A stretch of 64,000 nucleotides of DNA, taken from assembly GCA_019311105.1 (NCBI GenBank), contig JAFDDA010000042.1, positions 1 through 64,000 on the forward strand, given 5' to 3'. The DNA comes from Deltaproteobacteria bacterium. GTDB taxonomy: Bacteria > Myxococcota_A > UBA9160 > JAFDDA01. The notes under the pieces are model-generated. The model was given only the letters and a program-made list of their open reading frames with translations. It was not told the DNA's origin and ran no database searches. The position numbers and the translations under genes were made by a program. Positions 1 through 64,000 of the stretch are shown here, piece by piece; positions within the stretch are counted from its first letter, which is position 1, and every line of letters begins with the position of its first letter.

Positions 1-523
1 TCGAAAGCGGCGCGAGCCGAACGCGCAGCCCTTCCAAGGCAGTGGAGAGCGCCGCCTTGCTGGCGCCGTAGAGATAGTTCCGCCGGCGCCCGCGATCCCC
101 GGCTACGGACGACAGCGCGGCGATCCAGCCCGACCCGGCGGCCTCGAGCCGGCGCGCTACCCCCTCGAGCAACGAGATCGTCCCCGTCACGTTGACGTCG
201 AGCATCCGCAGGGCGGGCGCCACGTCGCGCTCGGCCTGGGGTTGTTCGACCATCTCGCCGTGACAGAGCACGACGCCGTCGAGCCCGCCGGCCTGCGCGA
301 AGCAGACATCGAGGAAGGCATCGTGGGAGGCCCGGTCCGCGGCGTCGAAGACCTCGAACACCACCGGGCTGCCCGAGCGGACGCCCGCGTCGCGCGCGAT
401 GCGATCGAGGGCGGCGGCATCGCGCCCGGCCAGCACGAGCGTCGCCCCCTCGGCTGCCAGCGCCCGCACCAGCGCCCGCCCGATCCCGGACGTCGCCCCC
501 AGCACCAGGACGCGCTCGCTCAA
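1..523 (-). CDS. DprE2-like short-chain dehydrogenase, C-terminus cut by window edge
   Basis: The minus frame opens with TTG at 523 and runs off the window, giving about 174 N-terminal residues. The Rossmann signature LGATSGIGRAL sits at the N-terminus and the catalytic block SSVAGDRGRRRNYLYGASKA carries the SDR Ser and YxxxK. The GDRGRR-N-x-x-YG-x-SK arrangement is characteristic of DprE2, which reduces the 2-keto group of decaprenyl-phospho-2-keto-ribose to give the arabinofuranose donor. The TTG overlaps the stop of the DprE1-like gene (TTGA), so the two are translationally coupled. The partner gene and the UbiA homologue upstream support this role. Substrate lipid and sugar product are inferred. 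Confidence 0.82.
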   Translation of the reverse strand, partial: MSERVLVLGATSGIGRALVRALAAEGATLVLAGRDAAALDRIARDAGVRSGSPVVFEVFDAADRASHDAFLDVCFAQAGGLDGVVLCHGEMVEQPQAERDVAPALRMLDVNVTGTISLLEGVARRLEAAGSGWIAALSSVAGDRGRRRNYLYGASKAALSTALEGLRVRLAPLS

Positions 524-1932
524 TCGGACTCCACGAGGCCGAGCCGCCGCGCCTGGCTCGATGCAAAGCGACCCTCCTCGGGGTCGATCTCGGCCTTCAC
601 CTCGCGGAATCGCGACGCACCGGGATACATCTCGGCAAAACACTCGGGCTCGAGACAGGCATCCTTGGCGAGGTAGACCCTGCCCCCTCGGCGCGCAACG
701 CCCTGGTCGAGCCGCCGCAGCACGGCCGCGAGGTCGGGCCCGCTGTAGGGCAGGTCGAGGGACAGCGTGAAGCCCGGCCCCGGAAAGGACAGCAGGCCTT
801 CGCTCGCCGGCCCAAAGGATTTCAACACCGCGAGGAAGGAAGCTCGCCTCTGCCCGGCGAAGGTTTCGAGCAGTTCGACGAGCCCTTCGCGCGCTGTCTC
901 GAACGGCAGCCACAGCTGGTACTGAAGCAGGCCGCGGCGACCGTAGACCTGGTTCCAGCCCTTCACCCGGTCGAGGACGTAGAAGTAGGCCTCGCAGGAC
1001 TGAAGCTTCGCCCCGTCCGAGTGGAAGCGATAGAAGCCCTCGTTGAAGGCGCGGACCGTCCACGAATTGAGCAGCGCATTGGGCATCGTGAAGGGCACCT
1101 GCGGCTGGAGCACCGGCGCTGCCGCAAACGGGGCCGCGGCACGTGCCGCAGGCAGGTCGCCAAGCCCGGCATGGTTGGCGCGCAGCAACACCGAGCGACC
1201 CAATGACCGCCCGCTCGCCATGCAGTCGATCCAGGCCACGGCGTATTCGAAGCCGCTGTCGCCCTGAGACAGCTCGAGGATCGAGTCGAGGTCGCGCGCT
1301 CGGTTGACCTCCACGTTCATGTAGGCCGTCTCGATGCTCCGCAGCCGCAGCCGGGCCTCCACCACGACTCCGGTGAGCCCCATCCCGCCGAAGGTTGCCC
1401 AGAAGATCTCGGGGTTCTGTTCCCGGGAGCAGGCCACGGCCTCGCCCGAACCGAGGACCATGAGGAAGTCCTCGACGAAGGCCGACATCGAACCGCTGCG
1501 GTGATGGTTCTTGCCGTGCACGTCCGCCGCGATAGCACCGCCGACGCTGACGTGTTTGCTGCCCGGCGTCACCGGGAACCAGAAGCCGCGCGGCAGAAAG
1601 ACCTCGATGATCTCGGCGAGGCTGACACCGGCCTCGCAGTGCAGCAGGCCCGTCGTCGGTTCGAAACCGAGCAATCGGTCGAGGCGCCCCGCCAGCAGGA
1701 CGCCTTCGGGGTTCAGGGCCGCATCGCCGTAGCTCCGGCCGAGACCCCGGGCCACGAGGCTGTGGCGCGTGTTCGCCACCAGCCCCTGCAGTTCTTCGAG
1801 GCCCTCGGGCCGGAACACACGACACGTCTCGACGGGATGGAGCCCCCAGCCCGAAAGTTCCTCGCGGCGCTCGGGCACCGGCGGGATCGGGGGCACCGCC
1901 TCAAGCGGCGCCCGCGGGATCCCGGCGCTCAC
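520..1932 (-). CDS. DprE1-like FAD-dependent oxidase (decaprenylphosphoryl-ribose 2-oxidase family)
   Basis: Protein of about 470 residues, close to the 461 of mycobacterial DprE1. The FAD-binding region includes VTPGSKHVSVGGAIAADVHG followed by KNHH (about residues 122-144), matching the DprE1 HGKNHH segment, and the C-terminus has the YLAKD lysine equivalent to Lys418. The enzyme would oxidise a polyprenyl-phospho-ribose at C2, with the product passed to the adjacent reductase. At the position of Cys387, the covalent target of benzothiazinones in M. tuberculosis, the local motif is GFTLSLDLP, so a serine replaces cysteine. The start chosen is GTG at 1932, overlapping the UbiA stop as GTGA; an in-frame ATG at 1947 is the alternative. 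Confidence 0.88.
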   Translation of the reverse strand: MSAGIPRAPLEAVPPIPPVPERREELSGWGLHPVETCRVFRPEGLEELQGLVANTRHSLVARGLGRSYGDAALNPEGVLLAGRLDRLLGFEPTTGLLHCEAGVSLAEIIEVFLPRGFWFPVTPGSKHVSVGGAIAADVHGKNHHRSGSMSAFVEDFLMVLGSGEAVACSREQNPEIFWATFGGMGLTGVVVEARLRLRSIETAYMNVEVNRARDLDSILELSQGDSGFEYAVAWIDCMASGRSLGRSVLLRANHAGLGDLPAARAAAPFAAAPVLQPQVPFTMPNALLNSWTVRAFNEGFYRFHSDGAKLQSCEAYFYVLDRVKGWNQVYGRRGLLQYQLWLPFETAREGLVELLETFAGQRRASFLAVLKSFGPASEGLLSFPGPGFTLSLDLPYSGPDLAAVLRRLDQGVARRGGRVYLAKDACLEPECFAEMYPGASRFREVKAEIDPEEGRFASSQARRLGLVESD

Positions 1933-2861
1933 GCTCCACCACCCCATTTGGCGGCCAACCCGATCAACACGAGGGCCGCACCCGCCAGATAGCTCGCACG
2001 GTCGCGCGCGGCGAAGAGCACCGGGTCGGAATGCAGCTCCCTTCGATGAGCGAGAAGCCAGACGCGCGTCAACCAGTAGAAGAGGACCGGGCACGCAAGC
2101 CAAAGGAGCGCAGGCTGGCGGTAGAGCCCGGTCAACTCGGGGCTGCTGGCCCAGAGACCGATCACCAGGATCGAGACGAAGCCGCACGACAGACCCATGG
2201 CCGGCACCAGCGCGACGTCGCCCACGCGGTAGCCACGCCCCGCGAGTGACTCCTCCTCGTGGCCGTCGTTCTCGAGCAGCTCGGAGTAGCGTTTCACGAA
2301 GGCGAGACTCATGAAGAAGAACATCGAGAAGACCAGCAACCAGTGCGAGACGACCACCTGTGCGGCCTCGCCGCCCGCCAGGACGCGCAAGGTGTAGAGC
2401 GCCGCCAGGACGAGCACGTCCAACACGGCGCGCTTCTTGAGAGCGGTGGAGTAGGCGGTCGTCAGACACAGGTAGACGACGAGCAACCCCGTGAACGAGA
2501 GCGGCAGCCAGAGCCAGGACACGGTGAACGCCGCGACCAGCAACGCGCCGAAGATCGCGCCTGCACGGCCCGGTGACAGGTCGCCCGATGCCAGCGGGCG
2601 GTGGCGTCTGTCGGGATGGAGCCGATCCGACTCCCGGTCGAGCCAGTCGTTCAGGAGGTAGCCGGCCGAGGCCACGGCCGAGAAGCAGGCTGCGGCCAGC
2701 ACCGTGGCCGCGAGCCGCGCGGGCTCGGTCAGGGCCTGATGGGCGAGCAGCAACGGCGCAAAGAGCAAGGCGCTCTTCGTCCACTGGTGCGGGCGCAAGG
2801 CGCGCCAGGCGGCGTTCCCAGAGCCGTCTCGGGCCATCGTCGTTTCCGCTCGTTCAACCAT
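1929..2861 (-). CDS. UbiA-family polyprenyl-phosphate phosphoribosyltransferase-like membrane protein
   Basis: 310 residues, mostly hydrophobic, with the UbiA aspartate-rich motif NDWLDRESDRLHPDRRHRPL near residue 75 and a second conserved segment YSTALKKRAVLDVLV near residue 140. This pattern matches Rv3806c, the decaprenyl-phosphate 5-phosphoribosyltransferase that feeds DprE1/DprE2, rather than ubiquinone prenyltransferases. It is the first gene of the three-gene operon and ends in a GTGA overlap with the next gene. Upstream on the minus strand a TAAGAT box near 2887 may serve as a -10 element. The lipid carrier and donor are inferred from family and context. Confidence 0.85.
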   Translation of the reverse strand: MVERAETTMARDGSGNAAWRALRPHQWTKSALLFAPLLLAHQALTEPARLAATVLAAACFSAVASAGYLLNDWLDRESDRLHPDRRHRPLASGDLSPGRAGAIFGALLVAAFTVSWLWLPLSFTGLLVVYLCLTTAYSTALKKRAVLDVLVLAALYTLRVLAGGEAAQVVVSHWLLVFSMFFFMSLAFVKRYSELLENDGHEEESLAGRGYRVGDVALVPAMGLSCGFVSILVIGLWASSPELTGLYRQPALLWLACPVLFYWLTRVWLLAHRRELHSDPVLFAARDRASYLAGAALVLIGLAAKWGGGA

Positions 2862-2941
2862 CGGGGTCGGTATCCGTCCGGGATCTTATCGGAATCCCAG
2901 CGGGCCGATGGAGCCAGGATGCGCCTCGCGGCCAAGACGCT

Positions 2942-4090
2942 CTAGCGCGACAGGACGGTTGCGCAGCTCACGCCGGGGAAGCCGTAGACGTGCGTGAAGC
3001 CGACGCGCGGCTTGCCGGGGACCTGCCGGTCGCCCGCTTCGCCCCGCAGCTGGAGGCAGACCTCGTGGATCTGCCGCAGGCCGGACGCGCCCACGGGCTC
3101 GCCGTTGGCGAGCAAGCCCCCATCGGTGTTGATCGGGAGCCGACCGCCGATCTTCGTCTCCCCCGCCTTGACCCAGGCCTCCTGCTCGCCGTCTTTGCAG
3201 AAGCCGCACTCGGCCATGTGCATGATCTCGTGGCCGACCTCGGTGTCCTGGACCTGGGCGACGTCGAGATCCTCCGGGCCGATCCCAGCCGCTTCGTAGG
3301 CCGCCTGGGAGGCTTGGACGCTCGGGCTCGGCCGCGCGTTCGCCGGCACCGAGGGATGCATCACCTCGAAGGAGCCGTAGAGGCGCGTGCGGAACACGTC
3401 GGCGCGGATGTAGATCGGGTTCGTCGTGTAGCGTGCGGCCTGGTCGGCCCGACAGAGCACCATCGCCGCTGCGCCCTCGCTGGGCGAACAGAAGTGATAC
3501 TTGCGCAGCGGGTCGCAGACCAGCGGCGACTCGGCAATCTCCTCGTAGGAGAGCGCCTTGCGCCGCCATGCGTCGGGGTTGCGAGCCCCGTTCTCGAAGG
3601 CCTTCATGGCCACACGATGCAGGCAATCCTCACTGATCCCGTGGTCGTGCATGTAGCGCATGGTCTTCATGGAGAAGAACTGCGGGTTCACCGCCATGCC
3701 GGCCTCGCCGTACCACTGGCCGAGGCCCAGGCCCGCGAGGTCGTCGCCCACGGAGAACGCCCCGCGCGGGTGCTTGTCCATGCCGATGGCGATGGCCACG
3801 TCGCCCGCGCCGGCAAGGATGGCGTTGGCCGCCGAGAGCATCAGGTTGCCGCCCGTGGCGCAGCCGTTGAAGAGGTTCGTGAAGGGGATGCCCGTCAGCC
3901 CCATGAACTTGTTCATGGTGTCGGGCTGCAGCACCTCGAGGCTGCCGGCGCAGGCATGTTGCACGTCTGCCCAGCGGATTCCCGCGTCGGCGAGCGCACG
4001 GTTGGCGGCCACGACGCCCATCTCCATCGCGGACACCCCCTCGTGGCGCCCGAAGGGGTGCAGGCCAATGCCGATGATCGCAACGTCCAT
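2942..4090 (-). CDS. Thiolase-superfamily protein (SCP-x/Ltp2-like), partner of DUF35
   Basis: 382 residues with an N-terminal thiolase fold and the Cys77 region FNGCATGGN. The C-terminal region reads NTDGGLLANGEPVGASGL: the histidine of the classical thiolase GHP motif is replaced by Glu. Loss of that base is seen in thiolase-like aldolases such as Ltp2, which cleave side-chain intermediates in sterol degradation together with a DUF35 protein. The DUF35 gene lies 7 nt upstream in the same operon, supporting a heteromeric acyl-CoA aldolase or thiolase. Which reaction it performs cannot be read from sequence alone. Confidence 0.88.
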   Translation of the reverse strand: MDVAIIGIGLHPFGRHEGVSAMEMGVVAANRALADAGIRWADVQHACAGSLEVLQPDTMNKFMGLTGIPFTNLFNGCATGGNLMLSAANAILAGAGDVAIAIGMDKHPRGAFSVGDDLAGLGLGQWYGEAGMAVNPQFFSMKTMRYMHDHGISEDCLHRVAMKAFENGARNPDAWRRKALSYEEIAESPLVCDPLRKYHFCSPSEGAAAMVLCRADQAARYTTNPIYIRADVFRTRLYGSFEVMHPSVPANARPSPSVQASQAAYEAAGIGPEDLDVAQVQDTEVGHEIMHMAECGFCKDGEQEAWVKAGETKIGGRLPINTDGGLLANGEPVGASGLRQIHEVCLQLRGEAGDRQVPGKPRVGFTHVYGFPGVSCATVLSR

Positions 4091-4097
4091 GGGGCTC

Positions 4098-4526
4098 CTA
4101 GGCCGCCGCGGCGGGCCGGAAGGCGAAGAGCATGCGCTCGTTGCCGTCGGCGTCGCGATCGAAGGGTTCGACCACGAGTTCCATCTTCATGCCGATCTCG
4201 AGTTGCGCGGGGTCGTTGACCGTGAGGCGCGACTCGACCCGGACGCCCTCGGCCAACTCCACGTAGCCGACACCGAACGGTTCGAAGCTCTCGCGATCCC
4301 CGATGAAGGGCGGCGCCGGCGGCGGGAACCGTTGGATCGTCCAGGTCCAGAGCGTGCCCTCCCGGGCCAGCGGGATCGCCTCGGTCTCATCGCCCGTGCA
4401 GGCGGGGCAACTCTTCTGGACGGGAAAGCTCACCTCGCCACATCCGCAGCAGCGGCTGCCGAGCAAGCGCGGCTCCTCGCTCGGCCAGGTGAAAAGGCCC
4501 TCCTGGATCGGGATCTGGCTCGGCAT
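4098..4526 (-). CDS. DUF35 / zinc-ribbon OB-fold protein (acyl-CoA-binding partner subunit)
   Basis: 142 residues. The N-terminal rubredoxin-like zinc ribbon has two CxxC pairs (CCGCGEVSFPVQKSCPAC, about residues 26-43), followed by an OB-fold domain ending in FAFRPAAAA. Proteins of this family bind the acyl-CoA substrate and form stable complexes with thiolase-like enzymes; here the thiolase-like gene follows after 7 nt. Upstream on the minus strand are a TAGGAT box (about 4576-4581) and the small inverted repeat TGACACAGCGTCA (about 4554-4566), a possible regulator site. The exact ligand is unknown. Confidence 0.88.
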   Translation of the reverse strand: MPSQIPIQEGLFTWPSEEPRLLGSRCCGCGEVSFPVQKSCPACTGDETEAIPLAREGTLWTWTIQRFPPPAPPFIGDRESFEPFGVGYVELAEGVRVESRLTVNDPAQLEIGMKMELVVEPFDRDADGNERMLFAFRPAAAA

Positions 4527-4620
4527 CGGCTCCCCTGCGCAGCACGCGAATCTGACACAGCGTCAAAAACGCATCCTAGCATGGCGGAGGGGGGCCCTGG
4601 GCCGATCGCGCCCGCGTGCC

Positions 4621-5100
4621 TCAAGGGCCCGGCGGAGCCTCGGCGTCGAGGGGTGTGCCGGCGACGTAGGGGAGGAGTTTCTTCTCCGATGCGATGTGAG
4701 CCGTCGCCGGGTCGAGCCACAAGCGCTGGATGGCGACGACCAGGTGCTCGAGTTCCGGACGGGCCGCGTGAAGGGCGCGCACGGCCTCGTCTGGGGATTC
4801 CCAGGTGCCGAGGGCGCTGCGCCGGATGCGGAAGCGCGTCAGAACCTCTCGCACCGGCTCCGGGAGCTCCCCCTCCTGAACGACGCGCAGCCCGGCCCCG
4901 GTCACCTCGAAGAAGCCAACGATCGTGCGTTGATACGTCGTGTACATGGCAAACCCACCGAGCCGCCAGGGGTCGATGTCGTGACTCAGGACGAGGCCGC
5001 GATGGACGAAGGGCCACAACGCCACGATCACCACGATCGCGGCAAACAGCGGTGCGCGATTCGCACGTCGGCTCGGCGGTTCTTTGCGTCGTGCGCTCAC
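4621..5100 (-). CDS. Small membrane-anchored protein coupled to an HTTM protein
   Basis: 159 residues with one N-terminal membrane segment (APLFAAIVVIVALWPFVHRG) followed by a soluble part. I do not recognise a named family. The start is GTG at 5100, which overlaps the stop of the HTTM-like gene as GTGA, so the two proteins are probably made together and may form a complex. The remainder contains DIDPWRLGGFAMYT near residue 50 and no cysteine pairs or catalytic signature I can identify. Its function is unknown; co-translation with the larger membrane protein is the only guide. Confidence 0.8.
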   Translation of the reverse strand: MSARRKEPPSRRANRAPLFAAIVVIVALWPFVHRGLVLSHDIDPWRLGGFAMYTTYQRTIVGFFEVTGAGLRVVQEGELPEPVREVLTRFRIRRSALGTWESPDEAVRALHAARPELEHLVVAIQRLWLDPATAHIASEKKLLPYVAGTPLDAEAPPGP

Positions 5101-6023
5101 AGCAAGTTCCAATCGACGGGCTGGCCCGGCAACCACCCGGCCGCCGCGCCGAGCGCCCAGACGAAGATCACGAGCGTGAAGGGCAGCGCTCGGGCGTTCC
5201 AGCGCCCCGGGAGGAAGAGCAGCAACAGATTCACGAACAGCAACGCGAAGCCGATCTCGAGTGCGACGACCTGGATCCCCACCATCAACCCCACGCCGCC
5301 CAAGGCGCCCCAGACCCGTCCGCGGCGGGAGAGCAGCAAGACCGGCAGGCATAGCTCGGCGATCCACACGGCGTTCGAAGCCACCACGAAAATGGGCGAA
5401 TCGACGCGGAAGGGCCCGGCGCCGGTCCGGCTGCGATCGAGCCCGGCCAGGCGTTCGAGCTCGGCTCCAGGCAGAACGAAGCGGAAGGCGCGGCCGAACC
5501 GCTCGTCGGCTCCGGCCATCAAGGCCAGGAAGTCCCCGCGGAAGTAGGCCCCGTAGAAGACCTTCTGCAAGCCCGTATGGAAGAGCACCAGGGCTGCGGT
5601 CCAGCGCAGGCCCGAAAGCGCTGCCGCTGCGTCGCGCGCATCCCCGGGCCGCGGCAGGGCGACAAGAACGAGGCAGACGAGCTCCAGGTAGAGATGGTTC
5701 GCCGCGAGCGGGAAGCTCCAAACCACCTGGCCGAGAACGACTGCGAGCGCGCCGCGCGCCGCCCATTCCGCCCCGCGCGGCACGAAGACCATGGCGGCCG
5801 CCACCGTGTGGCACAGGGCGAGGGGCGCGAGGAGGCCGCTGCTGTCGGGTGCGAGCGGCAGCCACAACCAGCTTCGGACCGCTCCGTAGAGAACGAGGAA
5901 GCGACGGAAGTCGTCCACCCGGGTTGCCGCCACGTCCGGCGCCTCGCCACCGGCGACGGCCAGGAGACGGTCGGCCCAGGTGCGGTCGTCGGCGCGGCTC
6001 GCTCCATGGGGCGTCTTCGGCAC
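5097..6023 (-). CDS. HTTM-like polytopic membrane protein
   Basis: 308 residues with about seven to eight hydrophobic segments. The segment FHTGLQKVFYGAYFRGD resembles the conserved helix-loop of HTTM (horizontally transferred transmembrane) proteins, bacterial relatives of the vitamin K-dependent gamma-carboxylase membrane core. No soluble carboxylase domain is attached. The GTG start at 6023 lacks a ribosome binding site but has TACGAT ending 6 nt upstream, which suggests a leaderless transcript. The gene overlaps its small downstream partner by GTGA. DoxX-like proteins are an alternative family; the substrate is unknown. Confidence 0.7.
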   Translation of the reverse strand: MPKTPHGASRADDRTWADRLLAVAGGEAPDVAATRVDDFRRFLVLYGAVRSWLWLPLAPDSSGLLAPLALCHTVAAAMVFVPRGAEWAARGALAVVLGQVVWSFPLAANHLYLELVCLVLVALPRPGDARDAAAALSGLRWTAALVLFHTGLQKVFYGAYFRGDFLALMAGADERFGRAFRFVLPGAELERLAGLDRSRTGAGPFRVDSPIFVVASNAVWIAELCLPVLLLSRRGRVWGALGGVGLMVGIQVVALEIGFALLFVNLLLLFLPGRWNARALPFTLVIFVWALGAAAGWLPGQPVDWNLL

Positions 6024-6085
6024 GGCCTCATCGTACCCTGCACCCGCTTCAAGAGCCGCGCCGTTCGCTAGCTTTGGCGGCCGGG

Positions 6086-8092
6086 ATGCAGCGACCGATC
6101 GGAAGCCAGACGCTCGCGACGCTCCAGATCGTGGGCGCGGTCGGCGCCGTCGTCGCCGCGGTCGCCCTGTGGGTCGCCGCCGACCGGTTCGGCGACCGCT
6201 TCTACCTGATCCGCCACGAACCCCCTGCGTATTGGCTCACCCTTCCCCAACTCGAGTCCCGGGCCAAGGCGATCCCAGTCTCCCGCGAAGCCCCGCCGCG
6301 CTTCCGCTTCGAAAAGCGCGTCGAGTTCCGCGTTGCACCGGAGCACGCCCCGGTTCGGGTGCGCGGGCTCCGCGAGTTGTCGCTGTCCGTGAACGGCGAA
6401 CCGGTGCCCCTCGACCGGGACCCGAAACACTGGAAGCGCGCGAGCGAAGTCGACCTCGCACCGTTCCTACACGCGGGCGAGAACCTCCTGACGGCCGACC
6501 TCCGGCACCGCGAAGGCCCGCCGTTGTTGCTCATCGAAAGCCCGACCCTGCCGGTCCTGGCCACGACCGGGAAGGGCTGGCGGGTGACGCGCTCGGGCCG
6601 GCCCGGGCAGCTCGTCGCCGTCGTCGCCGACGACGTGCGCGAGTACCCCGGCCGCGACCGCCTGCCCTCGCCGCGATCGGTGCTGAGCCGCCGCGTCGTC
6701 CCGCTTGGCCTCGTGTTCCTGGTCTTCGCCACGCCCGTCGCCCTGGGGCTCCGAGCACCACGCTGGGTCGGCGGAGCCAACCTCCCCCGGGCGGCCTTCG
6801 TCACGGTGGCGGTCTTCTGGGTGGCGCTCTTCGCGACCAAGGGCCTGGCGCTTCCCAACATCGCCGGCTTCGACAGCGGTGGGCACCTCGGATACGTGAA
6901 GGTCCTGGCCGAAGAGGGGCGCTTCCCTCGAGCCGACGAAGGATGGGAGGCCTTCCACCCTCCGCTCTACTACGCGCTCGGCGCGGGCCTGCGCCGACTC
7001 TCGGGTGCGACGCCGGACACACCGCTCGATCGCGGATTGTTGCGGCTGCTGCCCATGCTCGCCGGCCTCGCCGCCGCCGGGCTCGCGGGCCGGACCGCGC
7101 GACGCCTCGCCCCCGACGCTCCCGCACTTGCGGCGACCGCGACCCTCGCCGCCGGGCTGCTGCCGATGCACGTGCTGCTCTCGACCTTCGTGTCCAACGA
7201 ATCGGTACACACCCTCTTTGTGTCGGCCGCCCTTCTCGTGACCTGCGAACTCCTGTGCGCGGCGACCGCCCGGCCGCGCGCGATGGCTGCGCTCTCGATC
7301 TTCCTCGGCCTGGCCCTCCTCACGAAATCGACCACCAGCGTCCCGCTGGCCCTTTTGCTGCCTGCGGTGGTCGCCCTCAAGCTCTGGCTCGTGGAAGCGC
7401 GCCCTGCCTTGCGCGCGGCCGGGGCGTTCGCTGCGCTCGGCGGCGGCGTCCTCGTCCTCTCGGGCTGGTTCTATCTACGCAACTGGATGGCATTCGGTGA
7501 CCCCTTCGTCAGCAACCTCACGGCCTTCCAGGATTGGGCGTATTGGATCCCGCCCGGCTTCCACACGCCAGCGTGGTTCATGGGCTTCGGCGAATCCCTC
7601 TCCTACCCCTTCTTCGCGAGCTTCCATTCCTTCGCGGACGGCTTTTACTCGAGCTTCTGGGGAGACGGCTACGCTTCGGGTTCGGCCGCCGTGAAGTACC
7701 CGAACCCATGGTGGGACTACGACTCGATGGCGGCGATCTATCCCTTGGCGCTTCCCGCAACCGGCATCCTTGCGTTCGGTTTTGCGCGCGGCGCCGCGCT
7801 GGCTCTGCGGGGCGCTGACCTCGGGCGAAGGCTCGCACTCTCGACGCTCTGGCTCGTCGCCTTCGGGATGTCTTTCATGCTCGTCCTGGCCACCTTGCGC
7901 ATCCCGTTCAACGCGATGCCGAAGGCCTTCTACACCCTGCCGGCCCTCGTCCCCGTGGCCGTGGCCTTCGCGTTCGGCGTGGAAGGGCTGGGACGCATCG
8001 GAAGCGAAGCTGGGCGGCGGTGGATGCGCAGCGCACTCGCAGGTTATGGCGGTGTGCTCGGCGTCTCCATCGCCCTTGCGTTCCTTCGTTGA
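6086..8092 (+). CDS. GT-C fold membrane glycosyltransferase (ArnT/PMT, GT39-like)
   Basis: 668 residues. One N-terminal membrane segment is followed by a periplasmic-looking beta-rich insert (about residues 45-200), then a polytopic GT-C core. The first loop contains GFDSGGHLGYVKVLAEEGR, with the acidic residue expected for polyprenyl-phosphosugar-dependent transferases, and FHPPLYYALGA follows. Such enzymes move a sugar from a lipid-phosphate donor to protein or lipid outside the membrane. The DprE1/DprE2/UbiA genes 3 kb away could make such a donor, but linkage is speculative. The ATG at 6086 has no Shine-Dalgarno sequence; TAGCTT lies 11 nt upstream. Confidence 0.8.
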   Translation: MQRPIGSQTLATLQIVGAVGAVVAAVALWVAADRFGDRFYLIRHEPPAYWLTLPQLESRAKAIPVSREAPPRFRFEKRVEFRVAPEHAPVRVRGLRELSLSVNGEPVPLDRDPKHWKRASEVDLAPFLHAGENLLTADLRHREGPPLLLIESPTLPVLATTGKGWRVTRSGRPGQLVAVVADDVREYPGRDRLPSPRSVLSRRVVPLGLVFLVFATPVALGLRAPRWVGGANLPRAAFVTVAVFWVALFATKGLALPNIAGFDSGGHLGYVKVLAEEGRFPRADEGWEAFHPPLYYALGAGLRRLSGATPDTPLDRGLLRLLPMLAGLAAAGLAGRTARRLAPDAPALAATATLAAGLLPMHVLLSTFVSNESVHTLFVSAALLVTCELLCAATARPRAMAALSIFLGLALLTKSTTSVPLALLLPAVVALKLWLVEARPALRAAGAFAALGGGVLVLSGWFYLRNWMAFGDPFVSNLTAFQDWAYWIPPGFHTPAWFMGFGESLSYPFFASFHSFADGFYSSFWGDGYASGSAAVKYPNPWWDYDSMAAIYPLALPATGILAFGFARGAALALRGADLGRRLALSTLWLVAFGMSFMLVLATLRIPFNAMPKAFYTLPALVPVAVAFAFGVEGLGRIGSEAGRRWMRSALAGYGGVLGVSIALAFLR

Positions 8093-8117
8093 GGGCTTCG
8101 CCGCGGCCCCCTACGCT

Positions 8118-8561
8118 GTGCGGCGTGCAGACTCTCCGAAGAAACCCATCCGCGTGACCCGATGGCTCTCGCTCGGCCTGGCGCGCGGGGTCTCCGCGGC
8201 CGCGCGCGGCTTCGCCGGCGACGTGTATGCGGCCTTCGTACCGGTCGGGGAGCAGACCCCCGAGGAGACGCAACGCTTCCTGGACGATCTCTGGCGCGAC
8301 GCGCCCATCCGCGTGGCACTGGCCACGAGCGTGGGCGCGCTCGCCGTCCAGCTTTCCCCCCTGCTCATTCTGCGCAAGCTCACGGTCTTCACACGTCTCG
8401 ACCGTGACGAACGCGAGCGCGTCATGACGCGCCTGATGACGGCCGACGCCTATGTCGTGCGGCTCCTCTTCTACGGCGTGAAGAGCATGGCGCTGGTCGC
8501 CGTCCTGCGGGCCCCGGACGCCCGCCGTGAACTCGGCCTCGACCCCTGGGACCCGCGATGA
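8118..8561 (+). CDS. Small subunit-like protein coupled to GMC oxidoreductase
   Basis: 147 residues if the GTG at 8118 is used; GTG at 8154 is an alternative. The sequence is helical, with a central hydrophobic stretch around ATSVGALAVQLSPLLIL and a conserved-looking C-terminus LRAPDARRELGLDPWDPR. Its stop overlaps the ATG of the GMC oxidoreductase (ATGA). Small helical proteins encoded immediately before GMC flavoproteins act as chaperone-like or electron-transfer partner subunits in other systems, for example gluconate 2-dehydrogenase subunit 3. That role is inference from position; no cofactor motif is visible. Confidence 0.7.
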   Translation: MRRADSPKKPIRVTRWLSLGLARGVSAAARGFAGDVYAAFVPVGEQTPEETQRFLDDLWRDAPIRVALATSVGALAVQLSPLLILRKLTVFTRLDRDERERVMTRLMTADAYVVRLLFYGVKSMALVAVLRAPDARRELGLDPWDPR

Positions 8562-10036
8562 ACTGGGACGACGAAGCCGACTATCTGGTCGTGGGGTCCG
8601 GCGCGGCCGGGGCCACGGCCGGCCTCGACCTCGCACGAGCGGGCGCGGACGTGTTGATCCTCGAGGAAGGCGGGTGGCACCGGCAGGCCGATTTCCGCCC
8701 CGACCTCTACAGCGCGCTCTCGCGTCTATGGCGCGACTTCGGCGGCCAGGTCGCCGCGGGGCGTTCCGCCTTCCCCGTAGCCCAGGGGTGCTGCGTGGGC
8801 GGTTCCACCGTCGTCAACGGCGCGGCCATGAACCGAATGCCCGAAGAAGTGTGGCACGAGTGGACGAACGCGGACCCCGGCCTCTCCGACGCCTTGCCGT
8901 GGCACGCCCTCGAAGACGCCGCCGCCTCCATCGAGACGGAGCTCCAGGTCGGCGCGAACCTGGCCGACTCCATGCCGAGCCTGCCCATGACACGCGCCCT
9001 CGAGCGCCTCGGATACCCGCACCGGGCCATGGCGCGGTCGGCGCCGGGCTGTCAGCACGCGAACCGCTGCCTCACGGGTTGCCCGTCCGGAGGGAAGTGG
9101 TCGATGGAGAGGTCCCTCATCCCGAGCGCGCTGGAACTCGGCGCCCGACTCACACCCGACCGACGCGTCGAACGCATCCTGTTCGAGGGCGACCGTGCGG
9201 TCGGTGTGTTGGCGACCCGCCGTGACGGCGCTCGCCGCGGACGCCGGCCGACGCCTTGCCGGCTGCGCGCACGACGCGGCGTCGTACTGGCCGCGGGCGT
9301 GGTGCACAGCCCGCTCGTTCTGCGTCGAAGCGGGCTGCGCAACCCGCACCTCGGACGCCACTTCCAGTGCCACGTCGGCACCGCGTTGATGGCGGACTTC
9401 GGCGAACCGGTGGCCGCCATCCAGGGCCCCTCGCTCGGCTACGAAGTCTTCCCGGAGCCCGATCTGAAGTGCAACTCGTTGCCGCCGACGCCTCCCGAGA
9501 TCGCCCTCGGTAACGTCCCGGCCGTCGGTCGCGAGCTCGTCGGCTTGCTGCGCCGCTTCGACCACCTGGCCGTCTGGAACAACTCCCAACGATCCCGCGC
9601 GGAGGGTCGCATCGCGGGCCCGTGGTTGGGGCTCCCCCAGATCCGAATGACCCCCACGCCTCACGACTTCGAACGGATCCGCGCGGCGGTCTTCCACGTC
9701 ACGCGACTCCTGTTCGAAGCCGGCGCCCGCACGGTCTACCCGGGCCTCCACGGCGTGCCGCGGCGCCTCGACGAGGCGGCGGCGGCGGATGTGATCCGCA
9801 GCGCGCCGCTCGACCCGCGCGCCTACGCGCTCAACGTCTCGCACCTGTTCGGCACGTGTCGGATGGCGAGCGACCCGGGGCGCGGCGCCGTCCGACCGGA
9901 CTTCCGGAGCCACGAGCGCGAGGGTCTGTTCGTGGTCGATGCCAGCGTCTTCCCGAGCGCCATCGGAACCAACCCCCAGCTGGCCGTGATGAGCCTCGCC
10001 CGCCACGCGGCCGCTAGGATCCCAACGTGCAGCTGA
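8558..10036 (+). CDS. GMC-family FAD-dependent oxidoreductase
   Basis: 492 residues. The N-terminal FAD-binding motif GSGAAGATAGLDLARAGADV is followed by GGSTVVNGAAM, and the C-terminus has SHLFGTCRMASDP and the FAD-closing segment VVDASVFPSAIGTNPQL, all typical of GMC alcohol or sterol oxidoreductases. A cysteine-containing stretch CQHANRCLTGCPSGGK (about residues 166-181) is typical of the long-chain alcohol/sterol oxidase branch. It is translationally coupled to the small protein upstream and overlaps the SDR downstream by 10 nt, so the three probably act on the same alcohol or ketone. The substrate is unknown. Confidence 0.88.
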   Translation: MNWDDEADYLVVGSGAAGATAGLDLARAGADVLILEEGGWHRQADFRPDLYSALSRLWRDFGGQVAAGRSAFPVAQGCCVGGSTVVNGAAMNRMPEEVWHEWTNADPGLSDALPWHALEDAAASIETELQVGANLADSMPSLPMTRALERLGYPHRAMARSAPGCQHANRCLTGCPSGGKWSMERSLIPSALELGARLTPDRRVERILFEGDRAVGVLATRRDGARRGRRPTPCRLRARRGVVLAAGVVHSPLVLRRSGLRNPHLGRHFQCHVGTALMADFGEPVAAIQGPSLGYEVFPEPDLKCNSLPPTPPEIALGNVPAVGRELVGLLRRFDHLAVWNNSQRSRAEGRIAGPWLGLPQIRMTPTPHDFERIRAAVFHVTRLLFEAGARTVYPGLHGVPRRLDEAAAADVIRSAPLDPRAYALNVSHLFGTCRMASDPGRGAVRPDFRSHEREGLFVVDASVFPSAIGTNPQLAVMSLARHAAARIPTCS

Positions 10037-10809
10037 GTGGAAGCGTCGTCCTTCTGACTGGAGCCTCGCGCGGCCTCGGGCGTGCGTTGGCCCAGACCCT
10101 CGCCGCGCGTGGCGCGAAGGTCGGCTGCGCCGCGCGCGATCGGGTCGCCCTCGACGAAGCCGTGGCCGAGATCACCGCGGCGGGTGGGACGGCGGCCGCG
10201 TTTCCCTGCGATCTCAGCGAGCTCTCGGAAGCGGCCCCGCTCGTCGAGCGCGTCGAATCGCAACTCGGTCCGATCTCGATCCTGGTTTCGAACCACGGCA
10301 CCGCAACCGTGGGTGAAGTCGCAGACCTCTCCCTCGCCGACTTCGAGGTCAACCTTCGCACGAACTTCCTCGCATCGGCGGCCCTCACCGAGGCCCTTCT
10401 CCCGAGTTTTGCAGAGCGCGGGGGCACCTTGGCCTATGTGCTCTCCGGCCTCGCCCTGCGCCCCCTGCCTGCCTGGTCGACCTACGCTGCGTCGAAGGCT
10501 GCTCTGCGCGGCTACGCCGACGCGCTCCGCATCGAACTGGCGGGAGGCCCCGCGCGGGTCCTCACCATCCAACCCGGCACCATGCAGACGGGTTTCCTCG
10601 ATCGCATGGCGCGGGTCGGCGAGCCCAAGATCTTGCGCCCGCGAAGCGCAGCGCCGCCCGAGCGGGTGGCCGAGGCCGTAGCCCGCGCCCTCGAGCGCGA
10701 CCGCGCCCGGGTGTCGGTCTTGGGTAGCTCGTCTCTCGTGCAGGCGGCCGATCTGGTGGCTCCAGGCCTCGTGGATTGGCTGCTGGCTCGCATGTACCGA
10801 CGCCCTTGA
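10027..10809 (+). CDS. Short-chain dehydrogenase/reductase
   Basis: 260 residues with the nucleotide-binding motif LLTGASRGLGRALA at the N-terminus, SNHG in the NNAG position and the catalytic YAASKAAL (Tyr/Lys). A classical NAD(P)-dependent alcohol or ketone oxidoreductase. The GTG start overlaps the end of the GMC gene. It has no Shine-Dalgarno sequence but TAGGAT ends 6 nt upstream, so it may also have its own leaderless transcript. The C-terminal helix VDWLLARMYRRP could associate with the membrane. The specific substrate cannot be told. Confidence 0.85.
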   Translation: MQLSGSVVLLTGASRGLGRALAQTLAARGAKVGCAARDRVALDEAVAEITAAGGTAAAFPCDLSELSEAAPLVERVESQLGPISILVSNHGTATVGEVADLSLADFEVNLRTNFLASAALTEALLPSFAERGGTLAYVLSGLALRPLPAWSTYAASKAALRGYADALRIELAGGPARVLTIQPGTMQTGFLDRMARVGEPKILRPRSAAPPERVAEAVARALERDRARVSVLGSSSLVQAADLVAPGLVDWLLARMYRRP

Positions 10810-10882
10810 GGCACGCCCGCGGGGAAGCCCGTGACAGCCGCGAGCCCCGAGGGATATGGTCCCATTCTCACCGGAAGGCGGC

Positions 10883-13006
10883 ATGACCTCGGCTGAGCCT
10901 CGACGCGCGACCCCCTCTCCTCCGCACCTCGCTCGACGCGAGGAGCGCCGCATCGAATCGACCCTCCGTGCGGTGAGCGTGACCTTCCTGGTGGTCCAGC
11001 TGCTGCTCATCTCTGCCGCCTTCCTGCTCTTCCCGGCTTCTCCCAAACCCATCGGCCTGACGCTTCTCGGTGTCATCCTCGGGTTGATCCTCGTCTCCCT
11101 CGAACTGGCGCGGAGGAAGCGCATCCGGCTCTCGGCACACGTCCTCATCTGGATAACCTGGGGCGCAACCACCGCCGGCATGATCGGCGGGGGGGGTATC
11201 GCGACCCCGGGCTTCAGCTTCTACGCCATCACGATCGTGGCGGCAGGGCTGCTGCTCGGCGGCCGGATGGCCGCCATCATGGGTATGGCGAGCGCCGCCG
11301 GTGGGGCCGCGGTCGGGGTCGCCGAGGCCCAGGGCTGGCTGCCGGAGCCGGTGATCTTCTACGCGAACGTCGCGAGCTTTTGGTGGATCGAGATGACCCT
11401 GCTGGGCGCCACCACCTCGCTCATCTACATCTCGGTCAACCGGATTCACGAGGCACTCGGGGACGCCGAGCGCAGCGAACAGGACCTGGCGGTCCGCAAC
11501 CTCGAGCTCTCGCGGACCCTCGCGGAAAAGCAGCGTGCCGAAGAAGGCGAGGCTCTCCTCGGCGTGGCCATGACCCAGGCCCGCGAGGCGATCCTGGTGG
11601 TCGACGTGAATCGCCAGGCCCGTTTCGTGAACTCGGCCTTCGAAACCCTGACCGAGATCAGCGCCGAGGATCTTCAAGGCGGCGACATCAAGGAGTTCTT
11701 TGGCGAACTCACCCACGAGCTGGGGCCCGAAGTGCTCACCACCGTCGCCTCGGGCGAACCCTGGCACGGACGCGTGGCGCTGCACCATCCGCGAGAGCTG
11801 CTGATCGACGCGAGCCTGTCGGCGGTGGTGGACACGACCGGCGCGACGACCCACTTCGTCGCCGTCGCCCGGGATGTGACGCGCGAGGTGGCACTCGAAG
11901 CGGACCTCCACCAATCCCAGAAGCTCGAAGCCCTCGGGCAACTCGCCGGCGGCGTGGCTCACGACTTCAACAATCTCCTGGCCGTGATCCAGGGCTACGC
12001 CGAGATCGTGCGCAGCGCCGAAGCCGACCCCGAGTTGCGCGAATCGGTCGAACAGATCGAGGAGGCCGCGCGCCAGGCCGCCGGGCTCACCTCCCAGCTC
12101 CTGGCCTTCGGCCGCCGCCAGATCAGCCAGCCCCGAGTCGTCGACTTGAACGGCGTCGTGCGCGAGGCGGATGGCATGCTACGCACCCTCGTCCCGGAGA
12201 GCATCGCGATCGAGTTCGACCTCGACACCACACTCCGACCCGTCCGTCTCGACCCGCGGCAGATCCACCAGATCCTGTTGAACCTGGCCGCCAACGCCCG
12301 CGATGCCATGCCGGACGGTGGGCAGCTCACGATCGTCACGCGGCAATCCCCGAGCGACCAGGCGGAACTCCTCGTCACCGACACCGGCGAAGGCATGGAC
12401 GAAGGAACGCGCGAGCGCATCTTCGAGCCCTTCTTCACGACCAAACGGCCCGGCGAAGGCACCGGGCTCGGCCTCGCCAGCGTGTACGGGATCGTCGAAC
12501 AGTGCGGCGGCACCATCGAAGTCGAGAGCACCCGCGCCCGGGGTAGCCAGTTCCGGATCACCTTCCCGAACACGGCCGAGAGCCCCGAGGCGACGGGAGA
12601 CCGCCCGCCGCTGGGCGTGGCCGACTCGCGCGCCTCCCTCCTCGTCGTGGAGGATCAGGACAGCGTGCGTCGACTGCTCGGCCGCCAGCTTCAACGGATC
12701 GGATTCGACGTCTCGACGGCGAGCGATGGCCTGGCGGCCCTGGAGCAACTCGACCGGGAGCCCGCCCCGCTCGACCTGCTCGTGACGGACGTGACCATGC
12801 CGCGGCTGGGGGGCGCCGCCCTGGCCGACCAGCTGCGCGAGCGATGGCCCGAACTCCCCGTCCTCTACATCTCCGGCTACTGGCCCGATGATCTCGTCGC
12901 CAAGGTCGAAGCCGACGAGCACGCCGACTTCCTCGCCAAGCCCTTCACCCAGCGCGAGCTGGTCGAGAAGATCGAGCGACTGCTCGCGACCCGCGGCCTC
13001 CCCTAG
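10883..13006 (+). CDS. Membrane hybrid histidine kinase with PAS and C-terminal receiver domain
   Basis: 707 residues from the ATG at 10883, preceded by GGAAGG; an upstream in-frame ATG at 10856 is less well placed. Domains in order: about six membrane segments (residues 25-190), a coiled linker, a PAS domain (about 225-340), a HisKA box VAHDFNNLLAVIQGY with His360, an HATPase domain (NAARDAM, DTGEGMD, GTGLGLA) and a receiver domain with phospho-acceptor Asp636 in LLVTDVTMP and the conserved Lys in FLAKPF. It should sense an input at the membrane or in the PAS pocket and pass phosphate from His to Asp. No separate response regulator is adjacent, so the output partner is unknown. Confidence 0.9.
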   Translation: MTSAEPRRATPSPPHLARREERRIESTLRAVSVTFLVVQLLLISAAFLLFPASPKPIGLTLLGVILGLILVSLELARRKRIRLSAHVLIWITWGATTAGMIGGGGIATPGFSFYAITIVAAGLLLGGRMAAIMGMASAAGGAAVGVAEAQGWLPEPVIFYANVASFWWIEMTLLGATTSLIYISVNRIHEALGDAERSEQDLAVRNLELSRTLAEKQRAEEGEALLGVAMTQAREAILVVDVNRQARFVNSAFETLTEISAEDLQGGDIKEFFGELTHELGPEVLTTVASGEPWHGRVALHHPRELLIDASLSAVVDTTGATTHFVAVARDVTREVALEADLHQSQKLEALGQLAGGVAHDFNNLLAVIQGYAEIVRSAEADPELRESVEQIEEAARQAAGLTSQLLAFGRRQISQPRVVDLNGVVREADGMLRTLVPESIAIEFDLDTTLRPVRLDPRQIHQILLNLAANARDAMPDGGQLTIVTRQSPSDQAELLVTDTGEGMDEGTRERIFEPFFTTKRPGEGTGLGLASVYGIVEQCGGTIEVESTRARGSQFRITFPNTAESPEATGDRPPLGVADSRASLLVVEDQDSVRRLLGRQLQRIGFDVSTASDGLAALEQLDREPAPLDLLVTDVTMPRLGGAALADQLRERWPELPVLYISGYWPDDLVAKVEADEHADFLAKPFTQRELVEKIERLLATRGLP

Positions 13007-13059
13007 CCGTCACCGCCCGGCCGGCCACGTCTCCGTCGAACTGCGTTGCCGTCCAGCCC

Positions 13060-13088
13060 TTGACAGCACCGGGCCCCGTGAGAGCATC
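13060..13088 (+). promoter_or_regulatory. Possible promoter for the SGNH hydrolase gene
   Basis: A perfect -35 hexamer TTGACA lies at 13060-13065. The best -10 candidates, GAGCAT or AGCATC 16-17 nt downstream, are weak. Transcription would start only a few bases before the ATG at 13099. Confidence 0.3.
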
Positions 13089-13098
13089 CAGCGCGCCG

Positions 13099-14181
13099 AT
13101 GAAGACCTTGCTGCGACTGGCCTTGGCCACCCTGGTGACGTTCTTGCTGACCGAGGTCGGCATCCGGATCTATCGCCACGCGATCGACCAGATCCCGCCC
13201 CACCCCGACGCGTCGCTCGCCGCCGAGTGGGACTGGGCGAAGGATCACCTCGCCGCGGGCAAGCCCACCACGGGGAGTGACGTCCGGCACGACCCGAACC
13301 TCGGTTGGGTCAATGAGCCCCGGACGCGCGACGCCAAGGGAAGCGCGACTCGGGTCGCACGGCCCCGTACACCCGGCGTGCCCCGGGTCGTCCTCGTCGG
13401 CGACAGTTTCACCCGTGAACTCGGTGCGCTCGATGCGCGATTCCCGGACGGCGGGCTCTTTCGGCCCGGTTGGGAGGTGGTGAACCTCTCGGTCCAGGGC
13501 TTCGGTGTCGGCCAGGCCTGGCTGCGGTTTCGCCAGACCGGCGTCCGCTACCAGGGCGACATCGCGGTCTTCGGTCTCTATCTCCGCGACTACTTCCGCA
13601 CCTTCCGGACCTTCCGCGGCTACGCGAAGCCGACCTTCTCGGTGGACGCCCAGGGCGAGGTCGCGATCCACAACACACCCGTGCTCGGGCCCGAGGCGCT
13701 CTACGAGGCCTACCGCAGCGGCGAACGAAAGATCGGACGCTTCGGTCGAAGCTGGGTGCTCGATTTCATCTCGGGGCGCATGCAGCTCTACCGGAACCAC
13801 AGCCGCATCCAGCCCGACCAGTTCGCGATCTTCACGGCGCTGCTGCGAAGTTTCCGAGAGGACGCGGAAGCCCACGGGGCATGCCCGGTGTTGCTCGTCT
13901 TCCCGACGCGGCCGGATCGCTATCCAGGCAGCATCTACGAGAAGCTCGAAGGCAGGACCCGCGAGATCGCTCCGTCCCTGGGCCTCCCCTATGTCTCCCT
14001 CGCGCAGGCTCTGTACGAAGGGGTCTCCGACGAGGAGCGGGCCCTGATTTTCAACGAAGACAGCGGCGCCCACATGTCCGACCACGGGAGGCTGGAGGTC
14101 CTGCGCGTGTTGGACGCCGCGCTCGAGAGGCTCGAACCCGGGGTCTGCCCGAAGCCGGGGCCGCTGGTGACCGCCCCGTAG
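13099..14181 (+). CDS. Membrane-anchored SGNH/GDSL-type hydrolase
   Basis: 360 residues from the ATG at 13099 (MKTLLRLALATLVTFLL, one N-terminal anchor). The nucleophile block is VVLVGDSFTRELGA, with Ser in the GDSF motif. A conserved Asn region (LSVQGFGVGQAW) follows, and the C-terminal GAHMSDHGRLEV supplies the Asp/His pair. This is the SGNH esterase/acyltransferase fold and resembles AlgX/DUF459-like O-acyl-modifying proteins. An extracytoplasmic location is expected from the anchor. The substrate is unknown; cell-surface polysaccharide or lipid acylation is a guess. Confidence 0.78.
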   Translation: MKTLLRLALATLVTFLLTEVGIRIYRHAIDQIPPHPDASLAAEWDWAKDHLAAGKPTTGSDVRHDPNLGWVNEPRTRDAKGSATRVARPRTPGVPRVVLVGDSFTRELGALDARFPDGGLFRPGWEVVNLSVQGFGVGQAWLRFRQTGVRYQGDIAVFGLYLRDYFRTFRTFRGYAKPTFSVDAQGEVAIHNTPVLGPEALYEAYRSGERKIGRFGRSWVLDFISGRMQLYRNHSRIQPDQFAIFTALLRSFREDAEAHGACPVLLVFPTRPDRYPGSIYEKLEGRTREIAPSLGLPYVSLAQALYEGVSDEERALIFNEDSGAHMSDHGRLEVLRVLDAALERLEPGVCPKPGPLVTAP

Positions 14182-14300
14182 AGACGGCGGTGCTGGCTCC
14201 GACGGGTCCCGAGCCCGGCGAGGCCGACGACGGCCGCCCCGAGCAGGCACACCACCGAAGGCTCCGGGATGCTGAGGCTCGTCGACCGGAGGGTCCGCCG
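14182..14300 (-). pseudogene. Relic of a PEP-CTERM protein tail
   Basis: On the minus strand this intergenic segment reads SLSIPEPSVVCLLGAAVVG, then LAGLGTRRSQHRRL: a VPEP-like motif, a hydrophobic stretch and a basic cluster, the three parts of a PEP-CTERM exosortase signal. No start codon or upstream protein body fits in this frame, and the frame continues without a stop into the antisense of the SGNH gene. I read it as the remaining 3' end of a decayed gene. The rest of the 14301-14402 gap holds nothing recognisable. Confidence 0.55.
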
Positions 14301-14415
14301 GCGAACTTGATGCGGCGCATCATCCAACTCGCGACCGCAATCACCGCGCAGGAGCCCGCTGCAAGCATTCGGCTTCCGCTCCCTCCCGGGCTTCAGGCCC
14401 CGTATGCTGTCCGCC

Positions 14416-15999
14416 ATGAAACGTTGGCTTCGTCGTGTCTTGCTGGCGTCGACGGCGATCGTGCTCGCGCTCGGCGCCTGGATCGGCCACAACGTGCGCG
14501 ATCGGCACCCGGGCTACGCCTTGGATCTCGCCGTCGACGCCGGCCCCCCTGCCCCTCTCGAAGCAGGCTTCGCGGCCCGTTCGATCACGCCCACCGTGCC
14601 CGACCGCTGGGTCGACCACGACGGCGACGCACGACGCGGCAACGACGAACCCTGGGAGGACGGCAACGCGAATGGCCGCTTCGACCCCGTCTGGCTCGCG
14701 GGGTTCCACAATGGCCGGCCTGCCCGGGACGTCCACGACGAACTCTGGGCCCGAGCCGTCGTGTTGGGCGACGGGCGCCACCGCGTTGCGCTCGTGGTCC
14801 TCGATGCGATCGGCTTCTACCACGATGCCGTGGTGGACGTACGCCAACGCGTGCCCGCGGCGGCCGGGATCGACCACGTGATCGTCGCGAGCACCCACAC
14901 GCACCAGGCCCCCGATCTGATGGGCCTGTGGGGCCCCTCGCCCGGCCGGACGGGGGTCGACCCCGACTACCTCGAGCATGTGGTCGCAACCGCCGCCGCC
15001 GCCGTCACCGAGGCGGCCAGCGCCGCACAGCCGGCGAGCCTGCGGGTCGTCCGCGTGACCGATGGGCCCGAGGCCCTGGTCGAGGATTCACGCAAGCCTC
15101 ACGTCCTCGACCCCGACCTGCGGGTCCTCCAGGCGCGCGATGCGACGGGCCAGACCCTCGGCACCCTGGTCGCGTGGGCGAACCACCCGGAGACGACCTG
15201 GGACGAAAACACGCGCGTGAGTTCCGACTTCCCACACTTCGTCCGCGAAGCGATCGAAGCCGAACTCGGCGGCACCGCCATCTACGTCAACGGAGCCATC
15301 GGAGGCCTGATGACGACGCGGCCGCGCTTCGCCATCCACGACCCCGACACGGGAGAAGCCCTGCTCGAGCCGACCTTCCGCAAGGCGCGGGCCCAGGGCG
15401 AGCAGCTCGCGCGGCTCGCACTCCAGGGCCTGCGCCGGCCCACGCAACACGACGAACCGGGCGACGGCGAAGCGTTGGGCCCGGTGGAACTCCACACGGG
15501 CGCGCTGGCCATCCGGGCCCGCACGTTGGAGCTGCCGCTCGAGAACCGCATCTTCGTGCTGGCCGCGGCAATCGGCACGCTGCCGCGCGGATTCACGCGC
15601 TGGGCCACGGTGCGAACCGAGGTCTCGGCCTTCACGCTCGGGCCGATGTCCTTCATCAGCATCCCCGGCGAGCTCTACCCCGAGATCCTGAACGGCGGCA
15701 TCGAGTCGCCCGAGGGCGCCGACCATGGCGTCGAACCCGTGGAGCTGCCGCCGCTTCGCCAACGCATGCCGGGGCGCTTCCGCTTCGCGTTGGGCCTGGC
15801 CGGCGACGCACTCGGTTACATCATCCCGAAGAGCGAATGGGATGACGAGGCGCCGTGGCTCTACGGTTCGAACCGCGAAACCTACGGCGAGGTCGTGTCC
15901 GTCGGCCCGAACACCGCGCCGACCCTGCACGGCGCCCTGCTCGAGCTCTTGGACGAACTCGCGACCGAGCCGAAAGAACCACAACCCGAGGCGCGCTAG
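14416..15999 (+). CDS. Neutral/alkaline ceramidase-like hydrolase with a calcium-binding-type loop
   Basis: About 527 residues, starting with an N-terminal membrane anchor or signal (RRVLLASTAIVLALGAWIG). The ceramidase-type metal site is suggested by VIVASTHTHQAPDLMGLW and the later WANHPETTWDENT. Near residues 67-90 a double D-x-D-G/N-x-G pattern (DHDGDARRGNDEPWE, then NANGRFD) looks like an EF-hand or dockerin-type calcium loop. Enzymes of this family cleave amide-linked acyl chains of ceramides. The preferred ATG (14416) has TATGCT ending exactly 7 nt upstream and no Shine-Dalgarno; an ATG at 14404 is the alternative. Confidence 0.8.
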   Translation: MKRWLRRVLLASTAIVLALGAWIGHNVRDRHPGYALDLAVDAGPPAPLEAGFAARSITPTVPDRWVDHDGDARRGNDEPWEDGNANGRFDPVWLAGFHNGRPARDVHDELWARAVVLGDGRHRVALVVLDAIGFYHDAVVDVRQRVPAAAGIDHVIVASTHTHQAPDLMGLWGPSPGRTGVDPDYLEHVVATAAAAVTEAASAAQPASLRVVRVTDGPEALVEDSRKPHVLDPDLRVLQARDATGQTLGTLVAWANHPETTWDENTRVSSDFPHFVREAIEAELGGTAIYVNGAIGGLMTTRPRFAIHDPDTGEALLEPTFRKARAQGEQLARLALQGLRRPTQHDEPGDGEALGPVELHTGALAIRARTLELPLENRIFVLAAAIGTLPRGFTRWATVRTEVSAFTLGPMSFISIPGELYPEILNGGIESPEGADHGVEPVELPPLRQRMPGRFRFALGLAGDALGYIIPKSEWDDEAPWLYGSNRETYGEVVSVGPNTAPTLHGALLELLDELATEPKEPQPEAR

Positions 16000-16032
16000 G
16001 CTGCTCGACCGGGTTTCCCCGAGAGGAGATTC

Positions 16033-16872
16033 ATGAGTTCCGACCTCGTCCTGGTGGACGACCCGGCGCCCCAGGTCCGCCGCGTCACTCTCAATCGCCC
16101 GGAAAAGCGCAACGCCCTGAATCACGACCTACGGGGCGGCATCCTCGACGCGTTGCGAGAAGCCGACCAGGACCCGACGGTCCGCGTGATGATCGTGCGC
16201 GGCGCAGGCCCGTGTTTCTCGTCGGGCTACGAACTCGCGGGCGGCAACGACGGGATGGAATACCCGTGGTACACGGCCGGCGGCGACGGCCACTGGCCGC
16301 GCCACGTCACCCAGGGTTGGATGAGCATCTGGGAGCTGGCCAAGCCCGTGATCGCCCAGGTCCACGGCTTCTGTCTTGCGGGCGGTAGCGAGCTCGCCAC
16401 GTGCTGCGACCTCGTCTACATGGCCGACGACGCGCAGATGGGATATCCGGCCGTCCGCTTCGGCGTGCCCGACAACCACTTCCACGCCTGGTTCGTCGGC
16501 ATGCGGAAGGCCATGGAGATGATGCTCACGGGCGATTCCATCGACGGCATCGAAGCGACGCAACTCGGCTGGGCCAATGGGCACTTCCCGCTGGGCGAAC
16601 TCGAGGCAGGCGTGCTCGACGTGGCCCGCCGCATCACCACGGTGCCCGAAGACCTCGTCCAGCTGAACAAGCGCGTCGTGCACCGCCAGATGGAGATCAT
16701 GGGCCTCCACACGGGCATCCGCGCGGGCTCGGAACTCTGCGCCCTGGGCACACACCAGAAGAGCCTGCACGAGTTCATGGCCAAGGTCGCCAAGCAGGGT
16801 TTGAAGGCCACGCTCCAGGAGCGCGACCAACCCTTCGGCGACTACCGCACGAAAGAGGGCTCGGGCGACTAG
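16033..16872 (+). CDS. Enoyl-CoA hydratase/isomerase (crotonase) family protein
   Basis: 279 residues, preceded by the ribosome binding site GAGAGGAGATTC. Crotonase landmarks: VTLNRPEKRNALNHDL near the N-terminus, the first oxyanion loop CFSSGYELAGG, and the second loop HGFCLAGGSELATCCDLVYM. The insert after the first loop is longer than in mitochondrial hydratase. The usual catalytic glutamates are not obvious, so a hydratase, isomerase or hydrolase role cannot be distinguished. It lies alone downstream of the ceramidase gene on the same strand and could act on its released acyl chains after CoA activation, but that is speculation. Confidence 0.85.
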   Translation: MSSDLVLVDDPAPQVRRVTLNRPEKRNALNHDLRGGILDALREADQDPTVRVMIVRGAGPCFSSGYELAGGNDGMEYPWYTAGGDGHWPRHVTQGWMSIWELAKPVIAQVHGFCLAGGSELATCCDLVYMADDAQMGYPAVRFGVPDNHFHAWFVGMRKAMEMMLTGDSIDGIEATQLGWANGHFPLGELEAGVLDVARRITTVPEDLVQLNKRVVHRQMEIMGLHTGIRAGSELCALGTHQKSLHEFMAKVAKQGLKATLQERDQPFGDYRTKEGSGD

Positions 16873-16890
16873 AGGCGCTCGAGGGTCGCG

Positions 16891-17070
16891 CTAGCTGCCG
16901 TTCCTCTGGCGCAGGAAGCGTTCGCGCTGGAAGGTCGGGCAGGCGGAGTCGGCGGGGATCTCGTCGAGCGGGACGCGCACCATCTCGGGCGTGATGCCCA
17001 CGCGCTCGGCATCGGGACGGAGGGCGTCGAGGTTGGAGCCCGAAGGCCATGGCAGCGCGTCGGGGAGCCT
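16891..17070 (-). pseudogene. C-terminal fragment of an unrecognised protein
   Basis: A minus-strand frame ending in TAG at 16891-16893 has coding character for about 59 codons (LDALRPDAERVGITPEMVRV, then PLDEIPADSACPTFQRERFL) but no start codon or N-terminal domain before it runs into low-quality sequence. It looks like the 3' end of a lost gene; I do not recognise the family. The remainder of the gap to 17207 contains no gene I can support. Confidence 0.45.
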
Positions 17071-17207
17071 GGCCCTGCGCGGCAAAAGCCTGATCGTCTG
17101 TGTAGGATACCCCAATGGATGGACGCATCGGGTGCAGACGCAACGACGCGAGCGCCGCCTCCCATGCAATGCGCGCTCGGCGCTACGAACAGCGCTAGCC
17201 GCCGCCC

Positions 17208-19205
17208 ATGACCGATGCCGAGAGCACGGAGGAGACCCCCGGCCCGACCCGGACCCTCGCGTTCGGTGCCGCATGGGGGACACTCGTCGCAGCCGCTTTG
17301 GCCGCGGCCGAGACCGGGCTCTTGACCCTTCGCAGTGTGGGCTACGGCTGGGGCGGCCCCATTCCGCCCGAGCTCGTCGCTGCATCCCTCGGTGAGATGT
17401 TCTTGACCCAGGCCCTGGTGCTCGTCCCGGCGGCGGCCGTGGCCTCAGCGGTGGGCGTGGCCTCCGGGCGCCGCCAGCCGGTGGCGCTGTCGGCCAGCTT
17501 CGCCGCGGTCCTGGGCAGCGCCTATACGATCGTGGCCCACGGCGTGTTCGAAACCCACCTTGGCTACCTCGAAAGCCTGGCCCTCGCGGTGGTGGCCGTC
17601 CTCGCGGCCATCGCGGCCCATCGCGCGGCCCGCCGCGCGCCGTGGCCGCGCCGGGCAACGGCGGTTGCCGCGGTGCTGGGCCTGGCTGGCACCGCGGCCC
17701 TCGCTCGGTCGCCACTGTTCGACCCCGGCGCCGTCGGCTCGCCGGCGGCCGCCCCGGTGAGCGCCGAGGGGGTTGTCGCGCCGAGCCGCCCCCACGTTCT
17801 CTGGGTCGTACTCGACACCGCCCGCGCCGACCGCACCAGCCTCCACGACGCGGAGCGTGAGACCACACCTTTCCTGGCCCGTTGGGGGCGCGACGCGCAC
17901 ATCTTCGATCGCGCCGTCGGCGACGGGATCTGGACGAGCCCGTCGCATGCCTCCATGTTCACCGGCCTACCCGTTCGCGCGCACGGCATGGGCCGAACGA
18001 CCGTCCAGCTCTCGCCACGCTTTCCCACCGTGGCCGAGAAGCTCGCCGAGGCGGGTTACACCACCGCATCGTTCTCGAACAATCCGCTGATCGGTCCCGG
18101 GAGCGGGCTCGCCCGCGGCTTCAACACGCAACGCATCCCGAGCCGGCTCGCCGCTTTGGGCCGCCCGGCCGCGGAGATATGGATCCACCGCTTCGGATGG
18201 CGCCCGATCCTGCCTTGGTGGAGCCGGGACCAGGGCGCCGCGACGACGAACCACCTCGTAGAGGGCTGGCTCTCGGAGCACGCCGAGTCCGGCGCACCGC
18301 TCTTCCTCTTCATCAACTACATGGAAGCCCATCTACCCTGGGAGATCCCCGAGCGGCAGCGGATGCGATTCCTCGACGACGAGGGCGCGGCGCGGTCTCG
18401 CGCGCTGCGACACCGGGTCTTTGGCGACCTCGAGCTTGCGCTCAATCAACGGGTGGCTCGCGAGGGGCAAGGCTTCCTGTCGGAAGGGGATCGCGAGATC
18501 CTCCGCCGCCTCTATGACGGCACGCTCTACTACCTCGATGCTCGCGTCGCCGAGCTCTTCGGTTCCTTCCAAGCCCATGGCCTGCTCAAGAACACACTCG
18601 TGATCGTCAGCTCGGACCATGGCGAGTACCTTGGCAACCACGATCTCTGGTCGCACCTCTACCGAAGCTACGAAGATCTCACCCATGTGGTGTTGGCGGT
18701 CCGCGACCCGGCTGCGCCGGGCCACCGGCGCCACGATGGACTGGTCCAACTCTCGGACCTCCACCACACGGTCCTGCTCCGCACCCTCGGTGCCGAAAGC
18801 GGAGCGGACGCGAGCCGCGACCTGCTCACAGCGCCCCCCGGGCCGCGGATCGCCATCAGCGAGGCGGGCGCCATCGGGGCCCGGTCGGGAACGGAGGGCA
18901 ACACGTTCCGGATGCCCGACACCCCTCGCGGCCGGCGTCTCGCCCAGCCGGAGTTGGCGATCCGCAGCGGCCGTTTCAAGCTCCTCCAGCCCGAATCCGG
19001 CGCCGCCGAACTCTACGACCTCCGAAGCGACCCCACGGAGCAGCGGAACATACTGGGCCAACACGGAGCGGTGGCGGTAGAGCTGACGAGGGAGCTGCGC
19101 CGCTTCGAGCGACGCGTGAAGCCCTACCAGCCCTCCCTCGGCGATCTGCAGCCCACCCCGGAACTCCAGCGCGCGCTTCGCGAACTCGGCTACGTCGCCG
19201 AGTGA
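17208..19205 (+). CDS. Membrane sulfatase-like (alkaline phosphatase superfamily) enzyme
   Basis: 665 residues. About four to five N-terminal membrane segments (residues 18-170) precede a catalytic domain that starts at HVLWVVLDTARADRT (metal-binding Asp). The nucleophile site reads TSPSHASMFTG at residue 243 and onward: Thr replaces the Cys/Ser that becomes formylglycine in true sulfatases, and His replaces the Arg of CxPSR. A Thr nucleophile is used by LtaS and EptA-type phosphotransferases, so transfer or hydrolysis of phospho-groups outside the membrane is as likely as sulfate-ester hydrolysis. SSDHGEYLGNH gives the second metal site. The 3' end overlaps the convergent gene by 16 nt. Confidence 0.8.
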   Translation: MTDAESTEETPGPTRTLAFGAAWGTLVAAALAAAETGLLTLRSVGYGWGGPIPPELVAASLGEMFLTQALVLVPAAAVASAVGVASGRRQPVALSASFAAVLGSAYTIVAHGVFETHLGYLESLALAVVAVLAAIAAHRAARRAPWPRRATAVAAVLGLAGTAALARSPLFDPGAVGSPAAAPVSAEGVVAPSRPHVLWVVLDTARADRTSLHDAERETTPFLARWGRDAHIFDRAVGDGIWTSPSHASMFTGLPVRAHGMGRTTVQLSPRFPTVAEKLAEAGYTTASFSNNPLIGPGSGLARGFNTQRIPSRLAALGRPAAEIWIHRFGWRPILPWWSRDQGAATTNHLVEGWLSEHAESGAPLFLFINYMEAHLPWEIPERQRMRFLDDEGAARSRALRHRVFGDLELALNQRVAREGQGFLSEGDREILRRLYDGTLYYLDARVAELFGSFQAHGLLKNTLVIVSSDHGEYLGNHDLWSHLYRSYEDLTHVVLAVRDPAAPGHRRHDGLVQLSDLHHTVLLRTLGAESGADASRDLLTAPPGPRIAISEAGAIGARSGTEGNTFRMPDTPRGRRLAQPELAIRSGRFKLLQPESGAAELYDLRSDPTEQRNILGQHGAVAVELTRELRRFERRVKPYQPSLGDLQPTPELQRALRELGYVAE

Positions 19206-20215
19206 ACCCGACGAGGCCGGCGGCGCATGGCTTCTGCCAGCGCAGCGCCGGCGAGCGCGAAGACGGTGGGCTCCGGAACTGCCTGATAGTCGAAGCCCAC
19301 CACCACCGGCAGGTGATCCGAAAGCGGGATCCCGGCGTCGTCCTGGAAGTCTTCGTCCGGGACGGCGTACAGCGTGGGCGTCAACACCAGGCCGTCGTTG
19401 CTGCGGTAGAAGACCTTGTCGATCCGTTCGCAGCCGCTCGAGGCCGGGTCCACGCAATCTTCGAGGCGCGGGGCGCCTTCCACCGGGAAGACCCCGCCGC
19501 GGGTCAGGTCGACCCACACATCCGACAGGCCGAGATCGGCGACCACCTCGTGGAGGATCTCGCCGACCTCGTTGTAGCGGCTGTTGATGTCTCCCAGGAC
19601 GAGCACGGCGTTGCCGGCGGAGTAGACCTCGGCGAAGTCCACCATCTGGCGCAGCCCGGCCAGGCGGGCCGTCTGATCCTCCTGGTCGCCCCCCGCCTCG
19701 GCGTGCAGGTTGTAGACATCGAGGAAGACGCCCGGCTCGAGCTCGTGACGGGCGGCGGTAAACCCCTTGGGTGTCAGACAGTCGCTGGCGTTGGTGAGCG
19801 TCCCGAAGCAGGCGACCCACGGAACTCGCTCGAAGTCAATGAAGGGGGTCACCGAGAGTCGCAGCAAGCCGTCGCCCGAAGCGGCGGGGCCGGTGATGGA
19901 CTTCTCACTGATGTGCGGGTAGTCGACTTGGCTCGTCAGGTCGTCGTGGAAGAAGAAGTCTTCCTGGATCAAGACGAGGTCGAAGCCGTTCAGGAGCGGG
20001 CTGACGAAGATGTTGTTGACTTCGCCTTCACCGCCGAAGTCCGCGGGCAAGCCGGCGACGTTGTAGGTCAGCGCCGTGAAGCTCTCCGCGCGAGCGGGAG
20101 CGGCAGCCGCCAGGCAGGCGACTGCGAACAGAGCAACCCGAGAACGCAGCGAGGGGAGGTAACGCACCAGTCGTGAGTGGAGACTGAGGCGAGGAAGTGG
20201 CGATCGGAGCCTCAT
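19190..20215 (-). CDS. Secreted endonuclease/exonuclease/phosphatase-family protein with PEP-CTERM anchor signal
   Basis: 341 residues from the ATG at 20215. The signal peptide ends near AAAAPARA. EEP-fold motifs in order: ALTYNVAGLP, LVLIQEDFF, LVLGDINSRYNE and the terminal PLSDHLPVVVG. These enzymes cleave phosphodiesters (sphingomyelinase, DNase and phosphatase relatives). The C-terminus VPEPTVFALAGAALAEAM followed by RRRPRR is a PEP-CTERM signal, processed by an exosortase in organisms with that surface-sorting system. No exosortase lies in the window. Substrate unknown; sphingolipid hydrolysis would fit the nearby ceramidase. Confidence 0.8.
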   Translation of the reverse strand: MRLRSPLPRLSLHSRLVRYLPSLRSRVALFAVACLAAAAPARAESFTALTYNVAGLPADFGGEGEVNNIFVSPLLNGFDLVLIQEDFFFHDDLTSQVDYPHISEKSITGPAASGDGLLRLSVTPFIDFERVPWVACFGTLTNASDCLTPKGFTAARHELEPGVFLDVYNLHAEAGGDQEDQTARLAGLRQMVDFAEVYSAGNAVLVLGDINSRYNEVGEILHEVVADLGLSDVWVDLTRGGVFPVEGAPRLEDCVDPASSGCERIDKVFYRSNDGLVLTPTLYAVPDEDFQDDAGIPLSDHLPVVVGFDYQAVPEPTVFALAGAALAEAMRRRPRRVHSAT

Positions 20216-20282
20216 TTCCCGAGCACCGAACGGCGAAAATCCCGTGGAAGTCCAGGCTTCTCGAGCCCGGAGTGCAAGGGTT

Positions 20283-20534
20283 CTAGAGGAAGCGCCCCGG
20301 CATCGCGCTGATCGCCGCGTAGGCCCCGAACGCCATGCCCCCGAACAGGCCCGCACCGCGCGGCGCCTCGGGGAAGATGAAGTGGGTCACCACGGGCCCG
20401 GCGATCACGAAGGCCAGGAGCACGGCGTAGGGAACGGCGTGCTCCCGCAGTTCACCGGCGATGGCGGCCGGCCAGCTGCGAGCCGGCTCCGTGGCGTCTT
20501 CGTCGACCCCGGGCGTGTCTTCGTCACCAGTCAT
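20283..20534 (-). CDS. Small membrane protein of unknown function
   Basis: 83 residues from the ATG at 20534, preceded by GGAGG at good spacing (CGGAGGTTCCG). The acidic N-terminus (MTGDEDTPGVDEDATEP) is followed by two predicted membrane segments, VPYAVLLAFVIAGPVVTHFI and GLFGGMAFGAYAAISAMPG. No family recognised. It stands alone between two secreted hydrolase genes. Confidence 0.65.
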   Translation of the reverse strand: MTGDEDTPGVDEDATEPARSWPAAIAGELREHAVPYAVLLAFVIAGPVVTHFIFPEAPRGAGLFGGMAFGAYAAISAMPGRFL

Positions 20535-20648
20535 CGGAACCTCCGACCCTTCGAGCGGTAGGGCCATTGGGCGCACACGGATGGAACCACATCCCACGGG
20601 CCGCATCGAGCGACCCGCGGACGTTATGATGCCGGCGGAGGAAGAACG

Positions 20649-21572
20649 ATGCGCACACCCCTGCTCTGCGGTCTCCTGTTCGCTCTGCTTGCCTGCTCGG
20701 GCGACCCGGCACCTGGGCCCACGCCCGTTCCGGAGAACTGGGCGCACGACACCGGTTCGACCTTCTTCCTCCAGATGGCGGACACCCAGTTCGGCATGTA
20801 CTCGAAGCCGGCGGTCCTCTCCTACCTCGGCTGGAGGTTCCGCGAGGGCAGCTTCGAGCGCGAGACGGAGAACATGGAGAAGGCCATCGCCCACGCGAAC
20901 CGGCTCCGGCCCTCCTTCGTCGTGATCTGTGGAGACCTCGTGAACACGCCGGGCCACCCGGAACAGGTCGCCGAGTTCCAGCGGATCGCTGCAGGGATCG
21001 ATGCCTCGATCCCACTGCATCTCGTGGCGGGTAACCACGACGTCGAAAACGAACCCACGCCCGAAACCCTCGCGAGCTATCGCGAGACCTTCGGACGCGA
21101 TGCCTACGCCTTCCGCCACGGCGAGGTGTACGGGATCGTGTTGAACAGCCAGCTCATCCACTCCCCGGCCGGCGCAGCGGACGAGGCCGCGACCCAACTC
21201 GCCTGGCTGCGCGCCGAGCTCGCCCGCGCGAAGGCTTCGGGTGCGGCACAGATCCTCGTCTTCCAGCACCACCCGTACTTCACGAAGGAACCCGATGAAC
21301 CCGATGGGTACTTCAACATCCCGCTCGAGCGGCGCGGGTTCTACCTCGAGCTGTTTCGCGAGGCGGGCGTCCGCGCGGTCTTCGCGGGCCACTACCACCG
21401 CAATGCCCACGGCTTCGATGGAGACCTCGAGATGGTGACCACCGGCCCGGTCGGCAAGCCGCTGGGCGACGATCCGTCGGGCTTCCGCGTCGTGCGGGTC
21501 GGCCCGGACGGCCTCGACCACGCCTACGTCGGCCTCGATACGGCCCCCGAGCGTCTCGGGCCTGCTCGTTGA
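20649..21572 (+). CDS. Lipoprotein metallophosphoesterase (calcineurin-like, CPPED1-like)
   Basis: 307 residues with RBS GGAGGAAGAACG before the ATG. The N-terminus MRTPLLCGLLFALLACSGD is a lipoprotein signal with lipobox cysteine. All five metallophosphoesterase blocks are present: MADTQFGMY, CGDLVNTPGHPEQ, AGNHDVEN, FQHHPYF and AGHYHRN, which bind two metals. A surface-anchored phosphomono- or diesterase is expected. Upstream, TATGAT at 20625-20630 could be a -10 element. The stop overlaps the next gene (TTGA). Confidence 0.88.
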   Translation: MRTPLLCGLLFALLACSGDPAPGPTPVPENWAHDTGSTFFLQMADTQFGMYSKPAVLSYLGWRFREGSFERETENMEKAIAHANRLRPSFVVICGDLVNTPGHPEQVAEFQRIAAGIDASIPLHLVAGNHDVENEPTPETLASYRETFGRDAYAFRHGEVYGIVLNSQLIHSPAGAADEAATQLAWLRAELARAKASGAAQILVFQHHPYFTKEPDEPDGYFNIPLERRGFYLELFREAGVRAVFAGHYHRNAHGFDGDLEMVTTGPVGKPLGDDPSGFRVVRVGPDGLDHAYVGLDTAPERLGPAR

Positions 21573-22528
21573 TCGAACCCCCCAGCTTCGCGTCAGCCCG
21601 CGAGCACCTTGCCCACCTGGGTGACGTGGAGTTCTGGCGCCCCTACATCTCGGAGGCTCTGGGGCGGCACGACCTCTGCGAAGGCAGCCCCACTCCGGTG
21701 GCCGGCTTCAATCCGACCTACCCGACCTTCCTCGTGGGGGATGTCGTGGTGAAGTTCTTCGGCGGCACTCGGTCCTGGCGCGAAGTCTGCGCCGCCGAAG
21801 GCGCCGCCCAGACGCGGGTCGGAACCGACCCGGCGATTGGCGCGCCGCGGCTGCTGGCCCAGGGCGTGCTGTACCCTGAACTCGACGCCACCTGGCCCTA
21901 CCTCGTCACGACCCGGATGCACGGAGTCGCATGGCACGAGGCTGCGCTCGGGCCCGACGAGCGCACCGCCTTGGCCGCTGAACTCGGCGAGCAGATTGGG
22001 CGCGTGCACCGGCTGGCCCCGCGTGGGGTCGCCACGGACGACGATTGGCGAGGCCTCGACATCGCGGCCGCAGCAGAGCACAGCTCACTCCCACCCCACC
22101 TCGTCGCCGAGGTCGACGCCTACCTCGCGGGGCTCGAACCCTTCGACCGCGTGTTCGTGCATGGCGATCTCGTGGCGGCCCATGTCTTCGTGGAAGACGG
22201 CCGCCTCGCGGGAATCATCGACTGGGGCGACGCCATGGTGGCCGATCGGCACTACGAGCTGATCCAGCCGTACCGAGACTTGTTCGCTTGTGACGTGGCG
22301 CTGTTTCGGTGCTTCCTGGAAGCGTGCAACTGGCCCCGCGGGCGCGACCTTCCTCGCCAGATCCTCGGGCACGCCCTCCACCGACAGGCCGTGGGGCTCG
22401 CCCAGCATCACACGATGGACGTCTTCCAGCCCATCGCCGCCCGCTTCCCACTCGCGGAGATCCGCAGCCTCGACGACCTGGCCACCGAACTCTTCGGCGC
22501 TCTCAAACTGTTCGGCTCTCTCGCTTAG
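21569..22528 (+). CDS. Aminoglycoside phosphotransferase-fold (APH) kinase-like protein
   Basis: 319 residues, TTG start overlapping the preceding stop. The catalytic loop VFVHGDLVAAHVFVED and metal-binding IIDWGDAMVADRHYEL mark the APH/choline kinase fold. Proteins of this fold phosphorylate small molecules; resistance to aminoglycosides cannot be assumed. Coupling to the phosphoesterase suggests a shared pathway. The 3' end overlaps the convergent GIY-YIG gene by 4 nt. Confidence 0.85.
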   Translation: MIEPPSFASAREHLAHLGDVEFWRPYISEALGRHDLCEGSPTPVAGFNPTYPTFLVGDVVVKFFGGTRSWREVCAAEGAAQTRVGTDPAIGAPRLLAQGVLYPELDATWPYLVTTRMHGVAWHEAALGPDERTALAAELGEQIGRVHRLAPRGVATDDDWRGLDIAAAAEHSSLPPHLVAEVDAYLAGLEPFDRVFVHGDLVAAHVFVEDGRLAGIIDWGDAMVADRHYELIQPYRDLFACDVALFRCFLEACNWPRGRDLPRQILGHALHRQAVGLAQHHTMDVFQPIAARFPLAEIRSLDDLATELFGALKLFGSLA

Positions 22529-23361
22529 GGCGCGCCCGCGGCCCGGGCCTGGATGAAGAGCGCATCGCGCTCGCCCTGGGGCACGAAGCCGGGCTGCCGC
22601 CCGATGGCCCGAAGCGCTTCGTGCAAGCGCAGCACGTCATCACGATGGAAGGCCTGCAAGATGCGAAGGCCCTCCTGGACTTCCTCTGCGTCCTGTCGCG
22701 CCCCGGCCCGCTCGAGCAACTCGGTGAAGAGCCGTGCGAGCAGCGCATCGGAACCGCCGCCGAGATACCGCTCCACCTCGGTGCGGAGCGGCGCCGGCAC
22801 GCGGCGGACGGCCACCAGCCGCGAGCCGCGCAGGCGCGGGGCCTCGGGCAGCCGGCTGCGTGGCTCGAGGTGCCCGATCCGCCCGAGCAGGCCCACCAAG
22901 GCATCGAAGGCTTCGCGGGCGCGGTGCCGAGGCCGGAACGTCCCGTGCCAACCCAACTCAAGATCGGCGAATGCATCGGGCTGGGAGGTGAAGCACAGCA
23001 CCAACCGGTCGCCAGCCCGCCCGACCCCGATCGCCGGGTAGAGGAAGTCGTACGCCCCGTCCACGTTGTAGCGGGGGCGAAGCGAGCGGATCAGCTCGTT
23101 CTCGAGCAAGAGCGCCGCTTCTTCCGAGTCCTGCAGCCTCACCTCGAGCGAATGGGCCTCGCGGACGACCGTCCGCATCTTGCGGTGCGCCTTGCGGCGG
23201 CTCGCGTTGCGGTAGTTCGAAAGCCGGCGACGGATGTTCTTGGCCTTGCCGGCGTAGAGGACTTCGCCCGCTTCGTCCTTGAAGAGGTAGACGGCCGGCC
23301 GCTCGGGAAGCTCCCGGAGCAGGTCGGCGCCGAACTTGCGGTCGAAGCGTCGGAGGCCCAC
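22525..23361 (-). CDS. GIY-YIG nuclease-domain protein (UvrC N-terminal/Cho-like)
   Basis: 278 residues. The N-terminal GIY-YIG domain reads AVYLFKDEAGEVLYAGKAKN followed by IRRRLSNY (catalytic Tyr and Arg), with LLENELIRSLRPRYN carrying the conserved glutamate. The domain matches the 5' half-nuclease of UvrC or the stand-alone Cho, but no UvrC C-terminal RNase H-like domain is present. The remaining 180 residues resemble the variable C-terminal part of Cho-type proteins. A DNA-repair incision role is likely. The GTG start (23361) lacks a Shine-Dalgarno sequence and has TAGCTT ending 7 nt upstream. Confidence 0.85.
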   Translation of the reverse strand: MGLRRFDRKFGADLLRELPERPAVYLFKDEAGEVLYAGKAKNIRRRLSNYRNASRRKAHRKMRTVVREAHSLEVRLQDSEEAALLLENELIRSLRPRYNVDGAYDFLYPAIGVGRAGDRLVLCFTSQPDAFADLELGWHGTFRPRHRAREAFDALVGLLGRIGHLEPRSRLPEAPRLRGSRLVAVRRVPAPLRTEVERYLGGGSDALLARLFTELLERAGARQDAEEVQEGLRILQAFHRDDVLRLHEALRAIGRQPGFVPQGERDALFIQARAAGAP

Positions 23362-23401
23362 GGCCCGGAAGCTAAGGAATCTCGCCTGGAGTTCTAGAGC
23401 C

Positions 23402-25018
23402 CTAGAGTTCAGCGAGTTGGCGCTTCAAGACCTTGCCCGTGGGATTCCGGGGCAACTCGTCGAGGAAGACGATTTCGCGCGGCACCTTGTAGCGGGCCAG
23501 GTTGCTCTTCACGTGGGCCTGGAGGGCCGCCTGGTCGGCGCTGGCACCGTCCTTGAGGACGACGAAGGCCTTCAGCCGCTGCCCGAACTCGGGGTCGGGC
23601 ACGCCGATCACCGAGGCCTCCACCACGTCCCCGTGGTCGGAGAGCAGATCTTCGACCTCGCGCGGGAAGACGTTCTCGCCGCCCGAGATGATCATGTCGT
23701 CGTCCCGGCCATCGACGAACAGCAGGCCTTCCTCGTCGAAGTGGCCCACGTCGCCGCTCGACATCAGGCCGTCGATGATCTCCTTGTTGCCACCGCCGGT
23801 ATAGCCATCGAACTGGTTCTCGTTGGCGACGAAGATCCGGCCCGTCTGGCCCTGGGGCAGCTCCTTGCCGTCTTCGCCGAGGATCCGCACCGTCGTGCCG
23901 CGCGGCGGGCGCCCCGCCGTCCCTGGGGCCGCGCGCAGCTCGTCCGGCTGCGCGATGGTGGCCTGGGCCACCTCGGTCGAACCGTAGAAGTTGTAGATGT
24001 TGTCGCCGAACGTATCCATCCAGCGTAGGGCCAGCTCGCCGGGCAGCGCAGAGCCACTGGCGCACACCAGCTCGAGGGAGGACGTGTCGTAGCGGGCGAC
24101 GATCGTGGGGTCGAGGTCGAGGATCCGCTGCATCATCACCGGCACCACGGCCAACACCTCGGGCCGGTAGCGCTGGATGGCTTCGAGGGTGCGCTCGGGG
24201 TCGAAGCGCCGCTGCATGCAGACCGTCGAGCCGAGCTGCGCCGCGATCAGCAGATGGAACCCGCCCCACGAGTGGAAGGCGGGCGCCGCGATCAGGGTGC
24301 GCGTCCCGGTCCGCAGGGGCATGCGCCCGAAGAGGCCGACGAAGGTGTCGAGGCCCTGGCGCTTCAGCGTGCGCTGGGCGCCCTTGGGTGTGCCCGTGGT
24401 GCCGGAGGTCAGCACGGTGACCCGCCCTTGCTGCGAAGGCGCTTCGAGGTCTGCGCCGTCGTGCGCGGAGGCAAGCGCGTCGAAGGTCTTCTCTTCGGCC
24501 GGCGATTCGGCGAAGGTCAGGAATCGGGTCAGGTGCCCCGCACCTTCCTCGACCATCGGCCGGAACTCCTCGTCGTAGAGGATGACCTCCGTGCCCTCGC
24601 GCTTGCAGACCTCCTTCAACTGGGGCGCCGCGAATCCGGTGTTGAGCAACAGGGTGTTCGCGCCGAGCTTGTCGAGGGCGGCCTGGGCCTGCACGAAGCC
24701 GCGGTGGTTCCGCGCAAAGAGGCCGACCCCATCGCCCGCCTTCACGCCGGCAGAGGCCAGGGCGCGGGCGATGGCGTTGGTCGATCGGTCGAGCTCGCCG
24801 AAGGTCATCTCGCCCGCTTCGTCGATGAGGCCGATGCCCTCGGGGTTCCGCTGGGCCGCGGCATGGAAGCCCGTGGCCGAGGTCGACCCGAACTTCCCCA
24901 TGGCCGGGACCAGGCTCCGCAGGAAGCTCGGGCTCAGGAAGCCCGCAGCGCCCATGACCTGCGCGGCCTCGATCGCCCGTGAAATCGCACCACCCTGCCC
25001 GGTTCCTCGATGACTCAT
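23402..25018 (-). CDS. AMP-forming long-chain acyl-CoA synthetase (FadD-like)
   Basis: 538 residues with the adenylate-forming signature VTVLTSGTTGTPKGAQRTL, the YGSTEVAQ motif, the TGD-equivalent SSGDVGHFDEEGLLFVDGRD and the C-terminal catalytic lysine in NPTGKVLKRQL. It activates a fatty or related acid to its CoA thioester using ATP. The gene diverges from a dienoyl-CoA isomerase-like gene, with a 24-bp palindrome between them, so both are probably controlled together by a lipid-responsive regulator. Chain-length preference is not evident. Confidence 0.9.
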   Translation of the reverse strand: MSHRGTGQGGAISRAIEAAQVMGAAGFLSPSFLRSLVPAMGKFGSTSATGFHAAAQRNPEGIGLIDEAGEMTFGELDRSTNAIARALASAGVKAGDGVGLFARNHRGFVQAQAALDKLGANTLLLNTGFAAPQLKEVCKREGTEVILYDEEFRPMVEEGAGHLTRFLTFAESPAEEKTFDALASAHDGADLEAPSQQGRVTVLTSGTTGTPKGAQRTLKRQGLDTFVGLFGRMPLRTGTRTLIAAPAFHSWGGFHLLIAAQLGSTVCMQRRFDPERTLEAIQRYRPEVLAVVPVMMQRILDLDPTIVARYDTSSLELVCASGSALPGELALRWMDTFGDNIYNFYGSTEVAQATIAQPDELRAAPGTAGRPPRGTTVRILGEDGKELPQGQTGRIFVANENQFDGYTGGGNKEIIDGLMSSGDVGHFDEEGLLFVDGRDDDMIISGGENVFPREVEDLLSDHGDVVEASVIGVPDPEFGQRLKAFVVLKDGASADQAALQAHVKSNLARYKVPREIVFLDELPRNPTGKVLKRQLAEL

Positions 25019-25030
25019 GGCCCCTTTGTA

Positions 25031-25054
25031 CTAGAGCCGGCTAGCCGGGTCTAG
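25031..25054. promoter_or_regulatory. 24-bp near-perfect palindrome, likely operator between divergent lipid genes
   Basis: The outer arms are CTAGA and TCTAG and the centre is the perfect 12-bp palindrome CCGGCTAGCCGG (25037-25048); 11 of 12 base pairs match, the only mismatch being one flanking G/G pair. It sits 12 bp from the acyl-CoA synthetase start (minus) and 43 bp from the crotonase start (plus). CTAG-containing edges also give a TAGCGT (-10-like) box reading right. Size and position fit a TetR-family operator. Confidence 0.6.
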
Positions 25055-25097
25055 CGTGGCCGTGCAACAATCGAATCCCATCCAAGGAGAACGTGCC

Positions 25098-25961
25098 ATG
25101 GGCCATCAGTGCTTCGACGTGAGCCTCGACCGCAAGGTCGCCCACATCATCTTGACCCGACCCGAGAAGCGAAACTCGATGATTCCCGCCTTCTGGGACG
25201 AGCTCCCGGCCATCGTCCGCGAGCTCGACCACAGCGCCCAGGCCCGGGCGATCGTGATCTCGTCGACGGGCCCGCACTTCACGGCCGGCCTGGATCTCTC
25301 GGCGATCGGCCCGGGTGGCGCGCCGGACCTCGATGCCGAGGCGAAACGGCGCGCGCGGCGCCTGCGTGGCGCGCGCTTCTACGAGGATGTCCGCCGCATG
25401 CAGCGAAGCTTCTCGGTGCTCGAGGAGTGCCGCGTCCCGGTGTTGGCAGCGATCCAGGGCGGTTGCATCGGCGGCGGTGTCGACCTCGCGACGGCCTGCG
25501 ACATGCGGTACGCGAGCGAGGATGCGTTCTTCTGCATCCAGGAGGTCAACATCGGCATGACCGCCGACGTGGGCACGTTCCCGCGGCTGGTGAAACTGAT
25601 CCCCGAAGGCATCGTTCGCGAGCTGGCCTACACGGGGCGGCGCATGCCGGCCCAGGAGGCCGTGGCGGCCGGCCTCGTCAACCGCGTGTTCGCCGACCCC
25701 GAGGCGCTCGTCGAAGGGACCTTGGAGATCGCGCGGGAGATCGCCAGCAAGGCACCGCTTGCGATCTACGGCAGCAAGCGGATGATCAACTACGCCCGCG
25801 ACCACTCGACGGCCGACGGCCTCGACTACATCGGGATCTGGAACGCCAGCATGCTCCAGCCCGAAGAGATCGGGGAGGCGATCGCCGCCAACCGCGACAA
25901 GCGCGACGGCGACTTCGTCGAGCTGCCCCCGGTTCGAAAGAGCCAGAGCGAGAAGATCTAG
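25098..25961 (+). CDS. Dienoyl-CoA isomerase-like crotonase (ECH1-type)
   Basis: 287 residues, ATG at 25098 with RBS AAGGAGA. Besides the crotonase loops (HFTAGLDLSAIG and GGCIGGGVDLATACDM), it contains the three acidic residues typical of delta3,5-delta2,4-dienoyl-CoA isomerase: the Asp in GGGVDL, the Glu in IQEVN and the Asp in TADVGTFPRL. This enzyme moves double bonds of odd-position unsaturated acyl-CoAs during beta-oxidation. Divergent transcription from the acyl-CoA synthetase supports a role in unsaturated fatty-acid breakdown. It ends in QSEKI without an obvious peroxisome-like or membrane tail. Confidence 0.85.
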   Translation: MGHQCFDVSLDRKVAHIILTRPEKRNSMIPAFWDELPAIVRELDHSAQARAIVISSTGPHFTAGLDLSAIGPGGAPDLDAEAKRRARRLRGARFYEDVRRMQRSFSVLEECRVPVLAAIQGGCIGGGVDLATACDMRYASEDAFFCIQEVNIGMTADVGTFPRLVKLIPEGIVRELAYTGRRMPAQEAVAAGLVNRVFADPEALVEGTLEIAREIASKAPLAIYGSKRMINYARDHSTADGLDYIGIWNASMLQPEEIGEAIAANRDKRDGDFVELPPVRKSQSEKI

Positions 25962-26009
25962 GCGCCGGGCCCGCGCCGGGCACGGCCGCGCGGCGCCGCC
26001 TCCAGCCCC

Positions 26010-26198
26010 CTAGTCGACCCGCTTCTCGAGTTCGTCGGCCGCGTCCTCGAGCTCGTCGCCGAGATCCTCTGCCGACTTCTCGACGCGGTCCATCGCGTCG
26101 TCGAACTTCCGGCCGAGCTTCTCGCCCTCTCCCTCGTTGCCGCAGCCGAGTGCCAGAGCCAACAGCCCGGCCACGGCCAGCGTTCCAACGATTCTCAT
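26010..26198 (-). CDS. Small lipoprotein with acidic amphipathic helix
   Basis: 62 residues from the ATG at 26198, preceded by GGAGGGCAGC. The signal MRIVGTLAVAGLLALALGC ends in a lipobox cysteine. The mature part is a single charged helix (KLGRKFDDAMDRVEKSAEDL), reminiscent of Lpp-like or entericidin-like envelope lipoproteins. No specific family recognised. It is monocistronic. Confidence 0.75.
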   Translation of the reverse strand: MRIVGTLAVAGLLALALGCGNEGEGEKLGRKFDDAMDRVEKSAEDLGDELEDAADELEKRVD

Positions 26199-26349
26199 GC
26201 TGCCCTCCTTCGGTTTCGATGCACCCGCCTCTCTACACCGGCACCCCGCACGCCACAAGCGCGGGCTCAGCTGGAGGCCACCGCGAACGCTCTGTGCATT
26301 TTCGTGAAGCGGGGCTGCACCCCCGCACCCACCGGTTGTCGAGAACTTC

Positions 26350-26379
26350 TTGATCGGGCGGGCATCGGCTCAGTAGAGT
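26350..26379 (+). promoter_or_regulatory. Candidate promoter upstream of the MAPEG gene
   Basis: TTGATC (26350-26355) and TAGAGT (26374-26379) are separated by 18 nt and lie 43 nt before the ATG at 26423. The rest of the 26199-26422 gap contains a short GC hairpin (26309-26326) and no gene. Confidence 0.4.
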
Positions 26380-26422
26380 GCGTCCCATACGGCGGGCCGC
26401 CCAGCGCGCCACAGGAGAACCC

Positions 26423-26830
26423 ATGAGCCCCACACTCTCTGCCTTGGTGGCCTTCTCGGTCTGGACCGGCTTGCTCGTCTTCGGCCTCGCCAACCTGCGC
26501 ATCTTCATCGCTCGATCGCAGGGCAAGGAGCTGAACACGTTCCGCCCCGACGGGACGGACCTCGAGGGCCTCGGCAATCGCTGGACGCGCGCGCACCTGA
26601 ACTGCCTCGAGTTCCTGCCGATCTTTGGTGTCGTGGCGCTCTCGGCGGTGGCGTCGGGTAACGCGGCCGTCACCGATGGCCTGGCCTGGCTCGTCTTCTA
26701 CCTGCGCCTCGGCCAATCGGTGGCGCACATGGCTTCGACGTCGATGCCCTTCGTCCTGATTCGCGCAATGCTCTTCGTGGGCCAGCTCTTGATCGTGCTG
26801 AACTGGGCGCGCCAGCTCCTCATGAGCTGA
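26423..26830 (+). CDS. MAPEG-family membrane protein
   Basis: 135 residues from the ATG at 26423 with RBS ACAGGAGAACCC. Four predicted membrane helices; the first loop contains NRWTRAHLNCLEFLPIFG, the pattern of the MAPEG family (membrane-associated eicosanoid and glutathione metabolism), where the Arg and Asn bind glutathione and membrane lipid. Bacterial members are often glutathione transferases or peroxidases of lipid peroxides. A glutathione peroxidase is encoded elsewhere in the window. Activity is inferred from family only. Confidence 0.85.
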   Translation: MSPTLSALVAFSVWTGLLVFGLANLRIFIARSQGKELNTFRPDGTDLEGLGNRWTRAHLNCLEFLPIFGVVALSAVASGNAAVTDGLAWLVFYLRLGQSVAHMASTSMPFVLIRAMLFVGQLLIVLNWARQLLMS

Positions 26831-26842
26831 CCCGGGTCGGGG

Positions 26843-27031
26843 TCAGGGCGTCTGCGGGTCGGAGGGAACGAGCGCCTTCTCCATCAGGACGCGTCCGGGA
26901 GCACCCGTCACGGCTTCGTAGCCCGACACGCGTCGTTCCCCGGTCACGCGGTATCCACGACGCTCGTAGAGTCGCCGGGCCGGGTTGCCCATGTGGGTCG
27001 TGGGCGAAAGGGCTCGCAGGCCCCGCTTCCC
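26843..27031 (-). pseudogene. C-terminal relic of a GNAT acetyltransferase
   Basis: The minus frame ending at TGA 26843-26845 reads RALSPTTHMGNPARRLYERR then GYRVTGERR: the last strands of a GNAT fold, where N-x-x-A-R-R-L-Y-E-R-x-G-Y is highly diagnostic. The acetyl-CoA-binding V/I-x-x-x-x-R/Q-x-x-G-x-G/A motif and everything N-terminal are missing. At about 27036 the sequence passes directly into a plus-strand relic of another gene. An ATG at 26992 could still give a 49-residue peptide. Confidence 0.6.
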
Positions 27032-27039
27032 CGGCCCAG

Positions 27040-27120
27040 GGCGAAAGCCCGCAGCAGTGGTGCTATGGACGAGATCCCTTCGGCAACGTCCTCGAGCTAC
27101 TCGAAGTCCCGAAGCCCTAG
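27040..27120 (+). pseudogene. C-terminal relic of a glyoxalase/VOC-family protein
   Basis: The plus frame ending at TAG 27118-27120 reads QQWCYGRDPFGNVLELLEVP, the final strand of a vicinal-oxygen-chelate domain with the metal-binding Glu in VLELLE. The N-terminal part is absent. Its stop overlaps the stop of the convergent minus-strand gene inside a CTAG. Confidence 0.55.
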
Positions 27121-27836
27121 TTCGGACGACTCTCGCAGATGAACGTGTAGAGACGGCCGTGCGCTTCGACTTTGATGGCGTCTGCGATCATCCCATCCGG
27201 GTCGCACTCCTCAGCCGACCTCATCAGCCGCTCGAAGACCCGGATGATTTCCTCGGAATGCCGTGTCCGGACGGGCGTGCTCCAACAGAGATCGGCGGCG
27301 GCGGCGTTTCCGGTGAAGACCAGCGCGATTATCAGCCGGCTGAAGACCGCGTGGTCGCCCTGGCCGAGTGCCGCCCAGTTCTCGCTGATCTGCTGCGCGT
27401 CCTCGCTCTGGCTCGACATCCAGAGGTAGCCGGCGATCACGCCGAGCTGGTTGCTCACCATGCGCGACACGTCGATGAAGGTGTCCTGACGCGCGTGCAG
27501 TTCGTTCGACGCGATGGCGCGCGACTGGATCTCGGCCTGCTCGGCGCTGCGGCAGAGGGCCTCGTACTGGCGCTGGATTGCGAGGGTGTTCTCCGCGAGC
27601 TGGCGCTGCTGCAGGAAGAACCCGATCACGAGCCAGAGGAAGGCCAACGGTGCGAACGCGCCTTCGAGGAAGCTCCCGAGTTCCGGTGCCGATTGGTGCA
27701 CGAAGTCGAGCCAACCCACGACGTTCGAGATGTAGAGGACGCCCAGGAAGAGCCAAACTCCCGTAAGTCCCAGCCCCAACGAGAGCCGCCAGTCGCTGCC
27801 CTCGGTTCCCATGACATCCGTGTTCGCTTCGACCAT
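27117..27836 (-). CDS. Membrane protein of unknown function with coiled-coil region
   Basis: 239 residues. Two N-terminal membrane segments (LTGVWLFLGVLYISNVVGW and GAFAPLAFLWLVIGFFLQ) are followed by a Gln/Glu-rich helical stretch (QQRQLAENTLAIQRQYEAL) that should form a coiled coil, then a soluble C-terminus. I do not recognise the function. The start at 27836 lies in the proximal copy of a 49-bp tandem duplication that also duplicates its RBS (GGAGGGCGAC) and ATG; the distal copy is out of frame. It is convergent with the VOC relic and divergent from the AAA ATPase gene. Confidence 0.75.
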   Translation of the reverse strand: MVEANTDVMGTEGSDWRLSLGLGLTGVWLFLGVLYISNVVGWLDFVHQSAPELGSFLEGAFAPLAFLWLVIGFFLQQRQLAENTLAIQRQYEALCRSAEQAEIQSRAIASNELHARQDTFIDVSRMVSNQLGVIAGYLWMSSQSEDAQQISENWAALGQGDHAVFSRLIIALVFTGNAAAADLCWSTPVRTRHSEEIIRVFERLMRSAEECDPDGMIADAIKVEAHGRLYTFICESRPN

Positions 27837-27923
27837 GTCGCCCTCCTCGGCTTCGGAAGGATAACGAGACGTTCGCTTCGACCATGTCGCCCTCCTCGGC
27901 TTCGGAAGGATAACGAGACGTTC
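27822..27923. repeat. 49-bp exact tandem duplication over a translation start
   Basis: Copy 1 is 27822-27870 and copy 2 is 27871-27919, identical base for base; the first four bases of a third copy (GTTC) follow at 27920. Each copy contains the RBS and ATG of the minus-strand membrane-protein gene. Because 49 is not a multiple of three, the distal ATG (27885) opens a different frame that stays open to 27211. Confidence 0.95.
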
Positions 27924-28019
27924 TGGCAGGATCGCGAAGGGCTCCGGTCCACAGGTGGATCGGACGATGTAGGGTCTCGCCCATCACCGCCCCGTGGCGG
28001 TGCCCCGAGGAGCCATCGC

Positions 28020-29522
28020 GTGGCCCTGGCCAGCACGCTGCACGAGCTTTCGACCCTGATCGAATCCTTCCATCCGTTGGTGGTGATCGAGACGGTCGAG
28101 GAAGAGCGCGCCCAACGCCTGGTCGGCGCCGCCGCCCAGAGCCTCGGTTTCTCCTTCTACGAGTGGTCCATCGTTCAGGGTCTGCGGATCGCGTCCGGGC
28201 GCGACGTCGGCGGCCACGCCATCGGGACCACCACGGAGCCGGGCGGCGCGCTCGGCCACATCCGCGCCCTCGATCGGGTGGGCCTCTATCTGCTGAAGGA
28301 CTTCGGCCCCCACCTCGAAGACCCGCGGAACGCTCGGCTGCTGCGCGAGGTCTGCCAGGCCTTCACCGGGACGCGGTCGACGATCGTGCTGACCGGCGGC
28401 CACGTCGAGCTGCCCCCCGAGGTGGAGCCCCACGCGGTCTATCTCGAGCTGCAACTGCCGGACGAGGGCGAACTCCAGCAGGTCCTGCGGACGGTGGTGG
28501 AATCCCTGGGCGAATCACACCGGCTCGAGGTCGACCTCGACGACGCGGCGCGGGCCGAGATCGCCTCCGCCCTGCGCGGCCTCACCCTGAACCAGGCGCG
28601 ACAGGCCGTGGCGTACGCCGCTCTCGAAGACGGCCACTTCTCGCGCGACGACCTCAGCCGGATCGTCGACCGCAAGGCGCGGCTCATCCAGGACAGCGGC
28701 CTGCTCGAATACCTGCCCGCCGCCGACAACTCCTTCGAGCTCGGCGGTTTCGCGCGCCTCGGCGAATGGCTCGAACGCGCGGAGCAGGGCTTCACGCCCG
28801 AGGCGGCCGCCATGAAGCTCGACCCACCGCGGGGTTTGCTGCTGGCTGGGGTGCAGGGATGCGGGAAGTCGCTCGCCGCCAAGGCCATCGCCCGGCGCTG
28901 GCAGCAGCCGCTGCTCAAACTCGACGCGGGCCGGCTCTACGACAAATATGTGGGCGAGTCGGACCGCAACCTGCGCCGCGCCCTGGCCCTTGCCGAATCG
29001 ATGGCTCCGGCCGTCCTGTGGATCGACGAGATCGAGAAGGCCTTCAGCGTCTCGGGCGGCGGCGACGTGGATGGCGGGCTTTCGCGCCGGATCCAAGGCC
29101 ACCTGTTGACCTGGCTCCAGGAGAAGCGCTCCGCCGTCTTCGTGGTCGCGACCGCCAACGACGTCTTCTCGCTGCCGCCGGAGCTGATGCGCAAGGGTCG
29201 CTTCGACGAGATATTCTTCGTCGACCTGCCGCAGCCCGAGGAGCGGCGCACGATCTTCGAGATCCACCTGCGCAACCGCGAGCAGGATCCGGCGGGCTTC
29301 GACCTCGACGATCTCGTCTTCGCCAGCGAGGGGATGAGCGGCGCCGAGATCGAGCAGGCGGTGGTGGCGGGCCTCTACCGCGCCCTGCACGCCAAGCAAC
29401 CGCTTGCGAATGGCCATCTGCTGGCGGAACTCGACGCCACTGTCCCGCTCTCGCGCAGCCGGCGCGAGGACATCGACCGCCTGCGCGCCCTGGCGGCCGA
29501 CCGCTTCGTCCCGGTCGCCTAG
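28020..29522 (+). CDS. Ycf46-like AAA ATPase
   Basis: 500 residues from the GTG at 28020, preceded by GAGGAG. The N-terminal domain (STLIESFHPLVVIETVEEER) has the layout of Ycf46, and a typical AAA module follows: Walker A GVQGCGKS at 277-284, Walker B AVLWIDEIEKAF at 331 onward, and a second region MRKGRFDEIFFVDLP with the arginine finger and sensor residues. Ycf46 in cyanobacteria affects inorganic-carbon uptake; in other bacteria its role is unknown, and a remodelling or unfolding activity is likely. TAGGGT at 27970 may be part of its promoter. It precedes the YaiI gene by 32 nt. Confidence 0.82.
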   Translation: MALASTLHELSTLIESFHPLVVIETVEEERAQRLVGAAAQSLGFSFYEWSIVQGLRIASGRDVGGHAIGTTTEPGGALGHIRALDRVGLYLLKDFGPHLEDPRNARLLREVCQAFTGTRSTIVLTGGHVELPPEVEPHAVYLELQLPDEGELQQVLRTVVESLGESHRLEVDLDDAARAEIASALRGLTLNQARQAVAYAALEDGHFSRDDLSRIVDRKARLIQDSGLLEYLPAADNSFELGGFARLGEWLERAEQGFTPEAAAMKLDPPRGLLLAGVQGCGKSLAAKAIARRWQQPLLKLDAGRLYDKYVGESDRNLRRALALAESMAPAVLWIDEIEKAFSVSGGGDVDGGLSRRIQGHLLTWLQEKRSAVFVVATANDVFSLPPELMRKGRFDEIFFVDLPQPEERRTIFEIHLRNREQDPAGFDLDDLVFASEGMSGAEIEQAVVAGLYRALHAKQPLANGHLLAELDATVPLSRSRREDIDRLRALAADRFVPVA

Positions 29523-29554
29523 CCAGTCGAACTCGATCGCCTAGCCTACGGCCG

Positions 29555-30016
29555 ATGATCGCGATCTTCATCGACGGCGACGCCTGCCCGGTCAAGGACG
29601 AGACCTACGCCGTGGCAACGCGCTACGGCGTACCGGTGGCGCTGGTCGCGAACAGTTCGATGTACGTGCCCGACGGCATGGGCGTCGAGCTGATCGTCGT
29701 GCCGGACGGGCCCGACGTCGCCGACGATTGGATCGCGGAGCGTGCCCTGCCCGGCGATGTCGTCATCACGGCCGACCTGCCGCTGGCGGCGCGCTGCATC
29801 GAGGCCGGCGCCCGCGTGCTCGGCACCACGGGCCGCGAGTTCGACGAGGAGTCGATCGGCGGCCTGCTGGCCACGCGCGAGCTGAAGGAGCACCTGCGCG
29901 GCGCGGGCGTCATGACCGGCGGCCCGGCACCCCACGCGGGCAAGGATCGCTCGCGCTTCTCCTCGAAGCTCGACGAGCTGGTCCAGAAGAACCTGCGCGA
30001 CTACCCGGACGCGTGA
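29555..30016 (+). CDS. YaiI/YqxD family protein (DUF188, PIN-like)
   Basis: 153 residues. The N-terminus FIDGDACPVKDETYAVATRY and the central GDVVITADLPLAARCIEAGA are the conserved acidic blocks of the DUF188 family, whose fold resembles PIN-domain nucleases. The C-terminus ends KDRSRFSSKLDELVQKNL as usual. Activity is unproven in the family. The ATG (29555) lacks a Shine-Dalgarno sequence; TAGCCT ends exactly 7 nt upstream, so a leaderless transcript separate from the ATPase gene is possible. Confidence 0.9.
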   Translation: MIAIFIDGDACPVKDETYAVATRYGVPVALVANSSMYVPDGMGVELIVVPDGPDVADDWIAERALPGDVVITADLPLAARCIEAGARVLGTTGREFDEESIGGLLATRELKEHLRGAGVMTGGPAPHAGKDRSRFSSKLDELVQKNLRDYPDA

Positions 30017-30020
30017 GCGG

Positions 30021-30392
30021 TCATCGCTGTTCGCGCGAGGACTGACACGCGATGCAGAACGGCGCCTCGGGCCGGGCCCGGAGCCGGGCGTAGCCCACCG
30101 GCTCCTCGCAGCTCACGCACTCGCCGTACTGACCCTCCGCGAAACGCGACAGCGCAGCCCGGGCCTGACTCGCGCGCAGGGCCATGCCCTCCCGGCTGGC
30201 CTCGGCCATCTTTTGCTGCTGGATCGCATCCATGCGCGAGAGGCGCCCGATGGGCGCGTCCAGCTTGACGGTCGCCGCCGCGTCCTGCGAGCCCGCGACC
30301 GCGGCCGAAAGCTCCGCCTCGAGCGCAACCAGTGCGGCCCGCAGCTCTTCGGCCTGGGCATCCGTGAGCTCGGGTTCCGGTGCTCTCTTCAC
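30021..30392 (-). CDS. DksA/TraR-type zinc-finger protein
   Basis: 123 residues from the GTG at 30392. An N-terminal helical coiled coil (ELTDAQAEELRAALVALEAE) precedes a C4 zinc finger CVSCEEPVGYARLRAR then CIAC, with CxxC-17-CxxC spacing as in DksA. Such proteins enter the RNA polymerase secondary channel and modulate promoters, often with ppGpp. The start has no Shine-Dalgarno sequence; TATCTT ends 6 nt upstream, suggesting a leaderless mRNA. It is convergent with YaiI (5-nt gap) and divergent from the isocitrate dehydrogenase gene. Confidence 0.88.
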   Translation of the reverse strand: MKRAPEPELTDAQAEELRAALVALEAELSAAVAGSQDAAATVKLDAPIGRLSRMDAIQQQKMAEASREGMALRASQARAALSRFAEGQYGECVSCEEPVGYARLRARPEAPFCIACQSSREQR

Positions 30393-30448
30393 ACGGCGAA
30401 GATAACGGCGGCGTGGCCCCAGTGGAGGCCCTGCCCCGCTTCTGGTAG

Positions 30449-32710
<2,262 letters not shown>

Positions 32711-32806
32711 CGCTCCTCGAATGGCCCCATCCGAACACCGGAAATGGGTCTTTCATCCGACCGACTGTGTCCCTATCCACGGGCCAGGCGCCCGAGCGAG
32801 GACTCG

Positions 32807-33241
32807 ATGAGCGAGACGATGGACCCCGAGCGAGCCCAGGCCATGAAGGCCCTCTTCGAGAACGCGCCCTTCGGCAAGAAGGTCGGCATCGAGGGCGTGC
32901 TCTTCGAACCTGGCCGGGCGGTCCTGCGGATGCCGTTCCAACCCGAGAACACGACCATCGCGGATGTCGTGCACGGCGGCGCCATCCTCGCCCTCGCCGA
33001 CATGGCCGCCACCGCCGCCGCATGGACCCGGATCGAGGAGCCGGCGAAACACCGCGGCACCACCGCCGACCTGTCGCTCAACTTCATCTCGGCCGGACGC
33101 TCGCAGGCCCTTTCGGCGGACGCACGGATCATCAAGCAAGGCCGAAGCCTCACCTATCTCGAGGTGACCGTCTTCGACGAAGCCGAAGAAGTCGTGGCGA
33201 AGTCGCTCGTCACCTACAAACTCTCGCGCGTGGCGGGCTGA
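32807..33241 (+). CDS. PaaI-type hotdog-fold thioesterase
   Basis: 144 residues from the ATG at 32807 after the RBS GCGAGGAC. The hotdog helix DVVHGGAILALADMAATAAA and the following strands (TTADLSLNFISAG) match PaaI/YbgC-like acyl-CoA thioesterases. It would hydrolyse aryl- or acyl-CoA. The next gene, an alpha/beta hydrolase, begins 3 nt after its stop, so the two form an operon. Confidence 0.85.
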   Translation: MSETMDPERAQAMKALFENAPFGKKVGIEGVLFEPGRAVLRMPFQPENTTIADVVHGGAILALADMAATAAAWTRIEEPAKHRGTTADLSLNFISAGRSQALSADARIIKQGRSLTYLEVTVFDEAEEVVAKSLVTYKLSRVAG

Positions 33242-33244
33242 CCC

Positions 33245-34102
33245 GTGCCGCGCTCCCCCGACCTCGGTTCCGTCCGCGAAGTCCGTCTCTCCGCCGGCAC
33301 CGTTCGCTACTGCGAGCGCGGCGAGGGGCGGCCCATCGTCTTCGTCCACGGCCTGCTGGTGAACGGCGACCTCTGGCGGAAGGTCGTGCCCCCGCTCGCG
33401 GCGAACTTCCGCTGCATCACGCCCGACTGGCCTCTCGGCGCACACGAGGCCGCGTTGGATGCCGACGCCGATCTATCCATCGAGGGCGTCGCCCGCCTCG
33501 TGGCCGAGCTGCTCGAAGCCCTCGACCTCGACGACGTCGTACTCGTCGCGAACGACACCGGAGGCGCCGTCACCCAGGTCGTGATGACCCAGCACCCGGC
33601 ACGGGTCGGCGCCGTCGTGCTGACCCCGTGTGATTGCTTCGAGAACTTCCTGCCCGCAATGTTCCGCCCGCTCCAGTGGCTGGCCCACGTGCCGCCGCTC
33701 CTCACCGCCACACTCCAGGCGTTGCGGATCCCGGCTGCCCGGCGGCTGCCCTTGGCGCTCGGCTGGCTCGCCAAACGGCCGATCGAACGCTCGGTCGAGG
33801 ACGGTTACGCGGGCCCGATCCTCGCCGACGCGGGCGTCCGACGCGACACCTACAAGGTGCTGCGGGCCATCTCACCGCGCGTCACGCTAGACGCCGCCGA
33901 GAAGCTCCCCGGGTTCGATCGGCCCGTCCTGCTGGCCTGGGCCACGGAAGACCGCTTCTTCCCGCCCGAGCACGCACGCCGGCTCGCAGGGCTGCTCCCG
34001 CGTGCCGAGATCACCTGGATCGAGGACAGCTACACGTTCGTGTCGGAAGATCGGCCCGAGCCGCTGGCGGAGCGGATCGCCGCCTTCGCGGCGCAGCCGT
34101 AG
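33245..34102 (+). CDS. Alpha/beta hydrolase (haloalkane dehalogenase-like) with atypical catalytic residues
   Basis: 285 residues, GTG start. PIVFVHGLLVNGDLWRKVV contains the oxyanion HG motif and LVANDTGGAV carries Asp at the nucleophile position, as in dehalogenases and epoxide hydrolases. In the place where the catalytic histidine is normally found, the sequence reads IEDSYTFVSEDRPEPLAE: no His follows the last core strand. Either the enzyme uses another base or it has lost classical hydrolysis. It is co-transcribed with the thioesterase. Confidence 0.82.
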   Translation: MPRSPDLGSVREVRLSAGTVRYCERGEGRPIVFVHGLLVNGDLWRKVVPPLAANFRCITPDWPLGAHEAALDADADLSIEGVARLVAELLEALDLDDVVLVANDTGGAVTQVVMTQHPARVGAVVLTPCDCFENFLPAMFRPLQWLAHVPPLLTATLQALRIPAARRLPLALGWLAKRPIERSVEDGYAGPILADAGVRRDTYKVLRAISPRVTLDAAEKLPGFDRPVLLAWATEDRFFPPEHARRLAGLLPRAEITWIEDSYTFVSEDRPEPLAERIAAFAAQP

Positions 34103-34129
34103 CCGCCTTGGCGGCCCAGCAACGAGGGC

Positions 34130-35455
34130 TCAGGGCCCGCTGAAGCGCTTGTCCATCACGGGCCGGTCCAGGTAGTCAGCCTTCGGATCGTAGTCGCTGG
34201 CACCTTCCTCGGTCCAACGCGCGATCTCGGCGCGACCCACCACGAACCAGTGCACCTCGTCCGGCCCGTCCGCCAGGCGCAGCGTGCGCTGCCCCGCGTA
34301 GAGGTCGGCGAGCGGCGTCCACTGCGAGACGCCCGTCGCGCCGTGGATCTGGATTGCCTCGTCGATGATCTTGCACACCCGCTCGGGCACCAGGGCCTTT
34401 ATGGCGCTCACCCAGACGCGGGCTTCGCGGTTGCCGAGGACGTCCATGGCCTTGGCCGCCTTCAGCACCATCATGCGCATGGATTCGATCTCGACGCGCG
34501 CACGGGCGATCACCTCGGTGTTCTTCCCGAGAGTCGCGATGGGCTTGCCGAAGGCCGTCCGGGTGAGCCCGCGCTTCACCATCATCTCGAGCGCCCGCTC
34601 GGCGGCGCCGATCGAACGCATGCAGTGATGGATACGGCCCGGGCCGAGCCGCACCTGGGAGATCTCGAACCCTCGGCCTTCGCCGAGCAGGATGTTCTCC
34701 TTCGGAACGCGGCAGTCCGTGAACCGGAGGTGCATGTGCCCGTGGGGGGCATCGTCGCGCCCGAAGACGTGCATGGCGCCGAGGATCTCGAAACCCGCTG
34801 CGTCGGTCGGGACGAGGATCTGCGACTGGCGCAGGTGCCGCGGCCCGTCCGGGTCGGTTTGCACCATCACGATCATGATCTTGCAGCGCGGGTCGCCCGC
34901 GCCCGAGATGTAGTACTTCTCGCCGTTGATGACCCACTCGTCGCCGACGAGCTGGGCGCGGCAGGCGATGTTCTTGGCGTCGGACGAGGCCAGGTCCGGC
35001 TCGGTCATCGCGTAGGCGGATCGGATCTCGCCGTTCAGCAGCGGCTGCAGCCAGCGCTCCTTCTGCTCGGGCGTCCCGACGCGTTCGAGCACCTCCATGT
35101 TGCCCGTGTCCGGCGCCGAGCAGTTGAGGCACTCCGAAGCGATCGGGTTCTTGCCGAGTTCCGCGGCGATGTAGGCGTAGTCGAGGTTGCTGAGGCCCTC
35201 CCCCGTCTCGGCGTCGGGAAGGAAGAAGTTCCATAGGTCGTTCGCCTTGGCCTTCGCCTTGACGGAGTCGAGCAGTTCGAGCTGCCCGGGCGCCCACGAC
35301 CAGCGGTCCTCGCGATCGGCACCCAGCTGGAAGAACTCGAGCGTGACGGGCTCCACCTCTTCGCGGACGAACGCCTTGACCTTCTCGTAGAGCGGCTTGG
35401 CGGCGTCGGACATCCGCAGGTCGAACATGGCATCGGTGTTTTCGAGACCGGACAC
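34130..35455 (-). CDS. Acyl-CoA dehydrogenase (ACAD10/11-type)
   Basis: 441 residues from the GTG at 35455, preceded by CAGGAG. Family motifs: YAMTEPDLASSDAKNI, GEKYYISGAGDP, QVRLGPGRIHHCMRSIGAAE, and the C-terminal IQIHGATGVSQWTPLADLYA then RTLRLADGPDEVH. It introduces the alpha,beta double bond into acyl-CoA with FAD, passing electrons to ETF. The ACAD10/11-like C-terminus suggests long-chain or hydroxylated acyl-CoA. It is convergent with the hydrolase gene (27-nt gap). Confidence 0.9.
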   Translation of the reverse strand: MSGLENTDAMFDLRMSDAAKPLYEKVKAFVREEVEPVTLEFFQLGADREDRWSWAPGQLELLDSVKAKAKANDLWNFFLPDAETGEGLSNLDYAYIAAELGKNPIASECLNCSAPDTGNMEVLERVGTPEQKERWLQPLLNGEIRSAYAMTEPDLASSDAKNIACRAQLVGDEWVINGEKYYISGAGDPRCKIMIVMVQTDPDGPRHLRQSQILVPTDAAGFEILGAMHVFGRDDAPHGHMHLRFTDCRVPKENILLGEGRGFEISQVRLGPGRIHHCMRSIGAAERALEMMVKRGLTRTAFGKPIATLGKNTEVIARARVEIESMRMMVLKAAKAMDVLGNREARVWVSAIKALVPERVCKIIDEAIQIHGATGVSQWTPLADLYAGQRTLRLADGPDEVHWFVVGRAEIARWTEEGASDYDPKADYLDRPVMDKRFSGP

Positions 35456-35516
35456 GGCAATCTCCTGGTGGGTCGGCCTCCGCGGCAAGCGTCGGCGGAA
35501 CGGACGATAACAGTCT

Positions 35517-36569
35517 TCAGGCGAACGCGTTCTGCAGCGTCGTGGCAGCGACGACGTTCTCCTGGAGTTGCGACAGGTTGCCCATGTCGGCGTTCACGAC
35601 GTCGAGGCCATGGGCGAGCACGTAGGCGTAGCTGCGCTGGAAGGTCGAGAGCGGCGCGGCGCGCAGGCTCTTGTCGTAGTAGCGGTCGAAGGCGTCGGGT
35701 TGGTCGCCCCAGCCGATGAACGGCAGGCCCGCCAGGTAGCGCGAGGCCTTCATCCCCACGAGCCCGATGCCGGCGGCGCGCGCCTTGTCGAGAACCGACC
35801 GCAGATCGGTCATGGGCGGTGAGCCTTCGAGGACGCTCTTGCTCTCCCAGTCGTACCAACCCCCCGGCGTGATGGCGATCATCGCGACGTCGTAGTGGCC
35901 GGTCTCGGCGGCGGCGAGCAGCACCTTCTCGGCGTTGCGGTGGGTGCTGAGCCCGAGGTGCTTCACCTTCCCCGCCTGCTTCGCCTTCTCGAACGCCTCG
36001 TACACCTCGTCGCTGCGGATGAGCGAGGGGTTGTAGGAGGCCATCAGGTAGTACGCGTCCACGTGGTCGACGCGGAGGGCAGCGAGGCTCTGATCCATGC
36101 GCTCGCTCCAGACCTTCGCGGCTTCGCGAGCCTGGGCCGGCGTCACGGCCTCGTTCGGACCGATGTCGAGATCGGCCGGCGCCTTCGAGATCAGGAAGAC
36201 CGAGTCTCTGACCTTCTGGAGGAAGGGCGCGAGGTTCTTCTCCGCGTTCCGGTAGTAGCCGCCGAAGCCCACGTCGAAGACGTTGATGCCCGCGTCGTAG
36301 GCGGCGTTCAGCAACGCGTCCTTGCGGCGGAACATCAACGTCGCCCCGCAACCCATGACCAACCGACCGGCGTCGAACCCGGTGCGTCCAAGACGGCGGT
36401 GGGTCATCTCGGGCCAGTCGGCCTCTTCGCCCGCGGCGTCGCGCGCGGCGTAAACCGCGGCGCGCGCATCGCCGGACTCGAGGAAGGCTCGCCCGGCGAC
36501 CGCGGCCATGCCGAGGCCCTGCAGGAAGCGCCTTCTGCTGACGGGTCGCGGATCGCTTCGATCGGTCAT
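35517..36569 (-). CDS. Tat-exported aldo/keto reductase
   Basis: 350 residues from the ATG at 36569. The N-terminus SRRRFLQGLGMAAVAGRAFL is a twin-arginine signal, unusual for an aldo/keto reductase and implying export in folded form with its cofactor. The AKR barrel follows: RRLGRTGFDAGRLVMGCG, then an Asp/Tyr region (DVGFGGYYRNAEK) and HLGLSTHRNAEKV. Comparable Tat-dependent AKRs occur in environmental Gram-negatives with unknown substrates. It diverges from an SDR gene across a repeat-rich intergenic region. Confidence 0.85.
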   Translation of the reverse strand: MTDRSDPRPVSRRRFLQGLGMAAVAGRAFLESGDARAAVYAARDAAGEEADWPEMTHRRLGRTGFDAGRLVMGCGATLMFRRKDALLNAAYDAGINVFDVGFGGYYRNAEKNLAPFLQKVRDSVFLISKAPADLDIGPNEAVTPAQAREAAKVWSERMDQSLAALRVDHVDAYYLMASYNPSLIRSDEVYEAFEKAKQAGKVKHLGLSTHRNAEKVLLAAAETGHYDVAMIAITPGGWYDWESKSVLEGSPPMTDLRSVLDKARAAGIGLVGMKASRYLAGLPFIGWGDQPDAFDRYYDKSLRAAPLSTFQRSYAYVLAHGLDVVNADMGNLSQLQENVVAATTLQNAFA

Positions 36570-36622
36570 GATGGGCCCTCGGTCGGCGAAGAGGTCGCTT
36601 CGAGACCATTCTGGATGAAACA

Positions 36623-36695
36623 CCAACGTCTTGCCAACATCTTGCCAACTTGCCAACTGGGCGGCCATCCTGCGTGCAGGCGCCGGCAGGCGCCG
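36623..36695. repeat. Helically phased CCAAC direct repeats and a 10-bp tandem repeat
   Basis: CCAAC occurs at 36623, 36634, 36645 and 36653 (spacings 11, 11 and 8 bp), three copies extended as TTGCCAAC. A second element, GCAGGCGCCG, is repeated in tandem at 36676-36685 and 36686-36695. Both lie in the 187-bp region between the divergent AKR and SDR genes. An 11-bp period puts the sites on one face of DNA, fitting a regulator binding side by side. TAGAGT at 36712 may be the -10 for the SDR gene. Confidence 0.5.
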
Positions 36696-36756
36696 CGCCA
36701 GACTTCCGGGCTAGAGTGCGACAGCGGCTCCGCCCACGGCCGCCCGGGAGAAAGCC

Positions 36757-37473
36757 ATGAAGAGCGCGATCGTCATCGGGGTGGGGCCCGTGGATGGGTT
36801 GGGCGCCCAGCTCTGCCACCGCTTCGCAGCGGAGGGTCTGCACGTCGAGGTCGCGGGCCGCACGAAAGAAAAGCTCGAGGCTGTGGTCGCGAGCATCGAG
36901 AAGGCCGGCGGCAGCGCCTCGGCCGTGGTCGCCGACGCCACGAGCGAAGCGGACATCGAAGCGCTCTTCGAGCGCACGGGCGACTCCCTCGATCTCGCCA
37001 TCTACAACGCCGGGAACAACACCCCCGGCCGGATCGTCGACATGGAAGCTCAATACTTCGAGCAGAGCTGGCGGGTGTGCTGCTTCGGCGGCTTCCTGTT
37101 CGGCCGCGAGGCCGTCCGCCGGATGGCGCCGCGCGGCTCCGGGACGCTGCTCTTCACGGGCGCCAGCGCATCGCTGCGCGGCCGCTCATTCTTCGGCGCA
37201 TTCAACTCGTCGAAGGGGGCGCTGCGCATGCTCGCCCAGGCCATGGCCAAGGAGTACGCGGCTGAGGGCATCCACGTCGGCCACATGGTGGTCGACGGCG
37301 CGATCGGAGGCGAGAAGATCAAGACGGCTTTCCCCGACTATGCCGCCCGATTGGGCGAGGAGGGCATGATCAGCATCGACGGCATCGTTGACGGCTACGC
37401 CTTCCTCTACCACCAGCCGCCGCGCGCGTGGACCTTCGAACTCGACGTCCGCACCTCCCAGGAGACCTGGTAG
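36757..37473 (+). CDS. SDR-fold protein with Phe in place of the catalytic Tyr
   Basis: 238 residues, ATG at 36757 with weak RBS GGGAGAAAGCC. The Rossmann start AIVIGVGPVDGLGAQLCHRF is atypical (GVGPVDGLG), NAGNN is in the expected place, and the active-site block reads FFGAFNSSKGALRML: Phe-x-x-x-Lys instead of Tyr-x-x-x-Lys. A subset of SDR proteins has this feature and may be catalytically altered or regulatory. Its stop is 3 nt before the monooxygenase start, so they are in one operon. Confidence 0.82.
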   Translation: MKSAIVIGVGPVDGLGAQLCHRFAAEGLHVEVAGRTKEKLEAVVASIEKAGGSASAVVADATSEADIEALFERTGDSLDLAIYNAGNNTPGRIVDMEAQYFEQSWRVCCFGGFLFGREAVRRMAPRGSGTLLFTGASASLRGRSFFGAFNSSKGALRMLAQAMAKEYAAEGIHVGHMVVDGAIGGEKIKTAFPDYAARLGEEGMISIDGIVDGYAFLYHQPPRAWTFELDVRTSQETW

Positions 37474-37476
37474 CCG

Positions 37477-38943
37477 ATGCGTCACTTCGATGTCGTGATC
37501 GTGGGCGCCGGGCTTTCCGGCATCGGCGCTGCCTACCACCTCCAGCAGCGCTGCCCCACGAAGACCTTCACCCTGCTCGAAAGCCGCGACGCGGTCGGCG
37601 GGACCTGGGACCTCTATCGCTACCCCGGCATCCGTTCGGACAGCGACATGCACACCCTCGGCTATTCCTTCAAGCCGTGGCTGGCGGAGAAGGCGATCGC
37701 CGACGGGCCCTCGATCCTCGACTACGTGAACGAGACCGCCGACGAGAACGACATCCGTCGGCACATCCAGTTCAACCGCCAGCTCGACGGCGCCGCGTGG
37801 TCGAGCCAAGACGCACTCTGGACCCTCGACGTTGCCGCGACGGACGACGGGGCAACGCCCGAACCGCTCACCTGCAACTTCCTCCTGATGTGCACCGGCT
37901 ACTACAGCTACGACGAGCCCCATCGGCCGAGCTTCCCGGGGGAGGAATCCTTCGAAGGCCCTCTCTTCCACCCCCAGGACTGGCCGGAAGATCTCGACTA
38001 CCGCGACAAACGGGTCGTGGTGATCGGCAGCGGCGCCACGGCCGTGACGATCCTGCCCGCCATGGCCGAGCAGACCGCACACATCACGATGCTGCAGCGC
38101 TCCCCGACCTATGTCGCCTCGGCCCCCGCCGTCGACGCCGTCGCCAACGGGTTGCGGAAGTTCCTGCCGGCCATGCTGGCGTACCGCATCACCCGCTGGA
38201 AGAACATCCTCTTCCAACGCTGGATGTATCAGCGCACGCGCGTGGCCCCGGACCAGGTGAAGCGCTTCCTGCTCCGGCGCGTCCGAAAACACCTCGGTCC
38301 GGACTACGTCGAGAAGCACTTCACCCCCTCCTACAACCCGTGGGACCAGCGGCTCTGCCTGATCCCGGACGCGGATCTCTTCAAGGCCATCCAGTCGGGC
38401 AAGGCCTCGGTGGTGACCGACCGCATCGATCACATCACGAAGAAGGGCATCCAGCTCGAGTCCGGCGAACAGCTCGACGCGGACATCATCATCGCGGCCA
38501 CCGGCCTCAACCTGAAGCAACTCGGTGGCGCCCAGCTGCAGGTCGACGGCGAGCCCGTCCACTTCCCCGACACCTTCATCTACAAGGGCATGATGTATTC
38601 CGACGTGCCGAACCTGGTGCAGACCTTCGGCTACATCAACGCTTCGTGGACGCTCCGCGCCGACCTGACGGCCGAGTACACCTGTCGCGTGCTGAACCGG
38701 ATGGACGAGCTCGGCGCCCGGCGCTGCACGCCCCGCCTGCGTGACGAGGACCGAGGCATGAAGACCCGCCCGTGGATCGAGGACTTCTCGGCCGGCTACA
38801 TGCAGCGCGACATGCACCGCTTCCCCAAGCAGGGCGAGCACGAGCCTTGGCTGAACACCCAGAACTACAGCTCGGACAAGAAGATGATCCGCCACGCACC
38901 CCTCGAGGACGGCGCCCTCACCTTCGACACGAAACGGCCCTGA
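37477..38943 (+). CDS. Baeyer-Villiger-type flavin monooxygenase
   Basis: 488 residues. It has two dinucleotide-binding motifs, VVIVGAGLSGIGAAYHLQ (FAD) and VVVIGSGATAVTI (NADPH), flanking the Baeyer-Villiger fingerprint FEGPLFHPQDWP at residues 159-170, an exact fit to FxGxxxHxxxWP. The sequence GGTWDLYRYPGIRSDSDM is typical of EtaA-like enzymes. It inserts oxygen next to a ketone using NADPH and O2. The preceding SDR could supply or remove the ketone. It fits the alkane/ketone oxidation theme of this region. Confidence 0.92.
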   Translation: MRHFDVVIVGAGLSGIGAAYHLQQRCPTKTFTLLESRDAVGGTWDLYRYPGIRSDSDMHTLGYSFKPWLAEKAIADGPSILDYVNETADENDIRRHIQFNRQLDGAAWSSQDALWTLDVAATDDGATPEPLTCNFLLMCTGYYSYDEPHRPSFPGEESFEGPLFHPQDWPEDLDYRDKRVVVIGSGATAVTILPAMAEQTAHITMLQRSPTYVASAPAVDAVANGLRKFLPAMLAYRITRWKNILFQRWMYQRTRVAPDQVKRFLLRRVRKHLGPDYVEKHFTPSYNPWDQRLCLIPDADLFKAIQSGKASVVTDRIDHITKKGIQLESGEQLDADIIIAATGLNLKQLGGAQLQVDGEPVHFPDTFIYKGMMYSDVPNLVQTFGYINASWTLRADLTAEYTCRVLNRMDELGARRCTPRLRDEDRGMKTRPWIEDFSAGYMQRDMHRFPKQGEHEPWLNTQNYSSDKKMIRHAPLEDGALTFDTKRP

Positions 38944-39046
38944 CCGGAGCGACGGAGGGCGAACCGCGCGGCGCACGATCGACGATGCCTGCTCACCGTC
39001 GCAACCGAGACCGCGGGCTGGAGGAGCCGAACTTGGACAGCTCGAG

Positions 39047-40315
39047 ATGCTGAGACGGGTCGCCCTCATCGCGGCGGGATGCGCGGGCCTCCTGCTCCTG
39101 ACTCTCGCCGCCGCCGCCGTCTTCCTGCTGCGCGTCCCCGAGGAAGCGACGCCCCCCGCCGAGCCCGGACGCCACACGGTGCAGGTCGTCGAGACGCGCC
39201 CCATCGTGCCGGGCCCGGGCTTGCCGGACGGCCTCGCACTGGGCGCCTCGAACAACAACCTCGACGCCGTGCGCCACGGCGACGGCTTCGTCTACCTCGC
39301 CTTCCGAACGGCCCCTCACCACTTCGCGAACACCGAGACCCGGATCGTGGTGGTTCGCAGCCGCGACGAGCTGAGCTGGGAGCTCGACCACGAGTTCGCC
39401 CTCGGTCACGACCTGCGCGAGCCGCGATTGCTCTCCCATGGCGACCGCCTCGTGCTGTTCGTCTCGAAACTGGGGAGCGACCCGCTGGCCTTCGAGCCCG
39501 CCGGCATGGTGCGCGCGGTTCGCGAGACGGGCCGCTGGTCCGAGCTCGCCCCGTTCGGCGCCGAACGCACGATCGGATGGCGCGCGCGCACGATCGAAGG
39601 AACCCCGGCACTCATCGCCTACCAGGGCGGGGGCACGGCGTATGGCGCCGAGGAAACGCGCATGCGGATCGACCTCTTCCGCAGCGACGACGGCCTCGAC
39701 TGGCGACCTTGGGATCCGGAACACGGCCCGCTCTACGAGGGAGGTGGCGGGGAGGCCGACTTCGCCCGCTCCGCGGACGGCGACTACTTCGGCACCGTCC
39801 GTGTCGAGTCGGGTGACGACCGCGGCTTCGGGTCGCGCGTGTGCCGTGCGCCCGCCGCGCACCCGGCCCGCTGGCGCTGCCGACCCGACCCGCGGAAGTA
39901 CGACTCCCCGTTCGTCTTCGCCCACGATGGCGAGGTCTACCTGCTCGGCCGGCGGAACCTGCGGGGCGACGGGCGGGTCGATCAAGGCGTCGGCCCTTCG
40001 AGCGGGCGGCTCCAGATCCTTCGCGTGGCCTGGAACCACCTGAACTACAGCCTCGCCCGCAAGCGCTGCGCACTCTGGCGCTTCGTTCCGGACCCCGAGG
40101 CGGACGATGGCGTCGGGTTGCGTCTGGCCTTCGTCCTCGACCTGCCCTCGCGCGGCGACACCTGCTTTGCCGCCGTCCTCTCGGGGCGTCGACCCGAGGA
40201 GCGCATCGTCTACGATTACTCGAACCCGCTCGACGGCCCCGACCCCCGCTGGATCGAAGGCCAACGCGGCGAGACCCGGATCCACCGCCACGTCTTGCGG
40301 TTCCGGCGACATTGA
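39047..40315 (+). CDS. Membrane-anchored beta-propeller (sialidase/glycosidase-like) protein
   Basis: 422 residues. The N-terminal anchor RRVALIAAGCAGLLLLTLAA is followed by a repeated pattern of short beta strands with Asp-rich turns (SRDELSWELDHEFALGHD, FRSDDGLDWRPWDPEHG), typical of a five- or six-bladed propeller as in sialidases and glycoside hydrolase clan families. No complete Asp-box series or catalytic triad could be assigned. Extracytoplasmic location is expected. Function unknown. Confidence 0.7.
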   Translation: MLRRVALIAAGCAGLLLLTLAAAAVFLLRVPEEATPPAEPGRHTVQVVETRPIVPGPGLPDGLALGASNNNLDAVRHGDGFVYLAFRTAPHHFANTETRIVVVRSRDELSWELDHEFALGHDLREPRLLSHGDRLVLFVSKLGSDPLAFEPAGMVRAVRETGRWSELAPFGAERTIGWRARTIEGTPALIAYQGGGTAYGAEETRMRIDLFRSDDGLDWRPWDPEHGPLYEGGGGEADFARSADGDYFGTVRVESGDDRGFGSRVCRAPAAHPARWRCRPDPRKYDSPFVFAHDGEVYLLGRRNLRGDGRVDQGVGPSSGRLQILRVAWNHLNYSLARKRCALWRFVPDPEADDGVGLRLAFVLDLPSRGDTCFAAVLSGRRPEERIVYDYSNPLDGPDPRWIEGQRGETRIHRHVLRFRRH

Positions 40316-40398
40316 GGCGAGCCATGCCTGGACGGACCGAAGCGAACACAGGGGGTCGATTGTAGCGGGCCCTCCTGCCCGGCATCGCGATCCTCGCC

Positions 40399-41220
40399 GT
40401 GGCGGCTGCGGCCATCGGAGTCATGCGCGCGGAATCAACGCCCGGCGACGACGAAGCCCAGGCGGGTCTGCGATCCGAGATCGCCGAACTCCGCGAAGGG
40501 CTCACGCGCGAAACCCTCGCGCGCCAGATCCTGGAGAGCCGACTCCTCCTGCTCGAACGCGGAGCCGGATCGGGGTCCGTAGTGCGCCGCGGGCGAAGCG
40601 GGCACCCCTCGGCGTCCGAGCCACGCCTCGACGCCGCCGCGGAGTCGGCCAGCGAGGGCTCCGACGACCTCACGCCCGCGGCAGAGGCCTCGGGCGACGT
40701 CGCCGCCGAGGCCAAACCGTGGTTCGACGAAGCCGCCCTCGCAGCCCTCGGGATGAGTTCCGTGGAGATCGAACGCCTGCGGCGAATCTGGGAGGAGCAC
40801 GAACTCGACCGCGCCTACATCCAGGCGGAAGCGATCCGCGGCGGGTACGACCATCGAAAGCGCCATTGGCGAGAGCAGATCGGGCTCGAGCTCGCCTTCC
40901 GCGGCGACCTCGGCGACGAAACCTACGAACGCGTCCTCTACGCCACGGGCCAGCCCAACCGGACCGTCGTGGGCGACCTCCTCAGCCAGTCGGCGGCGAG
41001 CTCCGCGGGCCTCCAACGCGGTGACGTGATCTGGCGCTACGACGGCGCCACGATCCTGCGCCCGGAGGAGCTGCAGAACGCCAGCTCGTCGGGCCAGCAG
41101 GGAGAACAGATCCCGATCGAAGTGATCCGCAACGGGGAGCACGTCCGCTTGTTCATTCAGCGCGGGCCCCTCGGCGTACGGCTCGACCGCAAGCGCGTGT
41201 CCCCCGAAGCGGGGGACTAG
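40399..41220 (+). CDS. PDZ-domain protein, possibly 5'-truncated by an in-frame TAG
   Basis: 273 residues from GTG 40399: a coiled-coil-like N-terminal part (SEIAELREGLTRETLARQIL), a linker, a helical domain and a C-terminal PDZ domain (GDLLSQSAASSAGLQRGDVI, then LFIQRGPLGVRL). The hydrophobic segment begins before the GTG (RALLPGIAILAVAAAAIG). In the same frame an ATG at 40324 begins 13 codons that end in TAG at 40363-40365, directly before that segment. Either the TAG is a nonsense mutation that removed the anchor's leader, or an unconventional start is used. PDZ domains bind C-termini or peptides, often in periplasmic proteases; no protease domain is present. Confidence 0.65.
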   Translation: MAAAAIGVMRAESTPGDDEAQAGLRSEIAELREGLTRETLARQILESRLLLLERGAGSGSVVRRGRSGHPSASEPRLDAAAESASEGSDDLTPAAEASGDVAAEAKPWFDEAALAALGMSSVEIERLRRIWEEHELDRAYIQAEAIRGGYDHRKRHWREQIGLELAFRGDLGDETYERVLYATGQPNRTVVGDLLSQSAASSAGLQRGDVIWRYDGATILRPEELQNASSSGQQGEQIPIEVIRNGEHVRLFIQRGPLGVRLDRKRVSPEAGD

Positions 41221-42227
41221 AGTTCGCGAACGCTCCGCAGCAGCTCGCCCTGGGCGTCGGGGTCCGGCAGATCGACGGTGCACTGCCACGTATCGATCAG
41301 GCCGCCGAATCGCTCGGCGAACCCGTGAGCGAGGTCGGCGGGGTCTTCGCAGACGACCGCGAAGGCTTCGAGGATCTCTTCGCTGATCAGTTCGCCCATC
41401 TCCTGCCAGCCACCCTGTTTCGAAAGGCGGTTGAGCGTGGGCTGCAGCTCTCCCCAACCGTGGAGGTCGAGGACGGGCTTGTAGGCGGGCGTCGACGCAT
41501 AGAAGGCGAGTTGCATCTTCACGAGCTGCCGGCCCTTCTCCACGGCTTCGTCATCCATGCCGGAGATCGCAATGACGGGCGCGCTGATGTCGAAGTCGGC
41601 GCGAGCCCGGCCGGCGCGGGCGAGCCCCCGCTCCACGGCCGGCAGGGTGACCTCGCGCAGATACTTCTCCGTCGTGAAGCCGTGAACGATCAGGCCGTCG
41701 GCCACTTCCCCCGCGACCTCGGTCATGCGCGGACCGACGGCGGCCACGTGGACGGCCGGCCTTTCGAAGTCACGTCGCGCCGGCGTGAACATCGGCGTCA
41801 TCAAGGTGTGCTGGTAGAACTCACCACGGAAGTCGAGCGGTGTTCCGTCGAGCCAGCAGCTCCAGATCGCCTGGAGCGCCAGCACGAACTCGCGCATTCG
41901 CGCCGCCGGCTTCGACCACGGCATGCTGAAGCGCTTCCTGATGTGGGGTTCGATCTGCGACCCCAGGCCGAGGTGGAAGCGACCCCCGGAGTATTGGTTC
42001 AGGTCGTGTGCAAGGCCCGCCACGGTCATCGGGTTGCGGGCGAAGGCGACACTGATGGCCGTCATCAGGCGAACGCGCTCGCTGTGCTCTGCGGCCAGCA
42101 GGAGCGGCAGGAACGGGTCGCTGCTGATCTCGGCGCTGAACGCGCCGTCGTACCCCGCGGCTTCGATGGCCCGGATGCGGCTCGGGACCGATTCCAGACC
42201 TGAGATCAGGCTTGCGTTGACTCTCAC
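41217..42227 (-). CDS. LLM-class flavin/F420-dependent oxidoreductase
   Basis: 336 residues; GTG start (42227) overlapping the P450 stop as GTGA. The bacterial luciferase-like barrel shows RIRAIEAAGYDGAFSAEIS, LMTAISVAFARNPMTVA and the Gly-rich GRFHLGLGSQIEPHIRKRF. Members use FMN or F420 to oxidise or reduce varied substrates. Coupling with a P450 suggests a shared substrate or electron pathway. Whether F420 is used cannot be decided here. Confidence 0.85.
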   Translation of the reverse strand: MRVNASLISGLESVPSRIRAIEAAGYDGAFSAEISSDPFLPLLLAAEHSERVRLMTAISVAFARNPMTVAGLAHDLNQYSGGRFHLGLGSQIEPHIRKRFSMPWSKPAARMREFVLALQAIWSCWLDGTPLDFRGEFYQHTLMTPMFTPARRDFERPAVHVAAVGPRMTEVAGEVADGLIVHGFTTEKYLREVTLPAVERGLARAGRARADFDISAPVIAISGMDDEAVEKGRQLVKMQLAFYASTPAYKPVLDLHGWGELQPTLNRLSKQGGWQEMGELISEEILEAFAVVCEDPADLAHGFAERFGGLIDTWQCTVDLPDPDAQGELLRSVREL

Positions 42228-43501
42228 AGCGGATGAACACGGACCGGGAGCTCCGTGAAGCCCTTCACGAAGTTGGATCGAACGCGGACGGGTTCGCCCA
42301 CGACCTCGACCTCGCGGAAGCGCACCCCGATCTCCTCCCAGAGGATGCGGAGCTGCATCTCGGCGAGGCGGCTGCCCATGCAAAAGTGGACACCCCAACC
42401 GAACGAGAGGTGCTGACGCGCGTCCTTGCGATCGATCAGGAACTCGTTCGCGCGATCGATCATCGATTCATCACGGTTGCCCGAGACGTACCACATGACC
42501 ACCTTGTCGCCCTTCTTGATCTGCTTCCCGGCGAGCTCCGTGTCGCGCGTGGCGGTGCGTCGCATGTGGGCCAACGGCGTCTGCCAGCGGATCATCTCGC
42601 TCACCATGTTCGGAATGAGCGCCGGGTCGTCCCGGAGCTTCTGATACTCCTTCGGGTTCTCGTTCAGGGCGAGGACGCCCCCACTGATCGAGTTCCGAGT
42701 GGTGTCGTTGCCGCCGACGATCAGGAGGACCAGCGTCCCGAGGTACTCCATGGGAGCGAGGCCCTTCGTGTCGGCCCCGTTGGCCAGCGCCGTCACGAGG
42801 TCCAGGCGATCGGCCGGGGCCTTCCCGTCGCGTTCGGCCCAGAGGCCCTGGAAGGCCTCGAGGCACTCCATCAGCGCGGCCCGGCGCTGCTCTTCGGTGA
42901 TACCGATCGCGCCCACCATCACCGGGCTGGCCGTGGCCATGTCCGACCAGAACGTGAGCTTGCGCCGGTCTTCGTACGGGAAGTCGAAGAGGGTCGCGAG
43001 CATGCCGGTCGTGAGCTCGATCGAGACGCGATCCACCCAGTCGAAGGTCTCGCCCACGGGCAGGCCGTCGAGGATCTCACACACGCGCTCGCGGATCAGC
43101 GGTTCGAGCAGCTTCAGGTTCCGCGGCGCCACGACGGGCTGGACGGTCTTTCGGTGCGCGATGTGTCGCGGGCCGTCCATGGTGATGAAGCCCGCCTCCA
43201 GGGGAAAGTCGGGGTCGGGGTCGCCGACCACGATGCTGCGCGCGGAGGAGAAGATCTCCGGGTTCTTCTCGACGTGGACGATGTCTTCGAAGCGCGTGAC
43301 GGACCAGTAGGCGCCGAACTCGCTCTCGGCGCAGTAGTGGACCGGGTCTTCCTTCCGAAGCCGCTCGAAGAAACCCCAGAGGGTGTCGGTCTCGAAGATC
43401 TCGGAGTCCGAGACGTCGATCTTCTCGAGCGGAATGGAGTAGGGGTCGACGCCAGCCTGACCCAACGAGGGGAACGCTTGCGTCTCGGCGGATTCACTCA
43501 T
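42224..43501 (-). CDS. Cytochrome P450, CYP153-like
   Basis: 425 residues, full length. Heme-binding loop FGWGVHFCMGSRLA with axial Cys374, ExxR in VSEMIRWQTP, and I-helix LLIVGGNDTTRNSISGG. The GGNDTTRNS sequence is typical of CYP153 terminal alkane hydroxylases, so omega-hydroxylation of alkanes, fatty acids or terpenes is plausible. CYP125/142-like sterol hydroxylases are the main alternative. No ferredoxin or reductase gene is adjacent; redox partners must be elsewhere. Confidence 0.9.
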   Translation of the reverse strand: MSESAETQAFPSLGQAGVDPYSIPLEKIDVSDSEIFETDTLWGFFERLRKEDPVHYCAESEFGAYWSVTRFEDIVHVEKNPEIFSSARSIVVGDPDPDFPLEAGFITMDGPRHIAHRKTVQPVVAPRNLKLLEPLIRERVCEILDGLPVGETFDWVDRVSIELTTGMLATLFDFPYEDRRKLTFWSDMATASPVMVGAIGITEEQRRAALMECLEAFQGLWAERDGKAPADRLDLVTALANGADTKGLAPMEYLGTLVLLIVGGNDTTRNSISGGVLALNENPKEYQKLRDDPALIPNMVSEMIRWQTPLAHMRRTATRDTELAGKQIKKGDKVVMWYVSGNRDESMIDRANEFLIDRKDARQHLSFGWGVHFCMGSRLAEMQLRILWEEIGVRFREVEVVGEPVRVRSNFVKGFTELPVRVHPL

Positions 43502-43555
43502 GGAGCCTCCCGGGTCCGCGCCCGCAATCCGGGCATGGGAGGCAGGGTACCGTGA

Positions 43556-44311
43556 TCAGCGCTTCTTCGGGACGAGAAGTCGGTGCGTGTAGAGCCCGAG
43601 GCGGTGGAGCAGGACCCAGAACATCACCCCCAGGGTCCCGAAGCCGAAGCTCATGCTGCGGCGGAAGTTGATGGAGGACCCCTCGTCGAAGTACTTCGCG
43701 TTGACGGGAATGTCGCCCAGCCGAAAACCCATCACCGCTGCCTGATGACTGAACTGCTGATCGAACACGAAGTCGTCGGAGTTCTCTTCCCACGGGACCG
43801 TCTCCAGGACTTCCCGTGAATAGGCGCGCATGCCGGAGAGCCACTCCCCGAGGTTCTGCCCGGCCCAGACGTTCTCCACGATGCTCATGAGGCGGTTGAT
43901 CGTGTAGCGCCAGAGCGGCATGCCGCCGGCGAGGGCTTCGCCCCGGGTGCGGATGCGATTCCCGAACACGACGTCGCACACATCGTCTGCGATCAGGCCG
44001 GCGAGGTACGGCGTGAGGCGCGGGTCGTACTGATAGTCGGGGTGGATCATGATCACGATGTCGGCGCCGCGATCGAGAGCCGCCTGGTAGCAGGTCTTCT
44101 GATTCCCGCCGTAGCCCTTGTTGGCGGAGTGCGTGATCGTGATGAGGCCGAGTGCCTTCGACACCTCGGTCGTCTGATCCTTCGAGTTGTCGTCGACGAG
44201 GATGATGTCGTCGGCAACCCCTTCCGGGATCGCAGCAACCGTGCGTTCGATGGTTTGCGCGGCGTTGTAGGCCGGCATGACCACGATGACCTTCTTGCCG
44301 TGGATTGCCAT
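43556..44311 (-). CDS. GT2 family glycosyltransferase (dolichol-phosphate-mannose-synthase-like)
   Basis: 251 residues from the ATG at 44311. The GT-A fold reads VIVVMPAYNAAQTIERTV, IILVDDNSKDQT and the metal-binding MIHPDYQYDP, the DPM1-type layout. A C-terminal hydrophobic stretch (FGTLGVMFWVLLHRLG) may anchor it to the membrane. It would transfer a sugar from a nucleotide donor to polyprenyl phosphate, producing donors for GT-C enzymes such as those encoded at 6086 and 48300; this link is inference. Confidence 0.85.
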   Translation of the reverse strand: MAIHGKKVIVVMPAYNAAQTIERTVAAIPEGVADDIILVDDNSKDQTTEVSKALGLITITHSANKGYGGNQKTCYQAALDRGADIVIMIHPDYQYDPRLTPYLAGLIADDVCDVVFGNRIRTRGEALAGGMPLWRYTINRLMSIVENVWAGQNLGEWLSGMRAYSREVLETVPWEENSDDFVFDQQFSHQAAVMGFRLGDIPVNAKYFDEGSSINFRRSMSFGFGTLGVMFWVLLHRLGLYTHRLLVPKKR

Positions 44312-44449
44312 GGGCGAGGGATACCGGAAGTCGCCGCACATTGCCCGGCCCGCAGAGGGCTCGCGCGCACGGGAGCCCACAGGCAACCCACGACCGATCG
44401 GCAGAAACGCCCGTTCAGGCGGGTGGCGTCGTCGATCCTCGATTCGGCG

Positions 44450-45640
44450 TCAGCGCCAGGTCGGCCTCGGCTGATTCAGCGCTGCCGTGTTGTCGTGCAG
44501 GATCTTCTGCTGATCGGCGAGGGAGATTCCGTCGAGCTCCTCGAAGATGTCGCGCGGCTGCTCCATCCCCTCCATGTGGGGCCAGTCCGATCCGAAGATC
44601 ACCCGATCGGCCCCCATGTGACTCACCACGTCGGAGATCTTGTCCTCCCAGAACGGGTTGATCCACACGTGCTCGCGGAAGAGTTCGGCGGGATCTTCCT
44701 TGTAGTAGTTGGGCATCCGATGCTTGGACTGATCGATCTTCACGAACAGATCGCCCAGGAACCCCGAGCCGTTCTCGATCGACGCGACTCGCAGGTTCGG
44801 AAAACGCTCGAAGAGCTTCTCGTAGGTGAGCGTCAGCAGGAAGTCGTAGATCGCGCGCTCGGGGATGAGGCCCGCCACGGAGGGCTTGCGCCCGCCCCCG
44901 AGTATGGCCAAGGCCGTGTTCCGGCCATAGCCGTTCGTGGTGTAGGCGTTGCTCCCGACGTGCGCGACGACGCTGATGCCCGCCTCGTTCACCCGCGCCC
45001 AGAAGGGGTCGAACTCCGGGTCCGCCGGGGAGCGCCAGCCATCGCGGGTCTGCACCGCCGACGGGCGCATCACGATCACGCGCACGTCGCGCTCGAGGGC
45101 CCACTCGATCTCCCGGCAGGCCCAGTCGACGTCCGCCAGGCTGATGTAGGGAGCTGCAAACAGCTTCTCCTGATACGCGAAGCCCCAGTCCTCTTCGAGC
45201 CAACGGTTGAAGCCTTCGCAGGTCGCGCTGAGCGCGTCGGTGTCGTGCGCGAGAGCCTGCTCGTAGAGGATCCCCGCCGTCGGGAAGAGCCAGGCCCCCT
45301 CGAGGCCCTGCTCCTTGATCCGCTCGACGCGGACGTCGCGATCCATGTACTCCGGCGGCATCGGCTCGAGCGCCGAGTGCGTCAGCTCGATGAAGGTCTT
45401 GCCGTCCGGATTGCCGTGGTAGTACTCGCGCAACACGCCGGGCTTCGACACCGGATTGAAGGTCGGGTTGCCGACGGCGTGGTTCAGCTTGCCCGCAACC
45501 AGGTGGTGGCGTCTGCCGCCCATCTCGACCCACTGGACGCAGCGCTTCTGCATCCGCTTCGGGACATGGCGCGTGAAGGCGTCCTCCGCCTCGTAGTAGT
45601 GGTTGTCGCAGTCGAAGAGAAGACCGTCGAACCGTTCCAT
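44450..45640 (-). CDS. Amidohydrolase-family TIM-barrel metal-dependent hydrolase
   Basis: 396 residues. N-terminal metal ligand region LLFDCDNHYYEAEDAFTRHV (D-x-D/H), a central VVAHVGSNAY and the C-terminal FGSDWPHMEGMEQP with the conserved Asp, as in amidohydrolase-2 (ACMS decarboxylase-like) enzymes. Many paralogues accompany lipid or aromatic degradation genes in environmental Deltaproteobacteria-like genomes. It is preceded 21 nt upstream by a crotonase gene in the same direction. The reaction, hydrolysis or decarboxylation, is unknown. Confidence 0.87.
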   Translation of the reverse strand: MERFDGLLFDCDNHYYEAEDAFTRHVPKRMQKRCVQWVEMGGRRHHLVAGKLNHAVGNPTFNPVSKPGVLREYYHGNPDGKTFIELTHSALEPMPPEYMDRDVRVERIKEQGLEGAWLFPTAGILYEQALAHDTDALSATCEGFNRWLEEDWGFAYQEKLFAAPYISLADVDWACREIEWALERDVRVIVMRPSAVQTRDGWRSPADPEFDPFWARVNEAGISVVAHVGSNAYTTNGYGRNTALAILGGGRKPSVAGLIPERAIYDFLLTLTYEKLFERFPNLRVASIENGSGFLGDLFVKIDQSKHRMPNYYKEDPAELFREHVWINPFWEDKISDVVSHMGADRVIFGSDWPHMEGMEQPRDIFEELDGISLADQQKILHDNTAALNQPRPTWR

Positions 45641-45661
45641 GGTGTGCTCCTGGCGACGCGC

Positions 45662-46492
45662 CTAGTGGCCGCGGAAGTCGGGCTTTCGCTTTTCGAGGAA
45701 GGCTCGGATGCCCTCCTTGGCGTCGCGAGACCGGCCGGCGACCTGTTGATTGCGCGCCTCGAGGTCGAGGACGCTCTCGAGCGGCAGGTCCGCCCCCTCG
45801 TAGACGGCAGACTTGGCGAAGCCGTAGGCCAGCGTCGGCCCGCTCGCGAGGTGACGGGCCAGCTCGGCCGTCGCGCCCGCCAGATCATCGGGAGCCACGA
45901 CCCGGTTCACCAGGCCGAGCCGCAGGGCTTCGGCGGCGTCGACGAGCTCGCCGAGGAACATGAGCTCGAGCGCCTTCGCGTTGCCGACGAGATTGCGCAG
46001 GAAGTACGAGGCGCCCCCGTCCGGCCCGAGGCCGATCTTCGAGAAGACCACGCCGAGCCGCGCCCGATCCGAGGCCACCCGCAGGTCGGCGGCCAGGGCG
46101 AGGCTGCAGCCAACCCCGACCGCGACCCCGTCGATGCTCGCGAGGACGGGCTTGGGGAGCCGCTGCAGGCGAAGGATGCAGCGATTGGCGCGGTCGAGGA
46201 TATCGCCGCCCCGGTCACCGGGGAAGGCGGACGCTCGCGTCCGCCGACTCTCCTCCTTCGAGACCGGCTTCAGGTCGGCGCCGCCGGAGAAGGCACCGCC
46301 CGCGCCGGTCAACACGACGACCCTCACCTCGTCGTCGGCTTCGATCTCGATCAGCCGCCGCTCCAGGTCGAGGAACATCCCGGGGGTCAGGGCGTTCCGC
46401 GCCGCGGGCCGATTCAGGGTGAAGGTCGCGACCCCGCTCTGTTTCTCGAAGAGGAGATCCCCTTCCCCATCTGCTTCGACGCTCTCGCTCAT
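45662..46492 (-). CDS. Enoyl-CoA hydratase/isomerase (crotonase) family protein
   Basis: 276 residues from the ATG at 46492. The motifs VATFTLNRPAARNALTPGM, the oxyanion loop AFSGGADLKPV and DGVAVGVGCSLALAADLRVA are typical; GLGPDGGASYFLRNLVG resembles 2-(1,2-epoxycyclohexenyl)acetyl-CoA isomerase (PaaG) members, with Asp as catalytic acid. Delta3-delta2 isomerisation or hydration of acyl-CoA is likely. It is transcribed with the amidohydrolase and diverges from an acyl-CoA synthetase. Confidence 0.87.
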   Translation of the reverse strand: MSESVEADGEGDLLFEKQSGVATFTLNRPAARNALTPGMFLDLERRLIEIEADDEVRVVVLTGAGGAFSGGADLKPVSKEESRRTRASAFPGDRGGDILDRANRCILRLQRLPKPVLASIDGVAVGVGCSLALAADLRVASDRARLGVVFSKIGLGPDGGASYFLRNLVGNAKALELMFLGELVDAAEALRLGLVNRVVAPDDLAGATAELARHLASGPTLAYGFAKSAVYEGADLPLESVLDLEARNQQVAGRSRDAKEGIRAFLEKRKPDFRGH

Positions 46493-46722
46493 CCTGAACT
46501 CCAGTCGCCGCCAGCCAGCGCATCGACGGTGGCAGCCTGCATGGCGGCCGCGGCGCGTGTGCCTGGCGGGGCCATTGGGATGCTGATAACTAGTATCATA
46601 GTAAGCGACCGCCCTCAAACCGGGGCGATCGGCCTTGCAGATGCGGCTTGAAGATTTCGGACATCCGGCTCAACCTGCGGCCGGAACCTCGACGCCAAAG
46701 CACTTCCATTCCCGGAGCACGC
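46493..46722. promoter_or_regulatory. Divergent intergenic region with an AT-rich operator-like site
   Basis: This 230-bp spacer separates the crotonase and acyl-CoA synthetase genes. Inside it, 46585-46610 is a conspicuous AT-rich island in otherwise GC-rich DNA: GATAACTAGTATC with GATA/TATC arms around ACTAG, followed by ATAGTAAG. On the minus strand TATGAT is a good -10 match. A lipid-responsive regulator site and divergent promoters are likely. No gene fits here. Confidence 0.4.
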
Positions 46723-48264
46723 ATGTACCCCGCTACCCATGCCGAGAAGACCCCCGACAAGGCCGCGTACGTCATGGCCCGGAGCGGGCGCGTCGTGACC
46801 TATCGCGAACTCGATGAGCGCTCCAACCAGGGCGCCCAGCTCTTCCACTCGCTCGGTCTCCGGCGTGGCGACCACATCGCCTTCTGCATGGAGAACAACG
46901 CGGAGTACTTCGCGCTCGCCTGGGCCGCCCAGCGAAGCGGCCTCTACTACACCGCCATCAGTTCGCGCCTGACGGCATCCGAAGCGGAATACATCATCGA
47001 CGATTGCGGTGCGCAGGTCTTCATCACCTCCGAGGCCAAGCGCGAGCTCGCCGAGGCTCTTGCCGAGAAGTGCCCGCGGCTGACGGCCCGCTTCATGGTG
47101 GGGGCGCCGTCGCCGGGCTACGACTCGTGGGAAGAAGCGCTGGCCGCCCAACCCACCGCGCCGCTCGAAGAAGAATCCGAAGGTGCGATGATGCTCTACT
47201 CATCGGGCACGACGGGGCGCCCGAAGGGCGTGAAGCACCCGCTCCCCGAGGGCGAGATCGGCAAGCCGACGCCGATCCTGGGGCTTCTCCTGGCCATGTA
47301 CGGCGCGACCGGGGATTCCGTCTATCTCTCGCCTGCGCCCCTCTACCACGCCGCGCCACTCGGCTTCACGATGTCGTTCCTGCGTCTCGGTTGCACCGTC
47401 GTTGTGATGGAGGAGTTCGACGCCCTCGAGAGCCTGAGGCTGATCGAGAAGCATCGCGTGACCCATAGCCAGTGGGTCCCGACCATGTTCGTTCGCATGC
47501 TGAAGCTGCCCGAAGAGGACCGCGCCCCGTTCGACGTCTCCAGCCTGCGGGTCGCCATCCACGCCGCAGCGCCCTGCCCCATCCCCGTCAAGGAGACGAT
47601 GATCGAATGGTGGGGCCCCGTCCTCTACGAGTACTACGCCGGGACGGAGGGCAACGGGTTCTGCGCCCTCGACTCCGAGGAGTGGCTCGCCCACAAAGGC
47701 TCGGTCGGCAAGCCGCTGAACGCGGTCGTGCACATCCTGAACGAGGAGTTCGAGGAGCAGCCCACGCGCGGCGAAGGCGGCATCTACTTCGAGAGCGCGG
47801 TCAAGTTCGAGTATCACAACGCCCCGGAGAAGACCGCCGAGTCCCGCAGCCCGGAGGGCTACAGCACGCTGGGCGACGTCGGCTTCCTGGACGAGGACGG
47901 CTTCCTCTACCTCACCGACCGCAAGGCCCACATGATCATCTCGGGCGGGGTCAACATCTATCCCCAGGAGACGGAGAACGCCCTGATCACCCACCCGAAG
48001 GTGGCGGACGTTGCCGTCATCGGCGTGCCGAACGAGGACTTCGGGGAAGAGGTGAAGGCGGTGGTCCAACTCCTCGACCCCGACGAGGCGAGCCCCGAGC
48101 TGGCCCAGGCACTCATCGACTTCTGCCAGGAGCAGATTTCCAAGGTGAAGTGTCCGCGCTCGGTGGACTTCGAGGCCGAGCTGCCGCGACATCCGACCGG
48201 AAAGCTCTACAAGCGACTCCTCAAGGATCGCTACTGGGCTAGCCACGCCAGCAAGATCGTCTGA
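46723..48264 (+). CDS. AMP-forming acyl-CoA synthetase
   Basis: 513 residues from the ATG at 46723 (RBS GGAG); an upstream in-frame start at 46648 has no RBS. Adenylation signature MMLYSSGTTGRPKGVKHPL, YEYYAGTEGNGF, STLGDVGFLDEDGFLYLTDR and the catalytic Lys in HPTGKLYKRLL. It makes acyl-CoA from a fatty or other carboxylic acid. Similar to the FadD branch used for bulky substrates, but specificity is not evident. It diverges from the crotonase/amidohydrolase operon. Confidence 0.9.
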   Translation: MYPATHAEKTPDKAAYVMARSGRVVTYRELDERSNQGAQLFHSLGLRRGDHIAFCMENNAEYFALAWAAQRSGLYYTAISSRLTASEAEYIIDDCGAQVFITSEAKRELAEALAEKCPRLTARFMVGAPSPGYDSWEEALAAQPTAPLEEESEGAMMLYSSGTTGRPKGVKHPLPEGEIGKPTPILGLLLAMYGATGDSVYLSPAPLYHAAPLGFTMSFLRLGCTVVVMEEFDALESLRLIEKHRVTHSQWVPTMFVRMLKLPEEDRAPFDVSSLRVAIHAAAPCPIPVKETMIEWWGPVLYEYYAGTEGNGFCALDSEEWLAHKGSVGKPLNAVVHILNEEFEEQPTRGEGGIYFESAVKFEYHNAPEKTAESRSPEGYSTLGDVGFLDEDGFLYLTDRKAHMIISGGVNIYPQETENALITHPKVADVAVIGVPNEDFGEEVKAVVQLLDPDEASPELAQALIDFCQEQISKVKCPRSVDFEAELPRHPTGKLYKRLLKDRYWASHASKIV

Positions 48265-48299
48265 TTCGCCGAGCGTCGGGAGTTGATCGGTCGGGCCCG

Positions 48300-50165
48300 A
48301 TGGCCAAATCTCTGGTCTCGATGAATTCGCAGCCCTCGGGCCCCGACCTCGAACCCTGGAATCCCGATCGCTGGCTTGTGCCCCTAGCGTGGCTGGGTTG
48401 CTGGCTCGCGTGCCCTTCGCTGCTCCTGGCTTGGACGCCCGGAATCCTTCTGGTGCCGCGGCGCCCTCTCGACCAACGCGACCCCCTCGTGCGGGGCGTC
48501 GAGATCGTTGGCGCCTCGCTCTGCTTCTGGGCGGTGGGCTTCTGGTTCTTGCGCTTCATCCCGGCGCCTCTCGAGACGTTCTTCTACGCCTGCTCCGCGT
48601 TTTCGGTGGCGGCCCACACCGCTTGGCCGCGCACGGGACCGCATGCCCCGCTACGCGAGCGCCTCGGCCAGATCCCGATCGCGGGCTTGCTGGCGGCGAC
48701 GGCGGTCGTCTTGCTGCGCTTGCTCCCCATGAACACGAGCCCGGCCCCCGCGGGCGCGGACATGAGCATGCACACGTACCTGATCGAGATGATCGTGCAG
48801 GCCGGCGGCGTGCCTGCGAGCTATCGGCCGATCCTGCCAATTGACACGTTCGCGACCTTTCCCGTCGGCTTCCACGTCCCGGGAGCTCTGATCTCGATTA
48901 CCGAGGGCCTGCCCAGCTACCGCGCGGGTTTCGAGATGACCGCGTTGACCCACGCATTCACGAGCTTCGCGTTCTTCGCGCTTTTCCGGGTCCATGCCGC
49001 CGCGCTACCGGCCGCGATCACGGCGTCCGCCGCGAGCTTCGTGGGCGAGGCGCCGCAGGGCTACATCGCCTGGGGCGGCAACCCGACCGTCCTCGGGATC
49101 GCCCTGTTTGCCTTGCTGGCCTCCCGCCTGCTGCGCTTCCGGCAATGGCGCCCTGCCGATGCCGCTCTCGCTGGCCTGTTCCTCGCCGGAGTGGCCGCGA
49201 CCCACACACTAGTGCTGGTCCAGGGCTTCTACCTGCTCGGCCTCCCGCTGCTGGCCTGGCTGGCGGCCCGAGGCCCGCACAGCCCGGCGACGCTTCGGAA
49301 TCTCCTGATCTTCGGCGGCGTCTTCGGTGTTGCCTTGGCCCCGTATCTCAGCTCCCTCGACTTCGGAGCCGTAACGCCAGAGGTCGAGGCGTGGATCCGA
49401 AACTGGGTGAGCAACCACAACGACGCCTGGGGGGGGAACCCGTCCACCTCCTTCCTGACGATCCCGACCTATGCGCTCGAGAGCGTGAGAGGCAACATCA
49501 TCGTCCTCCTCCCCTTCTTGGCGTTCGGCCTTGCACCACTCCGGCGACGCGACCCGATGGCGTGGGCCCTGCAGCTCGCCTTCCTCTTCATGGCCTTCGT
49601 CTTGATCCTGAACACCGAGCTCTGGTGGTTGCCGCTCTCGGCGCTCGTCTATCCCGAGCGAGTCGCAGCGATGTCGATCCTCCCCCTCGGTGTCTTGGCG
49701 GCCGTCGGCTTGGAGGGTCTCCTGGCGCCGACGCGGCTGCGAGGTGGGTTCGCGGCCGGCTGGGTGGTCGCGTTCGCAATCGTGCTGGCGGCGAGCCCGT
49801 ACGACCACTACCTGCGGATCTCGTCGGAGTCCGGCGCCCTGCGAGAAGCAGACCTGCGCGCACTGGCCTGGCTCGATGCACGCGCCGCGCCCGGTGACGT
49901 CGTCGAGACCCAATATGCCGACGCTGGCCTCTGGATCCCCGCCGTGCTCTTCCGTCCGATCACCGAAGCACACCTGAACATTGCCTACCTGACGACGACG
50001 GAAATGCCGTCGAGCGGCCGCTTCCTCTATATCGGTTCGCACTGCGTGGGCGAATGCCCTTGGAGCGTCGAGACACCGCCGGACCCAGCCATCTGGCAGG
50101 AGATCCACCGGGATCGAGACGCCCGGATCTACGAGCGGCGAGCCGCCGAAGAGACGTCCCCGTGA
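48300..50165 (+). CDS. Large polytopic membrane protein, GT-C-like
   Basis: 621 residues with about 11-12 membrane segments. A large first periplasmic loop contains GADMSMHTYLIEMIVQAGGV, where an acidic residue sits in the position used by GT-C glycosyltransferases, and FPVGFHVPGALISITEGLPS follows. The C-terminal 120 residues are soluble (DARAAPGDVVETQYADAGLW). It resembles oligosaccharyl- or mannosyltransferase-like proteins and DUF6541 members. Its stop overlaps the next membrane-protein gene (GTGA). Substrate unknown. Confidence 0.7.
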   Translation: MAKSLVSMNSQPSGPDLEPWNPDRWLVPLAWLGCWLACPSLLLAWTPGILLVPRRPLDQRDPLVRGVEIVGASLCFWAVGFWFLRFIPAPLETFFYACSAFSVAAHTAWPRTGPHAPLRERLGQIPIAGLLAATAVVLLRLLPMNTSPAPAGADMSMHTYLIEMIVQAGGVPASYRPILPIDTFATFPVGFHVPGALISITEGLPSYRAGFEMTALTHAFTSFAFFALFRVHAAALPAAITASAASFVGEAPQGYIAWGGNPTVLGIALFALLASRLLRFRQWRPADAALAGLFLAGVAATHTLVLVQGFYLLGLPLLAWLAARGPHSPATLRNLLIFGGVFGVALAPYLSSLDFGAVTPEVEAWIRNWVSNHNDAWGGNPSTSFLTIPTYALESVRGNIIVLLPFLAFGLAPLRRRDPMAWALQLAFLFMAFVLILNTELWWLPLSALVYPERVAAMSILPLGVLAAVGLEGLLAPTRLRGGFAAGWVVAFAIVLAASPYDHYLRISSESGALREADLRALAWLDARAAPGDVVETQYADAGLWIPAVLFRPITEAHLNIAYLTTTEMPSSGRFLYIGSHCVGECPWSVETPPDPAIWQEIHRDRDARIYERRAAEETSP

Positions 50166-51733
50166 GTCGCGACCGCATCTTAGCGGGCTCGATCCTGGTC
50201 GCGGTGGCCATCCTGTTTGCATGGAGCTCCATCGCGCGGAAGCCGACGCCGAACCCGGCCCTACCCGAGGGTTGCGATGACTTTGGGTACCTGAACATGG
50301 CCCAAGCCCTGGACGAGGGGGTTTGGCTCTCCGACCACGCCCGCCGCCCCTTTCACAACGACCTAGTGGAACACCTCGAGGCCCAAGGGGCGAAGCTTCC
50401 AGAGTACGCCTGGATGGTCGCTCCTCACGCCTACCACGTCGATTCGAAGACGGGCCGCGTCATCAACCAATACCCACCGGCAACCAGTCTGTCGTTGACG
50501 CTTCTTCCCTTGGAAGTGCGCTCGGTTCTGGCACCCGGACTGTTCGCCCTGCTCTGCATGCTTCCGCTCGCCCTCGGCTTCCAGATAGTCGGCCCCCGTC
50601 CGCCACTCGTCGCCGCCGCATGGGCCATCGCAACCACGGCCGCAGTGCTCTGGCTGGACCCACCGGCACGACTGGCCGGCGGGATGGGCTCCTACGGTCC
50701 CACACTCGGGTTGCTCGTCACCGCCGGCTGGTTGATTCGCTCGCACCCGGTCGCGGCCCTGGCCCTCGTGTCGGCGACGATTCCGTTCCGGCTCGGCAAC
50801 GGGCTTCTCCTCGCCGCGTTGTTTCTGGTCGTTCTGACCCACGCCCCCTGGCCGACCGGCTGGCGGGGCTTCGCGCTCCGCGTCCTGCGCGGCGGCCTTG
50901 CTGCGCTCTTCGGGGGGCTGGTCGTGTACCTGCTCTACGCGACGGTTCTTCTGGGAGCACCTTGGGCCTTCACCTACTCCCCCATCGATCGCGAATGGGC
51001 CGACCTAAGCACCGCGTGGTCGAACCTCGCAAGCTACCTCGACCCGACGAAACCCTGGCTGCGCTTCCACGTCGGCGGCCTGGTCATCCTGGCAGGCCAG
51101 GCGTGGCGTGAGAAGAGTGCACGTTGGTTCTTGGCGGGGTTGTTCCTGGCGGTCACGAACTATCTCTTCTTCGTCCTGCACAACGTCCGCATCGACGCCT
51201 ACCCCTATGCATCGGGCATGTTGATCCTGGGGCTCGCGTTGCGAGGCCTCGCCGAAGCCAGGTTCCCGGGCCCCAAGGCGATCACCGGGGTCGCTGCCGC
51301 AGCCGTGGGCTGGGCTGCGATGAACCTCGGCACCATCGATCTCGACCACGCGCGGGTCACGTTCGAGTCGGAGCGCAATCTATACCGCGAGGCCTTCAGC
51401 GACTTCGACGTGGTCTGGGGTGAGCATCGCACCGGCACCGTCGAGTACGCGACTCGGGGCGCTGCCTTCCGATACAACTGGGGGCCGGCCGAGGTCCGCA
51501 GCGACACAATGCAATGGCTCCAGGCGCGCGGGCTCCGCCAGGCAGTCTGGGCCGGCGACATCGGCATGCCCACGAACGTTGCCGGGGAACTGGAGAGTGC
51601 GGGGGTCTCGTTCCGAGCGAATAAACATCCGATCCTGGGCGAGATCCTGATCGTTCCTCCACCCTCGCCCAGAATTCTCAGCGACGAACGGCCGTCCACT
51701 GTTCGGTCGGGAACTCAGCCCGTCGAGCCGTGA
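50162..51733 (+). CDS. Polytopic membrane protein, GT-C-like, coupled to the upstream paralogue-like gene
   Basis: 523 residues; GTG start overlapping the previous stop. An N-terminal membrane segment (ILAGSILVAVAILFAWSSIA) is followed by a periplasmic loop with GCDDFGYLNMAQALDEGVWL (acidic pair as in GT-C enzymes), about nine further membrane segments and a soluble C-terminal domain. Layout and pairing suggest the two proteins act on one glycan or lipid-linked sugar. No named family recognised with certainty. Confidence 0.7.
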   Translation: MSRDRILAGSILVAVAILFAWSSIARKPTPNPALPEGCDDFGYLNMAQALDEGVWLSDHARRPFHNDLVEHLEAQGAKLPEYAWMVAPHAYHVDSKTGRVINQYPPATSLSLTLLPLEVRSVLAPGLFALLCMLPLALGFQIVGPRPPLVAAAWAIATTAAVLWLDPPARLAGGMGSYGPTLGLLVTAGWLIRSHPVAALALVSATIPFRLGNGLLLAALFLVVLTHAPWPTGWRGFALRVLRGGLAALFGGLVVYLLYATVLLGAPWAFTYSPIDREWADLSTAWSNLASYLDPTKPWLRFHVGGLVILAGQAWREKSARWFLAGLFLAVTNYLFFVLHNVRIDAYPYASGMLILGLALRGLAEARFPGPKAITGVAAAAVGWAAMNLGTIDLDHARVTFESERNLYREAFSDFDVVWGEHRTGTVEYATRGAAFRYNWGPAEVRSDTMQWLQARGLRQAVWAGDIGMPTNVAGELESAGVSFRANKHPILGEILIVPPPSPRILSDERPSTVRSGTQPVEP

Positions 51734-51880
51734 GTTCGAATCCATGCTCGCGAACCAACGCGGCATGTCGCGTCCATGGAATGCGTCGAGGAAGGGCTCG
51801 AAGAGGAAGCGGGCGCGTCCACGGAAGCAGAGGGCGCGTCGCGGTGGTCTCCAACGGAGCTCTGCACTTCGAGTGGCGGG

Positions 51881-52210
51881 TCAGGAGCGTTCGAAGAAGC
51901 GGCGCAGGAAGGCCGTGAGCTCGGCGTCCGTGCCGTAGACCTCCTCGACGAGGTCGCTGTGAACCAGCGTGTTCACGATGCGTTTCAAAAGCCGTTTCAG
52001 GGACGCCGATTCGATGGCGGCATCGGTGGCCTCGGCCACCAGAGGCTGGATGTTGTCTGGCTCGACTTCGATGATCTCCGCGGCCCGCATGGCCGTGATC
52101 GCCTCCGTGAGCGCGGCGCCGACGGCTTTCTCGAACTCCGTGGGCTCCTCGGGCTCTTCGTCAGGAAGACCCAGGAGAGATTTCAGGTCGAACTTGGGAT
52201 CTTCGCTCAA
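51881..52210 (-). CDS. Conserved-looking small helical protein of unknown function
   Basis: 109 residues with a TTG start at 52210. Acidic N-terminus ([20 protein letters not shown]) followed by helices ([20 protein letters not shown] and [19 protein letters not shown]). No domain recognised and no strong RBS. Codon usage looks coding. The flanking gap 51734-51880 contains no gene I can support. Confidence 0.5.
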
Positions 52211-52394
52211 GGTCTCACCGTGCGTGTTTTCGAAGGGTTTGGGTGGGGCCGGGCTCCGCCACGCGACGAAGTTACCAGTTGCGCCGGGCTCTCACACGCC
52301 ACATCCGTGCGCCCGGGGAACTATCCGGATCGGCGGGGCGACCTGCACCCAGGGGCCCTGGCCGCCCCGGGGTCCTCTAGACTGCCAGGACGAC

Positions 52395-52679
52395 ATGGCC
52401 ATCGCGAAACTCGAAGACCCTGAGGTGCAATCGCGCCTCGCCAACCATCCGGGCTGGGCCGTGGTCGACGGAAAGCTCCACCGCGAGTTCGAGTTCGCGA
52501 GCTTCGTCGAGGCCTTCGGCTTCATGGCGAAGGTGGCCTTGCTGGCCGAACGCGCCGACCACCACCCGGAGTGGTCAAACGTCTACAACAGGGTCCGCAT
52601 CGATCTCACCACCCACGATACCGGCGGCCTGAGCGACCGCGACTTCCGACTCGCCACCGAGATCGACGCACTGCTTTGA
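52395..52679 (+). CDS. 4a-hydroxytetrahydrobiopterin dehydratase (PCD/DCoH family)
   Basis: 94 residues from the ATG at 52395 after AGGA. The family motif is complete: [20 protein letters not shown] followed by [20 protein letters not shown], with the three active-site histidines. It dehydrates 4a-hydroxypterin, recycling the cofactor of aromatic amino acid hydroxylases; many bacteria carry it without such hydroxylases and use it in pterin or molybdopterin metabolism. TAGACT at 52378-52383 lies 11 nt upstream. It is convergent with the selenoprotein gene. Confidence 0.93.
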
Positions 52680-52729
52680 TGGCTCGCAAGCCGTCGGTTC
52701 CGAGAGGTCCCTCGGCCTGAGCGCGGCGC

Positions 52730-53209
52730 TCAGAGGTGGGCGTCCAGCGTCGCGCCGATCTCTTCTGGGGTCGTCTGCGGTGCGAAGCGCGCCACCACCT
52801 GGCCCGACCCGTCGACGAGGAACTTCGTGAAGTTCCACGCCACGTCCTCGTTCCCGTCGTCGTCCGGGTTGCCCGATTTGAGGAAGCGGTAGAGGTCGCA
52901 GGCACCGTCGCCGTTGACCTCGATCTTGGCGAACATCGGGAACTCGACCCCGAACTTCGAGCGCGCGAACTCGAGGATCTCCTCGTTCGTTCCCGGCTCC
53001 TGCTTCCCGAACTGGTTGCAGGGAAAACCCAGGACGTTGAAGCCGCGGTCGTGATTTTCGTCGTGAAGGGTACGCAGACCTGCGTACTGAGGGGTGAGGC
53101 CTCAGGCACTCGCCAGGTTCACGACCAGACAGACCTGGCCCTGGTAGCGAGAGAGGCTCACCGTCTCGCCCGTGATCGATTCCATCTCGAAGTCGTGAAG
53201 GCTGGCCAT
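52730..53209 (-). CDS. Selenocysteine-containing glutathione peroxidase (UGA at codon 36)
   Basis: From the ATG at 53209, after the strong RBS AAGGAGGATCC, the minus frame encodes 159 residues with one in-frame TGA at 53104-53102. Around it the protein reads VCLVVNLASA-U-GLTPQYAG, where U36 falls exactly on the catalytic Cys/Sec of GPx (family pattern N-x-A-S-x-C/U-G-x-T). Full collinearity continues: FNVLGFPCNQFGKQEPGTNE (Gln70) and VAWNFTKFLVDG (Trp125, Asn126), completing the catalytic tetrad. A SECIS-like hairpin starts 14 nt after the UGA. The enzyme reduces peroxides using glutathione or thioredoxin. If UGA were a stop, only 35 residues and a separate 68-residue ORF from ATG 52936 would be called. 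It follows the LLM gene by 60 nt on the same strand. Confidence 0.9.
53070..53087 (-). promoter_or_regulatory. Bacterial SECIS-like stem-loop for the glutathione peroxidase UGA
   Basis: On the coding strand, GTACGCAGGTCTGCGTAC begins 14 nt after the TGA and folds as a perfect 7-bp stem with loop GGUC. The tip GCAGGUCUGC is identical to the SelB-binding tip of the E. coli fdhF SECIS as I recall it (GGUUGCAGGUCUGCACC), where the apical G and U are recognised. Bases of the hairpin are at the same time codons for QYAGLRT. Confidence 0.85.
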
Positions 53210-53269
53210 GGATCCTCCTTGCAGGTGCTTACGAAGCTACCACGTTGCCTTCTGCGTAGAGGCTCCCGA

Positions 53270-54225
53270 CTAGCCGAGCGCCTTGTTCGCGATCTCGCCG
53301 AGGAGTGCGATCCGCTCCGGGTCGTGACCGTTGACGGGGAGGTCGACGGCGAGGCCGTCGAGGCCCTTGCGTCGGACAGGATCTCGCCCACCGTGTCCGG
53401 GTCTCCACTCACGAGGGCGTTCTTCGTGGCCTCGATGCGGCCGTCGTTCCAGCCCTTCACCTCGGCGATGGCACGGAAGTCGGCGTCGAGCTCCTCCTGG
53501 GTCGGTGCCACGGCGACCATCACGAGCTTCGTCACCTGGATCTCCGAACGATCGCGACCCAAGCGCTCGCAATGGCCGGCCAGGGCCTCGAGCTTCCGCG
53601 GGATCGCGTCGATCTCGCCCGTCAGGTTCGACTCATCCGCGTACTGGGCGACCATGCGCAGCGTCTTCTTCTCACCCTGCCCGCCGATCATGATCGGGAT
53701 CTTCGAAACCGGCGCGGGGACGTTCGCCGCTTCGGTCACTGAATAGTGTTTGCCGGAGAGCGTCGGACGCTCGCCGCGCAACATCGGCACGATGATCTGG
53801 AGCGCCTCCTCGAGCTTCTCGAAACGATCGGTGAAGGTCCCGAACTCGAAGCCGAGATCCGTGTGCTCCTTCTCGAACCAGCCCGCCCCGATGCCGAGGG
53901 TGGCCCGCCCCCCGGAGACGTGATCGAGTGTCGTGATCGCCTTCGCCAGGAGCACCGGGTTCCGGTACGTGTTTCCCGTAACGAGCGCCGAGAGTCGCAC
54001 TCGCTCGGTGTGCTGCGCGAGCGCCGCGAGCATCGCGTAGCACTCGAACATCGGCTCGTCGGGCGCGCCCAGGCCCGGCAGCTGATAGAAGTGGTCCATC
54101 AGGAAGACGCGGTCATACCCCGACGCCTCGGCCGCCTTCGCCTGTGCAATGACGTGGCCGAAGATGTCCTCCGGGGCGACGCCCGGGTAGGTGAAGTTCG
54201 GGATCTGGTAGCCGAGTCGAGTCAT
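53270..54225 (-). CDS. LLM-class flavin-dependent oxidoreductase with an apparent 3' frameshift
   Basis: ATG at 54225. The luciferase-like barrel is intact to about residue 285 (AAEASGYDRVFLMDHFYQLP, GRATLGIGAGWFEKEH, SGDPDTVGEILSD). At about 53369 the conserved C-terminus switches to another frame, KGLDGLAVDLPVNGHDPERI then ALLGEIANKALG, ending at TAG 53270-53272. One missing base in GAC-GC-AAG-GGC would explain this (expected DAKGLDG). Without correction the original frame runs to 53158 into the selenoprotein start with a Ser/Arg-rich tail. It may be a sequencing error or a recent mutation. Confidence 0.75.
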
Positions 54226-54531
54226 GGAGGTTCCCCTCGGGTTGGACGCCGGGCCATGGTACCGGGCGACCTCGAACGTGCCCGCGCAAGGGACCGGAAT
54301 GAAAGAGGACTCCCCGCGGACACCTGCCCCGCGCAAAATCGACATGCCCTCGCTCGTAGAAAGGGGGAGCGGGTAGAAGCCCGACCGAGAGTGCCGAGGA
54401 ACGCAGTGGAATGGCCGATGCGCACGCGAGAGACCGACTGGGTACGCTGCCCCATGGCACCCACGGGCTGGCACTGGCGCCACCCGTGCCAGCTGGCCGG
54501 GGGCGAGCGGTGCCGAAGGAGTTCCCCTGCC
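54226..54531. other. Intergenic region between two divergent LLM genes
   Basis: About 306 bp with no gene I can support on either strand. It contains the RBS regions of both flanking genes (GAGGGGAACC on the left, AAGGAG at about 54516 on the right). I see no strong -35/-10 pair. Confidence 0.6.
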
Positions 54532-55587
54532 ATGAGCGTCGAAGTGAGCTGGTTCTCTGCCCTGTGCGACGACGACTACGAGTTCCTGGGCATCCCGGAC
54601 CCGGCGCTGCGTTCCTCCTGGGAGCACTGCCGCGACATCGCACTGGCGGCCGACCGTCACGGCTACGACAACCTCCTGCTGCCGTCGGGCTATGCGCTCG
54701 GGATCGACTCGATCGCATTCGCGGGCGGCGTTGCGCCGCTGCTGCGTCAGATCCGGCTGCTGGTCGCGGTGCGTTGCGGCGAGCTCTGGGCGCCCCAGCT
54801 GGCGCGCCAGCTCGCGACGCTCGACCAGATGCTCGCCGGGCGCCTCACGATCAACATCATCTCCTCGGACCTGCCGGGCCAGAAGCTCGAGAGCAAGCCG
54901 CGCTATGCGCGCACACTCGAAGTCATGCAGGTGCTGCGCACCCTGCTCGACGGCAAGCCCGTGGACTTCCACGGCGAGTTCATGGACCTGACGCTCGCGC
55001 CGCCCGCCGCCCGCACGGTTTCGGGCGCGTGTCCGCCGTTCTACTTCGGCGGGATGTCCGAGCCGGCACGCGAGGTCGCCGCGGCTGGCGCCGACGTCTA
55101 CCTGATGTGGCCCGACACGCTGCCGGCGGTCGCGGAGACGCTGGCCGACCTGCGTGCACGCGCCGAGAAGCACCGCCGAGCGCTGCGCTTCGGCTACCGC
55201 GCCCACGTGATCGTACGCGAGAGCGAGGCCGAGGCGCGCGACGCCGCGGCCCGGCTCGTCTCGAAGCTCGACGACGAGACCGGTGCCGAGATCCGCAAGC
55301 GCTCGCTCGACTCGGAGTCGGCCGGCGTGCGGCGCCAGGCCGAGCTGCGCGAGAACGCCACCGATGGTTGGGTCGAGTCAAACCTCTGGACCGGTATCGG
55401 GCGCGCGCGGTCGGGCTGCGGGGCCGCGATCGTGGGCGATCCGGATCAGGTCGCGGCCAAGCTGCACGCGTATCAGGACCTCGGCATCGAGGCCTTCATC
55501 CTGTCGGGCTACCCCCACCTGACCGAGTGCGACCTGTTCGCGCGCTACGTCCTCCCCCAACTCGACCACGCCCCGCTGAGCGTCTGA
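54532..55587 (+). CDS. LLM-class flavin-dependent monooxygenase (SsuD/alkanesulfonate type)
   Basis: 351 residues, ATG at 54532 with RBS AAGGAG. The SsuD-like features SWFSALCDDDYEFLGIPDP, LPSGYALGIDSIAFA, GRLTINIISSDLPGQKLESK and the C-terminal FILSGYPHLTECDLFARYV are clear. SsuD cleaves C-S bonds of alkanesulfonates using reduced FMN; relatives also attack dialkyl sulfones and other compounds. No sulfonate transporter is nearby, so the substrate is uncertain. Confidence 0.88.
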   Translation: MSVEVSWFSALCDDDYEFLGIPDPALRSSWEHCRDIALAADRHGYDNLLLPSGYALGIDSIAFAGGVAPLLRQIRLLVAVRCGELWAPQLARQLATLDQMLAGRLTINIISSDLPGQKLESKPRYARTLEVMQVLRTLLDGKPVDFHGEFMDLTLAPPAARTVSGACPPFYFGGMSEPAREVAAAGADVYLMWPDTLPAVAETLADLRARAEKHRRALRFGYRAHVIVRESEAEARDAAARLVSKLDDETGAEIRKRSLDSESAGVRRQAELRENATDGWVESNLWTGIGRARSGCGAAIVGDPDQVAAKLHAYQDLGIEAFILSGYPHLTECDLFARYVLPQLDHAPLSV

Positions 55588-55648
55588 CCCGGGTGCCAGC
55601 GGATGGATGAGCGGCCTTCGGGGGCCGAGAACCCTCCGCGATGACAGC

Positions 55649-55677
55649 TTGCGCCCGGGATTAGTCATCTGTATAAC
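55649..55677 (+). promoter_or_regulatory. Candidate promoter of the SDR/AhpD-like operon
   Basis: TTGCGC (55649-55654), 17-nt spacer, TATAAC (55672-55677), 45 nt before the ATG at 55723. The -10 is embedded in an AT-rich patch flanked on the minus strand by two ATGAC(C)TA repeats, a possible regulator site. Confidence 0.5.
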
Positions 55678-55722
55678 TCGCTAGGTCATTCGACCAATTT
55701 CACGACTTCGAGGAGAGTGGCC

Positions 55723-56565
55723 ATGATCGTGTTGATCACCGGCGCCAGCGGTGGGCTCGGGCCCGTCGTGGGGCGGACCCTGGTCGAGCGGGGCCTGACC
55801 GTTTACGGAACCGCCCGAACGGTCGAGGGAAGGGAGCTGCCGGACTCGTTCCCCTTCCTCCCCATGGAGATCACGAACGAGGCCTCCATCCAGGCCTGCA
55901 TCGATGACCTCCTGGAAAGAGAGGGACGGATCGATGCCGTGGTCAACTGCGCGAACGAGATGTTCATCGGTGCGACCCTGGAGGCCAGCGCCGAAGAAGT
56001 GCGCGCCCTCTATGACGTCAACGTGTTCGGCCCGCTCCGCGTCGCCCGGCAGGTGCTTCCCGCCATGCTCACACGAGGTCGCGGCACGATCGTCAACATG
56101 AGCTCCCTCGGCGGGATCCTGGCCGTCCCCTACATGGGTGCCTACACGTCTTCCAAGTTCGCGCTCGAGGCGTTGACCGAAGCGCTCTACCACGAGGTGA
56201 AGCCCCGAGGGATCGACGTCGTCATCATGCAGCCCGTCGCCATGCGAATGGATCGACCCGCCACCGGATCGCACCTTCGTGTCGTCGAGGGCGCCGCGTC
56301 CGATTCGTTCAGCCACAACATGGCTGCGCAGATGGCCGCAGACACCGAGGCCAGCAAGCTGACACCGGAAGCCGTTGCGGAGAAGATCCACGAGGTCATC
56401 ACGAGCAAGAACAAGCCGCTGAGAGTCCCGATGGATCGCGCCAAGGTTCTCACGGTCGTCAAGCGACTCGCGCCCCAATCCATCGTCAACCGTCTCCTCG
56501 GCAGCCTGATGAAGTCGGCCGAGTCGATCGGCCCAGGCACCTTCTCGACAACAGGAGCGAAATGA
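55723..56565 (+). CDS. Short-chain dehydrogenase/reductase
   Basis: 280 residues from ATG 55723 (RBS CGAGGAGAG); the GTG at 55717 is too close to the RBS. Rossmann motif VLITGASGGLGPVVGRTLVE, VNCANE in the NNAG place and the catalytic YTSSKFALEALTEALYHEVK. The proline-rich VIMQPVAMRMDRP follows as in classical SDRs. NAD(P)-dependent oxidoreductase of unknown substrate, coupled by ATGA to the AhpD-like gene. Confidence 0.87.
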   Translation: MIVLITGASGGLGPVVGRTLVERGLTVYGTARTVEGRELPDSFPFLPMEITNEASIQACIDDLLEREGRIDAVVNCANEMFIGATLEASAEEVRALYDVNVFGPLRVARQVLPAMLTRGRGTIVNMSSLGGILAVPYMGAYTSSKFALEALTEALYHEVKPRGIDVVIMQPVAMRMDRPATGSHLRVVEGAASDSFSHNMAAQMAADTEASKLTPEAVAEKIHEVITSKNKPLRVPMDRAKVLTVVKRLAPQSIVNRLLGSLMKSAESIGPGTFSTTGAK

Positions 56566-57596
56566 TGACCGCCTACGTCGACCGACAGAACTGGGACCTC
56601 GAAGCCTGGCCCGAGATGTACAACAAGCTCAAGGAGCTGCAGCTCATGATCTTCTTGAGCCCTCCCGGCCTCGAGCTGAACATGATGACCTTCACGATTT
56701 CGAGCCTGGCCTCGGGTTGCCGCCACTGCCAGGCCCATGGTGCGTTCGGGCTCGACAAGGCGGGAGTCGCCATCGAGAAGATCCAAGCCCTGTGGAGCTT
56801 CGAGACGTCGGACCTTTTCAGCGATCGGGAACGCGCCGCACTCCAACTCGGCCTCGCCGCCGGGGTGACACCGAACGCCGTCACGCCGGAGCATCATCAG
56901 GCGCTTCGTAAGCATTTCAGCGACGCCGAAGCGCGCACCTTGATCTCCGTCACCGCGCTCGGCGGCTTCATGAATCGCTACAACGACACGCTCGCCACGG
57001 TCACGGACGCCGAATCTCGCAACTGGGCGGAGACGCACCTTTCCGGGATCGGCTGGAGCATCGACAAGCACGTGGGCGACGCCCACGAACAACGAGCCGG
57101 CCCGCCGAAGCCTGAGCAGGCCTCCGCTCGCGGCTCCCGAACTCAGTGGACGCTGGCCGAGACTGGGCTGATGGAACTTGTAACGGTGGCTGACCGCGTT
57201 CATAATGATCGGCGGGAGTGGGCTGGGTCAGGGATTCATGCCGACTGTTCGAGCACTTCGTTTCAGTCTCTGTCTTGCTTCATTGGTTGCGCTCACCGCC
57301 GCGGTGCCGGTTCGGGCGGCCGACGACTGCGAGACGGTCCAGGGCGGAACCTGGACGGGAGCGCCGCCCTTCACGGGCACGGCCGTCTGGTCCTGCGTCG
57401 GCGGAAACGGCGTTGCCTCCGCAGACGACGAGTTCGAGATCCGGCATGCGGTCACCGTCGAGGGGGTGCTGGGCACACCGGGCCAGCCCATCACGGGTCG
57501 AATCGTCGTAAGCGATTCGTTGAGCCTCTCGAGCACCGTTCAGGCAACCGCCCATCTCGCGGGCCAAGCCGTGCCGCAGGTCGTGACCTTCCCTGA
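56562..57596 (+). CDS. AhpD-like (carboxymuconolactone decarboxylase-fold) protein with a suspicious C-terminal extension
   Basis: RBS AGGAGCGAA; the ATG overlaps the SDR stop (ATGA). Residues 1-185 form a complete AhpD-fold protein: SLASGCRHCQAHGAFGLDKA carries the redox CxxC and His, followed by TLISVTALGGFMNRYNDTLA and GWSIDKHVGDAHEQR, where relatives end. The open frame continues for about 150 Arg/Gly-rich residues over the promoter and start of the next gene, which looks non-coding; a lost stop or small indel near 57110 is likely. The functional part would be a peroxidase/disulfide-reductase-like protein. Confidence 0.75.
   Translation: MMTAYVDRQNWDLEAWPEMYNKLKELQLMIFLSPPGLELNMMTFTISSLASGCRHCQAHGAFGLDKAGVAIEKIQALWSFETSDLFSDRERAALQLGLAAGVTPNAVTPEHHQALRKHFSDAEARTLISVTALGGFMNRYNDTLATVTDAESRNWAETHLSGIGWSIDKHVGDAHEQRAGPPKPEQASARGSRTQWTLAETGLMELVTVADRVHNDRREWAGSGIHADCSSTSFQSLSCFIGCAHRRGAGSGGRRLRDGPGRNLDGSAALHGHGRLVLRRRKRRCLRRRRVRDPACGHRRGGAGHTGPAHHGSNRRKRFVEPLEHRSGNRPSRGPSRAAGRDLP
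57178..57206 (+). promoter_or_regulatory. Candidate promoter of the hopanoid side-chain operon
   Basis: TTGTAA (57178-57183), exactly 17 nt, CATAAT (57201-57206), about 31 nt before the ATG at 57238. It lies inside the doubtful C-terminal extension of the AhpD-like frame. Confidence 0.55.
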
Positions 57597-57765
57597 TGCC
57601 ACCACGATCCGACTCGACTGGGGCACGGGGACGGCGCTGCTCGTGAGCGAGTGGCCGAGGGGCCGCAGCCGAGCGCAGCAGATCGAGACGCTGCGGCGCT
57701 TCCTGCTTCCCGGTCTGTTCGAGCCCAAAGCGTCTCGCTCTTCGGCCGGAGTCGAGGGTGCCTAG
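57238..57765 (+). CDS. Secreted protein of unknown function at the head of the hpn operon
   Basis: 175 residues from the ATG at 57238 (RBS CAGGGATTC). Signal peptide RFSLCLASLVALTAAVPVRA followed by a mature beta-rich domain beginning ADDCETVQGGTWTG, with a cysteine pair (CETV and WSCVGG) that may form a disulfide. No family recognised. The gene overlaps hpnB by 8 nt, so it belongs to the hopanoid operon and may bind or display a hopanoid. Confidence 0.7.
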   Translation: MPTVRALRFSLCLASLVALTAAVPVRAADDCETVQGGTWTGAPPFTGTAVWSCVGGNGVASADDEFEIRHAVTVEGVLGTPGQPITGRIVVSDSLSLSSTVQATAHLAGQAVPQVVTFPDATTIRLDWGTGTALLVSEWPRGRSRAQQIETLRRFLLPGLFEPKASRSSAGVEGA

Positions 57766-58969
57766 CCCTCTCGTCGGGCTTGCCTCCCTGTCCTTGGGGG
57801 TGTGGGTCTATCTCACGTTCCTCCACGGTCGCTTCTGGCGGGCCGATCAGCGGCTCGACGAAGTCGAGCCGCTGCGTCCGGGGCGTCCGCCGTCGCCGAA
57901 GGTGATGGCGGTCGTGCCGGCTCGAAACGAAGCCGACGTCATCGAGCGCAGCATCGGCTCGCTCCTCGGCCAGGAGTACGCGGGCGAGTTCGAGGTCGTC
58001 CTCGTGGACGACCACAGCGAAGACGATACGGGGGAGGTGGCTCGTCGCCTGGCGGCAAGCCACCCCCGTGGCGATCGGCTGACGGTCATCGACGGGGAGC
58101 CGATGCCGCCGGGATGGGTGGGAAAGATGTGGGCCGTCCACACCGGCGTCGCCGCCGCCGCGCGGGTGTCGCCCGACGCGGAATACCTGCTGCTCACCGA
58201 TGCCGATGTCGAGCACGATCCCGGAAACCTCAGTCGCCTGGTGTCGAAGGCGGAGAGCTCGGGGCTCGACCTCGTCTCGCTGATGGTGCGGCTCCACTGC
58301 AAGAGCGGCTGGGAGCGACTCTTGATCCCTGCCTTCGTCTACTTCTTCCAGAAGCTCTATCCGTTCCCGCGTATCAACGACCCGAACTCCCGGACGACCG
58401 GTGCGGCGGGCGGCTGCATGCTGGTGCGGCGCGAGGCCCTGAAGCGGGCGGGAGGCATCGAGTCCGTTCGCAGCGAGATCATCGACGACTGTGCGATTGG
58501 CACGGCCATCAAGGCTGGAGGCCCGGTCTGGGTCGGAGTCACCGAGAGCGAGTACAGCTTCCGGCCCTATCAGGGGCTTCACGACATCTGGGCCATGGTC
58601 GCGCGGAGCGCCTACACCCAGCTCCACTACTCGCCCGTGCTGCTGGCGGGGACGGCGGTTGGCCTCGTCCTCATCTACCTGCTGCCCCCGCTCGTGCTGA
58701 TCGGCTGGCCCCTGCACGGGGATGCTGCAGCGGCGCTCCTGGCTGCCGCGACCTGGGCGCTGATGGCGTGGACGTTCCTCCCGACGCTGCAGCTCTACCG
58801 CTTGAGCCCGCTTCGCGCGTGGGCCCTCCCGGTGGCGGGGGCCCTCTATCTCTGCATGACCGTGGACTCCGCGAGGCTCCACTGGCTGGGGAGCGGTGCC
58901 TATTGGAAGGGCCGTGCGGGGGCCGGCAACAGCGACGCGTCCGCACCGACCCGGGTGCCGCCGCGATGA
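57758..58969 (+). CDS. hpnB: Hopene-associated glycosyltransferase HpnB (GT2)
   Basis: 403 residues, GTG start. An N-terminal membrane segment (VGLASLSLGVWVYLTFLHGR), GT2 domain VMAVVPARNEADVIERSIGS, DDHSEDDT, LLLTDADVEHDP and GGCMLVRREALKRAGGIESV, then three to four C-terminal membrane helices. The arrangement and the 3' neighbours hpnG and hpnH identify HpnB. Its precise sugar transfer in hopanoid tailoring is unsettled. It overlaps hpnG (ATGA). Confidence 0.9.
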   Translation: MPSPLVGLASLSLGVWVYLTFLHGRFWRADQRLDEVEPLRPGRPPSPKVMAVVPARNEADVIERSIGSLLGQEYAGEFEVVLVDDHSEDDTGEVARRLAASHPRGDRLTVIDGEPMPPGWVGKMWAVHTGVAAAARVSPDAEYLLLTDADVEHDPGNLSRLVSKAESSGLDLVSLMVRLHCKSGWERLLIPAFVYFFQKLYPFPRINDPNSRTTGAAGGCMLVRREALKRAGGIESVRSEIIDDCAIGTAIKAGGPVWVGVTESEYSFRPYQGLHDIWAMVARSAYTQLHYSPVLLAGTAVGLVLIYLLPPLVLIGWPLHGDAAAALLAAATWALMAWTFLPTLQLYRLSPLRAWALPVAGALYLCMTVDSARLHWLGSGAYWKGRAGAGNSDASAPTRVPPR

Positions 58970-59646
58970 CGGGCCGCGCGCGGCGCGCTACCAGCACCGA
59001 GCCCGACCTCGTGGTTGCGGCCGCTTTGCGGTTGGAAGCACGGGCGCTGCGGCGCGGCGCACGGTCGGCGCGGATCGTCCGAACCGGGATGGGTGCCGCG
59101 CGCGCCCGGAAGGCCGCGGCGGAGCTTCGCGACCGACCCGGGCGAGCGCTGGCCGTGGCGGGTGTGTCGGGGGCGCTCGACGCGAGCCTCGAGCCCGGCG
59201 ATATCGTCGTGGTGTCCGCGCTGTGCGAGCTGACGGGCGGCGAACCGGAATGGACCGAGCTCGACTCCGCCCCGGAGCTGCTCGAGATCCTCGATCGGTC
59301 GGGCCATCGTCCGAGCCTGGGCCGTCTCGTGACGGTCGATCACATCGTGCACAGCAGCGAACGCAGCGAACTCCGGGCGACCGGCGCCCGGATCGTGGAC
59401 ATGGAGACGGCCCACCTCGCCGAGGGGGCCGCCGGACGGCGTTTCGCAGCGGTCCGGGTCGTGGTCGATACCCCCGAGCACGGCTTCGCGAGCCTGTCCT
59501 TCATCCGCAGCGGCGTCCGCGCGCTCCGCCAGCTCGCCAGCCTCCTCCCCGCCCTCGAACAGTGGGCCGCGGCGAGTGCAGCCAGGCCCGATCTTCACAC
59601 TCATGGAGCGGCTGCAGCGCCGCAACCGATCCGGAGGTCCAGCTAG
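58966..59646 (+). CDS. hpnG: HpnG-like adenosylhopane nucleosidase (phosphorylase superfamily)
   Basis: 226 residues. Nucleosidase landmarks VAAALRLEARALRRGA, LAVAGVSGALDASLEPGDIV and IVDMETAHLAEGAAGRRFAA (Glu of the ribose-binding ME motif) place it with MTA/SAH nucleosidase-like HpnG. HpnG removes adenine from adenosylhopane made by HpnH, giving the ribosylhopane intermediate of bacteriohopanepolyols. Position between hpnB and hpnH supports the call. Confidence 0.88.
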   Translation: MTGRARRATSTEPDLVVAAALRLEARALRRGARSARIVRTGMGAARARKAAAELRDRPGRALAVAGVSGALDASLEPGDIVVVSALCELTGGEPEWTELDSAPELLEILDRSGHRPSLGRLVTVDHIVHSSERSELRATGARIVDMETAHLAEGAAGRRFAAVRVVVDTPEHGFASLSFIRSGVRALRQLASLLPALEQWAAASAARPDLHTHGAAAAPQPIRRSS

Positions 59647-59648
59647 CC

Positions 59649-61025
59649 ATGCCGGTTCCCATCGCCCAGATGTACACGGTCGTTTCCTACCTGCTTCGCC
59701 AGCGCCTCGGCGGCGCTTCGCGCTACCCGCTGGTTCTCATGCTCGAGCCGCTCTACCGCTGCAACCTGGCCTGCGCGGGCTGCGGAAAGATCCAGTACCC
59801 CTCCAACATCCTGAAGCATCAGCTGAGCGTCGAGGAGTGCATGGCCGCCGTCGAAGAGTGCGGTGCACCCATCGTGAGCATCCCCGGCGGCGAGCCCCTG
59901 CTGCATCCCCAGATCGGGGAGATCGTCGCCGGCCTCGTCGAGCGAAAGAAGTACATCTACCTCTGCACGAACGCGCTCTTGCTGGAGGAGAAGCTCGACC
60001 TCTTCCAGCCGAGCCGCTACCTCAGCTTCAGCGTCCACATGGACGGCCTCGAAGACGAGCACGACCGCGCGGTCTGCCGCGAAGGCACGTACCAGAAGGC
60101 ACGCAGCGCGATCGAATCAGCGCTGAATCGCGGATTTCGCGTGACGACCAACTCGACCTTCTTCGACGGCGTTGACCCGGCACGGGTCCGGGACTTCTTC
60201 GACGAGATGATGAAGCTGGGTGTCGAGGGGATGATGCTCTCCCCAGGGTACAGCTATGACAAGGCTGCCAACCAGGACGGGTTCCTCGAGCGCAAGCGTA
60301 CCGAGAACTTGTTCCGTCAGCTGTTCCACGAGCCCCACAAGAGCTGGCGTTTCAACCAGTCGCCGCTGTTCCTCGAGTTTCTCGCCGGCGGGCGCAGCTT
60401 CGACTGCACACCTTGGGGGAACCCCACCTACAGCGTGTTTGGCTGGCTGAAGCCCTGCTACCTGCTCCAGGACGGCTACGAGGCCACCTTCGAGGGCCTG
60501 CTGCAGAACACCGAGTGGAGCCGTTACGGACCGAAGAGTGGCAACCCCGCGTGCCAGAACTGCATGGTGCACTGCGGCTTCGAGCCCACCGCTGTCGAGC
60601 AGGGCTTCTCCTCACTCGGAGGGTTCTGGGAGATGGCGCGAGCGGCGATCGTCAGCCCGCGGATCCCCGCGCCGGAGGCCGAATGGGCGAGCGTCGAAGC
60701 CCCCGAAGCTGCGGCGACGGCACAGCCCCCGAGCCAGGGCTGGTCCTCCGAAGCGAGCATCGAGGCGCTGCGCGAAGCTTTCGACTACCGGGGGAACGTG
60801 ACCTTCCACTTCGAGGACGGGAGCGAGATCGAGGGCTTCGTCGCCAACCTCGGCGAAAAGGAGCTTACGATTTGGCCAGCGGGTGAGGTGACGCCGAAGC
60901 AGATGCCCTTGCAGGGGATCGTTCGGCTGACGTTCACGGGCAAGGACCCCGCGTCGGGCAAGAGTTGGCAGACGTGGCTCAAGAAGCAGGAAGCGGTGCA
61001 GCCGCTCGTTCGAGGGAGCGCATAG
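59649..61025 (+). CDS. hpnH: HpnH, radical SAM adenosyl-hopene transferase, with an extra C-terminal domain
   Basis: 458 residues. Radical SAM cluster CNLACAGC (Cys38, 42, 45), then SIPGGEPLLHPQIGEIVAGL and the C-terminal iron-sulfur-type cysteines in NPACQNCMVHCGFEP. It joins 5'-deoxyadenosine to diploptene, the first side-chain step of bacteriohopanepolyols. Usual HpnH proteins end after that cysteine region; here about 100 more residues follow: a Pro/Ala linker and a small beta-barrel-like domain (YRGNVTFHFEDGSEIEGF, MPLQGIVRLTFTGKD, SGKSWQTWLKK). The function of this domain is unknown. Confidence 0.93.
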   Translation: MPVPIAQMYTVVSYLLRQRLGGASRYPLVLMLEPLYRCNLACAGCGKIQYPSNILKHQLSVEECMAAVEECGAPIVSIPGGEPLLHPQIGEIVAGLVERKKYIYLCTNALLLEEKLDLFQPSRYLSFSVHMDGLEDEHDRAVCREGTYQKARSAIESALNRGFRVTTNSTFFDGVDPARVRDFFDEMMKLGVEGMMLSPGYSYDKAANQDGFLERKRTENLFRQLFHEPHKSWRFNQSPLFLEFLAGGRSFDCTPWGNPTYSVFGWLKPCYLLQDGYEATFEGLLQNTEWSRYGPKSGNPACQNCMVHCGFEPTAVEQGFSSLGGFWEMARAAIVSPRIPAPEAEWASVEAPEAAATAQPPSQGWSSEASIEALREAFDYRGNVTFHFEDGSEIEGFVANLGEKELTIWPAGEVTPKQMPLQGIVRLTFTGKDPASGKSWQTWLKKQEAVQPLVRGSA

Positions 61026-61037
61026 ACCTCGGCGAGG

Positions 61038-61175
61038 TTAGTGCCCGCTGCGCTCGAACTCCACGTAGGTTGCATTGGGAAAGGTCTCGGGAAGCCCCTT
61101 CCACAGGACGTGCGGCACCGAGAAGTCGTAGGTCCCTTGGGCCAGGAAGTCCGGGCAGGGGATCTTCGGGAACAC
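61038..61175 (-). pseudogene. Relic of an alpha/beta hydrolase C-terminus
   Basis: The minus frame ending at TAA (61040-61038) reads VFPKIPCPDFLAQGTYDFSV, then PHVLWKGLPETFPNATYV and EFERSGH: the acid (D) and base (H) region of a proline-iminopeptidase-like alpha/beta hydrolase. The nucleophile half is missing and the frame stops directly after GH, about 30 residues early. No start codon supports expression. The remainder of the 61026-61446 gap holds nothing recognisable. Confidence 0.6.
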
Positions 61176-61446
61176 CCGGGGCGATACCGACCGGCGCCCG
61201 GGGTGCGGCGCATGGCAGCGCCCAGCCCGTACGGGGCAACCGATGAAACCAAGGACGTCGGGGGACCGCGCGACGGAGTTGGTTTGGCAAAGGATCCTGG
61301 GAGCCGGACCCTGCCCTCGATCGGTGCCTCTCGAGGCGCTCGTTGCGCCTCACTCCTCTCTGCCGCCCTGAGCCTCCTGGCCGGCCCGCCCGCCCACGCC
61401 CGCGGCTCTCTGCGTTCTCGGACCGTTCGGGCGAAATGCATTCTGA

Positions 61447-61486
61447 CGGAACAAAGGTTCTATTTTTGTCCGATTGTTTGTATACT
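61447..61486 (+). promoter_or_regulatory. Operator-like inverted repeat and leaderless promoter of the TetR gene
   Basis: CGGAACAAA (61447-61455) and TTTTGTCCG (61464-61472) form an imperfect inverted repeat. TATACT (61481-61486) is a near-consensus -10 ending 7 nt before the ATG at 61494, which has no Shine-Dalgarno sequence. A regulator bound to the repeat would block polymerase, fitting autoregulation by the TetR protein encoded here. Confidence 0.6.
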
Positions 61487-61493
61487 CTTCGCT

Positions 61494-62159
61494 ATGTCCG
61501 ACCCGGGCTCGACACCCCGCCGACCCAAGCACCCGGGAAGGCCTCGTGGATCCCGCGCCGCCACCCGTCGGAAGACCGAGGAGCGCATCCTGGACGGCGC
61601 GATGCTCGCGCTCTCCCGGCACGGGATCGCGAAGCTGGGGATGGGCGACGTCAGCGCGTGCGCGGGGGTCTCCCGGGGGACGACCTACCGCTATTTCCCC
61701 AACCGCGACGACCTGCTCGTGAGGCTGGCGCGCCGCGAGGCCGAGCGCTTCGGCCAGCAGGTGTGGAAAGTCCTCGAGAGCACCCCCGAGGGCGAGGAAC
61801 GTCTGCGCATCGTGCTCGACTTCGCCGTCCGCCTGGGGCGCGACCATCCCCTGATCCAACGCCTGCCCGAGTCGGACCCGGGCTTCGTGCTGACATCGCT
61901 CCGCGAGCGCTTCCCCGACCTTCAGGCCACCTTCGAGCGCCTGTTCGCACCGGACCTGAAGAACACTCTGCTCGTGCGTTCCGGCGTCGTCACGGCAGAG
62001 CAGCTCGTCGGGTGGATCACCCGGGTACTGGTCTCGATCTTCCTCTTCCCCTACCCGGACCCTGAAGAGATGGCGGCGAACATGAAGGCCATCTACCCGA
62101 TCCTGGCCGTCGAGCCGGCAGGCCGAAGCCGGAAGGCGAAGGCGAGGACACGAACGTGA
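61494..62159 (+). CDS. TetR-family transcriptional regulator
   Basis: 221 residues. A basic N-terminal tail (PKHPGRPRGSRAATRRKTEE) is followed by the TetR helix-turn-helix: RILDGAMLALSRHGIAKLGM, VSRGTTYRYFPNRDDLL. The C-terminal ligand domain is variable and its inducer is unknown. The stop overlaps the amidohydrolase start (GTGA), so the regulator probably controls that gene and itself through the inverted repeat upstream. Confidence 0.9.
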   Translation: MSDPGSTPRRPKHPGRPRGSRAATRRKTEERILDGAMLALSRHGIAKLGMGDVSACAGVSRGTTYRYFPNRDDLLVRLARREAERFGQQVWKVLESTPEGEERLRIVLDFAVRLGRDHPLIQRLPESDPGFVLTSLRERFPDLQATFERLFAPDLKNTLLVRSGVVTAEQLVGWITRVLVSIFLFPYPDPEEMAANMKAIYPILAVEPAGRSRKAKARTRT

Positions 62160-63292
62160 ACTACCCGTTGATCTCGACCGACGACCACGCCTGGGAGCGG
62201 CGCGATACCTGGACCTCGAGGGTGCCGGCGCGCTTCCGAGACGAGTGCCCGCAGGTGCGCACCGAGGACGAAGTCGACTATTGGGTGTATGCGGGTACCC
62301 GGATCCGGGCGCTCGGCACGGGCTGCGCCGCCATGCGCCCCGAACGCGATGCCGTGAAGCGCTGGGAAGAGGTTCCCGAAGCGGCCTACGACCCCGCCGC
62401 CCGGCTCGCGACCATGGATGCCGACGGCGTCGGCGTGGAGGTGCTCTTTCCCCAGGCCGCAGGCTTCGGCGGTGGGCCCTTCGTCTCCACCGTGGGCGAT
62501 GCGAAGCTGCGCCTGGCGTGCATCCAGGCCTACAACGACTGGCTGGCCGAGGAGTGGTCGGACTTCAGCCCGCGCTACGTGGCCCAGGCCCTTGCGCCGA
62601 TCTGGGACGTCGATCTGGCGGTGACCGAGATCCGCCGAGCCCATGGCCTGGGACACAAGGCATTGGTCTGGACTTCGGCTCCGGAGAGCTGGGGGTTCCC
62701 GCACTTCAACGAGAGCTACTGGGACCCGCTGTGGGCAACCCTGCAAGAGCTCGCCATGCCGGTGGCCCTTCACATCGGCGGGCGTTCGAGTCTGCCCGAT
62801 CCCTGGGAGGGCTTTTCGAACATGCGCAAGCTCTCTGCGATCTCGACCACGGCGATCACCAGCAACGTCCAGGTGATGGCGAACGTGATCTTCTCCGGCG
62901 TGCTCGAACGCTTTCCCGACCTGAAGTTCATCTCGGTGGAGAGCGGCCTCGGCTGGGTCCCCTATCTGCTGGAGACGGCCGACCATCAGTACGAGCGGCA
63001 GCGTCTCTGGAACGAGGGCATGAGCCTCCGCCCCAGCGAGTACTTCCACCGCAACTGCTACGTGAACTTCTGGTACGAGGCGACCGGCCTCGCGCTCCGG
63101 GACCAGATCGGCGTCGACAACATCATGTGGGAGGCGGACTTCCCCCATCCCACGTCCACCTACCCCGACTCGAAGAAGCTCGTCGAGCGCTGCCTCGAGG
63201 GCATCCCCGACGACGAGTGCGAGAAGATGCTCCACGGCAATGCCTTGCGCCTCTACGGCCTCGACGGAGCGGCCATCGAGGCGGCTCTGTAG
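62156..63292 (+). CDS. Amidohydrolase-family TIM-barrel metal-dependent hydrolase
   Basis: 378 residues, GTG start coupled to the TetR gene. Metal-site regions: LISTDDHAWERRDTWTSRVP at the N-terminus, central PVALHIGGRSSLPD and C-terminal MWEADFPHPTSTYPDS. This is the amidohydrolase-2 type, paralogous in layout to the protein encoded at 44450-45640. Hydrolysis or decarboxylation of a lipid- or aromatic-derived compound is likely; the regulator coupled to it suggests substrate-induced expression. Confidence 0.87.
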   Translation: MNYPLISTDDHAWERRDTWTSRVPARFRDECPQVRTEDEVDYWVYAGTRIRALGTGCAAMRPERDAVKRWEEVPEAAYDPAARLATMDADGVGVEVLFPQAAGFGGGPFVSTVGDAKLRLACIQAYNDWLAEEWSDFSPRYVAQALAPIWDVDLAVTEIRRAHGLGHKALVWTSAPESWGFPHFNESYWDPLWATLQELAMPVALHIGGRSSLPDPWEGFSNMRKLSAISTTAITSNVQVMANVIFSGVLERFPDLKFISVESGLGWVPYLLETADHQYERQRLWNEGMSLRPSEYFHRNCYVNFWYEATGLALRDQIGVDNIMWEADFPHPTSTYPDSKKLVERCLEGIPDDECEKMLHGNALRLYGLDGAAIEAAL

Positions 63293-63303
63293 GGAGGCGC
63301 CCC

Positions 63304-64000
63304 TCAGAGCTTGCGTGCGCCGGAGACGATCTCGGCGTGGAGACCCTGATCGAGCGGGCGGAAGCGCCCCGCGTCGTCGTCGCGGAAGAAGAGGGGATCC
63401 CCGATGCCGCTCGGGTCGAAGCCCTCGGCCTGCAAGCGAAGCTTTCGATTCTTGAAGTTCCCGGTCACATCCATGGCACTGGCGACGCGAATGAAGAGCG
63501 GTCGCGCATAGGCGGGCAGGTTCTCCGCCGCGTGAGCGAGGAAGGCCTGAGGATCGAAGCGGGCTCCGTCCTCGGGAACCACGAGGGCCATGCCGGCACG
63601 CCCGTCCGCCCCCGGGACACGAACGCCGTAGACGCCGGTTTCGTGCACGCCCGGGGCCGCGTTCAACAGGTGCTCCACCTCCAGCGTCGCGACGTTCTCT
63701 CCCTTCCAGCGAAAGGTGTCGCCGATTCGATCTACGAAGTAGTAGTAGGACGCCCGGTCCCGGCGCAGGAGATCGCCCGTCCGCAGGTAGAGATCCCCCT
63801 TCTCGAAGCAGTCGCGGATCATCTTGGCCTCGTTGTCGGCGGGGTTCGCATACCCGTCGAAGGGCATGGCGCTCGACTTCGAGATCCGGCTCAACAGCTC
63901 ACCGGGCTCGCCGACGCGGCACTCGATCAGCATTCCGTCGGGCCCCCGCACGAGCTCGCCCTGCTCGGAATCGTACCGGGCCAGGCGAAGCTGATCGTGG
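63304..64000 (-). CDS. FATP/FadD6-like very-long-chain acyl-CoA synthetase, N-terminus beyond window
   Basis: The last 232 residues of an adenylate-forming ligase, open through the window end. YLRTGDLLRRDRASYYYFVD followed by RIGDTFRWKGENVATLEVEH is the fatty-acid transport protein/very-long-chain acyl-CoA synthetase signature, and NFKNRKLRLQAEGFDPSGIG follows near the C-terminus. These enzymes couple uptake and CoA activation of long-chain fatty acids. It is convergent with the amidohydrolase gene (11-nt gap). Confidence 0.88.
   Translation of the reverse strand, partial: HDQLRLARYDSEQGELVRGPDGMLIECRVGEPGELLSRISKSSAMPFDGYANPADNEAKMIRDCFEKGDLYLRTGDLLRRDRASYYYFVDRIGDTFRWKGENVATLEVEHLLNAAPGVHETGVYGVRVPGADGRAGMALVVPEDGARFDPQAFLAHAAENLPAYARPLFIRVASAMDVTGNFKNRKLRLQAEGFDPSGIGDPLFFRDDDAGRFRPLDQGLHAEIVSGARKL

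Follow-up and report, generated by a model that had tools for sequence, protein, structure and literature searches.

The question raised by this locus is whether a palindrome lying between two divergent lipid genes is an operator, from which one repressor could control both, or whether its sequence stands there for another reason. In the 64,000-nucleotide stretch of DNA analysed here (the window), the genes acs and ech diverge from a gap of 79 bp (25019 to 25097) that contains the 24-bp sequence CTAGAGCCGGCTAGCCGGGTCTAG (Table 1). The near-perfect palindrome reported for this gap in the first-pass annotation was verified in its coordinates and in its 11 matched pairs out of 12; the one mismatch is a G-G at pair 6/19. 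Three CTAG stand in it at a 10-bp register, in a genome that is poor in CTAG. The palindrome consists of the acs -35 hexamer, the 17-bp spacer and one extra base, and both of these promoter elements are covered by it. It had also been described as overlapping the candidate -10 elements for both directions. This is correct for ech, whose candidate -10 TAGCGT shares the last 3 bases of the palindrome, and incorrect for acs, where the -35 and the spacer are covered and the -10 TACAAA is abutted and lies outside.

Table 1. Features of the acs/ech locus, in coordinates of the window.
Feature	Position	Strand	Remarks
acs, acyl-CoA synthetase, 538 aa	23402..25018	-	Pfam AMP-binding, 8.3e-61; NCBIfam FadD2-like, under curated cut-off
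acs start codon ATG	25016..25018	-	Transcription predicted to start at its A, 25018 (putatively leaderless)
acs -10 hexamer TACAAA, 12 nt before ATG	25025..25030	-	TA[ACT] at -12/-13 in 13/16 acs
acs promoter spacer, 17 bp, rest of palindrome	25031..25047	-	Spacer sequence not conserved
acs -35 hexamer TAGACC, palindrome right arm	25048..25053	-	TNGAC[CT]-N17-TA in 8/16 acs
Palindrome CTAGAGCCGGCTAGCCGGGTCTAG	25031..25054	.	11/12 pairs; single genome copy
Candidate ech -10 TAGCGT	25052..25057	+	Putative; no good -35
ech Shine-Dalgarno site AAGGAG, 8 nt before ATG	25084..25089	+	Such a site in 47/62 orthologues
ech, crotonase-family, probable delta3,5-delta2,4-dienoyl-CoA isomerase, 287 aa	25098..25961	+	NF004794; 1DCI

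The profile and structure matches of the two products mean that the names given to the genes earlier, acyl-CoA synthetase and dienoyl-CoA isomerase, hold. For acs, the AMP-binding match is accompanied by closest NCBIfam models of the FadD2/FadD12 type, with scores beneath the curated cut-offs. The product of ech exceeds the cut-off of NF004794 (crotonase/enoyl-CoA hydratase family; 326 versus 308 bits), and among solved structures it is closest to dienoyl-CoA isomerases (1DCI, E 1.3e-68). The alignment to these isomerases covers the stretches GGCIGGGVDL, EV and ADVG, which presumably carry the catalytic acids. A gene for a MAPEG-family membrane protein is found downstream of ech, at 26378 to 26830. 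Towards the end of the window, a radical-SAM/DUF3463 gene (59649 to 61025), with a domain pair that we take to recall the hopanoid enzyme HpnH, is followed downstream by the gene of a TetR-type regulator (61602 to 62159) and an adjacent Amidohydro_2 gene, all within 59649 to 63292.

The divergent acs/ech pair was absent among the loci around relatives of either gene, over flanks of 1.5 to 4 kb of which some are cut by contig ends. The nearest arrangement is that of locus L047, where a crotonase-family gene (30% identity) is divergent to an acs gene (72% identical) at a distance of ~460 bp, and where no 24-mer upstream of acs has more than 9/12 pairs. At two further loci (L071 and L092), ech is preceded on its own strand by a distant synthetase gene (26 to 30% identity).

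On the minus strand, the region upstream of acs reads TAGACC (25053 to 25048), 17 bp (25047 to 25031), TACAAA (25030 to 25025), GGGGCC and ATG. The region's highest-scoring sigma-70-like pair is TAGACC-17-TACAAA, with 8 of 12 positions matched; a strict promoter scan, set at 9/12 matches with T at the last -10 position, returned nothing in the region. The upstream sequences of the window's gene and of 15 orthologues with 72 to 79% identity (n = 16) were aligned on the ATG, which is aligned together with query residue 1 in all 16 genes. These promoter counts omit 7 of the 23 acs matches (L048 to L054; 53 to 58% identity), whose N terminus is unaligned from residue 1. It was observed that TA[ACT] is present 12 to 13 nt before the ATG in 13 of the 16 genes, compared with a mean of 0.6 and a maximum of 4 in 500 shuffles. 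The longer pattern TNGAC[CT]-17 bp-TA is found in eight genes, belonging to families f1, f4, f5 and f10 (shuffle mean 0.002, maximum 1). When the register was shifted by at least 3, no more than 1 match of TA[ACT] and none of TNGAC[CT]-N17-TA remained. Three acs genes (L034, L045 and L047) are without TA[ACT] at -12/-13, and 8/16 are without a -35 match. Among the 15 orthologues, the promoter geometry is retained more fully in some than in others, and the symmetry is not retained; judged from these alignments, it is the geometry that is conserved across the order, and not the two-fold symmetry. Within the source genome, TMGACY-17-TAY-9-ATG occurs at 3 places, one of which is acs, so this form of -35 is no frequent class.

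The position of the -10 is indicative of the way in which acs is expressed. In the available text of Zheng et al. 2011 (PMC3160421), leaderless bacterial genes are characterized by a TANNNT hexamer ~12 bp before the start codon, and the acs -10 is found at this distance. Moreover, no Shine-Dalgarno site (GGAG, GAGG or AGGA at -13 to -4) is present in any of the 16 acs genes; the window's gene has a weak AAAGGGG before the ATG, which could serve as a ribosome site. Because the -35/-10 geometry is conserved and the Shine-Dalgarno site is missing from all 16 genes, TAGACC-17-TACAAA-6-ATG most likely drives leaderless transcription of acs, a reading that draws on hexamer position and conservation. 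RNA polymerase would recognize TAGACC/TACAAA on the minus strand, putatively in the manner of sigma-70. Since the -10 ends 6 nt before the ATG, transcription would be expected at the ATG itself, and the transcript would begin at or beside its A, giving a leaderless mRNA.

For ech, a Shine-Dalgarno site within the same limits is found in 47 of 62 orthologues, versus 0/16 for acs. The set of 62 omits six loci, three being the window itself and three duplicates or near-duplicates, together with genes that have less than 50% identity, an alignment that does not begin at residue 1 or an upstream sequence that is too short. These comparisons suggest that ech is leadered in some relatives and leaderless in others. 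In the source genome, it is probably made as a leadered mRNA with a Shine-Dalgarno site from a promoter of its own, perhaps with TAGCGT as the -10. This hexamer also stands 12 to 13 nt before two other gene starts in the genome, and AACAAT (25066 to 25071) is another candidate for the ech -10. TANNNT is present 12 to 13 nt before the ATG in 2/62 ech orthologues (L057, to which L004 is near-identical, and L060); that of L057 is TAGCGT, preceded by TAGACG.

Leaderless starts were also counted in a 304-kb sample of the genome, consisting of the window and loci L155 to L166, with 258 crude gene starts. Of these starts, 11 have TANNNT at -12 and 9 have it at -13, on a background of 0.87 per position (-16 to -75). 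This excess (20/258) points to many leaderless genes in the source genome. The 20 starts do not share a TTG or a GAC at any fixed distance, and acs is outside them because the crude gene finder set its start at 24955 and not at 25018. A further TANNNT peak is seen at -15 (7 of 258 gene starts). In the same sample, the density of CTAG is 1.26 per kb in intergenic DNA versus 0.43 per kb overall, an approximately threefold enrichment, to which -10 hexamers often reading cTAGnnT perhaps contribute.

The palindrome is unusual for its place and unsurprising somewhere in a 64-kb window. A second-order Markov model predicts 0.85 24-mers with at least 11/12 pairs in the window, where 1 is observed, and a probability of ~0.0004 for such a palindrome in one 79-bp region. 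Across 149 intergenic regions (gaps of 24 to 800 bp between called genes, 22.7 kb in all, from 304 kb of genome), ~0.28 such 24-mers are expected and one is seen, which is the acs/ech palindrome. Scaling from this count gives ~0.065 for the 5.2 kb of intergenic DNA in the window. All 46 kb outside called genes hold 4 intergenic palindromes at exactly 11/12, of which the restriction to gaps of 24 to 800 bp keeps just that of acs/ech. Divergent regions carry 4 palindromes with at least 10/12 pairs, versus 0.75 expected, the acs/ech palindrome being counted among the 4.

The proposal of a shared repressor in the first-pass annotation had been linked to further copies near lipid genes and to conservation in relatives, and neither was borne out. 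The palindrome had no exact match in the genome_contigs collection, and with up to 3 mismatches allowed it still occurs just once in the 4.76-Mb genome. At the same tolerance, the palindrome was found in none of 96 other genomes, of which 78 belong to the same order, 11 to the class and 7 to the phylum, with none from the same genus or family. Looser forms were compared with reversed controls, which are rough in that their dinucleotides are altered (CTAG reads GATC): the core gave 24+21 genome matches versus 36+37, the outer arms (CTAGA-14-TCTAG, at most 1 mismatch) 10 places versus 256, with the acs/ech site as the sole exact one, and the arms with an open centre 35 matches versus 80. No regulon is supported by any of these searches. 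Upstream of the acs orthologues, the palindrome is present in 0/15, and the best 24-mers within 80 bp reach 5 to 9 of 12 pairs versus 11/12 in the window. The two-fold symmetry is private to the source genome among the genomes compared, and a conserved repressor site is presumably absent.

The shared-repressor model is mechanically sound, as acs, and perhaps ech too, would be shut off by a dimer bound there. The site occupies the acs promoter from the -35 up to the -10 and reaches the candidate ech -10 TAGCGT, a position that fits an operator from which a dimeric regulator (e.g., of the TetR type, sensing acyl-CoA) represses both genes. The low probability of such symmetry in a given 79-bp gap leaves room for function, and the surplus of palindromes in divergent regions, to which this one contributes, is consistent with it, as are the 74 TetR_N matches in the genome. 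This part of the proposal stands; what does not accompany it is a regulon, conservation or a neighboring regulator gene. The palindrome has a single copy, with looser forms rarer than in the reversed control, it is missing from the relatives and from the orthologous acs promoters, and the divergent pair of genes is not conserved. The TetR gene that was expected to be associated with the site is not adjacent: in a scan for TetR_N alone, the sole match of the window and of the contig lies 36 kb away, at ~61.6 kb. The regulon and conservation tests, all negative, leave the model unsupported, and repression of acs and ech from an operator at this position appears doubtful. A narrower form, in which a private operator was made from the leaderless -35 and its spacer and one dimeric regulator switches acs and ech together in this lineage from a site that differs from the operators known for fatty-acid regulation, is still somewhat less probable and we consider it unlikely.

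The same counts bear on the possibility that the symmetry is due to chance, with the spacer of a GC-rich promoter happening to mirror its TAGACC. For the window as a whole, the number of such 24-mers is about that expected, the right arm is the -35 and is present for another reason, and the lack of conservation in relatives and orthologous promoters is in line with a coincidence. The small number expected in the window's intergenic DNA argues against it, as does the 10-bp register of the three CTAG in a genome where CTAG is scarce. On this evidence, we favor chance as a fairly probable origin of the symmetry, which is more likely an extension of the -35 arm by chance than a private operator. 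The palindrome is self-complementary and might also act as RNA, in a terminator, an attenuator or a structured leader. It is located upstream of both predicted transcription starts, and a terminator scan and an Rfam search gave no match, so a terminator or an Rfam RNA was rejected and a role as RNA is very improbable.

This locus illustrates how core promoter sequence can make up half of a striking palindrome and how the comparison of orthologues tells a conserved promoter from a private symmetry. It provides a conserved case, from an uncultured bacterial order, of a gene for fatty-acid activation whose expression is probably leaderless. Should the palindrome prove to be an operator, the site would be a first handle on fatty-acid regulation in that order.

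TetR-family fatty-acid regulators, such as PsrA and the FadR of Thermus and Bacillus, repress lipid genes from a palindrome. We know of no operator of these regulators that the acs/ech palindrome matches and, unlike those systems, the site has neither an adjacent regulator gene nor a second site. The operator of Escherichia coli FadR is given in the accessible part of a review (PMC9329746) as the 17-bp palindrome aaCTGGTCnGACC(T/A)Gtt. The acs/ech site is like it in being a palindrome at fatty-acid genes and unlike it in sequence and length, and inspection by eye found no site of the FadR type, as given there, in the 79-bp gap. No published account of the acs/ech site was found in the literature searched on leaderless genes, UBA9160 and fatty-acid regulators.

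Leaderless promoters are an already known kind. According to the available text of the respective papers, leaderless genes were detected in 8/33 delta-Proteobacteria genomes, where they make up 15.8% of genes on average (PMC3160421), and leaderless genes of the TANNNT type are found in Deinococcus-Thermus (PMC12340547). The acs gene is like those described in PMC3160421 in having a -10-like hexamer 12 nt before the ATG and no Shine-Dalgarno site. Unlike that class, as far as it is described there, acs has a hexamer without the final T of TANNNT, the last base of TACAAA being A, in a motif that is a consensus and no strict requirement. It differs further in that half of the orthologues retain, 17 bp from the -10, a -35 of the form TNGAC[CT], and in that this -35 and its spacer form, in the source genome alone, a palindrome.

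Follow-up and report, generated by a model that had tools for sequence, protein, structure and literature searches.

The window, the whole 64 kb stretch of DNA analysed, contains a gene for a selenocysteine (Sec)-type glutathione peroxidase (GPx) at 52730-53209 on the minus strand, which encodes 159 residues when U36 is counted. A Shine-Dalgarno-like AAGGAGG (53214-53220, minus strand) lies four bases upstream of the ATG, and the gene ends at an ordinary TGA stop (52732-52730, minus strand). As originally predicted, translation from 53209 to 52730 gives one frame with a single internal stop, the TGA at codon 36 (53102-53104, minus strand), which occupies the catalytic (peroxidatic) position in the context NLASA-U-GLTPQY. 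When the TGA is read through, the product matches the Pfam GSHPx family PF00255 over the full profile (1-108 of 108, E 1.2e-40) and reads MASLHDFEM...NLASA-U-GLTPQY...FPCNQFGKQE...WNF. The predicted catalytic residues Gln70, Trp125 and Asn126 are all found intact downstream of the TGA, and the tetrad U36, Q70, W125 and N126 is kept in all 38 Sec homologues first aligned. A composition scan of the window for further TGA read-through genes gave only the site at 53104 as convincing, with four other flagged sites judged by eye only. The gene is flanked by a luciferase-like monooxygenase gene (53270-55206, minus strand) and a pterin-4a-carbinolamine dehydratase gene (52407-52679, plus strand), neither of which lies beside any of the other Sec-GPx loci; the genomic place of the gene is thus not conserved.

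A SECIS-like hairpin is predicted just downstream of the catalytic TGA, at 53070-53087 on the minus strand, with a 7-bp stem (GTACGCA/TGCGTAC) and a GGTC loop. The perfect stem and GGUC loop described at the outset are present, start 14 nt 3' of the TGA, and fold as drawn. In bacterial SECIS elements the apical loop lies 16-37 nt after the UGA (PMC10778597) and contains a G (PMC1088965); the window hairpin is inside the frame, its GGUC loop begins 21 nt after the UGA, and there is G in the loop. The original prediction also likened the tip to that of the SECIS of E. coli fdhF, and for the tip this holds. The E. coli K-12 fdhF sequence (from NC_000913) is GGTTGCAGGTCTGCACC, and GCAGGTCTGC is an exact 10-nt tip common to it and the window hairpin; the two elements have an identical apical GCAGGUCUGC and GGUC loop, and both fall within the 16-37 nt range (PMC10778597). 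The likeness does not extend to position or to the whole stem, since GGTC begins 18 nt after the TGA in fdhF and 21 nt after it in the window GPx gene, a shift of one codon away from the UGA, and the window hairpin, with its fully paired 7-bp stem, has no bulged U like that in the upper stem of fdhF; the host gene, coding for formate dehydrogenase in fdhF, is unrelated. A bulged U in the upper stem is a feature of fdhF and does not define all bacterial SECIS elements.

Taken from the single sequence, the hairpin is only suggestive. Its fold energy is unremarkable relative to shuffled sequences (z about -1), perfect hairpins with 7-bp stems and 4-nt loops occur at 13 places in the 64 kb window, and a 7-bp hairpin falls within the SECIS range of 1.2% of the window's TGA triplets. 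An Rfam scan of the window gave no match above threshold, and the 10-nt hairpin tip, sought elsewhere in the genome, occurs at 20 places with no other convincing selenoprotein, a reversed control pattern being commoner. What sets the hairpin beyond chance is its conservation across relatives, not the single sequence.

Of 192 genomes searched, counting that of the window, 34 carry a GPx gene with one in-frame TGA, and all 34 belong to the window's own order or class. The contigs of public genomes contain eight TGA-GPx loci, one of which is a sequence already in the first set; they come from a Myxococcota MAG (74% identity), an unplaced Deltaproteobacteria MAG, four Pseudomonadota MAGs and two Acidimicrobiales MAGs. 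The selA gene is present in all 34 of the genomes with TGA-GPx, and SelA in the genomes of all eight public loci except L056; within the 34 the co-occurrence is consistent but weakly informative, because selA is common in that group. The two Acidimicrobiales MAGs (loci L057 and L060) have a Sec-GPx with the same hairpin, and both have selA; transfer between phyla is possible, as is a binning error.

Alignment of the GPx homologues, suggested at the outset as a check for Cys or Sec at codon 36, gives Cys in 88 and TGA in 42 (the window gene and 41 others) and no other residue. A Cys-GPx pseudogene, with TGC or TGT altered to TGA by mutation or by sequencing error and the gene dead or misread, would require a single base change, and an intact Cys paralogue is found on contig C16 of the same genome (55% identity, with the resolving Cys and without the hairpin). 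However, the TGA is common to 42 loci of divergent species with frames intact on both sides, both the protein downstream of the TGA and the hairpin are conserved, and a TGA shared across dozens of independently sequenced genomes refutes this explanation, to which we give virtually no credence.

The 42 TGA loci represent 41 distinct sequences, in which all seven stem pairs are kept with the exception of one A-C cell. At the fourth stem pair (pair 21-32), 35 sequences have C-G and six have U-A, a two-sided change that turns Arg46 into His. Pair 19-34 varies between U-A and U-G, and 40 of the loops read GGUC, the remaining one AGUC. As read from the sequence, the wobble bases of the stem pair mostly with second codon positions, so little variation is possible in the stem. 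Codon usage within the hairpin is almost fixed, with GCA at codon 43 and CTG at codon 45 in all 42 loci and GGT at codon 44 in 41 of the 42, although elsewhere in the same genes GCA makes up 9% of Ala codons and GGT 15% of Gly codons. The mean third-position entropy is 0.24 bit in codons 41-47 versus 1.45 bit around them. The Cys homologues use codons freely at the hairpin positions, and nearly all of them have Gln or Glu as residue 46; the conservation and covariation of the hairpin are tied to the UGA.

These patterns bear on whether the hairpin is a by-product of a conserved QYAGLR rather than a SelB element, with the true SECIS elsewhere or insertion proceeding independently of a SECIS. 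QYAGL is indeed largely conserved in the protein and the single-sequence fold energy is ordinary, but the near-invariance of the third positions (0.24 against 1.45 bit) is not required by the amino acids, the C-G to U-A change comes at the cost of Arg to His, codon use is free in Cys homologues that share QY.GL, and L058, alone within the Sec clade in coding for Cys, has lost the hairpin. We therefore regard a by-product hairpin as very improbable, and treat the element as a putative SECIS.

The window comes from a 4.76 Mb draft genome of 258 contigs that is 90% complete. A search for the sel genes had been proposed as a check, and selA, selB, selC and selD are all present in it. The SelA (525 bits), SelD (279 bits) and SelB (274 bits) matches are all above curated cut-offs, as is that of the tRNA-Sec (74 bits), on which ARAGORN agrees, with anticodon TCA. 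SelB has a GTPase domain and, in its C-terminal part, the SelB-wing_2 and wing_3 domains; its alignment with E. coli SelB is full-length. An AhpC-TSA profile search of the genome yielded five more Prx-like genes, each with one TGA at the redox position: U-P-Y-C on C75 (L182) and C221 (L183), U-P-P-C on C202 (L194), U-P-F-T on C130 (L184) and U-P-F-C on C47 (L189). Hairpins are predicted after the TGA in each of the five from single sequences, and for C47 a fold with a GGUCC loop is an alternative. For the formate dehydrogenase family, this genome gave neither an in-frame TGA nor a match exceeding the cut-off. With the draft in 258 contigs, this tally of selenoproteins is a partial one.

Reassignment of TGA (e.g. 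to Trp or Gly), or its read-through by a near-cognate tRNA, would place a residue other than Sec at codon 36, and TGA read-through alone would likewise be expected to give the full-length frame. TGA is nonetheless a normal stop here, terminating 19 of the window's 37 long high-GC3 frames as well as the GPx gene itself; codon 36 is only ever Cys or TGA, the genome has the full sel gene set, and the in-frame TGAs found in it occupy the peroxidatic positions of Prx and GPx genes. A residue other than Sec is thus most unlikely. The original prediction that the organism inserts Sec at the UGA is supported by the sel genes, the restriction of codon 36 to Cys or TGA, and the TGA-tied hairpin, all of them sequence evidence.

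The sequences show the gene, its catalytic UGA, a conserved hairpin, the full Sec machinery in the genome and no resolving Cys in the peroxidase. The locus is almost certainly a bacterial selenoprotein gene, and by far the most plausible account is SECIS-directed Sec at codon 36, which would give a GPX4-type one-Sec peroxidase reliant on an outside thiol. In the proposed mechanism, SelA and SelD would make Sec-tRNA-Sec, and SelB would carry it and bind the hairpin just 3' of UGA 36 through its fdhF-type apical GGUC, such that the ribosome at UGA 36 would insert Sec rather than terminate. The predicted product is a GPX4-type peroxidase that is monomeric, lacks a resolving cysteine and has U-Q-W-N as its active site. 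Hydroperoxide reduction would proceed via a Sec selenenic acid, which would probably be resolved by an outside thiol (glutathione-like or another) and not by an internal disulfide.

The absence of the resolving Cys is a property of the Sec forms as a group. Position 82 is the resolving-Cys site of 2-Cys GPx enzymes (region described in PMC10084747). Of the 87 aligned Cys homologues, 85 have Cys there; the 42 Sec forms have Ala (34) or Val (8) and never Cys. The Sec forms are one clade (support 100/99) that includes one Cys-coded member, L058 (3001-3468), from a Pseudomonadales MAG; it has TGT, no resolving Cys and no hairpin, and its genome has selA. A Sec-to-Cys reversion in L058 is probable and the simplest reading. 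A topology that places L058 outside the Sec forms is not rejected either (AU 0.45); the gain of Sec and loss of the resolving Cys therefore amount to essentially one evolutionary event, and their association depends on it.

In the tree, animal Sec forms cluster with a Cys-GPx of plants, apart from the bacterial Sec clade (97/96), which favours independent origins of the animal and bacterial Sec-GPx; a joint animal and bacterial Sec clade is not rejected (AU 0.14). A broader history can be proposed, in which a Sec-GPx equipped with an fdhF-like SECIS of its own originated a single time among bacterial GPx enzymes, lost the resolving Cys independently of the animal forms, and then passed as a single gene among Myxococcota, Pseudomonadota and Actinomycetota, its hairpin unchanged; we put the chances of this at about even.

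The window gene belongs, with good support, to an already described kind of bacterial selenoprotein. The Gpx of Treponema denticola is a bacterial Sec-GPx (PMC1794560), and a 2006 survey lists one sequenced bacterium with Sec-GPx; Sec-GPx with bacterial SECIS elements are reported from the Sargasso Sea (PMC1088965), 40 Sec-GPx sequences from GOS (PMC2398784), and a 2026 review includes GPX-like, UxxT among bacterial selenoproteins (PMC13188914). The suggestion that Sec-GPx is uncommon in bacteria is thus correct in that it is a minority form, but the family is already published (PMC1794560, PMC1088965, PMC2398784, PMC13188914). Compared by description, the published bacterial enzymes and that of the window have the GPx fold, Sec in UxxT (U-G-L-T in the window) and an in-frame SECIS-like hairpin just after the UGA; the window differs in that its host belongs to an uncultured order, apparently of Myxococcota to judge by the nearest named record, and in that a whole clade has the gene. 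Animal Sec GPX4 and the Schistosoma Sec GPx similarly have catalytic Sec, Q-W-N and no resolving Cys, but their SECIS is of a different type and located in the 3' UTR. The bacterial 2-Cys GPx enzymes of the thioredoxin-dependent type (PMC10084747) have the same fold and catalytic Q-W-N, but have Cys in place of Sec, a resolving Cys, and no hairpin.

Less routine are the swap between Sec and the resolving Cys and the occurrence of the gene in MAGs from three phyla. Bacterial GPx enzymes are described as 2-Cys in two recent papers (PMC8614756, PMC10084747), so it is the loss of the resolving Cys from an entire bacterial Sec clade that is less expected. It suggests a bacterial lineage in which a 2-Cys GPx was remade into a one-Sec enzyme, and the swap of internal disulfide chemistry for Sec could therefore be tested in close homologue pairs. 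The strictness of the hairpin and its closeness to fdhF mean that Sec insertion could be tried directly in E. coli. Annotation pipelines that take UGA as a stop would split the window GPx gene.

The genome has two identical tRNA-Sec genes (locus L009) on contig C140, at 703-801 and 1974-2072, 1.27 kb apart, with an apparent acetyltransferase-like gene (judged by eye) between them and a third, partial tRNA-Sec copy (1904-1951) just before the second gene. A duplication or insertion at this locus is likely, because among 46 genomes with a strong tRNA-Sec match only that of the window and one other, G014, have two tRNA-Sec genes.
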